Origin: a virus
IMG/VR virus record: IMGVR_UViG_3300024262_000092
Span: 1-39,783 of that record
Reading direction: 5' to 3' (one strand)
Length of the DNA: 39,783 nt
A program made the translations under genes and the position numbers. The notes beneath the pieces were generated by a model, which ran no database searches, was not told the DNA's origin, and saw only the letters and a program-made list of their open reading frames with translations. Positions 1 through 39,783 of the stretch are shown here, one piece after another (position 1 is the stretch's first letter; every line of letters begins with the position of its first letter).

Positions 1-126
1 GTTAGCTATAATGTTCGACACGTTGAACATCAAAAACAGGGCCAACAGGGCCAAAACAGGGCCGAAAAACGCAGTTATCAAGGCGGGGCCTGTAAATAAT
101 ATCAAATCCTATTTTCCCTATTTTCT
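1..126. repeat. Terminal redundancy, left copy
   Basis: These 126 bases recur without a mismatch at 39655-39780; base 127 (t) differs from 39781 (c). This shows a circularly closed assembly or a genome with short terminal repeats. An overlap of 126 is also what a k=127 de Bruijn assembly of a circular molecule would leave, so it need not be a physical DTR. The segment holds three CAGGGCC copies (36-62) and an inverted repeat ATGTTC/GAACAT (about 11-30). Confidence 0.9.
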
Positions 127-280
127 TTTTTATGCCTGCTTTTAATCCAGCTATTCTATTTTGTTGCGCTTGCCTTTCCTGTTTTGCCTGCTTTGCTGCT
201 TTACCTTGAATTATTTTCACGTTTAACTTGTTGGTATGCAAAGCAAAAAAATTTATTTTGAAAGCTTGTAAAAAAATATC

Positions 281-309
281 TTGCATTGCCTTTTTTAAAA
301 GTTTAGAAT
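281..309 (+). promoter_or_regulatory. Sigma70-like promoter of the left early genes
   Basis: The -35 TTGCAT (281-286) and -10 TAGAAT (304-309) are separated by exactly 17 bp. The predicted start falls near 316-318, directly at the ATG at 319. The -35 begins in the last three bases of an 18-bp element (266-283) that is repeated at 1910-1927, where it again runs into a -35 box. Confidence 0.65.
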
Positions 310-318
310 TACAGCATC

Positions 319-423
319 ATGAAAAACAAAATTAATTCTATCGAAGCAATTTGCTGGATTACTGTTATCACTGGTATCTACTGCATTATGATACTGGCCA
401 GTATAGCTAAAATATCCAGTTAA
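319..423 (+). CDS. Small membrane protein, 34 aa, probably leaderless
   Basis: This ORF starts MKNKINSIEA and then has one hydrophobic stretch (about residues 11-31, rich in Ile, Val and Thr), so a single membrane segment is likely. No Shine-Dalgarno precedes the ATG, but the -10 box of a good promoter ends nine bases upstream, so the ATG would lie at or next to the mRNA 5' end. It is followed after 37 bases by the gene at 461. I do not recognise a family. The promoter position is the main support that it is translated. Confidence 0.45.
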   Translation: MKNKINSIEAICWITVITGIYCIMILASIAKISS

Positions 424-460
424 ACTATTAACACCTAACAGAAAGAAGAAAGGAAAGGTT

Positions 461-709
461 ATGTCACCGACAGAATTATTGAACACGTCCACAACTCCGG
501 ATAGCGAAATAAAGCGCATATTTGGAGAGCAGGCCATTATCAGTAGAATTGACAAGTGGAACTTGATACACCTTGATAATCCTACTGACAGGGAAAAAGC
601 CCGCCGTGAAAAAGCTTTCACCCCGGACAAAATTTTTGACAGTAATTGTCCTATTTGTCAATTACTCAAGGAAAAAGGCGGCAATATCATTTATGACGGG
701 ATGTTCTAA
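461..709 (+). CDS. Unknown early protein, 82 aa
   Basis: The protein starts MSPTELLNTS, is charged in the middle and carries a CPIC (CxxC) pair near residue 63, which could bind metal with another partner. The start is set by a purine-rich site (AGAAAGAAGAAAGGAAAGG) just before ATG, the first of a series of similar start regions in this arm. No family recognised. It is presumably an early host-interaction protein, inferred only from position and size. Confidence 0.7.
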   Translation: MSPTELLNTSTTPDSEIKRIFGEQAIISRIDKWNLIHLDNPTDREKARREKAFTPDKIFDSNCPICQLLKEKGGNIIYDGMF

Positions 710-712
710 ACT

Positions 713-771
713 GTAACCAAACTATTAACCTGCTGGAATTATCCAGCCAAAAACAGAAAGAAAAAAGTATC
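713..771 (+). promoter_or_regulatory. Leader with small hairpin and shared start region
   Basis: The leader reads AACTATTAACC, then a CTGG-aattat-CCAG hairpin, then AACAGAAAGAAAAAAG before the ATG at 772. The same order (ACTATTAACC, hairpin, CAGAAAGAA) recurs at 3737-3793, suggesting a duplicated cis element, either an RNA processing or stability element or a translation enhancer. Confidence 0.45.
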
Positions 772-957
772 ATGAAAATTACTTACAACGAAAAAACTAA
801 TACCTTGAGTCTGGAAGTTCCTTGTTTCCCTAAGCCTACAAGTTCCAAATCCGGAAAAACGCTTGTAGTCGCATCCAGCTTAGGCAATGTAAAAACAAAT
901 TGTATTGTTTCCGGCAAGCCGTTGACAATCGGTTTAAACGCCTACATAGCAAAATAA
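772..957 (+). CDS. Small conserved phage protein, 61 aa
   Basis: The protein has a central PTSSKSGKTLVVASS segment and ends in IGLNAYIAK. This pattern (SKSGKT-VVAST followed by Gly-Asn and NAYI) recurs in small proteins of many unrelated phages, as I recall the family; its function is not known to me. The SGKT is not in a P-loop context and the protein is too short for an ATPase. A clear terminator (984-1016) follows, so it ends the first early transcription unit. Confidence 0.75.
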   Translation: MKITYNEKTNTLSLEVPCFPKPTSSKSGKTLVVASSLGNVKTNCIVSGKPLTIGLNAYIAK

Positions 958-983
958 GCTTTTAAGTTTAGTTTGCCTTTCAG

Positions 984-1016
984 AAAAGGCCCTGCTTTAT
1001 GCGGGGCCTTTTTTTT
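984..1016 (+). terminator. Rho-independent terminator after the first early genes
   Basis: A nine-base stem AAAAGGCCC (984-992) pairs with GGGCCTTTT (1004-1012) around an 11-base loop and runs into an eight-T tract (1009-1016). This is the strongest terminator in the window. Confidence 0.9.
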
Positions 1017-1516
1017 GGTCCGGATCTTTGCCGGATCTTTTTTCATACCTGCTTTGCTGCTTTGCTGCCTTGCCTGTAGCCTTGATAAACTTTCATGTCT
1101 CCATTACAGGCGTTTTAGCCTGCTTTAATCCAGCTATTTTATCTGCTTTGCCATGCCTGCTTTATGTCCTATTTTAAACAAGCTCATAAAGGCGTCAATT
1201 TTGACCGTGACGGCGTTATCTTTTGGGGCCTATGTACCCTGTAGATAATTTAAAAAAAGCTTGTGGCGATGCCTTAAAACGGCTACAATAGCAAAATAAA
1301 TCTTTACACGTTGAACTAATCGCAAAGCGCATAAAATGCGCCTTAAAACTGGAGTTTATCAGTTGTGGGAATTTTGCGCCTTAAAACGGGCCTGTTTTTC
1401 GGGCCTGAAAATATAGTTATGCTCAATCCGAGCAAAAGGTTTTGAAGGGAAAAAAGGGAAATTTTAATAGTGCAGAAGGAAAGCCGACTGCCCCTAACAG
1501 AGAGAGAGGAACTATC
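1017..1516. other. Non-coding region with dispersed repeats
   Basis: No supported gene in about 500 bases. It holds CCTGCTTT motifs (1048-1055, 1119-1126, 1156-1163), a copy (1118-1138) of the element at 134-155, and three copies of GCCTTAAAAC (1271-1280, 1340-1349, 1378-1387), the last two extended to GCGCCTTAAAAC. A possible origin, packaging or regulatory region; nothing in it decides which. Confidence 0.6.
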
Positions 1517-1822
1517 ATGAGAAACGACTATCAACCTAAAGACGGAGACTTTCTGAAACCTGATGGATGGCACATTGGAGAAGGGATTGAAGATGATCCT
1601 TGTCATTACCAGGATGAATCTTTCCCCGGCTGTCAATTCAGAATCTTCAGTTACACCAGCGGATCTAAGCTTGCTATTAACCTGGGGGTTACTGGCAAAG
1701 ATTACCTGCTGCCTGATTGGGGTGTCCGTGGTCAGCCTAGATATAAATGTCGGGTTAGGATTGAGTTTGTCGGAGACGGAGAGCCCAGCGTCTTCTGTGG
1801 CGGTTATCTATACCACGATTGA
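1517..1822 (+). CDS. Unknown early protein, 101 aa
   Basis: The start at 1517 is chosen because it follows the repeated start region CAGAGAGAGAGGAACTATC; the frame is open further upstream but lacks a site there. The protein is acidic to neutral, Gly- and Asp-rich, with a few Cys (FPGCQFRIF, CRVRIEF, VFCGGY). It probably forms a small beta-rich fold. No family recognised. Confidence 0.7.
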   Translation: MRNDYQPKDGDFLKPDGWHIGEGIEDDPCHYQDESFPGCQFRIFSYTSGSKLAINLGVTGKDYLLPDWGVRGQPRYKCRVRIEFVGDGEPSVFCGGYLYHD

Positions 1823-1841
1823 CAAGTGCAAAAGGGGAACT

Positions 1842-1928
1842 ATGGCGGGTAAATTTATTTTACCCGCTAAATCCTTAGAAACAATAACTTTTTTAATTTA
1901 TTTAATTATTTGTAAAAAAATATCTTGA
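1842..1928 (+). CDS. Possible 28-aa peptide with hairpin over its start
   Basis: The ATG follows AAAAGGGGAACT, the same start region used by its neighbours. It would encode MAGKFILPAKSLETITFLIY followed by LIICKKIS, a short hydrophobic peptide. A perfect nine-bp stem, GCGGGTAAA (1845-1853) with TTTACCCGC (1859-1867), starts one base after the ATG and could control initiation. It may instead be a decayed gene start or a weak terminator-like structure. Confidence 0.35.
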   Translation: MAGKFILPAKSLETITFLIYLIICKKIS

Positions 1929-1953
1929 CAAAGAATTTTGTAAAGTTTAAACT
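1925..1953 (+). promoter_or_regulatory. Sigma70-like promoter, second early unit
   Basis: TTGACA (1925-1930), 17-bp spacer, TAAACT (1948-1953). The predicted start lies at about 1960, next to an in-frame ATG at 1961. The -35 begins inside the 18-bp element TTGTAAAAAAATATCTTG (1910-1927) shared with the promoter at 281. Confidence 0.6.
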
Positions 1954-2008
1954 TGACACAATGCGAAACAAAAAAACAACAAAACTCTCCATAGAGAAGG
2001 GAACTATT

Positions 2009-2233
2009 ATGAGACAGACAACATTAGGTGCAGCTATAGAACAGAAGATTCTACCCTGTAATATCCAAGTTACCTACAAGAAAAAGACTTATCGGTTATT
2101 AAGTTATCGGAAACTGAATACTGTGGATGCCTTTTACTGTATCACCTTCAAAGGTGAGCCAACTGTCTATCCGTTCATTACGGACACTGAGAAGTTTATC
2201 TATCCTGGGACCGATACCGTTACAATCCTTTAA
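2009..2233 (+). CDS. Unknown early protein, 74 aa
   Basis: The chosen ATG follows GAGAAGGGAACTATT, matching the start region of the neighbours. An in-frame ATG at 1961 lies at the predicted transcript start and would add 16 residues (MRNKKTTKLSIEKGTI), a possible leaderless form. The protein has a basic patch (YKKKTYRLLSYRK) followed by aromatic beta-like segments. No family recognised. Confidence 0.65.
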   Translation: MRQTTLGAAIEQKILPCNIQVTYKKKTYRLLSYRKLNTVDAFYCITFKGEPTVYPFITDTEKFIYPGTDTVTIL

Positions 2234-2261
2234 TCATTTCCTAACAGAAAGAGGAACTATC

Positions 2262-2912
2262 ATGTATACCAAGAAACAGATTAGACCAACTAAGTATTTT
2301 GATCCGGAGAAATGGCTTAACAGTATCAGGGTTAAGGAACTGAGATGCCCTAAGCCTAAAATGTCCAGTAGTCTAAACGCCATTGAAACAAGCATACAAA
2401 GAGAGAATATCCGCAATGATCGTGTTGAGAGATTAAATGGATATATTGGCCGGATGTATGCTGATCGTGTTGTCAAAGCCACTGACGGAAGCAGGGTTTT
2501 ACTGGTAAGACCGGAAAGATGGCTGGAATATGAACCACTTGGATTATCTGAGCCCGGGCCGGATCATCTTACAATCAACAATCCTGATTTCTACAATGCA
2601 ATCAAACGGGCCTCAGTTGATTCTGATTATGTAACAATTCAGTTCAACAGTGAAACATGGGAATTGACCCTGTCTTCTCAGGGTGAACAGGTTTCCGCAG
2701 AAGAAACAATGACCTGTCCACAGAAGCATTCCCCGCCAGACATGGAGTTCAGCCTTAACGCCAAATACCTGCTTAACCTTCTCGGATCATGGCCTGTAAC
2801 CATCCACTATGAATCAGGCCGACCAAACAAGCCCCTGTTGTTTGAGTTCAGGGATTACTCTGTTCTGATCATGCCGCTGAAAGCCTCAGAATGTAAGGCT
2901 GTTGCGGCCTAA
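2262..2912 (+). CDS. Unknown early protein, 216 aa
   Basis: The start is fixed by AACAGAAAGAGGAACTATC before the ATG. The N-terminal half is basic and rich in Arg (KKQIRPTKYFD, RNDRVERLNGYIGRMYADRV). The C-terminal half (after about residue 105) looks beta-rich with a FSLNAKYLLNLL segment and a VTIHYESG strand. The pattern of two beta-rich halves faintly recalls a sliding-clamp-like or regulatory fold, but I cannot support a function. It is followed 37 bases later by the gene at 2950. Confidence 0.7.
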   Translation: MYTKKQIRPTKYFDPEKWLNSIRVKELRCPKPKMSSSLNAIETSIQRENIRNDRVERLNGYIGRMYADRVVKATDGSRVLLVRPERWLEYEPLGLSEPGPDHLTINNPDFYNAIKRASVDSDYVTIQFNSETWELTLSSQGEQVSAEETMTCPQKHSPPDMEFSLNAKYLLNLLGSWPVTIHYESGRPNKPLLFEFRDYSVLIMPLKASECKAVAA

Positions 2913-2949
2913 ACCTTTAACCTTTATTCCCTCAGAAAGGGGAACTATT

Positions 2950-3732
2950 ATGCTGTATAAACTTAATTTCGGAGCCGGACGGATGGAAGTTATTGAAACA
3001 GAAAGCAAAAACAACCTTCCTCTCGGAACTGTCCTGCAATTGCATGGATACGACAATCCTAAATTCGTAATCGTCGAGAACCTGGGAATCAATGAGAAAT
3101 TTGACAGTTACGGAACCAAGTACAGAACAATTCAACGGGGCTCTCTGGAGTATGCAATTTATCATGCCAGTGATCTTGAGTTCATCCAAGACAAGCGGGA
3201 TGGCCGGATACAAACCTATATCACGGATGAAAGGATGAATGAACAGGAACTATCCCAACTGCGGAGTCGCGCCGAAGAAAAGCTCAGATCAGATCAGGAA
3301 GCAACCAGAAAAAAGTATGTAGAAACAGACTTCCTGATCGAGACAGGTAAAGACTTGTTCAAAGCCTTCATTCCTGAGACGGCCAAAGCCTTGATAGTTG
3401 CTGAACTGATTGAAGATGAATCCGATATCATGACGGATTATTGGGGCCATAAAACGACACGCCTTGTAATTCTCGACTATTCCATGCATACCAAAAATCT
3501 ATTTCCCGAAATGCGAAAAGCGGCCGCAAAATTTCATGAAACAAAACCTCTGGCCGTCAAAAATGAAAAATTCGAGCATCGGGAAAATTACTCGATGGGG
3601 GCCGGCTACTACCTGAAAGATGAATGGATTCATCTTTCCGGATGGTGCATAAGAAAAGCCGATAAATACCACGGCTGGAGAGACGAGCATTATATCTCCA
3701 TCGCTCGGACATGCCTGTTCATTGCTGACTGA
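2950..3732 (+). CDS. Unknown early protein, 260 aa
   Basis: The start follows CAGAAAGGGGAACTATT. The N-terminal region (MLYKLNFGAGRMEVIE) resembles short beta proteins found in phage and plasmid accessory regions; a charged helical segment (ELSQLRSRAEEKLRSDQEA) lies near residue 100; the rest includes a KTTRLVILDYS strand and ends near TCLFIAD. I do not recognise the family. It lies between two other early genes with the same leader type. Confidence 0.65.
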   Translation: MLYKLNFGAGRMEVIETESKNNLPLGTVLQLHGYDNPKFVIVENLGINEKFDSYGTKYRTIQRGSLEYAIYHASDLEFIQDKRDGRIQTYITDERMNEQELSQLRSRAEEKLRSDQEATRKKYVETDFLIETGKDLFKAFIPETAKALIVAELIEDESDIMTDYWGHKTTRLVILDYSMHTKNLFPEMRKAAAKFHETKPLAVKNEKFEHRENYSMGAGYYLKDEWIHLSGWCIRKADKYHGWRDEHYISIARTCLFIAD

Positions 3733-3736
3733 TTAC

Positions 3737-3793
3737 CCAACTATTAACCTGGGGCCGGGGTTATCTCCGGCCTCAACAGAAAGAAGAATTATT
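3737..3793 (+). promoter_or_regulatory. Leader with GC hairpin and shared start region
   Basis: ACTATTAACC is followed by a perfect GGCCGG / CCGGCC hairpin around GGTTATCT, then AACAGAAAGAAGAATTATT before the ATG at 3794. The order matches the leader at 713-771, with a different hairpin sequence, which points to structure rather than sequence being kept. Confidence 0.5.
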
Positions 3794-4309
3794 ATGGCAA
3801 GTTTTATTAAAATAGGTAGAGAAGTTCCCGATCCCGTTCAAAGTAATCCGCTCCGGACAGTCCAAAAGGTACAGGATTGCTGGAATACACTGGTAAAGAC
3901 AAGCTCATGGTATGAGCCGGACAAGGAATGTATGGTCGCTTTCCTGCTTGATGGCCGGAACAGGGTTAAGCATGTCTCTCTTATTTCAATCGGAACCCTG
4001 ACCAGCAGTTTGGTACACCCCAGGGAAGTTTTTAGACCAGCTATTCTTGCAGCAGCTTCACAGATAATCCTGGCCCACCAACACCCAACCAACGAACTTG
4101 ATCCGAGTCCAGAAGATATCAGCATTACCCGCAGATTGAGAGAGGCTGGACAATTGCTTGGAATTACCATTCTCGATCACCTGATTTTTGGACCTGATAA
4201 CGACTCATATTTCTCATTTGCAGAGGAAGGTATCTGGAATGTTAGCCGCATACAAGATCATGCTGGAAATGATCAACAAGCAGTTAGAGGAAGTCCCGAG
4301 TCTTCCTAA
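3794..4309 (+). CDS. RadC-like JAMM/MPN domain protein, 171 aa
   Basis: Around residues 91-130 the protein reads ILAHQHPTNELDPSPEDISI, the JAMM metal-binding pattern H-x-H-P...S-x-x-D of the RadC family, followed by the typical LGITILDHLIFG. Upstream, VAFLLDGRNRVKHV and the SLVHPREVFRPAI segment also match RadC. RadC proteins are JAB-domain putative metalloproteases or nucleases of uncertain function, common in phages and defense or anti-restriction neighbourhoods. The usual helix-hairpin-helix N-terminal half is missing, as in many mobile-element RadC proteins. The start follows CAGAAAGAAGAATTATT. Confidence 0.85.
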   Translation: MASFIKIGREVPDPVQSNPLRTVQKVQDCWNTLVKTSSWYEPDKECMVAFLLDGRNRVKHVSLISIGTLTSSLVHPREVFRPAILAAASQIILAHQHPTNELDPSPEDISITRRLREAGQLLGITILDHLIFGPDNDSYFSFAEEGIWNVSRIQDHAGNDQQAVRGSPESS

Positions 4310-4360
4310 TATCAACGATATTGAATTATCTTAAACAACAGAAAGAAAGAGAGAATTATT

Positions 4361-4834
4361 ATGGGATGTGACATACATTTTCACAGTGAAGTTAAAATTT
4401 ATGGCAAGTGGGAACATTACGGTTCCCCGCTGATGATGAGAGACTATGACCTGTTTGCTTTCATGGCAGACGTCAGGAACTATAACGATATCACTCCGAT
4501 ATCTCAACCAAAAGGATTACCGGACGACATTTCAGTTGTTACTAAGGTAGCCGCTGAAATTTGGGGAGCAGACGGCCATTCCCACAGCTTCCTCACTGGT
4601 CGTGATGAGATTAGACGACTGGAAGAGTTCATGAAGTCTCTGGATAAATCAAGACAAAAAGTTGATGAAGTTGATGAAAATGGGAAGCTGATTAACGGTA
4701 ATTGGTATTTCTATTTTCCTGAAAAGGATCTGGATTACCTTTTCGGGGGTTCTTGGAGCGGTTTCTACGAATATCCTAAAAATTATCCTCCCCAAATAGA
4801 AGACGTTCGGTTCGTCTTCTGGTTCGACAACTAA
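4361..4834 (+). CDS. MGCDIH-family protein of unknown function, 157 aa
   Basis: It starts MGCDIHFHSEVKIYGKWEH and continues with RDYDLFAFMADVRNY and GADGHSHSFL. These blocks are the hallmark of a family I recall from many phages and bacteria, with conserved Cys, His and Asp residues near the N-terminus that could bind metal. Function is not established. It is the last gene of the rightward early set and ends two bases before the convergent gene at 4836. An eight-bp hairpin (4798-4820) lies near its 3' end, without a T tract. Confidence 0.8.
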   Translation: MGCDIHFHSEVKIYGKWEHYGSPLMMRDYDLFAFMADVRNYNDITPISQPKGLPDDISVVTKVAAEIWGADGHSHSFLTGRDEIRRLEEFMKSLDKSRQKVDEVDENGKLINGNWYFYFPEKDLDYLFGGSWSGFYEYPKNYPPQIEDVRFVFWFDN

Positions 4835-4835
4835 C

Positions 4836-5444
4836 TTAGTATTCAGGCGGGCCTGCGGCATCTTCGCGGGCCTGCCTTCTTACTTCCTGCTTATAACGAA
4901 CATCCAAAGCCGTCAGTAATTGACGAAGTTCTTTTAAATAACGGATCGGTATGCAAATACCTTTCCGTGTAGGATAGACCATGGTTTTTTCTTCATCTTC
5001 CTTGGTCATCCATATCCGTATATCCAGGTATAATTTACCTGTGTTGGTCCGCTGTATGCTCGGAATCAACATCCGATTGCGCCATAGGTCAATGCCTCTG
5101 GTGGCATCCACAAACTTCCAGCCTGGCTCCCGGGAAAGATCAATGCAGAAGGGAAGCCGCTCTAATCTTTTCTGCCTGATAAAAAATTGCTGTTTGGAAA
5201 GATGGTAATTCCCTATCAAACTCCGCAGCTTCTTGAAAAACTCCCATTGCTCGTGATGAAATTCAACTTTCTCGCGAACCAGCCGGCGCAATTCCCGCTG
5301 CTCGGCTTTGACCATCTTGTTCATATACCGCTTGATCGTCGTCGGCCGCAGGCTTTTGGGATTCAGCAGCTTGAATGTTTCCTCCGCTGTGCGCTTACTT
5401 GATTCGTGCTTGAACGTTATGTCCAAGGGGCTGCGTCTAGTCAT
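4836..5444 (-). CDS. Candidate PC4-like ssDNA-binding protein, 202 aa
   Basis: The N-terminal half is basic and helical with an HTH-like SLRPTTIKRYMNKM. The C-terminal part (about residues 130-190) reads GKLYLDIRIWM...YPTRKGICIPIRYLKEL, which resembles the PC4/Sub1 coactivator fold (Arg-rich strands, a TRKGI-like turn, then a helix). PC4-type domains bind single-stranded DNA and act in transcription or replication; in this phage that is an inference. It is the last gene of the leftward replication operon and overlaps the small gene before it by ATGA. Confidence 0.6.
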   Translation of the reverse strand: MTRRSPLDITFKHESSKRTAEETFKLLNPKSLRPTTIKRYMNKMVKAEQRELRRLVREKVEFHHEQWEFFKKLRSLIGNYHLSKQQFFIRQKRLERLPFCIDLSREPGWKFVDATRGIDLWRNRMLIPSIQRTNTGKLYLDIRIWMTKEDEEKTMVYPTRKGICIPIRYLKELRQLLTALDVRYKQEVRRQAREDAAGPPEY

Positions 5445-5617
5445 TCTACCACCTTAAATTGTTTTCGCACCTGTCTATAAAGCCTTTCCTGGTCCTCTTT
5501 ATGCTGCTTTATTAATCCGGCAAGGTCATCCATGCAATCATTTATCTTCCCCGCTGTCCTGGCGTTAAACAGGGACTTAGGTTTTGTTTTTTTAAATTGG
5601 ATTACTTTCTTGGTCAC
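5441..5617 (-). CDS. Small basic protein, 58 aa, GTG start
   Basis: The frame opens with GTG at 5617, preceded by AGGAGG four bases upstream, and its TGA overlaps the ATG of the next gene (ATGA). It starts VTKKVIQFKKTKPKSLFNAR and continues with a charged helical tail. The strong ribosome site and the coupled stop/start support translation. No family recognised. Confidence 0.7.
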   Translation of the reverse strand: MTKKVIQFKKTKPKSLFNARTAGKINDCMDDLAGLIKQHKEDQERLYRQVRKQFKVVE

Positions 5618-5628
5618 TCACCCTCCTA

Positions 5629-5844
5629 TCATCCCTCCACCTTTTTCTCTTTTTGTAAATCTTCCTCACTCACAAAGATAATCCCTTCAATGGTCTGCTT
5701 CCTTAGCAGAATTTTACCCCCGCATAACTGTTCGAGCAGCCAAAGCACCTTCGCTTCCTGCTCTTTAGTCAGTGCCACTGGATGTATGGTCTTGTCCTCA
5801 ATCTCAACCAGGATTATCATTCTCTCAACTGTCATTACCGCCAT
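5629..5844 (-). CDS. Unknown small protein, 71 aa
   Basis: The protein has a hydrophobic start (MTVERMIILVEIE), then a helical LTKEQEAKVLWLLEQL and an acidic/basic tail. A second ATG lies nine bases inside. Its end overlaps the ribosome site of the GTG-start gene downstream, so the two are probably co-translated. No family recognised. Confidence 0.65.
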   Translation of the reverse strand: MAVMTVERMIILVEIEDKTIHPVALTKEQEAKVLWLLEQLCGGKILLRKQTIEGIIFVSEEDLQKEKKVEG

Positions 5845-5846
5845 AA

Positions 5847-6206
5847 TTATCTTGCGCTCCCTGGCAATCTCAATGCCAGTTTTTTTCTTTCCTCCCAGCT
5901 TAGAGTTGGAAGAACATCGGTTATAAATCTCCGGAAATTCTCAGCAGAATAATCCAAAACCAAACAAATCCACAGAAAGCTCCTGGGCTCAACTGTATCT
6001 GACATAAACCACTCCATCGCATCATCCTTGGCTTTTACTCCCCTGGATGTCAATACTGGATCAAGTTTTTTTAAGGCCCTCTTTCTCGCGGACGAATCCA
6101 CATCTAATAGATCCCTCCAGGCTTGAGCCAGTACCGCTGCCATAAGTTTCTTTTCCCCAGCCAAGTCTATGCTTTTCCTGGGAGTTTCCATTGAAACTTT
6201 CATCAT
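5847..6206 (-). CDS. Conserved phage protein of unknown function, 119 aa
   Basis: The start is placed at ATG 6206, behind AGGA; the frame extends slightly further to a TTG. Residues about 20-50 are helical (LMAAVLAQAWRDLLD), followed by DAMEWFMSD and PRSFLWICLVLDYSAENFRRF. The pattern of a helix, then a W-F segment, then F-x-W-I-C-x-x-L recalls a small phage family found near replication and regulatory genes; no function is known to me. Confidence 0.65.
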   Translation of the reverse strand: MMKVSMETPRKSIDLAGEKKLMAAVLAQAWRDLLDVDSSARKRALKKLDPVLTSRGVKAKDDAMEWFMSDTVEPRSFLWICLVLDYSAENFRRFITDVLPTLSWEERKKLALRLPGSAR

Positions 6207-6222
6207 ACTATCCTGCAATGAG

Positions 6223-7443
6223 TTATTCCTTTATCATCCCGTCTTCGATTATCAATGAACATTCATCTGTTGTGCTTACCCTGGTTGCAATTATCTGAAG
6301 ATCCTCTTTCTCGGCCCATGCTGAGAACTCACGCAACTGATCCACGTCAAACTGTTCAGCCTTATCTACCAAGACAAATCCACACCCAGGGGCAATCTGT
6401 TTCCCAATTGAAGTAGCCACCTTTAACTGTTCGGATCCGCTCATACAATCCCAGGCTTGTCCGTTGTAAATTAACTCTCCGTTCTCAACAGTCAGACCAG
6501 GAAGGGGAAGGTTTGCAGATTCCAATAGCAGGAGCTTGGCCGATCTGACCTTCTCCAGGGCCTCGGTTCTCTCTTTAACCATCTTTTCCCAGGCATTAAC
6601 CTCAGACTTTTTTGTGTTCCTGGCTTGGTTCTCTCTGGCTTTTGCGCGAAGACTATCGTTCTCCGTAATTGCAGCTTGAATTGCCATGGTATCAGTAGGA
6701 GTTATGCCCTCAAGTTCTTTTACGAGCCTGTTTAAATCGCTTTCTCTTTTCCCTTGTTCAATCTGAAGTTTTGTTATCTGATCTTTGATGTTTTTAACAT
6801 CTTCTTTCGCTTCGTCTAAATGTTTTTCAACATCATTGATCCATTTATTCCTGGCATTTGCCGCGTTAAGTTTTTCTAATAAATCACCAGTATCCATGAT
6901 AATTCCAGGAACTTCAGAATGAAACGGCATTGTTCCAAGAAGAATCTTTTCCCGGTCATAATCTTTCTTCGCATCAGCCCGAGCCTCATACATCTGTTTT
7001 TCCCTGGCTTCCAACTTCGTCAGCTCATCACCAACCCCAATTACTTGCAGCAGGACCTCTGCTTTTTTGGCCGGTGTGGATTTCATGAACTCTGGAAGGT
7101 TAAGGGCAAATGTGGATATGAAATTATTCAGCAGGGTTTGAGATCCTTTTAATCCATCAGGATCAGTTACCCTCAGTGTGCCGTTCTTTCCAAATCTTTC
7201 CACTACCAGGCCGTTATTGAGAACTACTTTTGTATGCGCGTCCTCTCCGGTTTCAGTATTATTTGGATTACTCGGCCGGAACTTATCTCCCCCAAGTGTC
7301 CAGGCAATCGCATCCAGCGCGCTCGTCTTACCGGCATTGTTCTTCCCTCCCAAGGTAGTCATCCCCCCCGGTTTTAATTCAACCTTCAGGGCCTTAATCC
7401 GTTTTACATTCTCCAACTCGAACATGTTAATCTTTACACTCAT
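6223..7443 (-). CDS. SMC/RecF-like AAA ATPase, 406 aa
   Basis: The N-terminus has a Walker A (GGKNNAGKTSALDAIAW, residues about 32-48). A coiled-coil middle (about 130-300) follows, then a signature-like MSGSEQLKVATSI and a Walker B-like GFVLVDKAEQFD near the C-terminus. This is the architecture of phage-encoded RecF/SbcC-type ATPases that act in DNA repair, recombination or replication. The Walker B Asp is followed by Lys rather than Glu, so the usual catalytic Glu is displaced or absent. GGAGG precedes the ATG. It lies just after the initiator gene in the same operon. Confidence 0.8.
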   Translation of the reverse strand: MSVKINMFELENVKRIKALKVELKPGGMTTLGGKNNAGKTSALDAIAWTLGGDKFRPSNPNNTETGEDAHTKVVLNNGLVVERFGKNGTLRVTDPDGLKGSQTLLNNFISTFALNLPEFMKSTPAKKAEVLLQVIGVGDELTKLEAREKQMYEARADAKKDYDREKILLGTMPFHSEVPGIIMDTGDLLEKLNAANARNKWINDVEKHLDEAKEDVKNIKDQITKLQIEQGKRESDLNRLVKELEGITPTDTMAIQAAITENDSLRAKARENQARNTKKSEVNAWEKMVKERTEALEKVRSAKLLLLESANLPLPGLTVENGELIYNGQAWDCMSGSEQLKVATSIGKQIAPGCGFVLVDKAEQFDVDQLREFSAWAEKEDLQIIATRVSTTDECSLIIEDGMIKE

Positions 7444-7459
7444 GATTTTTCCTCCGTTT

Positions 7460-8314
7460 TTATAAAATTATTCCGATCCTTTTTAATATTGCCCTATACT
7501 TATTTGCCGTTTCCTTAATTTCCTCAATCTGTTCACGTTCATAACCGATGAATCCAGATTCTTCCAGTACATTTACCATCAGAATATATTCCTTGTAATC
7601 CTGGAGAAGCTTTTTCTTTGATCCAGTTTCTTCTGGTTTTACATGAGCCTCTTTACTCCCAGGATCCAATCTTTCAACTTCCGATGGTTTAAACGGGTTC
7701 CCTCTCGCTTTCTCTTCAACCGCTGCAATCACCCATTTAAGAATTGCATGGTAGTCAGATTTATATTTGACTCCCTTAGATTTTTTATGATTGTTGAGCA
7801 ATTCAATTATTTTATCCAACTTATCCTGGCCATGATGACCGAGTAATTTTTGATATTCGTCGCCAGTCAATCGAACTTCATCCAGGTAACGAGTTTTTTT
7901 CTTAATAGGTTTTTCCCTTATGGGAGGTTTCGCCTCTGCCTCTGCTTCTGAAGATTCTGCTTTTGCTTTTGCTTTTGCTTTTGGTGCGTCACATTGACTT
8001 CCATTTGACGCCATCTTGACGCCATCTTGACGCCAAGTGTCTTCAATAAACTGTAAGTCGGTGAATTTATTAAGGTTAGGTGCATCAGTCATAAAGCAAA
8101 GTTTTTGTAAAAGATCCGGTGACGCCGGAATGACGCCATCTTTATCAGCAGCAAGCAGCCACATGACAAGAAGTTGGCCGCGCTCCGCATCTGTCATGGA
8201 AATAAACTCCGGATTACGCAATATCCTACGATGAACTTTTATCCATGGCGGCTGTCCTCTGTCCCTCCGATACGTCTGCCACTTGTCCCAATTCTTTATT
8301 TTTAAACTGTCCAT
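7460..8314 (-). CDS. Replication initiation protein, 284 aa
   Basis: The N-terminal 90 residues (PPWIKVHRRILRNPEF...LLVMWLLAADKDGVIP) look like the winged-helix domain of phage replication initiators. A low-complexity linker (KAKAKAKAESSEAEAEAK, about 112-129) leads to a C-terminal domain with YKSDYHAILKWV, typical of initiators and replisome organisers that load the host helicase. The linker DNA holds hexamer repeats (GCTTTT four times, 7959-7982; GCCTCT-type, 7932-7949) and 11-bp iterons, so the origin probably lies inside the gene, as in lambda O. The start follows GGGAGAGAAG. Confidence 0.8.
   Translation of the reverse strand: MDSLKIKNWDKWQTYRRDRGQPPWIKVHRRILRNPEFISMTDAERGQLLVMWLLAADKDGVIPASPDLLQKLCFMTDAPNLNKFTDLQFIEDTWRQDGVKMASNGSQCDAPKAKAKAKAESSEAEAEAKPPIREKPIKKKTRYLDEVRLTGDEYQKLLGHHGQDKLDKIIELLNNHKKSKGVKYKSDYHAILKWVIAAVEEKARGNPFKPSEVERLDPGSKEAHVKPEETGSKKKLLQDYKEYILMVNVLEESGFIGYEREQIEEIKETANKYRAILKRIGIIL
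8005..8035. repeat. 11-bp iterons, candidate replication origin
   Basis: TTGACGCCA occurs at 8005-8013, 8016-8024 and 8027-8035, an exact 11-bp period. TGACGCC recurs at 8120-8126 and 8131-8137, again 11 bp apart, and an inverted GCGTCA lies just left at about 7986-7991. The array sits in the linker of the initiator gene. Eleven is not a multiple of three, so the repeats are unlikely to be kept for the protein; one helical turn spacing suits initiator binding. Confidence 0.6.
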
Positions 8315-8338
8315 CTTCTCTCCCTGGTCGGATTATTT

Positions 8339-8554
8339 TTATTTAACTTCTTCCTTCAGGGTTATAAAAAGGCGCGGATCAACCCCGAAGATATGACCAA
8401 ATTTCTCTGCATGGAAAACAGGTCGTTCATTCCGAAGGATCCCATTGAGACGCTGCGGAGAAAAGTTAATCTGTTTAGCCAACCAGGTTTGAGTCTGCCC
8501 AATCCGGTCTAACTCGTACTGAATTTTTTTAATATCAAGGCGTAAAACTTTCAT
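8339..8554 (-). CDS. Small HTH regulator A, 71 aa, leaderless
   Basis: A Cro/CI-type helix-turn-helix covers about residues 20-42 (QTQTWLAKQINFSPQRLNGI). The protein is Cro-sized. It is related to the second regulator at 14863-15111 (shared QT-TWLAK---FS-QRL--IL). The -10 box TATAAT ends only eight bases before the ATG and there is no ribosome site, so the mRNA is probably leaderless, like lambda cI from PRM. It is divergent to ssb and likely controls both directions. Confidence 0.85.
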   Translation of the reverse strand: MKVLRLDIKKIQYELDRIGQTQTWLAKQINFSPQRLNGILRNERPVFHAEKFGHIFGVDPRLFITLKEEVK

Positions 8555-8562
8555 AATGTGGA

Positions 8563-8591
8563 ATTATAAATAAACGTTTTTGCATAGTCAA
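8563..8591 (-). promoter_or_regulatory. Leftward promoter of regulator A and replication operon
   Basis: On the minus strand TTGACT (8591-8586) and TATAAT (8568-8563) are 17 bp apart. The +1 falls at the ATG of the regulator. Upstream, ATTTACTTGAC is identical to the sequence around the -35 of the promoter at 15199. Confidence 0.8.
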
Positions 8592-8592
8592 G

Positions 8593-8608
8593 TAAATAAT
8601 TTTATTTA
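8593..8608. promoter_or_regulatory. Operator-like inverted repeat
   Basis: TAAATAA (8593-8599) and TTATTTA (8602-8608) form a perfect seven-bp inverted repeat around TT. It lies directly upstream of the leftward -35 and 15 bp before the rightward -35, as expected of a shared operator for regulator A. Part of this symmetry could arise from AT-richness alone. Confidence 0.5.
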
Positions 8609-8622
8609 ATCAAAAAATTTTA

Positions 8623-8651
8623 TTGACATTAAAAAACAACCAGTTTATACT
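8623..8651 (+). promoter_or_regulatory. Rightward promoter of the ssb operon
   Basis: TTGACA (8623-8628), 17-bp spacer, TATACT (8646-8651): near consensus. The start is expected near 8658, leaving a leader of about 25 bases with CTGGAGGAAATT before the ATG at 8683. Confidence 0.85.
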
Positions 8652-8682
8652 TGTATTTTACAAATCACAACTGGAGGAAATT

Positions 8683-9228
8683 ATGGTAAACAAAGTAATT
8701 TTAGTAGGCAGGCTAACCCGAGATTCAGAGATTCGTTATACCTCATCAGGGACCCCTGTAGCGTCCTTCTCTATTGCTACTAATCAGAACTGGACTGATG
8801 CTGATGGCAAGCAGAAGACTGAAGTTGAGTTTCATAACATCGTTGCCTGGTCACGCCTTGCCGAAGTCTGTGAACAGTACTTGAAGAAAGGTAAACTGGT
8901 CTACATTGAAGGCCGGTTACAGACACAAAAATGGGATGACAAACAAGGGAATCCCAGATCGAAGGTTGAGGTTGTCGCCAATATTATGACCATGCTGGAC
9001 AGCAAGGACAGCCAGGATGACCAGGAAAAGCCAGACCCCGCAGCGAATGAGGTGGCTCCGAACTATCGACGGCCTGACTTGCCGGATGATGACTTGCTTG
9101 GCGACCTGACTGACAAGGGTTACATTGACATGGACGATGACGACATTCCGTTCATGTGGATTCTTCCAATAATTTTAGGAGGATATATATGTCATGTTCT
9201 AAGCGTTGCTTTAAATGTGGTTGTATAA
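8683..9228 (+). CDS. ssb: Single-stranded DNA-binding protein with C-terminal extension, 181 aa
   Basis: MVNKVILVGRLTRDSEIRYT opens a canonical bacterial-type OB fold (residues 1 to about 108), followed by an acidic, Pro-rich tail that reaches the standard tip MDDDDIPF at residue 157. In normal SSB the protein ends there. Here the frame runs on for 24 hydrophobic residues (starting MWILPIILGG) through the ribosome site and start of the HNH gene before TAA. The tip docks partner proteins, so the extension should mask it or bring SSB to membranes. AGGAGG-type site TGGAGGAAATT precedes the ATG. Confidence 0.93.
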   Translation: MVNKVILVGRLTRDSEIRYTSSGTPVASFSIATNQNWTDADGKQKTEVEFHNIVAWSRLAEVCEQYLKKGKLVYIEGRLQTQKWDDKQGNPRSKVEVVANIMTMLDSKDSQDDQEKPDPAANEVAPNYRRPDLPDDDLLGDLTDKGYIDMDDDDIPFMWILPIILGGYICHVLSVALNVVV

Positions 9229-9647
9229 AATCGCTTGATGAATTTTATGTTCATCGAAAGATGAAAGACGGGCATTTAAATAAGTGCAAAGATTGTACTA
9301 AAACTGATGTTACTAAAAATCGTCATAAAAACATTGAATATTTCAGAGCGTATGATCGACAAAGGGGAAGCAGACAAACAGTAGAACAAGTAAAAAAAAG
9401 AAGATCAGTAAACCCTGAAAAATATAAAGCTAATTCATCAGTTGGAAATGCTGTTAGAGATAGGCGCTTATTCAAGCCAGATATTTATTCTATGTGCGGA
9501 ATGAAACCAACTCGGTTACATGGACATCATGAAGATTATTCTAAGCCGCTTGAAGTGATTTGGGTATGCTCTATTTGTCATAAAAAATTACATTCAAAAA
9601 GAAGGGGGAACTATGGATCTTACACCAGAAAACAAGAAACACATTGA
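9189..9647 (+). CDS. Free-standing HNH endonuclease, 152 aa
   Basis: An N-terminal pair of CxxC motifs (CFKCG and CKDC) forms a likely zinc finger. The C-terminal LHGHHEDYSKPLEVIWVCSI followed by CHKKLH is an HNH nuclease core with its second zinc pair. This type is a common phage homing endonuclease. TAGGAGGA lies six bases before the ATG. The gene is visibly more AT-rich than its neighbours. Its start overlaps the extended end of ssb and its end overlaps the next gene by 35 bases, with the last 15 or so residues encoded by that gene's ribosome site and start. Both overlaps mark a recent insertion. Confidence 0.88.
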   Translation: MSCSKRCFKCGCIKSLDEFYVHRKMKDGHLNKCKDCTKTDVTKNRHKNIEYFRAYDRQRGSRQTVEQVKKRRSVNPEKYKANSSVGNAVRDRRLFKPDIYSMCGMKPTRLHGHHEDYSKPLEVIWVCSICHKKLHSKRRGNYGSYTRKQETH

Positions 9648-9816
9648 CAGCCTCAGCTATGAAGCCTTACTGCGGCATAATCGGTTCGCGCCAATTGGAG
9701 ATCCCTGGTTCCGGGGAGAGACGGGAACCTATTGGCTGGATCGAATGAATGAACTTCGGAACCTTCCCGAGACAGATCATGTCGGAGCATCCAAGCGGAT
9801 AGGATGGGATGGATAA
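9613..9816 (+). CDS. Conserved small phage protein, 67 aa
   Basis: MDLTPENKKHIDSLSYEALL followed by RHNRFAPIGDPWF and ending in DHVGASKRIGWDG belongs to a small family I recall from many phages, usually near replication genes; its function is not known to me. The start follows AAGAAGGGGGAACT, the same start region as in the left early arm, and lies inside the end of the HNH frame. Confidence 0.8.
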   Translation: MDLTPENKKHIDSLSYEALLRHNRFAPIGDPWFRGETGTYWLDRMNELRNLPETDHVGASKRIGWDG

Positions 9817-10230
9817 ATGGACATTAGAACATGCCCTCTATGTCGTGGTAAATGTAAAGTCTATGAGCCCATGGATAAATGTGAGAAGACTGATACCGAG
9901 ATAAAAGAACCGGCCTCAGTTGTTGCGATGAAATCTCATTGGGTATCCGGCTGCCCCTGCTGCCGCGGTGAAGGCGTTATCTATTTCGGTGAGGCATATC
10001 CTACCGCCGACCAGTTACGTGCCAGTAAGCGTGACTACAGGGGCATCTGTGAGGCTGATAGACTGGCCGAGACAGAGAGGCTGAAGGATCCTGCGTACCG
10101 AGAAAAGATTGCTGCCAATAAAGAAGCCCAGGCTGAAGCCCATGCCAGATTTGAGATAGAAAAAATTAAGAAGCATGGCAAGGCTATTCAAGCAATCAGG
10201 GAAGCTATTAAAAAAGCAGAAAGGATGTGA
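9817..10230 (+). CDS. Zinc-finger protein with coiled tail, 137 aa
   Basis: CPLCRGKC near residue 6 and CPCCRGEG near residue 48 are paired CxxCxG motifs, like a DnaJ-type zinc finger. The second half (RLAETERLKDPAYREKIAAN onwards) is a long charged helix. It may bind DNA or partner proteins; function unknown. It starts directly after the stop of the preceding gene. Confidence 0.7.
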   Translation: MDIRTCPLCRGKCKVYEPMDKCEKTDTEIKEPASVVAMKSHWVSGCPCCRGEGVIYFGEAYPTADQLRASKRDYRGICEADRLAETERLKDPAYREKIAANKEAQAEAHARFEIEKIKKHGKAIQAIREAIKKAERM

Positions 10231-10233
10231 GCT

Positions 10234-10593
10234 ATGAAACTTGAGATTGAAGTATCGGAAGAAACAGAAGCAACTGCCGAACCTTGGTGGTTAATTATTG
10301 ATCCGAGACAAATGCTAAGTCTGTCGTGTCACACTGTAGCGAGTATGATTACCGGCCCATTTTTCAGTAGAGAAGAAGCTGAGGATTTTCTTAAACGTAC
10401 TCGGTATAATTTTTCAAAACGTGCTTTTGTGTACTGCCATTCCGGATGCTACACAACGGTGTATCGAAATGCGTATAAAAAGGCATGGGCTGAACGGGAT
10501 AAAAACAAAGGCCAGGCAGAACGCCCGGCCCTTGTTCCAGAAAGAAGAAAATTATTAACGAAAAGGAGTATATCACGATGGATCAAGAATTGA
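10234..10593 (+). CDS. Conserved phage protein of unknown function, 119 aa
   Basis: EPWWLIIDPRQM near residue 16, SMITGPFFSREEAEDFLK and RAFVYCHSGCYTTVYRNAYK are blocks I recall from a phage family found in replication regions; no function known. The tail overlaps the next gene by 16 bases. Near its 3' end the DNA CCAGAAAGAAGAAAATTATT resembles the repeated early start region, as if an old leader had been absorbed into the frame. Confidence 0.75.
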   Translation: MKLEIEVSEETEATAEPWWLIIDPRQMLSLSCHTVASMITGPFFSREEAEDFLKRTRYNFSKRAFVYCHSGCYTTVYRNAYKKAWAERDKNKGQAERPALVPERRKLLTKRSISRWIKN

Positions 10594-11744
10594 TACAGGA
10601 AAATGAAAAAAGTTTTTTACCGGCAGTTGTCCACCAGGACGAGCTTACTCCGGAGCAAATTATTAAACAAGTCCAAAAGATTCAGACCATGCTGAAAGAA
10701 GTAATGATCAAAGATCAGCATTTTGGTATTATCCCCGGATGTGGAAATAAGCCATCCCTGCTTAAACCTGGAGCAGAAAAACTTTGTATGTTGTTTCGGC
10801 TGGCCCCGCAATATGAAGTTATTCAGACTGACCTTCCAGGGGATCATAGAGAATACAAGGTGATCACCAGGCTTTATCATATCCCTACAGGAAACTTTGT
10901 TGGAGCCGGAGTTGGGTGCTGCTCTACTAAGGAAAGTAAATATCGTTACCGTAATGCTTCTCGGGTGTGTCCTGTGTGTGGCGGTGAATATATCATCCAA
11001 GGGAAAAAAGAATATGGTGGCGGTTGGCTTTGCTTTGCAAAGAAAGGTGGATGCGGAGCCAAGTTTAATGACGGGGATCCGGTGATAGAAAAGCAGGTGG
11101 TTGGACAAATAGAGAATGAAGATCCGGCCGATCTGTATAACACCTGCTTTAAGATGGCTAAGAAACGTTCTCACGTTGACGCTACTCTCACAGCTACAGC
11201 GGCATCTGATATCTTCGCCCAGGATCTTGAGGATCTTCCTGAAGTAATAAGGCCAAAGGTTCAAGAAACAGAACCGGACAAACCGGACGCAAACCGGACG
11301 CAAACCGGACACAAACCGGACACCAAAAAGAAAGAAAAGGCCCCAGCCCCTACTGCCAAAACTGCCAAAAGTCCTGCCCCCGTCGCTACGAAAAATCGTA
11401 GTGAGAAAATGCAGCCGGTGAGGGACCTTGTTCCTCCCGGGCCTATTGAAACTGCTGCAAAAATAGGGGCCGATGAGTTGAAGAAAAAACAGGATGCCAT
11501 CCAAAGAACTTTGCTGGCAGGGTATATCGCTGAAAAGAACATTACCAAGAAAAAAGAAAAAGACTTTGGTGAATATCTCCGCGCTGCCGGGATCGGCCGC
11601 AAATACCTAATCAATAACTTTGAAAAAGTATATGCTCAGTTTGAAAAAGTTTACAATTCCCTTCCTCCGGAAGACGAAGATCCCTTGGCCGGAATAACTA
11701 GTGATGATCTCTTTGGATCAGGCGCGGAAAAGAGGCGACAATGA
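10578..11744 (+). CDS. Conserved phage protein with zinc ribbon, possible recombination function, 388 aa
   Basis: The core (about residues 20-220) contains DQHFGIIPGCGNKPSLLKPG and AEKLCMLFRLAPQYEV, then HIPTGNFVGAGVGCCSTKES, an inserted zinc ribbon (CPVCGG...CGAKF), and a helical KMAKKRSHVDATLTATAASD. I recall this core from phages close to ssb and recombinases; its helical end resembles single-strand annealing proteins (RecT/ERF/Rad52 type), an inference only. A Lys/Pro/Thr-rich linker (about 230-290) is encoded partly by 11-bp repeats (11272-11321). The end overlaps the radical SAM gene by ATGA. Preceded by AAAAGGAG. Confidence 0.7.
   Translation: MDQELIQENEKSFLPAVVHQDELTPEQIIKQVQKIQTMLKEVMIKDQHFGIIPGCGNKPSLLKPGAEKLCMLFRLAPQYEVIQTDLPGDHREYKVITRLYHIPTGNFVGAGVGCCSTKESKYRYRNASRVCPVCGGEYIIQGKKEYGGGWLCFAKKGGCGAKFNDGDPVIEKQVVGQIENEDPADLYNTCFKMAKKRSHVDATLTATAASDIFAQDLEDLPEVIRPKVQETEPDKPDANRTQTGHKPDTKKKEKAPAPTAKTAKSPAPVATKNRSEKMQPVRDLVPPGPIETAAKIGADELKKKQDAIQRTLLAGYIAEKNITKKKEKDFGEYLRAAGIGRKYLINNFEKVYAQFEKVYNSLPPEDEDPLAGITSDDLFGSGAEKRRQ
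11272..11321. repeat. Second 11-bp repeat array, AACCGGAC
   Basis: AACCGGAC starts at 11272, 11281, 11292, 11303 and 11314; the last four are spaced exactly 11 bp. The array lies in a disordered linker of the gene at 10578. An 11-bp unit shifts the reading frame at each copy, so it is DNA rather than peptide that repeats. Confidence 0.65.
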
Positions 11745-12469
11745 AAGCAATCTATAAACCCAAAGGCAAGGCCGCGGAATATGGTGAGTATGCAGTTAAT
11801 CTATATTCCGGATGTGTCCACGGATGTAAGTACTGTTATGTTCCAGGGTTGCTGAGAATAAGCAGGGAAGAATTTCGTTCCGGATTCAAACTTAGGCCGG
11901 GGATCCTGGAGCAGCTTGAGAAGGATGCCGCTAAACACCCCAAGGACAAGCCGGTATTCTTGAGCTTTACTTCAGACCCGTACCAGCCAGGGAATGATTT
12001 GCCAACCAGAGAAGCGTTGGAAATTTTAAACAAACATGAGATTCCTTTTATCATTCTTACAAAGGGGCCTTCTCGGGCAATACGAGATTTTGAGTTGTAT
12101 AAACCTGGAGATATGTATGGAGTTTCCTTGGTGTGTGATGATTCTACAATTCAGGAACCAGGAGCAGGTTTAACCAAACAAAGATTAATTTCATTATCAA
12201 TCGCAAGGGATATGGGTATAAGCACCTGGGTAAGTTTTGAACCGGTGATTGATCCAAGAGATACGCTTTTCTTGTTGACAATGGTTCTGCAAAATAAGCT
12301 GGCTGATTTCGTGAAGGTAGGGGCCTGCTCCGGTGGACATTCCAAAATAAAAACAAAAGCAGAATGGTTCAAGTTTTCTAATACCGTAGAACGTATCGCC
12401 AGTTATTATTCCGACACCCAGGTAATCTTAAAACAGGAATTGATAGATTTAGCAGAAGAAAGAAGGTAG
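11741..12469 (+). CDS. Radical SAM protein, spore photoproduct lyase-like, 242 aa
   Basis: SGCVHGCKYCYVPG (near residues 23-36) supplies the Cys that bind the 4Fe-4S cluster; the spacing is C-x3-C-x2-C. FLSFTSDPYQPGN, IPFIILTKGPSRA, MYGVSLVCDD and STWVSFEPVIDP follow in the order seen in COG1533 (SplB-like, annotated DNA repair photolyase) proteins. Phage copies of this group are known but their substrate is not established. It overlaps the upstream gene (ATGA) in the ssb operon, which fits a nucleic-acid role, for example DNA repair or base modification. Confidence 0.85.
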   Translation: MKAIYKPKGKAAEYGEYAVNLYSGCVHGCKYCYVPGLLRISREEFRSGFKLRPGILEQLEKDAAKHPKDKPVFLSFTSDPYQPGNDLPTREALEILNKHEIPFIILTKGPSRAIRDFELYKPGDMYGVSLVCDDSTIQEPGAGLTKQRLISLSIARDMGISTWVSFEPVIDPRDTLFLLTMVLQNKLADFVKVGACSGGHSKIKTKAEWFKFSNTVERIASYYSDTQVILKQELIDLAEERR

Positions 12470-12473
12470 TAAC

Positions 12474-12845
12474 ATGACTGAACAAGGTAATCTTTGGAAT
12501 GATATTAAACACCCCGAACCAATTAAGGGGCAAACTTATGAAGAAGCATTTAAACGCTTTAATGAGTTGAACCCTCATGTCCTTGCCATGATGGAACGAG
12601 AATCCTTGAAAATGAAAGATCACGTACCTGGATTGAAGCATATTGGAATAGACTTTATCTTTGCCAGGCTCCGTTGGTTATATGCGTTTACAACAGGCGG
12701 GGATAATTTTAAGTTGAACAATAACTTCAAGGCTTTTTATGCAAGGGAGTTGATGGATACCTGCCCGAGCCTAGAAGGGTTTTTCCATCTTCGGAATCAG
12801 CGATCAAGACACAAGATCATGAAGGTGGTTAAGATTATAGATTAA
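12474..12845 (+). CDS. Conserved phage protein of unknown function, 123 aa
   Basis: The blocks FNELNPHVLAMM, DFIFARLRWLYAF, FKLNNNFKAFYARELMDTCP and LEGFFHLRNQRSR match a phage family I recall from replication or early regions. It is all-helical and basic, plausibly DNA-binding; no function known. GAAAGAAGGTAG precedes the ATG. It ends the rightward operon just before a strong hairpin. Confidence 0.75.
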   Translation: MTEQGNLWNDIKHPEPIKGQTYEEAFKRFNELNPHVLAMMERESLKMKDHVPGLKHIGIDFIFARLRWLYAFTTGGDNFKLNNNFKAFYARELMDTCPSLEGFFHLRNQRSRHKIMKVVKIID

Positions 12846-12885
12846 CGGTCAACAAACAGTATGCTTTTCAGGTATGACCGTTATT

Positions 12886-12918
12886 CAGGGGCCGTCATGG
12901 TGGCGGCCCCTGCTTTTT
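12886..12918 (+). terminator. Terminator of the ssb operon
   Basis: CAGGGGCCG (12886-12894) pairs perfectly with CGGCCCCTG (12904-12912) around nine bases, followed by CTTTTT. It separates two convergent operons and points rightward; the reverse strand lacks a T tract. Confidence 0.85.
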
Positions 12919-13387
12919 ATAGGATAGAGCCCGATAGTTTCATCCGCTTGCCATCCCAGGGCAGTATCTGGATCTCGACAGATCCTTCCTTACCAGCATC
13001 GGCATATTGCTTACCGCTTCTTCCGTCCACGATCTGCTTATCATCCACATAGACAATACCTGACATGGCATCACAGACAAACTTGGCGTAGTTATCAAAG
13101 TCTCCCTTGGATGGATATGCTTTCATGGCTTTGTTGTTCAGCAGGTGAGAGAATTTACCAGCCCGGTAATGCTTCTTCGGCCTTTTGATATTGAAGATTA
13201 ACTCTGCTACCAAAGGGCCATCCAACAAGATCCACCCTGGATACTTGTTCATTTGTATATGCAACAACATTTTGAGAGTGATCTTTAGAGGCTCCTGTTC
13301 ATCGTAGGTTCCCCACCTTGTCACCCTGGCCCTGGCTGTGGGTACTGGCTCGAAAGGTATTTTGATTATCAGCGGTGCATGATCCAT
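12917..13387 (-). CDS. rusA: RusA-like Holliday junction resolvase, 156 aa
   Basis: Residues about 90-125 (PSKGDFDNYAKFVCDAMSGI followed by VYVDDKQIVDGRSGK) match the RusA signature K-x-D-x-D-N-x-x-K...D-A-x-x-G...D-D-x-Q-I, with the Asp residues that bind Mg. The N-terminal IPFEPVPTARARVTRWG is also typical. RusA-type enzymes cut branched DNA before packaging or in recombination. The start follows AAGGATAATT. It is last in the leftward operon of regulator B. Confidence 0.92.
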   Translation of the reverse strand: MDHAPLIIKIPFEPVPTARARVTRWGTYDEQEPLKITLKMLLHIQMNKYPGWILLDGPLVAELIFNIKRPKKHYRAGKFSHLLNNKAMKAYPSKGDFDNYAKFVCDAMSGIVYVDDKQIVDGRSGKQYADAGKEGSVEIQILPWDGKRMKLSGSIL

Positions 13388-13389
13388 AA

Positions 13390-13788
13390 TTATCCTTGAT
13401 ATGTGTCTTCTTCTATTTGTCTTCTTGCTATTGCATCGGGAAGTTCTTCTTCTAAATATTCAAATTCAATCCTGGTGATCCAGGTATGCCAATTGCAATT
13501 ATTCATTTTGCAAAACATATTAATGAAATCAACCCTGTCCATATCAGGGAATCCCTCTAAGGGAACCTCAACAGTATTGATCTCCCTTATCTCCACTCGC
13601 TCCACAGAGATTACCCTGATCTGACAAATCCTCTCAACCTTCTCACCCTTCTTTAATCCTTGGCACTTTACGCAGGCATTAAGGATATCCCCTGGCTTCA
13701 GGAATCTCCAGCCTAACCGTCTGGTTACAGTTTTTGTTTGGTTTCTTATCTGATCAGTAGTCATACTAAAGCTCATATTTCTTGGCAT
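13390..13788 (-). CDS. ASCH-domain protein, 132 aa
   Basis: NQTKTVTRRLGWRFLKPGDI near the N-terminus is the ASCH signature (K-T-x-T-R-R ... L-x-x-G-D), followed by beta strands (RICQIRVISVERVE) and a closing TRIEFEYL. ASCH domains are PUA-like RNA- or nucleotide-binding folds; some are ribonucleases or cytidine-derivative amidohydrolases. Its role here is not known. It starts MPRNMSFSM; a second ATG lies four codons in. Confidence 0.8.
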   Translation of the reverse strand: MPRNMSFSMTTDQIRNQTKTVTRRLGWRFLKPGDILNACVKCQGLKKGEKVERICQIRVISVERVEIREINTVEVPLEGFPDMDRVDFINMFCKMNNCNWHTWITRIEFEYLEEELPDAIARRQIEEDTYQG

Positions 13789-13827
13789 TATTCTTTGATC
13801 CTTCCTTCTCTTCGGTTGTGTATCCTT

Positions 13828-13887
13828 TCACAAATGCTTAATGTCTATTCCTGCGTATTTCAATGCTTCAGCTTCCGTCCTGTCCAT
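13828..13887 (-). CDS. Possible 19-aa peptide
   Basis: ATG follows GGAGATAAGAA and encodes MDRTEAEALKYAGIDIKHL before TGA. It fills most of the only gap in this otherwise tightly packed operon. It could be a real short peptide, a decayed gene start or chance. Confidence 0.3.
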   Translation of the reverse strand: MDRTEAEALKYAGIDIKHL

Positions 13888-13890
13888 TTC

Positions 13891-14178
13891 TTATCTCCAA
13901 TCTATTTGTTCCGCATCCTCTTCAGTTTCTCTTTGAATTTTTTCCGCAGGAGTCTCTTCGTCGTCTTCTCCTGGGCCAATTATCCAATCGCCATCAATCA
14001 GCTTCTTGTACCCAGGTTTGCATCTTGCAGGGTTGCCCCAATTCTCCATACCATCGCAGGGAAAGAGGTCATCGCTGCGACAACCGCAGGCATCCTCTCC
14101 AAAGCATGAATCATCAGAGTAAAGCCCGTCATAGCCATTCTCGTCCAGGTATTCTTCCACGATCTCTTTAACCGTCAT
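13891..14178 (-). CDS. Conserved Cys-rich phage protein, 95 aa
   Basis: MTVKEIVEEYLDENGYDGLY is followed by a Cys cluster (DACGCRSDDLFPC) and ARCKPGYKK, then an acidic tail. This small protein type, with four or more Cys and the opening TVKEIV-EYL-ENGYDGL, recurs in phages and prophages of many hosts; function unknown, probably zinc-binding. The ATG at 14178 overlaps the preceding stop (TAATG) and follows GGGGGTGG; a GTG two codons upstream is less likely. Confidence 0.75.
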   Translation of the reverse strand: MTVKEIVEEYLDENGYDGLYSDDSCFGEDACGCRSDDLFPCDGMENWGNPARCKPGYKKLIDGDWIIGPGEDDEETPAEKIQRETEEDAEQIDWR

Positions 14179-14333
14179 TACCACCCCCGTTTATGTGCTT
14201 CCTCACTATACATCCGCTTCACCCTGGCTTCTTCTTCGTTGGCTTTTCTAAGTCGATACAGACCATAAAGAACCCAAACAAAAGTGATCAAGGCGCCCAC
14301 AATAATAATCAACAGGATCATGTCACTGTTCAT
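14178..14333 (-). CDS. Small membrane protein, 51 aa
   Basis: MNSDMILLIIIVGALITFVW starts a single membrane segment, followed by a basic-acidic cytoplasmic-like tail (YRLRKANEEEARVKRMYSEE). The ATG overlaps the stop of the upstream gene (ATGA). The frame opens further upstream but that part overlaps the other gene. Function unknown; it resembles small inner-membrane early proteins. Confidence 0.65.
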   Translation of the reverse strand: MNSDMILLIIIVGALITFVWVLYGLYRLRKANEEEARVKRMYSEEAHKRGW

Positions 14334-14860
14334 ATTTTTTCTTCTTTCTTTTCCCCCGAGACAACCACCGGCAGGCCATTGATAATTACCTGGGGATGTT
14401 TCTGAATAGTCAGGTGTAGATAGTTCGGTCCCATAGCCACTTCCAGGCATTGAAGATCGAGCAGATTATCTACCACATAGGCTTTAACCAACTGTCCACC
14501 TGGGGTAGGTTTCAGTACTTGAGCATGATCTGAAATGTCTAAATCTATGGGAACCAGGATTGTCCGCGGCTTGGCATCCTTTAAGGATTCAAAGATACGC
14601 CGGCCGCGTTCCAGTACCAGGGGCTTGAGTTCCTCCAGCTTTATATCCTTATTGTTAAGAGAGTTAATCTCTTTGTATAGCGAATCGTTTTCTTCAATCA
14701 GTTTATTTCTATGTTTTTTAAGTGCTTCATTTTCTTCCTGGAGTTCATCCAGTCTGTTACGAAGATTCATCGCCATCATAGGCCGGTCCTCTACTTTAGC
14801 GGCCATATTTAAATCGGGAATTGAGACATGGTTAGTTGGTTCTTTTTTCTTATTAAACAA
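14330..14860 (-). CDS. Coiled-coil protein, 176 aa, TTG start
   Basis: No ATG lies near the beginning of the frame; a TTG at 14860 sits seven bases after AGGAGG, so it is the likely start. Residues about 30-75 form a coiled coil (LRNRLDELQEENEALKKHRN and on). The rest contains TILVPIDLDISDHAQVL and a beta-rich C-terminal end with Lys/Glu repeats. No family recognised. It follows regulator B by two bases. Confidence 0.65.
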   Translation of the reverse strand: MFNKKKEPTNHVSIPDLNMAAKVEDRPMMAMNLRNRLDELQEENEALKKHRNKLIEENDSLYKEINSLNNKDIKLEELKPLVLERGRRIFESLKDAKPRTILVPIDLDISDHAQVLKPTPGGQLVKAYVVDNLLDLQCLEVAMGPNYLHLTIQKHPQVIINGLPVVVSGEKKEEKI

Positions 14861-14862
14861 TG

Positions 14863-15111
14863 TTAATCCTCCTCGTCGTCAATTGTGTCTACTGCGATAA
14901 GTAGACTACTTTGTTTTACACCTAACACTTTAGCAATCTTCTTTAGATGCGCGGTTGTCTGACAGTCAAGAATATACTGTAGCCTCTGCCGAGAGAAGCC
15001 AAGTTCCTTTGCCAGCCAGGTTTTAGTCTGCTCCTTTCTTTCCAAGAAAAACATGATTTTGTCGGAATCAAGTTTCGCGATTTTTATTTCACCATTTTGA
15101 AAAATATGCAT
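14863..15111 (-). CDS. Small HTH regulator B, 82 aa
   Basis: The HTH covers EQTKTWLAKELGFSRQRLQY (about residues 28-47), close to regulator A. The start at 15111 is set by AAAGGAGG seven bases upstream; the open frame extends further but crosses the promoter. Unlike regulator A it has a normal leader. The C-terminal tail is acidic. It probably represses its own operon and the divergent short unit at 15235. Confidence 0.85.
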   Translation of the reverse strand: MHIFQNGEIKIAKLDSDKIMFFLERKEQTKTWLAKELGFSRQRLQYILDCQTTAHLKKIAKVLGVKQSSLLIAVDTIDDEED

Positions 15112-15134
15112 AGATTTACCTCCTTTGAAAGTGT

Positions 15135-15152
15135 GTAAAGTATACGCTTTAC
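15135..15152. promoter_or_regulatory. Operator-like inverted repeat over the -10 of regulator B
   Basis: GTAAAG (15135-15140) and CTTTAC (15147-15152) are a perfect inverted repeat around TATACG and cover the leftward -10. Binding here would block the promoter, as expected for autorepression. Confidence 0.6.
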
Positions 15153-15167
15153 AAAGCAGGGAGTCAA
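15139..15167 (-). promoter_or_regulatory. Leftward promoter of regulator B operon
   Basis: On the minus strand TTGACT (15167-15162) and TATACT (15144-15139) are 17 bp apart; the start near 15132 leaves a leader of about 20 bases with AAAGGAGG. Confidence 0.85.
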
Positions 15168-15172
15168 GGGAT

Positions 15173-15200
15173 TTTTTTACAAAAAGTAAAAAATTTACTT
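15173..15200. promoter_or_regulatory. Overlapping operator-like inverted repeats
   Basis: TTTTTTAC (15173-15180) with GTAAAAAA (15186-15193), and AAGTAAA (15184-15190) with TTTACTT (15194-15200), share the GTAAA half. The second repeat runs into the rightward -35. GTAAA/TTTAC halves also occur in the repeat at 15135-15152. Confidence 0.55.
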
Positions 15201-15227
15201 GACACTGCGCTGAGTTGAGTTTACTCT
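15199..15227 (+). promoter_or_regulatory. Rightward promoter of the short unit
   Basis: TTGACA (15199-15204), 17-bp spacer, TACTCT (15222-15227). The predicted start coincides with the ATG at 15235. Confidence 0.65.
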
Positions 15228-15234
15228 TGTTCCT

Positions 15235-15336
15235 ATGGATTATGAAGATAGCGCAACATTTACATGGTTTCATGGAGGCTTAATAGCGGCACAATGGATT
15301 TGTATTTTGGTTCTATTTTTTGAGGCTTGCTGCTGA
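15235..15336 (+). CDS. Small membrane peptide, 33 aa, probably leaderless
   Basis: MDYEDSATFTWFHGGLIAAQ is followed by WICILVLFFEACC: an acidic start, then one hydrophobic segment. The ATG lies seven bases after the -10 box and has no ribosome site. The TGA lies just before the GGCGG site of the next gene, so the two may be coupled. Support is architectural; no family recognised. Confidence 0.45.
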   Translation: MDYEDSATFTWFHGGLIAAQWICILVLFFEACC

Positions 15337-15349
15337 AAGGCGGTGCATT

Positions 15350-15532
15350 ATGACCGATAAAGAAGTATTGGAAAAATTACTGGATAAACAAAAAGAAGAT
15401 TTGTTTAATGCAGATCGAGACAAAGAATTGCGTAAATTTGAAGCCGGTGACGAATACAGAAAAGGGATCTCTCATGGATTGTACCTGGCGGTATCCAGAA
15501 CCATGATTGAATTAAGTGGAATAGGTAAATGA
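15350..15532 (+). CDS. Unknown small protein, 60 aa
   Basis: MTDKEVLEKLLDKQKEDLFN opens a charged helical protein ending in SHGLYLAVSRTMIELSGIGK. The ATG follows AAAGGCGG; a TTG ten codons upstream is less likely. It is the only clear product of the rightward unit divergent from regulator B, so a Cro-like or anti-repressor role is possible, by position only. Confidence 0.65.
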   Translation: MTDKEVLEKLLDKQKEDLFNADRDKELRKFEAGDEYRKGISHGLYLAVSRTMIELSGIGK

Positions 15533-15533
15533 A

Positions 15534-15559
15534 AAAGCCCCCGCGCAAACAGGGGCTTT
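15534..15559. terminator. Hairpin terminator, chiefly for the leftward late operon
   Basis: AAAGCCCC (15534-15541) pairs with GGGGCTTT (15552-15559). Read leftward, the stem is followed by TTTTTC, so it fits the end of the late operon; rightward it closes the 60-aa gene with a shorter T run. It insulates the control region from late transcription. Confidence 0.75.
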
Positions 15560-15647
15560 CATGCAGAGGATTTAAGGTTGCTAACCAGACTGATCCAGAG
15601 TTAGGTAAGCAAGAACAGAATATCACCTGCCAATGACAGACGCAAGC

Positions 15648-15911
15648 CTATTTCGCAAAAAAACCAGCAGACATTGACACCGCAACATTTCCAAGCAGAT
15701 ATAAAATAGCAATACGAATTGCTACCCAAATCCACTGAGCCCCGGTAAGAACAGGAACCCAGGTTTCAACAAGAGTTCCCCCGACTACCATTGGAGTACC
15801 GGGCTGTTTACAGAATATTAAACCTGTAGCGATCAAAATGATCCCCATGCACATTAACCATTTACGCCAACCTTCAGGGATAAGTGATTTCTTTACAACT
15901 TCTTCAGTCAT
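15648..15911 (-). CDS. Two-span membrane protein, candidate holin, 87 aa
   Basis: After a polar start (MTEEVVKKSLIPEGWRKWLM) come two hydrophobic segments (MGIILIATGLIFC and about residues 58-85, WIWVAIRIAILYLL). Size and layout fit a class II holin, and it lies at the end of a cluster with the endolysin-like gene. Holins share little sequence, so this is a context call. Its ATG overlaps the previous stop (TAATG). Confidence 0.55.
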   Translation of the reverse strand: MTEEVVKKSLIPEGWRKWLMCMGIILIATGLIFCKQPGTPMVVGGTLVETWVPVLTGAQWIWVAIRIAILYLLGNVAVSMSAGFFAK

Positions 15912-16687
15912 TATTTCACCGCCAGTATTATGATTCCCAGCGCAGCCAGCCCGGCGACAACCTTCGATCCAACTACCGGCCACTTAACTCTATCCTTTTG
16001 AGCATAGATTTTAAGCTGCTTTTCCTGTGATTGGGTTAGTTTTATATATTGATTGTTCTCAAGGGTAAGGGCCTGGTTGGTATTTTCAAGAAAATTGTTC
16101 ACATCAGACAAGGCGGCAAACTTCAGTTCGTGATTATCAATAATAATTTCAAGGCGATATACCTGATCCTGATAATCATTCTGAATCTGAGAATCAATTA
16201 CAAGAACCTCACGAGACTTTTCCACCTCCGATAGCATAAGCTGAAGAAGGCCGCGTCCTGGTTCATTTGCTGTAATTTCAACCCCCGATAAATTTTGGAA
16301 TGGGTATATCTCCTGGGCCTTTGCAATGATTTCAGGCATTGGCGCATCCGGTATACTTTCAATCTTGAGGGTCCGGATCTCATCAAGAAGCACCTGCTTT
16401 CCTGCTATTTCTTTTTTTAAACTTTCCTTAGTGACAATAACAGAAGCAGTCAAATAAGCAATTGTCTCATTGGCCTTGTTAATATCAGCCTGGGCCGCTG
16501 CCTTTGCGGCCCGAAGTTCATCCTTAACCTGCTTTGTGTATGCCCGGGAGATTGACAATTCCTGCTCTATCCGCTCTGTTTCTTCCCTGACTGAACGCAG
16601 CTCCTTATCCAGGTACGAACTATACCACCAGAACAATATCGCCACCACGGTCAAAATTAGGGCCGTTACAATGACCTTGTTTTTCAT
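15911..16687 (-). CDS. Membrane-anchored coiled-coil protein, possible spanin-like, 258 aa
   Basis: An N-terminal membrane segment (VIVTALILTVVAILFWWY) is followed by a long coiled coil (about residues 28-115), a middle segment with PMPEIIAKAQEIYPF, a second helical stretch, and a second hydrophobic segment at the very C-terminus (VVAGLAALGIIILAVK). The bitopic coiled-coil form within a lysis cluster suggests a spanin-like or virion-release role, but a C-terminal membrane end is unusual. No family recognised. Confidence 0.6.
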   Translation of the reverse strand: MKNKVIVTALILTVVAILFWWYSSYLDKELRSVREETERIEQELSISRAYTKQVKDELRAAKAAAQADINKANETIAYLTASVIVTKESLKKEIAGKQVLLDEIRTLKIESIPDAPMPEIIAKAQEIYPFQNLSGVEITANEPGRGLLQLMLSEVEKSREVLVIDSQIQNDYQDQVYRLEIIIDNHELKFAALSDVNNFLENTNQALTLENNQYIKLTQSQEKQLKIYAQKDRVKWPVVGSKVVAGLAALGIIILAVK

Positions 16688-16692
16688 GGTCT

Positions 16693-16806
16693 TTAATTAA
16701 CCAAGGTTATAATGACGACCATAGCCAAAACGACAATCGTTCCCAGGATCACGGCGATCCATTTACCTTCCATGCTGATATTCTGTTTCGTATTCCAAAA
16801 GCTCAT
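16693..16806 (-). CDS. Small membrane protein, 37 aa
   Basis: The ATG follows GGAGGATGAT. MSFWNTKQNISMEGK is followed by one strong membrane segment (WIAVILGTIVVLAMVVIITL) and VN. The strong ribosome site overlapping the preceding stop supports translation. It sits between the endolysin-like gene and the coiled-coil membrane gene and may take part in lysis control. Confidence 0.7.
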   Translation of the reverse strand: MSFWNTKQNISMEGKWIAVILGTIVVLAMVVIITLVN

Positions 16807-16807
16807 A

Positions 16808-17299
16808 TCATCCTCCATTTTCTATGATGGCCAATTCCCATCCCCGTTTAAAATTATCAGGCCAGGCTTCCGGCCTGGGCTTTCCTGGTTTCCATAAACT
16901 ATTATATTGTTTCCAGCCTTCGTCGGGATTATTTTCGTCAGGTAAAGGATCCGGATACTGCCACAGCAGCAGTCTCGCGAAAGCAGACGCCAGGGCATCT
17001 GAATAAGCAATAGCTTCAAAGGCGTTGTCTTTATTGATATAGAGAAGACTCAATACTAATCTGGCATGATAGGAAGAAGAGTGATGTTCTAAGACACCAC
17101 GAACCCCTGATGTTTCAAACTGCCAAAAGCTCCTTGCCTGACCATAGACTATTTTCCCAACATCTTTGAATTTTACTACCTGTCTTCGTTTCTGGAATCC
17201 TGATTCCTGGAAAGCCGTGGAGTACATCATGGCCCTGGCTGGTAATATATCCATGTCATGAGGAAGTAAACTTAATCCACGGTCAATAAAGGATTTCAT
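16808..17299 (-). CDS. Endolysin-like protein (transglycosylase type), 163 aa
   Basis: ARAMMYSTAFQESGFQKRRQ near residue 22 and QARSFWQFETSGVRGVLEH near residue 54 match the catalytic region of a phage family related to lysozyme-like transglycosylases, with the Glu of QES in the place of the catalytic acid. The C-terminal half (LPDENNPDEGWKQYNSLWKP) resembles the family's closing W-x-x-Y-x-x-x-W-x-P-G-K-P. There is no signal peptide, so export needs a holin. The ATG overlaps the previous stop (ATGA). Confidence 0.75.
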   Translation of the reverse strand: MKSFIDRGLSLLPHDMDILPARAMMYSTAFQESGFQKRRQVVKFKDVGKIVYGQARSFWQFETSGVRGVLEHHSSSYHARLVLSLLYINKDNAFEAIAYSDALASAFARLLLWQYPDPLPDENNPDEGWKQYNSLWKPGKPRPEAWPDNFKRGWELAIIENGG

Positions 17300-17559
17300 T
17301 GTGGATCACCCATTTTTCTGGCATGGCCAGAAAAGTTTCCACCAGTCATTCTTCTGTCTATTAATTCAAAGATTTTTTTAATATCTTCTTCGATTCGTTT
17401 CAGTCTTGAGTCTAGTAACTTGCTACAACCGTCTCTGTTTTTATCACAGTCTTTTTCTGTGATTCTTCCTCTTGTACCCATAGTTCTGCCTATTATTCCT
17501 GCTATAAGACCAATTAAGATTGTGGCAATTATCTGTCCCAAAGGTGTTAAGGGAGCCAT
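17296..17559 (-). CDS. Small membrane protein with cytoplasmic helix, 87 aa
   Basis: LGQIIATILIGLIAGIIGRT near the N-terminus is a membrane segment; KDCDKNRDGCSKLLDSRLKR and a charged helix follow. This layout recalls accessory holins or small lysis proteins. First gene of the lysis cluster, after a 131-bp gap with a strong hairpin. ATGA overlap with the endolysin-like gene. Confidence 0.65.
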   Translation of the reverse strand: MAPLTPLGQIIATILIGLIAGIIGRTMGTRGRITEKDCDKNRDGCSKLLDSRLKRIEEDIKKIFELIDRRMTGGNFSGHARKMGDPQ

Positions 17560-17579
17560 TATTTTTTCTTTCGGTTTTC

Positions 17580-17603
17580 CGGGGTTACGCCATTGTAACC
17601 CCG
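17580..17603. promoter_or_regulatory. Perfect hairpin upstream of the lysis genes
   Basis: CGGGGTTAC (17580-17588) pairs with GTAACCCCG (17595-17603) around GCCATT. There is no T tract leftward, so it is more likely a leader or mRNA-stability structure than a terminator. It ends 20 bases before the start codon at 17559. A TATAAT (minus strand, 17664-17659) lies upstream without a good -35. Confidence 0.5.
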
Positions 17604-17690
17604 ACAGAGTTTCAGTGATCTACAAAGTGATTACTTTTGTTTAGAACACTTATCATAAATTATAGGCTTTCTTCAATTCATAAGCCCCCC

Positions 17691-20600
17691 TTATGGTTTG
17701 ATTAATGATTGCGGCATATTGCCGGGGCCTCTTGGGGCCTCTGTTTCTTCTTCCGCATCGTCCCGTATATCTTTAAATAATTGTCTCAAATTGAACTGTT
17801 CTTCCTCTGCGCTTCCGATCATTCCCTTGCTGTAAAGATACTTAACTTGTCTTTTCTTTTCAGCGATTGCCGCTTTCCTGGAATTGACAAGGCGCATGTG
17901 CTGTTGTTCCATATCAATCTTATAAGTCGCGACGTTTCCGATAGTCCACATCGCCTTTTCCCTGGTACTTAAATTATTATCGAATATCCGTATGAAGTTA
18001 TTTAGTACCGGCGCAATTCCAGTTGCGTAATGTGTGAGATATGGATTGATATAAACGTTTTGTTTCCCTGTCCTCATATCCTGGGCCACTTCCCAGCCCA
18101 TTAATTCTTTGGCGTTATCAGGAAGAACCATGTCTACCGCTTTCCATAAAGTTCCGGCCTCTCCAAGCCTGTCCTTTACGTTGTAAACATCCTTCAGTAC
18201 ACGACCTGTGAAAAAATTCCTGTTCATTACATGCTCAAGAGGAAGCTTTAATACCGGCGTGAGCATACTCAATACGGTTTTCTGTACCGTCTTTTCGATC
18301 CCCGATCTCTCTCCGTCTCCAGGTTCAAGAAAATTTACGGCATCGAGCGGAGTCCAGTTGATAAATGTATTGAAGTGAGCCCGGCCATCCAGGCCGAACT
18401 TGGAAAATGTACTTGGCTGTTCCAGGATCCACCCAGGAATTGAATGTCTTTCTGCTTCGTTAAGCTGTTCCCCTCCCTGAATTTTATTCCAGGCCCCGAA
18501 GAACGCCTTCATCCCACGGGCAGTATTTACCAGCCTTCCAGGCTTTGTTGTAGCTACATCCGCAGCTAACGGAAGGGTAAACCTGGCAAAAGAATAAAAC
18601 GGAATCAACCGCTTCACCCACTGTTTTTCAAACTTGCTCAATCCCCCGGTGTAATCGTAAAGGCCCTTGCTTACCAGGCGCATTGCTTCATGCGGAGAAT
18701 GGCCCTGTTTTAAAGCCGTCATAAAAAAATTAGTCCTAGCCATGTCTTCGACCATCCTTGGCCAATTCCAATAAGAAGCGGCCCCGCTCATGAAATCCAG
18801 GAATCCTTCACTGGCCCCGGTTTTATCAGATAGCGCGGCAATGATGTTTGTTCTGCGAAGTTCACCCATGGCGGTTTTCTTTAAACCAGGCACACCAAGA
18901 ACCGAAGTTCCCTGGGCGATTCTCATATCCTTAATCATTATTGCAACTTCTTCTCCGGTATAACTGGTTCCGATATCAGTAGTAATCCTGCTCCCTTTGA
19001 GTTTTGCTGGATCGTCAAGATATTTAAGGATCAAGGCACTATCTACCTTGGCCTGTCCAGGGTCAATGTTCCACAAGGTTTTCCTCATGGATTCCCAATA
19101 CTTTCCTCCTAAACCGGTTCCGGCAGCGTCGGCTATGTTGCCAACAACCCCGGCTCCAGACTTCAACCCGGCCACAGCACCACCAGCCCACATCATCTGA
19201 ACGGTATTAGAGAGAGCCTGGAAGGTAGCAAATCCAGGTTTGAAAATTGTGGCGGCCGGCCGAAAGACTGAATTGATAACGTAGTCATGTGAATTAACTA
19301 GGGCGTTCATCCATTCTTTTTCAAAATGAGGGTGTAAAGAATCTCCTATTTCCCGGGCGTCCTGTTTAATTATCGCAGCCGTCTTGTCAGAAAAGTTTTC
19401 AGTTTTCAACAACTTCTCAACAGCATCATCGAAAGTTTTTTTAGCCACAGCCTTCCTGCTGGCAGTTGCCCTGATAGCAAAAGTCTTCACAGCGTTCCAC
19501 TCAGGGTTAAGCCCAGCGGCTTCCGCATCCTTGATGGAATCAAAGACCCGGGCCTTCTGAGCCGAGAGCCGAGCGGAAAATCGTTTCGCTCTATAAAACT
19601 GTCCGGTATCTCCAGTTCCCCTGGTAACATTATCATAGTACCTGGGGAAATATTCAGCGACTTCTCCGATCATCAGGCCGACCATGTTTTCAGTTTGCCG
19701 CATTTCATTTAGGCCATGTCTCATTTGAGCATAGACATTTATTTCCTTTTCCCCCAGCTTTTCAGAAGCAAACCATTTACGCTGAACCTGTTCAATTACA
19801 TCTTCGGTAAGCTGATCTCCAGCGGCCATGGGGGCTTCTTTGGAAATTCGCATTAACTCATCACTGATACCATGCGCGGCCCGGCCAATTTTCATGGCCC
19901 CTTCTTTATTTAAACCCTTGGCCATCTTAGCCGTGGCTTTGATTATTTCATCCCCGGCTCCCTCTGCAACTGCCAAAAACTGATTGGCCATGTTTACATA
20001 TTCCGGAGGCAATTCACTTACTTTCCGGAAAGTCCCGGTTACGCTCTGAATGAGAGCATTTTTATTATTGAAAATCTTCACCGCATTTCTTACAGCGGTC
20101 AATCCGGTACTGTCAGCAAAGCTTTTCGCTGTCTCCGGAGAAAGAAGCGTTGCCAGGTGCTTCCCCGCGAACGGAACTTCCACATGAATCTGGAATCCCT
20201 TTTGAAACATAAGAGTCGGATCGGCCGCGGCCATCTTGGCAATATGTTCTTCGGCCCAGGTAAACTTAGCAGCAGAAGAAATCATTTCTTCGGAGAACAT
20301 CTTCTGCGCAACTTTAGTCAGCTTGGCATACTCCCCGGCGCCCTTCTGTGTAAGATACAGGGTTTCTCCCGCCTTGGAAGCCACCTTAACAGCCTTCCCT
20401 GCCCCGCCTACACCAAAACTGAGCCAGGTTGTTGGATCAAAGGCAATGTCCATTGCGATACCGGCTACCATTGTTGCGATCGGATTAGACTTTGCAAACT
20501 CAGGGTTATACTTTTGCAGCAGATCAGTGAAGCCAAGCCTGTCAGTCGGAACAAAAAACTCTTTTGCGCCACGAACCAGAGTGTTTCCAATAGCAGCCAC

Positions 20601-21044
20601 CCCGCCATCACCTTCCAGGGCCTCATCAACCATAGCCGCTTCGGCATATTGAAAGCGGGAAAGAATGTCTATAATTCCGGAAAAGATCCCTGTCGGTTCC
20701 CTGCCCTTGTCTTCAAGTTCGCGATCTTCCGGAGATTGTTTAGGCTGGCCGCGAAACATGGCAAGGATCTGTTCAGCTTGGTTTCCCTTCTCAGCCTTTT
20801 CTGGATCCGCTCCAGTTAAAACAGTGTCAAGCGCAGTTGGTTTTACAGGCGCAGCCTTCCCCCTGAAACTATTGAGGATCTGTTCAGCCTGGCTCCCTGT
20901 TTGCTGGTTGGGGATCTGTTGCCGATAATCTTGGACAGCCGCAGTCGCAACATCACCAAAGGGGCCGGTTATAGGCTCGTCAATAGGCTCGTTGGAATGA
21001 TTCCCTCTAAAAGAATTTAACCACTCATCTGCTTTGTCAGCCAT
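17691..21044 (-). CDS. Large internal virion (ejection) protein, 1117 aa
   Basis: Third of three adjacent long, helix-rich virion proteins downstream of the nozzle gene, the usual place of podovirus ejection proteins. Residues about 190-225 include TMVAGIAMDIAFDPTTWLSF, a block I recall from large phage internal proteins. The N-terminus repeats ADEWLNSFRG, AEQILNSFRG and AEQILAMFRG (residues 5-14, 53-62, 90-99). Late regions contain KQWVKRLIPFYSFARFTLPL and end in an acidic tail. No transglycosylase motif was seen. It probably enters the cell with the DNA. Confidence 0.7.
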   Translation of the reverse strand: MADKADEWLNSFRGNHSNEPIDEPITGPFGDVATAAVQDYRQQIPNQQTGSQAEQILNSFRGKAAPVKPTALDTVLTGADPEKAEKGNQAEQILAMFRGQPKQSPEDRELEDKGREPTGIFSGIIDILSRFQYAEAAMVDEALEGDGGVAAIGNTLVRGAKEFFVPTDRLGFTDLLQKYNPEFAKSNPIATMVAGIAMDIAFDPTTWLSFGVGGAGKAVKVASKAGETLYLTQKGAGEYAKLTKVAQKMFSEEMISSAAKFTWAEEHIAKMAAADPTLMFQKGFQIHVEVPFAGKHLATLLSPETAKSFADSTGLTAVRNAVKIFNNKNALIQSVTGTFRKVSELPPEYVNMANQFLAVAEGAGDEIIKATAKMAKGLNKEGAMKIGRAAHGISDELMRISKEAPMAAGDQLTEDVIEQVQRKWFASEKLGEKEINVYAQMRHGLNEMRQTENMVGLMIGEVAEYFPRYYDNVTRGTGDTGQFYRAKRFSARLSAQKARVFDSIKDAEAAGLNPEWNAVKTFAIRATASRKAVAKKTFDDAVEKLLKTENFSDKTAAIIKQDAREIGDSLHPHFEKEWMNALVNSHDYVINSVFRPAATIFKPGFATFQALSNTVQMMWAGGAVAGLKSGAGVVGNIADAAGTGLGGKYWESMRKTLWNIDPGQAKVDSALILKYLDDPAKLKGSRITTDIGTSYTGEEVAIMIKDMRIAQGTSVLGVPGLKKTAMGELRRTNIIAALSDKTGASEGFLDFMSGAASYWNWPRMVEDMARTNFFMTALKQGHSPHEAMRLVSKGLYDYTGGLSKFEKQWVKRLIPFYSFARFTLPLAADVATTKPGRLVNTARGMKAFFGAWNKIQGGEQLNEAERHSIPGWILEQPSTFSKFGLDGRAHFNTFINWTPLDAVNFLEPGDGERSGIEKTVQKTVLSMLTPVLKLPLEHVMNRNFFTGRVLKDVYNVKDRLGEAGTLWKAVDMVLPDNAKELMGWEVAQDMRTGKQNVYINPYLTHYATGIAPVLNNFIRIFDNNLSTREKAMWTIGNVATYKIDMEQQHMRLVNSRKAAIAEKKRQVKYLYSKGMIGSAEEEQFNLRQLFKDIRDDAEEETEAPRGPGNMPQSLIKP

Positions 21045-21068
21045 ATTTATTCTCGGTTTGTGAACGTT

Positions 21069-22511
21069 TTATAAATCTGTTGCCTTTTTCTTTTTGAGCA
21101 ATTCCCATGGATAGGTTAATGTTTCCGGCGTTTTTATCGGGGGTTCTCCCTGTTGAGTAGGGGAATATTTAAACCCTGGTTTAAAGTTTTTCTGTCTGCT
21201 TATGCTCTGCTCTTCGGGGCTTATTTTTAAACTGTCAGCCTGCTCCCTTGTCCAATCTCCGGCCTCAACACCTTTTTCCAAAACCTCCATGGCCGTAGTT
21301 GGATCGCTTTGCAACAATTCATCCCAGGAATCTTTAAACCTATCAAAGGTAGATCCCTGCTGCTGGCCGATAACCTGGGCCGGATTAGCTCCGGAAGTAA
21401 GAGACGTCCTTCCTCCCATTGCGGCTCCCATTGCGGAAGAAGCCCCTTTGAGAACTTCCACAACTTCTTTATCATCAGGAAACGGAAGTTGGTGGCCAAG
21501 GTAATCATACCTCGGTTTATACAGTTCCTTTACAATTGAAGAATACATGGCCGACATGGTTTTTTGTGTGCTGTCTCCATTAAATTCCATAGCCATAGAA
21601 TTATCAAAAATTGCCTGTTCTGCTTCGCTCAGGTCCACACCGGCCAACATCTTTTCTGTGATTTCATTGGCCTGGGTTACAGTAGCCCCAGCATACATCA
21701 TGGTTCGCTGGGTTCCACGTTTTAATCCTTCCCGCTCGGCAGCGGTACGGAGATTGTTCTGAGCATTTAGGAATCCAATTTGATTCGCGCCTCTTACGCG
21801 CTCTCGCTCCATTGCAGCATTGGCTGTATATTCAGCAATCCATTTCTGATTGGCACTGGATGAAAGCATTTGCAAATACCCTTGTTTGATAGTTGCCTCC
21901 CGATACGCCTTTTCATCAATCTGCTTTGAAGCAGCGAGATCATAATTCATCTGTGCCAAAGTCTGATCGTTAGCTTCTTTTTCTTGCTGGAAGGTAAGGG
22001 TTTTATCAAACTGTTCTCCGCTCTGTTTTACTTTGGTTTCTTCAATCTCCAGGCGACGACCTTCTATACCAAGCGTTTTCTCACGATATTCCTTGGTTTC
22101 CTTTCGTTCTTCAGCCTGGGCCTGTTGCCGCTGCTGCTCAATAAGATAAGCCTGTCTGCGCTGGATGATGTTCGCCAGGGCCTCTCCCGGTCGATTAGAC
22201 GCGGCTACAGCAAGGGCATCGGGCAATCCCTGTAAAAGACGCTGAACCCAGCCTGATTTTTGTATCCACGGAACAGCGTCTCCCTTCTCCCCTTCTTTGC
22301 CTTCTTTATCAGGAACCGCGTCTGCCGCCATTTCTGCGGCAGTTTTAGGCTTGTCTTCTTTCAGAAGACGCTGCACAATTGACTGTTCTTCCTGGAAGCC
22401 CGGTTGGTTTCTCTTGGTTCCGAAAGGATCTCCGAAAAGTGTCCCTTCTTCCTCGGGAAAAAGCGAAGATAATTTACTGTTGTCACCAGAAAGTCCTGTT
22501 AAATAATCCAT
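21069..22511 (-). CDS. Internal virion protein, helical, 480 aa
   Basis: The protein has an acidic start (MDYLTGLSGDNSKLSSLFPE), a Lys/Glu linker, a long Gln/Glu-rich coiled coil (about residues 115-190, AYLIEQQRQQAQAEERKETK onwards), then helical segments and a Pro-rich tail. Its place between two other large helical virion genes suggests a P22 gp7/gp20/gp16-like or T7 core-like ejection protein, by synteny only. GGGGATAAATC precedes the ATG. Confidence 0.6.
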   Translation of the reverse strand: MDYLTGLSGDNSKLSSLFPEEEGTLFGDPFGTKRNQPGFQEEQSIVQRLLKEDKPKTAAEMAADAVPDKEGKEGEKGDAVPWIQKSGWVQRLLQGLPDALAVAASNRPGEALANIIQRRQAYLIEQQRQQAQAEERKETKEYREKTLGIEGRRLEIEETKVKQSGEQFDKTLTFQQEKEANDQTLAQMNYDLAASKQIDEKAYREATIKQGYLQMLSSSANQKWIAEYTANAAMERERVRGANQIGFLNAQNNLRTAAEREGLKRGTQRTMMYAGATVTQANEITEKMLAGVDLSEAEQAIFDNSMAMEFNGDSTQKTMSAMYSSIVKELYKPRYDYLGHQLPFPDDKEVVEVLKGASSAMGAAMGGRTSLTSGANPAQVIGQQQGSTFDRFKDSWDELLQSDPTTAMEVLEKGVEAGDWTREQADSLKISPEEQSISRQKNFKPGFKYSPTQQGEPPIKTPETLTYPWELLKKKKATDL

Positions 22512-22514
22512 GAT

Positions 22515-23507
22515 TTATCCCCATGCTCCGATAGCGGCAGAGCCCAAGGCCCCGCCTACTCCAAGAACAGTTTGCCACCATTCAGGTTTATTTTCCTGAA
22601 CAAGATCCATTTGATTCGCCCAATCGCCTTCCTTCGCCCAATAGCTGAAGTCAAGCTGATCCGCTCTCAGGTCAAGATCCCCGAGCCCAAGTTCTCTTTT
22701 TAGATCAAGCTCGGCCATAGTAGTAGCCATCCGTGACCTTGCCCCTATTTCAGCCGCTTTCAGGTTGGCTGAAGCCATCGCTCTTGTTGCGTTCGCTCCG
22801 GAAGCAGCGGCATTTTCCGAAGCCTGTGCCGCTCGTACTCTTGCCCTGGTATCAGATGCCGCCATTGCCCCTTTTTGAACCCTGTCTGCCAGGGTGTTCT
22901 GTTGTCCAAGTCTGGCCATTGCATCGTTGGCCTCAATACCGGCCAATGTGCGGGCCTGTCCTTCCAGCATCCGGCCGCCTGATTCTCCGGCTACAGTAGA
23001 CCGCTGCATACCGCGGCCAAACAAGTCTTCCAATAAGGCGTCTTTTTCGGTAGTGAATACTCCCTGGGCCTGGAGCATTTGAGCTTCACGAGCCTTGGCA
23101 AAAGCAGCCAGGGTTTGAGCGTCTAACTGAGGAAGTCCTTCACGCATTAAAATTGCTTCCAGGTCGGCATTAGCCCCGGGACCTGTACCGAAGACATTCC
23201 CCCCGCCCCCCAGGCTCATATCAACACCAGTTCCTCCACCTAGAACTTTTTTCCAATATTCCTCATCAAAACCTTGTCCAGCTACCGGAGTGTTGGCTCC
23301 TGCCCCTGCATTTCCCCCGGCAGCGGCAGCAGGATCAGAAGGCGCTCCGGTGTTTTGGTGGGTAACTCCATCGGCGTCAGTCCAGGTTGACAAGGAAGGA
23401 TATGTCGTCTTGGTTCCTGCCCCTTGTCCGGCCCCAAATTGCGCCTGGAGTTGATCATAGACATTGTTATTTTGAAATTTGTTCAGCAGGTCAGCATAAA
23501 CGCTCAT
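22515..23507 (-). CDS. Internal virion protein, Gly/Ala-rich, 330 aa
   Basis: It has a Gln- and Gly-rich first third (FGAGQGAGTKTTYPSL, GGNAGAGANTPVAGQG), then a long Ala-rich helix (about 110-290; QTLAAFAKAREAQMLQAQG and beyond), and a hydrophobic Gly/Ala C-terminus (TVLGVGGALGSAAIGAWG) that could insert into membranes. First of the three candidate ejection proteins after the nozzle. AAGGAGTTTATA precedes the ATG, which overlaps the nozzle stop by one base. Confidence 0.6.
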   Translation of the reverse strand: MSVYADLLNKFQNNNVYDQLQAQFGAGQGAGTKTTYPSLSTWTDADGVTHQNTGAPSDPAAAAGGNAGAGANTPVAGQGFDEEYWKKVLGGGTGVDMSLGGGGNVFGTGPGANADLEAILMREGLPQLDAQTLAAFAKAREAQMLQAQGVFTTEKDALLEDLFGRGMQRSTVAGESGGRMLEGQARTLAGIEANDAMARLGQQNTLADRVQKGAMAASDTRARVRAAQASENAAASGANATRAMASANLKAAEIGARSRMATTMAELDLKRELGLGDLDLRADQLDFSYWAKEGDWANQMDLVQENKPEWWQTVLGVGGALGSAAIGAWG

Positions 23508-26500
23508 TATAAACTCCTTGCTCTTTTCCCGGTTAAAGGGGTGATCTCAAAATATTGAGATTCCAATTCAAATGCTTCCGCTCCGGCATTAACCACATCA
23601 ACCTGCAATCTTTTCCATCGCCTTCTTCCTGTTATCAGTTTTCTAATAAACAAGGGAAGCCCGGTTGCGGCTGCCCCGGTGTCTATCGTATAAGTATGTA
23701 CCGGTGTGGTGACTCCATCATAAAGTAAATTCACAGTTAAGGTAAGGGCCGCTGTTCTTTTTACTACCTCTATCCCCCAGCGTAATATCTCTTTGCGTCG
23801 ATCCGGAACCTGTAAATCAAACTCTTTGGTTTTGATCCTGGTGGTAAATGGAGTTCCTGCGTCTGTCCAAACTGATTCGTCCTGTTTGTATAACTTGTCG
23901 CTTCCGATATAAAGTTCATTAACTCCATCTACTTCCACAATAGCAAAAGCAGTTCCGACGATCGCGCCGGTAAAGACTGTCCACTTCAGCTTCCCATTTA
24001 AACTGTCTTTCATATCCAAGACATAAGTTTTATCTACAACTCCGTCATTGTCAGTATCTATGGAAATCCAATATTGAGATTTCTTTGGCCAGTACAAGGC
24101 GGGGAAGCGCAGGTTTGATAATTTCATTCCCCGCAAATCAGATATCTTCTTGGAGAGAAGGACTGTTTCAAAATCCCCCAGCTTTTCAGCCGATCCCAGG
24201 GTTGTCAATCCTTCACTTGACAGGAAAAGCAGGTCATCTAAAACGCTTTTAGTACTCTCACCGGAGACAGCACCGGAATTTTTAGTAACAAGTTCAAGCG
24301 ACCATTTTGAATCTGCGGTATTTGGAACCCCGGCCAGGATCCGATAAATATGCTTCCGTTTGAAAATGACTAACATTCCCTTATGCGCTTCCATCCCACT
24401 AGCAATATCGCCATCGTCAGGGAACACATCCAGAGAACCGGCCAGGGTGTCGGTAAAATCAGTTCCGTCTCCCAGCTTGGAATAAAAAACGCTATTCCCG
24501 GCCAAGATAAAAAGACGATGATTCCACACTTCCAGTTGAGTAGCCGCAACCTCCTGTTCCGGAAAGTTTTGAACCTCTTGTAAACTACTGGTTTCACCAT
24601 CCCAATAAACGACCTGAGAGTAGCCAAATTTCGTCACCACGCCATCATCGTCTATAACCTGGGGGGATACCCCATGTACTCCAAATAAAACGCCGTCAAG
24701 CACGCCCCATCGCCAAAACCCGTCAACAGGGATCTTTAACGCGCCGTTAATTACTTCAAAGATACCAGAGCCGATTTCAGTCAGGACGTGATTTCCTTCA
24801 GTGACAACAAGGGCATCCACCCCTTGTTCGTTTTTAAGCTGGAAGATTGAGGATACAATACTTCGGAAAGGCATACCAACTACCCGTAACGCAGTAATTC
24901 TGTCAATGGTAGAACAGGGGCAATAAATATCAAACCCTGCCGCATCAACTAACTTACATCCAGCAAGGTTGGCAGAATCAACAAGGTCATCGAGCAGCAC
25001 CGGAGCGGTCGGATCGGAAACGTCATATAGGGAAATTTTGGTTGCCCCTGGCACTCCAACCCATAGAATTTTATCAACCGGAACATACCTGATTCCATAA
25101 GCCCCGGTTAGGCTGGCAATCTCATTGTCAAATACTGGCGCAGTCACATCGCTTATGTCGTAAATCCTTACTGAATTTCCGGCATTTGTTGTGGCATACA
25201 GGTATGTGCCATCTGAATCACACCTCATCGCTGGCTGGCTAGCATCATTTAAGGAACCGATCAGGTACGGAGAAAAGGGAATTTTCACATCCCATACATT
25301 TATATAGTTCGTTCCAATTCCGCACAGGTAATCAGCATCAAGAAAAACCAGGCCATCAAGGGCAGCATATTTGGTTGCTTTGTGAAGGGCAGCTACTAAG
25401 GTTATTGATCCTGGCAGCTTGATATCAATTACGTTTAGATACCCGGGAGCAGAAACATAAGCAAATTCTTCTTTGGCATCTACCACTACCGCATTACATG
25501 AAGTGAGGCTGACTGTCGTGATAAAGCTCATTTCAGTGATACCAAGAGGATTAGAAACATCGTAGACCACAACTCCGTTATAGGTTTTGCTGGCTGCGAT
25601 AATATACTTTCCACCACCGAACCAGGCTAGATCCACCGCACCGTTTAATTTTGTTGCGTCTGTTATTTGACCATATTGTTTGAGAGAAGCTGGCTCTCTT
25701 ATATCAATGATTGAAATTGCATCGCTGGTTTTTGAAGCAGCAGCAAGAGTCTGTCCATAATGTTTCACGCACCAGACTTCATCAAGAGGTACATTTGACA
25801 GTTCCCATTTGAGAGTGAAATTTTGAACTACTTCCGCACGAATGATAGTAACGAGAGCAGAAATATCTGTAGAAAAAACGTAGCCATCTTTAAGATGAAC
25901 ACCAGCCGGAGAAGCCAGGTTTACAGCATCAACGTAAACATATTCCTGAATCCAGGGCCAGGAACTTACGTTTATAAGGACAAGGGCATCGCTTGAACCG
26001 CTTCCGATATATAAAGTATCTGTATTGGCATCGTGCCAGGGCCATTCATTTGCCCGATCCATTAACGGAAAAGAAGCAGCTTTTTTCACTACTGGCAAAA
26101 GAGGATCTGATAAATCCCATTCAGTTACAATTGAAGATGCCACATCGAAGCCCCAGATAGTTGTGTAATCACGCTGTAGGATGAATTTGTTGGCCCGGGC
26201 GGTTGCCACATCATTTCCCAGGATCGGAGCAGCCGGGTCGCTGATATCAAAGGTTGACAGAATGGTGGCACTGGAAGCGTATAAGATTTTTTCAACAGGA
26301 TTTATCTCTGCCCTCGAAGCCTGGCCTGTCCAGGTATATTTCCCAACTTGCGTAGGCGTATCATTTTCAACACTTATGATCAAGATATTTTTTGATGAAG
26401 CCGATCCATTGGCAGTAGCTACATAGGGCAAGCCATCATCACCAAAGTAGAAACCGCATCCACCACTTCCACCGCCATCAGAGAAGGCCACAGCGATAGG

Positions 26501-28021
26501 ATCATCGGAAGAATCTCTCAAAACAGCGATCTTTCCGGTTGAACTATTGAAACTGTAAATCACTATTCCGGCTTGTCCACCAGCGTTTAATGATACCCAG
26601 GCATAAAGCCTGGTCATGGCAGGATTCCAGCAAACATCCACTACATAATCGTAAGTATATCCACCTGCTACAAAATAAGAACCAGGATTGTCATAATCAA
26701 CTTCTTTAATAATGGCAGGATCTTCCCTGTCAAAAACCCGAATAACCTTAACAGCACCATGTTCATAAGCAACAACCCATCTGTCATCAGGCGTTGCCCT
26801 GGAAACATAACCAAAAGCAGAAGTGTAAGCATCAGATGTAACCGTTTGGAAAGGCAAAGGTACATGAAGTTTCACGCACAGCAGGTAATCATCGGCTGCA
26901 CTTACCATGAACAAATAATCATCTACCAAAACCGCATCTATGATCTGGTCAAGTCTCCCTGGAATCATAATATCGGAAATGATTACCGGGGCCGTGGGAT
27001 CGGCAATGTTGACCATCGTTAAAGAATCGCTCCAGTAGCATGGACAAATAATAATATTGCCTCTTTTATATGTCCAGGTATCTATCTTGTTCAGCCTGAC
27101 CGCATCCACCAGAGTAGCCGTGATCGTCACTGTTACTTCATCGGAAGCGTCCAGCACGATAAAGGTATCGTCGGTTGCGGAAAGCATATAGACATAATTC
27201 TCATCAGCCTGAACCGGGCCTACGTCATTGAGAGCCACAGCGTCAAGATGGCTTACCACCAGGGAAATTGCAGCCGGATTTGAAACGTCGAATACATGAA
27301 GCTCGTCAGTTCCCTGGTTGGTCTGGTAAAGACGGTTCGTATCAGGCACATGGGCGATCCATTTGCCTCCGGAGTGAGCAGTAATTTTATTGCTTTCGCT
27401 GATTCCTGTTCCAAGGTCGGATATATCCAGCACAACCAAAGAGCCATGAGCCCCGGCATCATCATTGGCACAGTAGAGGTAATCACCATCACGAATGATT
27501 TGGTGTATCCAATCAAGATTGGTAGCGTCAGTGTGCTTTCTTACCCATGTTGAGTTTGCCGGATCGGAAATATCGAACACATGGACGCTACCATTCCAGC
27601 GATCTGCAACCAGCAGGTAGTCACCATGTTTCACGGCATCCACAGGGTAGACCATCGCTCCATCTTTGCAGGAGCCTTTAAATATAGGCTTTTCAGGATC
27701 AGTGATATCCACGATAAAAACAACATCGGTTGCTCCGGTGTCACAGACAAAAAGCAAGTTACTGTCAGCGTCATAAGCCAGTTTAGTTGGGGAATCAATT
27801 TTGATATTATTGATCATCCCTTTAAGGACAATGCTTGTGGCGGCCGAAGAAACTGCGGTCATACCTGGCCTTGTAGTCAACTCTCCCGACTTGTTATATT
27901 CCAGGTTTTCGAGCAACACAAATTCATTATCAGCAATATCGTTAGGCGGCTGCGCGGTATTCATTCCTCCGCTGACGTCCTGTAAATTTATCGACTGATA
28001 TTTTACATTCTGATCACTCAT
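23507..28021 (-). CDS. Tail nozzle/hub protein with inserted LVIVD beta-propellers, 1504 aa
   Basis: The first 65 residues (SGGMNTAQPPNDIADNEFV, LENLEY, GELTTRPGM) and the last 450 (SIVSSIFQLKN, HRLFILAGNSVFYSKLGDG, DDGDIASGMEAHKGMLVIFK, KHIYRI) match the podovirus nozzle or P22 gp10-like hub. Between them (about 70-1050) lie some 18 repeats of the form h-h-h-h-D-I-S-D-P-x-x-P (FDISDPAN, FDVSNPAA, FDISDPAAP, YDVSDPTAP), that is LVIVD-type propeller blades. Nozzle proteins usually have about 600-700 residues. The insert could bind the host surface. ATGA overlap with the upstream gene. Confidence 0.8.
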   Translation of the reverse strand: MSDQNVKYQSINLQDVSGGMNTAQPPNDIADNEFVLLENLEYNKSGELTTRPGMTAVSSAATSIVLKGMINNIKIDSPTKLAYDADSNLLFVCDTGATDVVFIVDITDPEKPIFKGSCKDGAMVYPVDAVKHGDYLLVADRWNGSVHVFDISDPANSTWVRKHTDATNLDWIHQIIRDGDYLYCANDDAGAHGSLVVLDISDLGTGISESNKITAHSGGKWIAHVPDTNRLYQTNQGTDELHVFDVSNPAAISLVVSHLDAVALNDVGPVQADENYVYMLSATDDTFIVLDASDEVTVTITATLVDAVRLNKIDTWTYKRGNIIICPCYWSDSLTMVNIADPTAPVIISDIMIPGRLDQIIDAVLVDDYLFMVSAADDYLLCVKLHVPLPFQTVTSDAYTSAFGYVSRATPDDRWVVAYEHGAVKVIRVFDREDPAIIKEVDYDNPGSYFVAGGYTYDYVVDVCWNPAMTRLYAWVSLNAGGQAGIVIYSFNSSTGKIAVLRDSSDDPIAVAFSDGGGSGGCGFYFGDDGLPYVATANGSASSKNILIISVENDTPTQVGKYTWTGQASRAEINPVEKILYASSATILSTFDISDPAAPILGNDVATARANKFILQRDYTTIWGFDVASSIVTEWDLSDPLLPVVKKAASFPLMDRANEWPWHDANTDTLYIGSGSSDALVLINVSSWPWIQEYVYVDAVNLASPAGVHLKDGYVFSTDISALVTIIRAEVVQNFTLKWELSNVPLDEVWCVKHYGQTLAAASKTSDAISIIDIREPASLKQYGQITDATKLNGAVDLAWFGGGKYIIAASKTYNGVVVYDVSNPLGITEMSFITTVSLTSCNAVVVDAKEEFAYVSAPGYLNVIDIKLPGSITLVAALHKATKYAALDGLVFLDADYLCGIGTNYINVWDVKIPFSPYLIGSLNDASQPAMRCDSDGTYLYATTNAGNSVRIYDISDVTAPVFDNEIASLTGAYGIRYVPVDKILWVGVPGATKISLYDVSDPTAPVLLDDLVDSANLAGCKLVDAAGFDIYCPCSTIDRITALRVVGMPFRSIVSSIFQLKNEQGVDALVVTEGNHVLTEIGSGIFEVINGALKIPVDGFWRWGVLDGVLFGVHGVSPQVIDDDGVVTKFGYSQVVYWDGETSSLQEVQNFPEQEVAATQLEVWNHRLFILAGNSVFYSKLGDGTDFTDTLAGSLDVFPDDGDIASGMEAHKGMLVIFKRKHIYRILAGVPNTADSKWSLELVTKNSGAVSGESTKSVLDDLLFLSSEGLTTLGSAEKLGDFETVLLSKKISDLRGMKLSNLRFPALYWPKKSQYWISIDTDNDGVVDKTYVLDMKDSLNGKLKWTVFTGAIVGTAFAIVEVDGVNELYIGSDKLYKQDESVWTDAGTPFTTRIKTKEFDLQVPDRRKEILRWGIEVVKRTAALTLTVNLLYDGVTTPVHTYTIDTGAAATGLPLFIRKLITGRRRWKRLQVDVVNAGAEAFELESQYFEITPLTGKRARSL

Positions 28022-28371
28022 AGAATTGCCCCTGTTAGATCCATGACCACTATTTTAGCTCCATCAAAATGAAGCGAATGTCCAATTCCGAGAGAGAGAA
28101 CTTTAGGGATTAAATATCGCGGGTTCCCGCCATTGCCAGGATCAAGGCATAGAGTTATATCAACCGCGGCAACGTGTTTATTCACCAAGATTATTGAAAC
28201 GATTGAAACGGCAGCAGAGGCAGTATAAAGAACGCTCGTCAGGGTAGTCCCAAGGACACCAGAAGCCAGCCTGGCAAAGGTTCCTCCAGCCAGACCGCAT
28301 ATTGTGTAGTCAACGACAGCATCTACGCTGGCCCCACCCTCAATCACATCTGTGTCATTCAAGCAAATCAT
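28018..28371 (-). CDS. Small virion-associated protein, 117 aa
   Basis: It is beta-rich and mildly hydrophobic (VLYTASAAVSIVSIILVNKH, PRYLIPKVLSLGIGHSLHFD), like small phage proteins linked to fibers or capsid spikes. It lies between the fiber-like and nozzle genes. AGGAGAACCAGG precedes the ATG. The precise role is unknown. Confidence 0.55.
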   Translation of the reverse strand: MICLNDTDVIEGGASVDAVVDYTICGLAGGTFARLASGVLGTTLTSVLYTASAAVSIVSIILVNKHVAAVDITLCLDPGNGGNPRYLIPKVLSLGIGHSLHFDGAKIVVMDLTGAIL

Positions 28372-28381
28372 CCTGGTTCTC

Positions 28382-28849
28382 CTATAAAGTTCCTAACACC
28401 GCAGCAACTTCAAACGTAGCCAAGGCAGAGGCGTGTTTACCATCTAACGTATCAGCATCAAGTCCATTTCCAGGACCAGTAAGCAGCCATCCCAAAGCGA
28501 TTTTACCAGCGGCATCAGCCAGGGGGATAGTAGTCGCAGCCGGAGTAGCAGAGATAGGCTGAAGGTCGGTTACTTGGGCCTTGGTGTGGGTATGAATAGC
28601 TGTAGCGAAAGCCGTTGCTTCAAGACCATCCAAAAGATCAGCATTAAGCCCGACAATTAATTTCCCAGCGGCCTTAATCCCAATAAGAAACGGGGCTACT
28701 TCAAGCGGATTGAAGGTATGCTGAACGGTAATTTCACGAGCGATAGCTTTATGCACGTACTGAAGATGACCGTCAGTATCACGATTAAGGGTATCGTCAT
28801 GATTAATCGTCTCTCCGGCTTGCTGTGCGTATTCTCTTTTTCGGGACAT
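28382..28849 (-). CDS. Short tail-fiber-like protein, 155 aa
   Basis: GLNADLLDGLEATAFATAIH followed by THTKAQVTDL, and GNGLDADTLDGKHASALATF, are the D-x-L-D-G-x-x-A repeats typical of phage tail fibers and receptor-binding trimers. The protein is far shorter than most fibers, so it may be an anchor or a chaperone-like cap for a receptor-binding part elsewhere, such as the nozzle insert. It lies between the neck adaptor and a small virion gene. Confidence 0.7.
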   Translation of the reverse strand: MSRKREYAQQAGETINHDDTLNRDTDGHLQYVHKAIAREITVQHTFNPLEVAPFLIGIKAAGKLIVGLNADLLDGLEATAFATAIHTHTKAQVTDLQPISATPAATTIPLADAAGKIALGWLLTGPGNGLDADTLDGKHASALATFEVAAVLGTL

Positions 28850-28858
28850 ACCTTCTCA

Positions 28859-29923
28859 CTAATTTCTGAATCTCCCTGGCGGCAATCTTACAGGATTGAA
28901 TGAGCCGCGATTAGGGAGATCCGTTGGTTGAAATCTGCTAAATGCACCCCGGGGATGATTATAAGAATGTTTCAAACTCTTACGATGGCCCAGATACATG
29001 CTGTATGTACGGTCAAAACTCTCCCATTCCCTTTCGTGCCGGTGAGCATAAGCCAGGGCGCCTTCATGAAGCAAACTCAGAAACTCATTGGGAACCGGGA
29101 TGCTGGCGATAGTCCTGATAGAAACGTTGTCTACCGTTCCATCAAAATCAGCAGATGGTGTAATTGAAAAAACCACAGCTCCAGAGGCCGCGGCCTTAAA
29201 GTTACCACTACCGGAATCCGTAAACTCTTTTGTCGCTCCGGTTAAGAAGATAAACTCTCCGTCAACATCAAAGGTTACGGATCCAGCGGTCCTCCCGCTG
29301 ATAGTAAAGCTGATCTGATAGGTAATCCCTTCCGCTACTGTTACGTTCTGACTCAGGGCATCGACAAAAGTTAGATCGTGCTGGGCCGCACCGGCAGCCC
29401 AAGTCCAGTTTGTTGCTGTCCAGGCTGACAGGTCCGCAGCAAATTCACCGTCTGTTACCAGTTCGCTTCCCAGGGGAGCATTGCTTAATCGTGTTGGCCT
29501 CCCTACACAGTTAAGCTCGATAACCTTAATCCCGTTTGGTATGGGGAAAAAGCCTATCTTGCCGGTAACTGTAGTTGGATTGAAGGCGTCATGGTAAAAA
29601 TACCGTGGAGTGCCTGTATCTTCCATATTGTAACTACCGGCAAATAGATGATCTTTGGAACGATATTCAATTATCTCCCCTGTCGTCTGAATCCTGGCTG
29701 AAGATATATCCCTTACATCTACCGAGAGATCATAAGTTCTTTGCAAAGCTACGGTAGTTATTTCCTGAAGGATATAATTAAACCTCCAGTCCATGTCATC
29801 CCCAACCTCATCAAAAACCCTTTGAATCCAGCCATAGGCAAGAGAAAGCGCATCGGCGTCAGTTGAATCTTCCCCAAGTTCATCCAAAACTTCAGCCGCT
29901 AATTGATTCAGTGTTTTAGCCAC
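28859..29923 (-). CDS. Neck adaptor (gatekeeper) with jelly-roll-like insert, 354 aa, GTG start
   Basis: Residues 1-145 (LNQLAAEVLDELGEDSTDAD, VGDDMDWRFNY, VIELNCVGRPTRLSN) and 274-354 (IPVPNEFLSLLHEGALAYAH and a basic tail) resemble the adaptor below the portal of podoviruses. About 152-271 is an inserted domain (GSELVTDGEFAADLSAWTAT, VDNVSIRT) that looks like a carbohydrate-binding jelly-roll module. Start is GTG at 29923 behind AAAGGATAG; no ATG is near. Together with the nozzle, this is a second neck protein with an inserted domain. Confidence 0.75.
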   Translation of the reverse strand: MAKTLNQLAAEVLDELGEDSTDADALSLAYGWIQRVFDEVGDDMDWRFNYILQEITTVALQRTYDLSVDVRDISSARIQTTGEIIEYRSKDHLFAGSYNMEDTGTPRYFYHDAFNPTTVTGKIGFFPIPNGIKVIELNCVGRPTRLSNAPLGSELVTDGEFAADLSAWTATNWTWAAGAAQHDLTFVDALSQNVTVAEGITYQISFTISGRTAGSVTFDVDGEFIFLTGATKEFTDSGSGNFKAAASGAVVFSITPSADFDGTVDNVSIRTIASIPVPNEFLSLLHEGALAYAHRHEREWESFDRTYSMYLGHRKSLKHSYNHPRGAFSRFQPTDLPNRGSFNPVRLPPGRFRN

Positions 29924-29929
29924 GGGTTA

Positions 29930-30298
29930 CTATCCTTTCAGGATCTTCTTCTTTGCGCGTTCCTTCTTCTCCCGGGCATCTCCCAGCCATTGTGTAGGAA
30001 CTTCGTCGGCATGGATCAGAAGTTGAGAAGCCTGGGTGTGAACCAGTTCTTTATGCTTCTGAACAGCTTCCCTGGCCCTGGCCTGGGTAGCCGCGTCCAT
30101 ACCTTTTTCGTCTTCGGTATCGTAATAAGGGGGAAGGTCGTTTTGGGCGCAAAGATCGAAACCGCAGATTTCACAAACCGCAGGGGTAAGTTCAATCCTG
30201 GTGCAGATTTTATTAAACTTATCAACCTTCTTGGTTGATGTGATGAACATTATTTCTGCCGGTCTTTTCTCCGGCTGTGCCTGTTTTGATTCAGCCAT
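29930..30298 (-). CDS. Unknown virion-region protein, 122 aa
   Basis: It is a charged protein with a CEICGFDLC segment (Cys pair) near residue 43 and a helical Lys-rich C-terminus. Possibly a small head-completion or zinc-binding protein; no family recognised. GTGAGGAAAT precedes the ATG, after the palindrome at 30317. Confidence 0.55.
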   Translation of the reverse strand: MAESKQAQPEKRPAEIMFITSTKKVDKFNKICTRIELTPAVCEICGFDLCAQNDLPPYYDTEDEKGMDAATQARAREAVQKHKELVHTQASQLLIHADEVPTQWLGDAREKKERAKKKILKG

Positions 30299-30316
30299 AT
30301 TTCCTCACTTTAAAAA

Positions 30317-30332
30317 TGTTTCACATGAAACA
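30317..30332. promoter_or_regulatory. parS-like 16-bp palindrome
   Basis: TGTTTCACATGAAACA differs from the bacterial chromosomal parS form TGTTTCACGTGAAACA by one base. It lies in a 40-bp gap between two late genes. Read leftward it could also form a weak stem (TGTTTC/GAAACA) followed by TTTTT, an attenuator-like alternative. Confidence 0.5.
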
Positions 30333-30338
30333 ATATGA

Positions 30339-30506
30339 TTAACCTTCTGAGCTTGCACCAGCGGTTTCTAAATCTGAAATTACCGAAGCAATCGCAGCAG
30401 CAGCCGTGGTGGACACATCAGCTTCAGGATGTAACAAGGCTTTCTGATAAGCCTTTTTCAAGAGTCTCATCAAGCCCATTGTTTCCTGTTTTCCTGCCAT
30501 AGCCAT
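30339..30506 (-). CDS. Small head-region protein, 55 aa
   Basis: ATG at 30506 follows GGAGG with good spacing (inside the end of the upstream gene), and the frame encodes MAMAGKQETMGLMRLLKKAY and an Ala-rich helix. It is tightly packed between the decoration-like gene and the next gene. Function unknown. Confidence 0.6.
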   Translation of the reverse strand: MAMAGKQETMGLMRLLKKAYQKALLHPEADVSTTAAAAIASVISDLETAGASSEG

Positions 30507-30565
30507 AATGGCCTCCAGTTTTAAATGGATGCGGAGAGCCCCGAAAGACTCTCCAGGTTTTAGGT

Positions 30566-31060
30566 TTAGTAGAGAAGGACAGTCGATACACCGGCCGCAG
30601 CAGCGGTAACTGCCTTGATCCGGACCCCGGCACACGCAGCAACAAGAGCGTCAAAATCAACCTTTACAGGGTTAACTGCGGTTGAAGGAATGGTTTTGAT
30701 CGTATCTGCGGTTGCTGAAGAAACGCAGAAATCATTGATTGCTGCGGCGGTAGACTTGACCGCGGTAACAACGCCCTTAGTAACGACCCAACCGTATGAT
30801 CCCGCTGCAATCGCAACCAGGGCAATCCCTACAATAGCCTGATCGACAGCGGTAATTGGGGTTACGACATACGGTGCATTGGCCGCAGTACCGGAACCGC
30901 CAATAGCAGCATCGGTATAAACCGGCGCTTTAGCGGCAACGGCATCGTCAGCCTGCACGTAAATAGCCTCCTGGCCTTCATCATTACGCGCAACCGTTCC
31001 AACCCTGTGCTGGGCGGTTGTATGAGTCAATTCAAAATTGGCTCCTTGTAAAATACTCAT
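30566..31060 (-). CDS. Probable capsid decoration protein, 164 aa
   Basis: MSILQGANFELTHTTAQHRV starts a protein with extended Ala/Val/Thr-rich beta segments (AIVGIALVAIAAGSYGWVVT), which suits the decoration proteins that follow the major capsid gene in many phages. It lies directly downstream of the capsid gene and its hairpin. AAGGAGG precedes the ATG. Family not certain. Confidence 0.6.
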   Translation of the reverse strand: MSILQGANFELTHTTAQHRVGTVARNDEGQEAIYVQADDAVAAKAPVYTDAAIGGSGTAANAPYVVTPITAVDQAIVGIALVAIAAGSYGWVVTKGVVTAVKSTAAAINDFCVSSATADTIKTIPSTAVNPVKVDFDALVAACAGVRIKAVTAAAAGVSTVLLY

Positions 31061-31110
31061 TTCAGCCTCCTTGGCTTTTAATGTTTGCGATTAAGACAAA
31101 CAGAAACAGA

Positions 31111-31131
31111 GGGGGATTCCTTAGATCCCCC
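31111..31131 (-). terminator. Hairpin after the capsid gene
   Basis: GGGGGAT (31111-31117) and ATCCCCC (31125-31131) form a perfect seven-bp stem. Leftward it is followed by TCTGTTTCTG, a weak T-rich tail: a likely partial terminator or mRNA stabiliser that keeps capsid mRNA above that of the later genes. Confidence 0.55.
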
Positions 31132-31139
31132 AATAGAGT

Positions 31140-32090
31140 TTAGGTAATGCCAGTGAGAACCGCCAGACGATTACGATTCATGGTAAGCAGGTTTCCGAAC
31201 AGCAAAACCTGGCTGACCTTGGAATCCTGGTCATCGGGACGCTGGAAGGGAGTTGCGGTAAAGTACTTGCCTTTACCTACGGCCATTTTCAGGTACTCAC
31301 TGTTAAGAAAGTACATGTAGCCGGATGTGCAATCCTCATCGTACACCATTGGAATACCCTTGAACTCAAGGTTCTGGAACCCGGCATCGCCAAGCTTGGC
31401 GTTTGTCCTGGTGATATCATTATTCGCCAGGGTAAGGGCCTCATAGTCCTCATAAACCGTCTGGGTAGTAATAATGAGATCGCAAGCAGACTTGCCTTTG
31501 CGAACCGAATTGACCATATTGCGCATGGAAGCGAGATCGAGCGCGCCGGATTCATCCAGCCAAACGTTACGCCAGATGGAGTCAGCGTTGGAATCAATAC
31601 CCCCATAAGTTGACCAGGCAGTACCTTCTTCAACTATCAGGGCAAGGCCGGTAAGATCCTTCCCGCCGTTTCCGGTTCCGTCACTGAACATCTGTTCGTT
31701 GATCTCGTTACGCATTGAGATTTCGAGTTGTTTCACCTTGCTTGTAAGCAGGGAAACGATTTTGGTTTTGCTCCCACTGTTCTGAAATTCCTCCCGGCCA
31801 TTAATGGTCACGGAACCTGCGATCTGTTTCCAGTCAACTTCACAGGCTGAAATTCCTTCCTGGGGAGAGATATCAAGGATATCCCATCCAGAGTAGGATT
31901 TAACCGTTGTGTTTTCACCGAGCAGCAATGGCTCGACAAGTGTTTCACCACCATCGCGCTCTTCAAAATATCCTCTCTCTTTGAGCAGATAAATCAAAGC
32001 CTGCTGGCCAGTGATGTTATCAGCCAAGGTTGGACGATAGTTTTTGAGCGTAGTCGCGACGATTTGATCAAAAGAGGCGTTAAAGGCCAT
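31140..32090 (-). CDS. Major capsid protein, HK97-fold, 316 aa
   Basis: Of the expected length for a podovirus capsid without a long N-terminal delta domain. It has the order of such proteins: an extended N-arm, VDWKQIAGSVTINGREEFQN, a helical MRNEINEQMFSDGTGNG, DLIITTQTVYEDYEALT, FQNLEFKGIPMVYDEDC and a closing NLLTMNRNRLAVLTGIT. It follows the scaffold and lies upstream of the decoration-like gene. AAGGAGTATCAAA precedes the ATG. Confidence 0.88.
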   Translation of the reverse strand: MAFNASFDQIVATTLKNYRPTLADNITGQQALIYLLKERGYFEERDGGETLVEPLLLGENTTVKSYSGWDILDISPQEGISACEVDWKQIAGSVTINGREEFQNSGSKTKIVSLLTSKVKQLEISMRNEINEQMFSDGTGNGGKDLTGLALIVEEGTAWSTYGGIDSNADSIWRNVWLDESGALDLASMRNMVNSVRKGKSACDLIITTQTVYEDYEALTLANNDITRTNAKLGDAGFQNLEFKGIPMVYDEDCTSGYMYFLNSEYLKMAVGKGKYFTATPFQRPDDQDSKVSQVLLFGNLLTMNRNRLAVLTGIT

Positions 32091-32134
32091 TTTGATACTC
32101 CTTTGTTTTAACTGCGATTACGCCAAGACTAATT

Positions 32135-32977
32135 TTACTGGTTGGAAAGTTCCTCTACCGCAGCATCAAGGGCCTGTTTGATGTTCTTAGGATCAACTTT
32201 GACCTCTCGATTACCCCCGACTCCCTTTTCCGTGGTCAGCTTTACAGCCAAATCTTTTAAGGCTTGCGCTTCGTCAGCCGGAGAAACAGCGGGTTTGCTA
32301 TCGGTTTTGGTACTTTCTCCCACAGCCTCTACCTGTCCAGTCTTGGCAGGCGTCTCTTTGGCCGGTATTGGAATCTCTTTTACAAGATTATACGCAGCCT
32401 TGAGAGACAAGTCAGGTCGCTGGTGGGATAATTTTTCGATCAAGAAAATTCTATTTCTAAAATCTTCTCCATACAGTTTATTCATTTCACGAACTTCAGC
32501 CGAAACCCTGTGTTCTACAATGATAGGCTGAAGGGCGTCAAGCAGCGGAGCTATTTGCTTATCAAGCTCCTGGGCCAGGGCCTTTTCAAGAAAGGCTACT
32601 CCCTTTTGCTTGTCAGCAAACACGTCCATAAATTCTTCATCCGGCCCGAGAAGATCATTAATACTGCGAACTTCAGTAGCAGGCGTATCTTCTTTGGTTT
32701 CTTTCTTTGAGCCAGCGGCGATCTGCGCTTCCAGGCCAGCAATCTTCTCCTGTAAAGCCTTCATTTCGGGGCTTACTTCCGGGGGCTTCTCACTTGCGCC
32801 AGCTTCAGGAACCGCAGGTTTTTCTGTTCCCTCCAATTTCTGATTAACCTCCGGATCTTTAGCGCGTTCTGAAATTTGCATTTCCCCGTCTTCAGTCCAT
32901 TCAATATCAAGGTTGTCAAATGCTCCCCCGATATCAGCCGGGTTTGAGCTTTCTTCAGTTTTTAAAATTGTATCCAT
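32135..32977 (-). CDS. Scaffolding protein, 280 aa
   Basis: The protein is acidic and Glu/Lys/Ala-rich, with a Pro-rich first part and a coiled coil (MKALQEKIAGLEAQIAAGSK, about residues 72-91), a helical middle and a charged C-terminal helix (QALDAAVEELSNQ). This composition and the place directly before the capsid gene identify a scaffold by context. AGGAGGAAAGGAACATC precedes the ATG. Confidence 0.75.
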   Translation of the reverse strand: MDTILKTEESSNPADIGGAFDNLDIEWTEDGEMQISERAKDPEVNQKLEGTEKPAVPEAGASEKPPEVSPEMKALQEKIAGLEAQIAAGSKKETKEDTPATEVRSINDLLGPDEEFMDVFADKQKGVAFLEKALAQELDKQIAPLLDALQPIIVEHRVSAEVREMNKLYGEDFRNRIFLIEKLSHQRPDLSLKAAYNLVKEIPIPAKETPAKTGQVEAVGESTKTDSKPAVSPADEAQALKDLAVKLTTEKGVGGNREVKVDPKNIKQALDAAVEELSNQ

Positions 32978-32992
32978 GATGTTCCTTTCCTC

Positions 32993-33346
32993 CTAAATAC
33001 ACATTTCTGTAACCGTTTTTCCAATCGCTTCCTCACGAATTATATCTTCTTTCTGTTCACGATATTCTCTTACTCTGCGAATATTTTTACTTTCCCCAGG
33101 ATCAACCGGCCTTAATCCAGCCTGTTTCTCCAGTAATCTTAACTCGCTTTTGCTGTGAACACTTCCAAACGTCGGGTCCATATAAGTTGTTCCCAGGTCA
33201 TCTGAGATCACACAAGGAACTGAAACCTGCTGTTCACACCAGGCCCCGCATTTATGGCATTGCCCCGGCAACCCGGTTTCACTCATTGGCCGAAGCTTAT
33301 CAAACTTGTTGCCACAAATTTTGCACCTGTATTCATAGATCGGCAT
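32993..33346 (-). CDS. FmdB-type zinc ribbon protein, 117 aa
   Basis: MPIYEYRCKICGNKFDKLRP and CHKCGAWC are the two CxxC knuckles of the FmdB/CxxC_CxxC_SSSS zinc ribbon family, whose opening MP-x-Y-E-Y-x-C is near invariant. The rest carries a charged helical tail (SKNIRRVREYREQKEDIIRE). In phages such proteins often sit between portal and scaffold; role unproven. Its ATG overlaps the portal stop (TAAATG). Confidence 0.8.
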   Translation of the reverse strand: MPIYEYRCKICGNKFDKLRPMSETGLPGQCHKCGAWCEQQVSVPCVISDDLGTTYMDPTFGSVHSKSELRLLEKQAGLRPVDPGESKNIRRVREYREQKEDIIREEAIGKTVTEMCI

Positions 33347-35257
33347 TTACTGTACCCCTCCTAATGCTCCCATAAGTCCTGACAATACGTTTCCTGGCCC
33401 TCCTGCCGGTTGTGCCTGCTGCGCCATGGGAGAAGGCGGCATTACCGGATTTGGGTTCTGTGATGGCGGGGCCTGGGGATTAAACCCACCAGGAGCCCCT
33501 GGAGTTATTCCCGGCTGTTGCCCGGCCTGGGCCTGGGCGATCGGAGCGTTTACTGTCGCGGCCGCGGGGAACCACCTTTGAACATCTTCCAGGCTTTCAA
33601 ATTTACTCAGTACCCATTTGAACAACTCAGTCCACTCTACCGGCACACCGGCCTGCATAAGAATCTGCATATTGGCCGTCATGATTTGAAGTATCTGAAT
33701 AGCCTGTTGCCGCTCAGTTACTTCGTCAACCATTTCAGTACTGGTTGCCTCAATATCAATATCAACTTCAGCCTGGATATCTTCCCTGTTCCAGGTTTCC
33801 CAATAGTATCCAGTCGGGCCAACAATTTTAACCACATCAGTAGTAACCCAATTGGCCTTCATGTGCTGATTAACTTTACGTCCCACTTTTTCAATGAACC
33901 GGTCGAACTGTTCAACCCTGTCTTCAAGCTTCAGTCCATATAATTTTGTCCTGGCTTGAACTTCTGTAGCCGTGGTGCGGGATGGAAGGTTGCCGCCCCG
34001 GGCCATTTCATCAGATCCAATAAGCTCCCGAATATCCTGCTTGATAATTCCTTCGATATTATATTCGTCGGAACTCATAGCCGCTTCCTGGATAGGTTTA
34101 ATGGCGTCGTGATCCAAAACCTTGATAATGGTTCCGTCCGCGCCTTCCTGCAATTTGGTAAGCTCAGATTCGTTTACATCATCAGTAGCCGTATACTTGC
34201 GGTTAAACCGGCGCCGGTGCTGAAACATGGCGGTACGGATCCGGTTCAGTTCATACTGCTGGTCTTCAATAGAGGCCGGTAAGCCGAGAGCGTAAGGTTC
34301 CTCCGGAACGGGGATAAATTCATACCAGTCATAAGGAAACCCTTCAAGGTAATCATACGGCCAGGTTTCTTTCTCGATCAGCGGGATATGAACTCCGTGT
34401 GCAAAGAAGAAATATTTTCCGCTGCGCTTATCCCATATTTCAAAACAGACGATCCTGGTTAAATCTCCGTATTCATCGGCGTCATTAGAAAGCCAGGTTA
34501 GGCCATCGTCAGAAATTTCATCTTTTAATACAGAGTCTATTCGGGAAGGCTCAAACTTTCCTTCCTGGATAGCCTTTATTGCAGCTTTGGAATATCTTTG
34601 GTTTTCAATAATGTCCTGTAGGGGAAGGAACATCATTTCTCCGCACCATCTACCGGAATCAAAATCCTGTTCCGGAGCTTCCGGATCGAAGACCATCATA
34701 AACGGGCTTACCCGACGAATCCAGGGGGCCTGCTTTTTAATATAATCCCGATATTCAATTCTCCCTGTAGATGGAATCTTGTAACTCTCATTCACTTCCA
34801 GGGTAAAGCCTGACTTCATAACGGCGTGTCCGATAATAATGCCATCGAGCGCACACTTACGGGCTTGCTTCTGCATGTCATATTCACCCCAGGAATAATT
34901 CAATGTGGCCTTTTGAATCTTGGCACTCACATCAAATTCAGGGCGTTTGGCTTTAGCGTTGAACTTGGGACGTTTACGGATTAGAAATGGGAGCATGTTC
35001 AGGCAGGAACTTCCGGTAATATTTACCGTGATTTCATCATTGGCCAGATCGGAAGAAAGAGTATCACTGTCCTGGCTTAAAGCAGACCAGTGTTTCCCCT
35101 TGTATAAGTTGAGATATCGCTTCCAGGCTTTATCTCCATTCCAATGTTGCCTTCGATAAGTTAGAGCCCGGTCAAATCTATGCTGCCAAAACTCTCCAGC
35201 ATCCTCCCCGGTGGTCGGTTCCCTTTGGTAAAGGGTGTTGTCAGGAGCTTTTTTCAT
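33347..35257 (-). CDS. Portal protein, 636 aa
   Basis: It matches podovirus-type portals: an N-terminal helical part (FWQHRFDRALTYRRQHWNGD), the wing region (NDEITVNITGSSCLNMLPFL), DGIIIGHAVMKSGFTLE, a stem-helix stretch (MARGGNLPSRTTATEVQART followed by KLYGLKLEDRVEQFDRFIEK) and a Pro/Gln/Gly-rich tail (about 565-636) that is likely disordered. It lies between the large terminase and scaffold. Confidence 0.9.
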   Translation of the reverse strand: MKKAPDNTLYQREPTTGEDAGEFWQHRFDRALTYRRQHWNGDKAWKRYLNLYKGKHWSALSQDSDTLSSDLANDEITVNITGSSCLNMLPFLIRKRPKFNAKAKRPEFDVSAKIQKATLNYSWGEYDMQKQARKCALDGIIIGHAVMKSGFTLEVNESYKIPSTGRIEYRDYIKKQAPWIRRVSPFMMVFDPEAPEQDFDSGRWCGEMMFLPLQDIIENQRYSKAAIKAIQEGKFEPSRIDSVLKDEISDDGLTWLSNDADEYGDLTRIVCFEIWDKRSGKYFFFAHGVHIPLIEKETWPYDYLEGFPYDWYEFIPVPEEPYALGLPASIEDQQYELNRIRTAMFQHRRRFNRKYTATDDVNESELTKLQEGADGTIIKVLDHDAIKPIQEAAMSSDEYNIEGIIKQDIRELIGSDEMARGGNLPSRTTATEVQARTKLYGLKLEDRVEQFDRFIEKVGRKVNQHMKANWVTTDVVKIVGPTGYYWETWNREDIQAEVDIDIEATSTEMVDEVTERQQAIQILQIMTANMQILMQAGVPVEWTELFKWVLSKFESLEDVQRWFPAAATVNAPIAQAQAGQQPGITPGAPGGFNPQAPPSQNPNPVMPPSPMAQQAQPAGGPGNVLSGLMGALGGVQ

Positions 35258-35312
35258 AATATTTCCCGCCTGATCTTGCGAATTAAAAATATCTTACCAC
35301 ACAAACTCTGGC

Positions 35313-37067
35313 CTAATATAACGATCTTGCCCGAGTTTTATTGTCTAAAGTTTTCTCCCACCATTTGAGAGAATACTTTTTTTCAGTTTGAACTACCGGC
35401 TGTATAGCCTGGTGATAGGCGCGGGACGCCATCTGGTAAGCGATCATTACAGCCATTGCCAGGTCGTCATGTCCAGAACCTTTAGGAACTCCGGTAGTTT
35501 TCCTGCCCCCTTCAGAAACCATTTCCTGAAAGTTCATTAATTCATGAATCGTATTTCGGTCGTAAAGGGTAATAATGTCTTTGTTGATGGCGTTTCCAAG
35601 ATCAGTAATCATAATGTCTTTGCTGACGCCGTTGGTTTTCCAGCCATACTTATCTGTTTTCCGATCGCGCCTTCCGCTTAAATCCTGCCTCCGGTAAAGA
35701 CGGGGATACTTGATCCTTTCGTTATTAACAAGCTGCGATCCTCCCAGGATTTTGTTGATCGAGTACCCCCCTTCTTCATTTGCCTCTATAGCCAGGAGCG
35801 CGGTATTGAATATTATTCCCAGCACATAGAGAAGGATGGCGAAATCATCAGGGGGGATAACGGCACAAAACACCCCTGCTTGGGTAAGCTCCGGACAGCG
35901 GAGGACGACTGCCGCAGATGGATCACCACCCTTCACCCCAAGGGCCGGATCTACCCCGATAACATAAGTAGAATGAGGCTGAACCGGCTCAAATAATCGT
36001 AAGTGTCCGTACTTTCTGTATTCAAATTCTTCCGTCTTAAAGTTAAATCTGTAGGAATGTTCTATCGGGGGATCATTGTTAAGCCCCTGGGCCAGGTCGG
36101 CAAGCTTATATGAATCAAACAATCCTCTGCCTGTACCAATGAAAGCATCGTTGGGTATGGTCGGATATTCTTGTCGAAACATCCTGATATCACCATTGCA
36201 CTCACTGTCAATAGTTTTTCTACGCCAGGCAAGGCGGCACATTGATTCATGAAAAATCTGGTTTTCTTCAGTAAATTCCGGATACCACACCTTCAATTCA
36301 GCGATTATCCGGCCCTGTTCCTCAACCTCATTGCCATATCTCGGATGGTCAACGTCGTGCGGTTCAAAATAATCATCCGGATCCAGTTCAATCCGGTACT
36401 CGTCATCAGCTACCCAGCAAACAAAAATCTTCTCATAATCATTTTCCTCATCGTCCCACAATTCCTTAAACGGTCCCGGTCCTTTCGCAGTAGTCTCGAT
36501 AATCAGAAACGTGCCGGGGATATCAGGCATGGCATTTCGGGCCGCGGTCAAGGTAGGTAAGGGATTATTCAGCATGGCAAATTCAGACAGGTGAAGTAAA
36601 TGCAGGGAAAAGCTTCTTCCAAGATCAACGTTACTGGCCACGTCTACCAAGATTTGGGATTCGAGCCCGGGCGTATTGTCCGCAGGATTAGGATTCGCGA
36701 ACTCCAGGTGGCCCCGGTTGTTGGTCTTGGCCATCGGCCGGCAGTCCACCGGCGTTTCTCTCCAGAACAACTGCTGCTTCCGGAACAACTCCCGGCTGGA
36801 GCTTTCCTTATGGGCCGCAACAACTCCATTACGATTAGAGCGCAAGCTGCATATCCAATAAAGCAGACCAGCTATCCAGGTAGACATACCCATTTGCCTG
36901 CCCTTGAGAATTAACCATCTGACCGGCTTTCCAGTCTTCAGATATTCTTCCATGAGCTTCTTCCAAAGAACCCGCTGAACCCGATTAAACCTAAACGGAA
37001 CCAGCTTAGAAGCCTTGGTCTGTATCTTTAGGTATTTGAGAGCGTATTCATCATAGTAGGCCCTCAT
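35313..37067 (-). CDS. terL: Terminase large subunit, 584 aa
   Basis: The ATPase has Walker A (LKGRQMGMSTWIAG, about residues 54-67), a Walker B-like LHLLHLSEFAML and motif III (LIIETTAKGPGPF). The RNase H-like nuclease has the Asp in VIGVDPALGVKGGDPSAAV, the Glu in LLAIEANEEGG and the Asp in GSGHDDLAMAVMIAYQM. It cuts and pumps DNA into the procapsid through the portal. ATG at 37067 is chosen; a GTG one codon upstream is equally possible. It follows the small subunit by 13 bases. Confidence 0.92.
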   Translation of the reverse strand: MRAYYDEYALKYLKIQTKASKLVPFRFNRVQRVLWKKLMEEYLKTGKPVRWLILKGRQMGMSTWIAGLLYWICSLRSNRNGVVAAHKESSSRELFRKQQLFWRETPVDCRPMAKTNNRGHLEFANPNPADNTPGLESQILVDVASNVDLGRSFSLHLLHLSEFAMLNNPLPTLTAARNAMPDIPGTFLIIETTAKGPGPFKELWDDEENDYEKIFVCWVADDEYRIELDPDDYFEPHDVDHPRYGNEVEEQGRIIAELKVWYPEFTEENQIFHESMCRLAWRRKTIDSECNGDIRMFRQEYPTIPNDAFIGTGRGLFDSYKLADLAQGLNNDPPIEHSYRFNFKTEEFEYRKYGHLRLFEPVQPHSTYVIGVDPALGVKGGDPSAAVVLRCPELTQAGVFCAVIPPDDFAILLYVLGIIFNTALLAIEANEEGGYSINKILGGSQLVNNERIKYPRLYRRQDLSGRRDRKTDKYGWKTNGVSKDIMITDLGNAINKDIITLYDRNTIHELMNFQEMVSEGGRKTTGVPKGSGHDDLAMAVMIAYQMASRAYHQAIQPVVQTEKKYSLKWWEKTLDNKTRARSLY

Positions 37068-37080
37068 CACCCCAAGTTCT

Positions 37081-37572
37081 TTAGAGTCCAGGGTAAGCCT
37101 CCACGTCTATTGCCTTGCCGCCATCATCGGCATTACGGACAATTTTATCAAAGTTGAAGTTAAGGTTAATCCCGGCACTGGCCTGTTTGTATCCCAGCAG
37201 TTCAGCAGCCACCTTGATTGCGGCAATCCTCTCGCGGTTGTTTCCGTCTTCCATGATTTCATCAAGAACGTTATATGCCTTCCGGTCGAAACCAACCTTG
37301 GCAATGGCCCTCATTACGCCATGGATAAATTCAGTAAACTTCGGATGCGCTATGATGCCAAGGGCCTGCTTCGGGGTAAGGTTGTATTTCTCTGCCAACC
37401 ATTTAACCGTGGGCTCTTTAACTGCGGGAATGATCTCACCGTTTTCGTCTACTTCACGATCTTTCTGCGCTACCGGAGTTTCCGTAGAAATGTCATAGGC
37501 TATGTCCAGCCACAGTTGAGCATTAACCTCACCATGGGGAATCTCTACAATTCCGGTTTCGTTGTCGGTCAT
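37081..37572 (-). CDS. terS: Terminase small subunit, 163 aa
   Basis: A helix-turn-helix-like VKWLAEKYNLTPKQALGIIA lies near residue 55, followed by an oligomerisation-like helical part (RAIAKVGFDRKAYNVLDEIM, RIAAIKVAAELLGYKQ). The size and place just before the large subunit agree with a DNA-recognising small terminase. It overlaps the upstream stop by ATGA. Confidence 0.8.
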   Translation of the reverse strand: MTDNETGIVEIPHGEVNAQLWLDIAYDISTETPVAQKDREVDENGEIIPAVKEPTVKWLAEKYNLTPKQALGIIAHPKFTEFIHGVMRAIAKVGFDRKAYNVLDEIMEDGNNRERIAAIKVAAELLGYKQASAGINLNFNFDKIVRNADDGGKAIDVEAYPGL

Positions 37573-37724
37573 CCCTTGGCCTTTCTTTGCTGCCTCTGTT
37601 TATCAGTCCTGGTTATTGACTTGATAATCTTCCTGGTCTTCCGCTGCTGCAAAAACTCTTTCGCCGTTTTAGGTTTATAAGCAATCATCCTATTCAGACT
37701 AAAACTCTTTTCTTCTTCAGACAT
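37569..37724 (-). CDS. Small basic protein, 51 aa
   Basis: MSEEEKSFSLNRMIAYKPKT starts a Lys/Arg-rich helical protein. The start at 37724 lies eight bases after GGAGG; the ATG two codons upstream is too close to that site. Directly upstream of the small terminase with an ATGA overlap. It could be a small DNA-binding packaging accessory, by position only. Confidence 0.6.
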   Translation of the reverse strand: MSEEEKSFSLNRMIAYKPKTAKEFLQQRKTRKIIKSITRTDKQRQQRKAKG

Positions 37725-37741
37725 ACTCATTTCCTCCAGGT

Positions 37742-38380
37742 TTACGGATGCCCCATTCCCCGGTTCCAAATTCCTTCAGAACCAATCCTGAATGGAGATC
37801 CACCACCACCACCACCAGGCAAAGGCCAATCACCAGCTTCAAAATCATCGTACCACGGAAACGCCCCACCAGCCGAACTGCCAGTTAAACCAGCTTTTCC
37901 AGTTGTGTATGTAGTATCAGAAGTAGAGATTTTTTCAACTCCATTGATATAAACTTTCTGCCCTACTCCAGCAATACACTCCAGGCGAACAATATCCCCA
38001 TTTGAAGGCATAGCAGCAGCACCAAGAAGCGTGCCTGTAGTATAGTAATAACTCCAATCAACTGCCTTGATTAACTGCATATTCGTGTAGTCAGTACCTT
38101 GAAGTTTAAGTATGTAACCATTAACCTTGTTTACAGTAGACCCCTGAGAAAGTAAACAGCCAAACCCATGTGATACCGCCCCAAATGTAACCATTTTTAA
38201 TTGAGCATACATTCCAGCAGCAGGATTAAAAGCAGTAGGATAAACAAATCCGTCTTTATTAGAGACTAAGCATTGGCATTTGTTTGAACTAATTATAGCA
38301 AAATGAGTCCCAACTTCAGTCCAGTTTGCCCCAAGATCAGCAGCGTCCGCCCTGTTAAAATCATCAGTGAATACAGCCAT
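37742..38380 (-). CDS. Lectin-like (concanavalin A fold) virion protein, 212 aa
   Basis: DDFNRADAADLGANWTEVG at the N-terminus is typical of LamG/concanavalin A-like beta sandwiches, and NGYILKLQGTDYTNM and the GDIVRLECIAGVGQKVYING segment fit its later strands. A Gly linker (PLPGGGGGGSP) leads to a short C-terminal tail (IGSEGIWNRGMGHP), perhaps a virion anchor. It may bind host sugars. GGAGTAAATC precedes the ATG. Confidence 0.65.
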   Translation of the reverse strand: MAVFTDDFNRADAADLGANWTEVGTHFAIISSNKCQCLVSNKDGFVYPTAFNPAAGMYAQLKMVTFGAVSHGFGCLLSQGSTVNKVNGYILKLQGTDYTNMQLIKAVDWSYYYTTGTLLGAAAMPSNGDIVRLECIAGVGQKVYINGVEKISTSDTTYTTGKAGLTGSSAGGAFPWYDDFEAGDWPLPGGGGGGSPFRIGSEGIWNRGMGHP

Positions 38381-38383
38381 GAT

Positions 38384-38674
38384 TTACTCCATGTAATGAA
38401 CTTCAACCGTACCAGCAGCAGCAATCGAAGCCATGTAATGACCAGGATCAATCGGGAAAATGTACGGAGTCTCTGCCTTGATCTTTAAACAAGTATGATC
38501 AGCAACAGCAGTCGGGGCAGTCTTCCCAAACGCTATGTGACAGTCAGCACTCGCATACACATGAATGAATCCATAATCCGAACTCATCACCGAATTAACA
38601 CTGGCCCCACCATTCGTCAAAGTGAAACCAGCCCCAACCGGCGCTGGCCTTTTATGATACGTTCCCTTTGCCAT
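38384..38674 (-). CDS. Small virion-region protein, 96 aa
   Basis: It is a beta-rich protein with YGFIHVYASADCHIAFGKTA and a closing GHYMASIAAAGTVEVHYME; this resembles small phage head or fiber-associated proteins that are often next to lectin-like genes. GGGAGACTGATT precedes the ATG. Function unknown. Confidence 0.6.
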   Translation of the reverse strand: MAKGTYHKRPAPVGAGFTLTNGGASVNSVMSSDYGFIHVYASADCHIAFGKTAPTAVADHTCLKIKAETPYIFPIDPGHYMASIAAAGTVEVHYME

Positions 38675-38723
38675 AATCAGTCTCCCTTGTTGTACTTCCT
38701 CGACCCATCAGGATTCAACATCC

Positions 38724-39122
38724 CTAGGGCAGTGAGGATTTTTTTATTAATCCAGTAGGCGGGTTCGGAGCAGGAGGATAAATAAATACCGTGGCCTGGT
38801 TGGAATTAATACTCTCTAAAATTCCACTCTCTCCCACTTCCACATCTTCCCACAAAATCACCGCCCGACATACATAATAATACCTGTGGTTCATATTAAC
38901 AGAAGTGTCCGTAAATTCAGTCTTACCAGAAGAATCACTCGGAATCAAATCAACATTAATCTTGGAATATTCAGGAGCCGTTACATCTAACCGGTACAGG
39001 TTGTACCCATCAACTCCAACGGTAGGACTGTTCACCCATTGCAAAGTTACAGACTTAGGCTGCCCGTAACCAATAACCATAAACAACAGCAATATAAAAA
39101 ATAGCAGATATACCTTTTTCAT
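38724..39122 (-). CDS. Secreted fibronectin type III protein, 132 aa
   Basis: MKKVYLLFFILLLFMVIGYG is a clear export signal (no lipobox Cys). PKSVTLQWVNSPTVGVDGYN followed by LYRL and the RYYYVCRAVILWEDVEVGES segment match an FN3 domain. A phage protein with a cleavable signal would reach the envelope or cell surface of the infected host, perhaps for superinfection exclusion. GGAGGTTTT precedes the ATG. It is the first gene of the late operon. Confidence 0.75.
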   Translation of the reverse strand: MKKVYLLFFILLLFMVIGYGQPKSVTLQWVNSPTVGVDGYNLYRLDVTAPEYSKINVDLIPSDSSGKTEFTDTSVNMNHRYYYVCRAVILWEDVEVGESGILESINSNQATVFIYPPAPNPPTGLIKKSSLP

Positions 39123-39389
39123 AAAACCTCCAGCATAAGAATACCACGCACCCCGACAAATAAAAACACCATACCCTTTTACTCAAAATGAGCATAAGGC
39201 CCAAAATACAGGACACAACAAGCATAATACACAACTTCAACATGATAAAAAATTTTTGCGCGCAATGTCAGATCGACAGCAAAAACAAGCCCCAGGAAGA
39301 TAAGAAATACCCTGGAGAGAAAAAATTTCAGTGTGAGAATATTGGGTTAGAATAATAATAAATTCAGGGACGGGGGCGGGTGGTGTCTC

Positions 39390-39460
39390 GTGTGGTATGC
39401 CTTAACCATGACATGCAGGTACTACCTTAGATTTTCTCGGGTGTGGTATGCCTTAACCAT
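39390..39460. repeat. Two 20-bp direct repeats
   Basis: GTGTGGTATGCCTTAACCAT occurs at 39390-39409 and 39441-39460, exactly 51 bp apart, each preceded by TCTCG. Both lie in non-coding DNA about 270-340 bp upstream of the first late gene. Confidence 0.8.
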
Positions 39461-39507
39461 ACTGAGCCTGTATCTATTGGCCTGCTATGGCCTCAAAATT
39501 GACAATA

Positions 39508-39527
39508 GCAAGTACTTCCATACTTGC
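39508..39527. promoter_or_regulatory. Operator-like inverted repeat near a TTGACA
   Basis: GCAAGTA (39508-39514) and TACTTGC (39521-39527) are a perfect inverted repeat around CTTCCA. TTGACA lies at 39499-39504, but no good -10 is at the right distance, so the role is open. Confidence 0.5.
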
Positions 39528-39654
39528 CTGTATACCTGACAGGAAAGCAGGATTAAACATCATAGCGGGGCCATAACGGCGGGGCCTGCTTTTAAAATCT
39601 TACATAATAAAACATTATACGACGTAACACCTGTAAACTGTATAAAATAAAGAC

Positions 39655-39780
39655 GTTAGCTATAATGTTCGACACGTTGAACATCAAAAACAGGGCCAAC
39701 AGGGCCAAAACAGGGCCGAAAAACGCAGTTATCAAGGCGGGGCCTGTAAATAATATCAAATCCTATTTTCCCTATTTTCT
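39655..39780. repeat. Terminal redundancy, right copy
   Basis: Identical to 1-126 with one differing base after the match (39781). See the left copy: circular closure or short terminal repeats. A TATAAT lies in it (39660-39665, equal to 6-11), without a strong -35. Confidence 0.9.
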
Positions 39781-39783
39781 CTT

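Follow-up and report, generated by a model that had tools for sequence, protein, structure and literature searches.

In the short-tailed phages that have been studied in detail, host recognition is the task of tail-attached fibres or spikes, from which a signal must then reach the nozzle gate. The locus described here raises the question of whether a nozzle protein can carry a large, potentially host-reading module of its own. The window, the whole stretch of 39,783 nucleotides analysed (IMG/VR record IMGVR_UViG_3300024262_000092), has a direct terminal repeat of 126 bp at both ends (1-126 and 39655-39780), indicating that it represents a complete genome. Its genes are met in the order portal (33347-35257), capsid (31140-32090), SU10-type adaptor (28859-29923) and then nozzle, the last being an uninterrupted open reading frame of 1504 aa on the minus strand (23507-28021). 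The original prediction, made from the sequence, held that the ends of this protein form one nozzle and that its middle is an array of LVIVD-like propeller blades. A scan of genome contigs with the capsid protein yielded no relative.

The first point to settle was whether the frame is a single genuine gene. LVIVD repeats were originally known from surface proteins of cells (PMC2447325), and a cellular LVIVD gene might have become joined to a nozzle gene by assembly or recombination. The same 1504-aa frame is, however, present in a second contig, IMGVR 3300009149_000570, which differs from the window at four scattered positions in 15.6 kb, two of them inside the nozzle gene, and the GC content of insert and flanks is identical (0.449/0.450). 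Both observations make an assembly error unlikely, and a chimera was rejected on these grounds. Moreover, nozzle sequence lies on both sides of the insert in a single frame, and the start codon shares an ATGA with the stop codon of an upstream 117-aa gene, an overlap typical of translational coupling. An artefact is thus very improbable, and the claim that this is one gene rather than two joined in error was borne out. The equal GC content likewise gives no support to a recent import of the insert.

A profile HMM was built from 23 nozzle homologs, leaving the window out. It matched window residues 8-62 (profile positions 15-69) at 16.1-16.7 bits, compared with 8.1 bits for the highest-scoring of 5000 shuffled versions of the N-terminal 90 aa and 8.3 bits for the best non-nozzle N-terminus among ∼1900 ORFs. 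Residues 1159-1445 scored 106 bits, and the C-terminal part alone reached up to 111 bits. When residues 1-66 were joined to 1050-1504, a single continuous match of 128 bits was obtained (E 1.9e-38 at Z=1000). The gain over the 111 bits of the C-terminal part indicates that the ends constitute one continuous nozzle domain, as had been proposed. The N-terminal part (residues 1-63; 27833-28021, minus strand) contains the motif GG[LM]N...L.NLE...G...R.G and is expected, by analogy with T7 gp12, to provide platform strands. The nozzle core (residues ∼1052-1504; 23510-24868, minus strand), which also matches phrog_5107, is expected to hold the nozzle's own propeller and the C-terminal part of the platform; the corresponding core in T7, SU10 and crAss001 is a propeller of seven blades.

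Other comparisons point the same way. Using tblastn, residues 1055-1504 retrieved proteins annotated as 'phage stabilization' or 'tail structure' from phages of Pelagibacter, Rhizobium, Pseudoalteromonas and others (23-32% identity), and a profile of the homologs only matched the solved Tail tubular protein B (TTPB) with an E value of 5e-12. The AlphaFold model of residues 1040-1504 is of low confidence (pLDDT 46, pTM 0.37, TM ∼0.33) and its shape is not readable in detail. A Foldseek search with it nevertheless gave podovirus nozzles as all 17 of the 17 best PDB matches (best E 5e-11), among them Pa223, P22 gp10, VP1, SU10, Pam1, T7 gp12, Sf6 gp8, E1004 and Kp9; the crAss muzzle was retrieved as well. 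The identity of 23507-28021 as a podovirus nozzle is strongly supported, and by comparison with its homologs the protein would be hexameric and close the DNA channel. In phrog_5107 and in a number of public phage entries, nozzle-family proteins go by the name 'amidase' or 'dimodular nonribosomal peptide synthetase', labels that look wrong.

Between the two nozzle parts lie ∼990 residues (∼64-1051) on which Pfam LVIVD (PF08309; repeats of ∼42 aa) scores 48.4 bits against a cut-off of 20.2 (E 5.7e-13), and which are built of regular blade units, in agreement with the predicted LVIVD-like array. Counting strands that end in a D[VI]S[DN]P-type turn gave 21 blade units, spaced by 40-64 aa and mostly by 44-49 aa. 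Judged by this spacing, the array is three predicted seven-bladed propellers (3 × 7). The original estimate of about 18 blades in two or three propellers was thus right in allowing three propellers and too low in blades. Propeller A (residues ∼64-388; 26858-27832, minus strand) is delimited by the Pfam match, by blade spacing and by an AlphaFold model with 28 strands over residues 66-385 (block pLDDT mostly 60-87). Propeller C (residues ∼741-1051; 24869-25801, minus strand) matches phrog_22523 at residues 766-1011 and has 28 modelled strands over residues 743-1046 (block pLDDT mostly 75-95); the models of A and C are both of good confidence. The intervening propeller B (residues ∼389-740; 25802-26857, minus strand) is more divergent, aligns poorly and is modelled with low confidence; its seven blade units follow from spacing alone, and it shares 48% identity with C over 33 aa. 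To judge from the strand order, it is the N-terminal strand that closes each propeller. Identity between propellers A and C is 22% (E 1e-11), and the array is therefore not the product of a recent duplication.

Searches with the insert say little about its activity. Foldseek against PDB and BFVD returned general multi-propeller proteins alone, which do not indicate a function, and tblastn found no match among phage records. Pfam Lactonase gives a partial match (best stretch 66-154, E 3e-9), and propeller sialidases are known in phages, so that the propellers could be imagined as a nozzle-mounted enzyme (a depolymerase, a lactonase or another glycan-cleaving activity) that clears a surface layer before ejection. 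We consider this unlikely: the Lactonase match is also seen on other LVIVD proteins, no catalytic residues were identified in the insert, and a tandem of three divergent copies is more suggestive of binding repeats.

The exact position of the insert was explored by a join scan, in which scores remained alike from about 60/1050 to 116/1100. The junction is accordingly uncertain by tens of residues, since one LVIVD blade can replace the nozzle's own first blade in the match. Within this limit, the insert appears to come after the N-terminal platform strands and before the nozzle's own propeller, and, as read from the alignment, probably ahead of blade 1. The insert falls at profile position ∼70, as opposed to 165-175 for the extra sequence in the solved TTPB. 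At profile position 72 one homolog (L007) is longer by 38 residues, showing that insertion is tolerated at this site. In the SU10 nozzle, blades 1-3 point away from the channel and the chain coming from the platform enters at blade 1 (PMC9509320). By analogy, the array is expected on the outside of the tail.

Ordinary homologs lack the insert. The 23 compared are ∼460-660 aa long, and their genes follow those for portal, capsid and adaptor, as in the window; in ∼55 phage records, tblastn matches to the nozzle span at most ∼1.85 kb. The check for homologs without the insert, suggested along with the original prediction, thus gave a clear answer, and both the reality of the propeller insertion and its absence from homologs are strongly supported. 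No stretch of the nozzle homologs was conserved enough for alignment-guided nozzle scans. LVIVD propellers were sought with a pattern for a pair of neighbouring LVIVD units at the DNA level, which was found in 41 viral contigs. None of these 41 loci is another nozzle with an LVIVD array; at L048, near a nozzle gene, the pattern had arisen by chance in a protein of low complexity. Several of the hits, in L057, L068 and L076, are viral proteins that also match tail fibres or tail spikes. Two large viral proteins, of 1297 aa (L061:4818-8708) and 2132 aa (L081:494-6889), each have three LVIVD blade clusters and fibre-like ends.

The surroundings of the nozzle gene were compared with those in a sister phage, IMGVR 3300031673_006477 (L010), whose portal and capsid proteins are 100% and whose adaptor is 99.4% identical to those of the window. 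After the adaptor, identity falls to 62% in the next gene and to 43% in the one after that, and a sharp divergence of the nozzle-side region is strongly supported. The gene at 62% encodes a short fibre-like protein of 155 aa (28382-28849, minus strand) with HTHTK and DADTLDG motifs and weak PHROG tail-fibre matches. The gene at 43% is the 117-aa gene that overlaps the nozzle start (28018-28371, minus strand); it matches residues 1-115 of a fibre-type protein of the sister phage (L010:12736-13701; E 2e-25). In the sister phage this protein runs on past residue 115, and the more than 200 further residues, with HIHAINHGI and FVAKSGGTFTGKLGIG, look fibre-type by eye and have no PHROG match, whereas its counterpart in the window ends at 117 aa and is followed by the nozzle gene. 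The sister contig stops before its own nozzle gene, and a scan with the 1117-aa protein, aimed at that nozzle from the other side, returned nothing.

The adaptor (354 aa, minus strand) belongs to the SU10_adaptor family (Pfam PF24175, E 3e-12). Before its last helix it contains a carbohydrate-binding-like beta-sandwich of ∼120 residues (residues ∼150-272, at about 29108-29476) that matches DUF642 (E 0.017) and phrog_30593 (E 1e-6); a short adaptor in another contig (L002) lacks it. Besides the nozzle, the adaptor is thus another ring protein of the tail to which a domain of surface type has been added. Further away, a 212-aa protein (37742-38380, minus strand) looks lectin-like by eye ('DDFNRADAADLGANWT') and has a weak PHROG tail match; it is 40% identical in the sister phage, while its downstream neighbours are 88-100% identical, which makes it a candidate for a further variable adhesin. 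No large fibre gene was recognised in the window. The lack of such a gene, as noted with the original prediction, therefore stands, the fibre-type counterpart ending at 117 aa, with the qualification that the 155-aa fibre-like protein, the adaptor beta-sandwich and the lectin-like protein remain as small candidate adhesins.

While the architecture of a nozzle with inserted propellers is well supported, its function has to be argued from context. As the best explanation, to which we give a probability of roughly 0.55, the inserted LVIVD array would be a main or secondary receptor-binding organ on the hexameric nozzle. The three seven-bladed propellers would be inserted after the platform strands, ahead of the channel-lining propeller's first blade, and a nozzle of six copies would carry 18 propellers in all, arranged round the tail immediately beneath the adaptor. 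With the chain entering on the outward side, as in related nozzles, the array would lie outside, where it could bind a host-surface polymer or protein. It would partly stand in for the tail fibre, of whose gene the 117-aa base is left, and its covalent tie to the gate protein could allow binding to be passed directly to gate opening. Both ligand binding and signalling to the gate are conclusions that we infer. Receptor binding is plausible in that it would fit the position of the array in a variable module and the recurrence of LVIVD propellers in phage fibres. Precedents exist for the two halves of the idea: the nozzle (TTPB) of Vibrio phage OWB binds the receptor Vp0980 (PMC7241545), and in the receptor-binding protein (RBP) of phage phi11 the propellers are the likely ligand-binding part (PMC4901313). 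A stronger version, in which the receptor-binding organ has moved from separate fibres into the gate protein and a ring of 18 propellers reads the host surface and opens the gate directly, is put forward tentatively and is rather doubtful.

Against receptor binding by the array it can be said that the small fibre-like and lectin-like proteins could do the binding, and that propellers are general scaffolds, common among proteins. The latter also favours the main rival, in which the propellers form a docking or scaffold collar that widens the nozzle and holds the 155-aa short fibre and the 117-aa base protein without touching the host. The dock for the short fibre of SU10 is an extension of nozzle blade 1, near the insertion point in the window, and the nozzle gene is immediately preceded by the two small fibre-like genes, of which the 117-aa gene overlaps the nozzle start. 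However, the ∼990 residues of the insert far exceed the docks of SU10 and T7, the fibre-like partners in the window are tiny, and the LVIVD propellers of other viral proteins belong to fibre- or spike-type proteins. A collar seems the less probable reading, if one worth keeping in mind. Less credible still is a weak adhesive decoration that binds mucus, matrix or particles and is dispensable for host-cell recognition. The adaptor beta-sandwich and the lectin-like protein are domain kinds that phages use in this way, but placement on the DNA gate and the loss of the neighbouring fibre-type continuation suggest more than decoration.

If the array is indeed a receptor-binding organ, such a nozzle would be a one-protein link from recognition to ejection. 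In the open-access papers searched, no description of a nozzle-LVIVD fusion was found. Within these papers, the idea that the arrangement is undescribed holds for the fusion itself, though the insertion of domains into nozzles is known at another site. Insertion before blade 1 would be a new site for added domains in the nozzle family, and LVIVD propellers, first known from cellular surface proteins, turn out to be used repeatedly in the tail proteins of viruses.

Compared with known systems, the joined ends of the window protein resemble the nozzles (tail hub or head-completion proteins) P22 gp10, Sf6 gp8 and that of Pam1 in size and, as far as the low-confidence core model can be read, in predicted fold, whereas these have 442-512 aa and no LVIVD propellers. 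T7 gp12 and the SU10 nozzle have the platform formed from both termini and the seven-bladed channel propeller that are expected of the window protein, and the family profile matches the solved TTPB; their extra domains, however, lie between blades 2 and 3, at the nozzle tip, or serve as a fibre dock, while the LVIVD array probably precedes blade 1. The crAss001 muzzle gp44 is likewise a nozzle homolog enlarged by inserted domains, which are proposed to touch the host surface, but its inserts are Ig-like domains and the crass fold, placed inside blade 3 as well as between blades 2 and 3. Beta-propellers are also found in the host-recognition proteins phi11 RBP (Gp45) and phiKZ gp131C; these are a trimeric fibre-like RBP and a baseplate protein rather than nozzles, and the phi11 propellers are five-bladed. 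LVIVD-repeat proteins (PF08309) and the viral LVIVD fibre and spike proteins, finally, share with the array the repeat unit, the seven-bladed propellers and, in L061 and L081, the tandem clusters, yet they are stand-alone surface proteins or fibres, in contrast to the window array, which lies within a nozzle.
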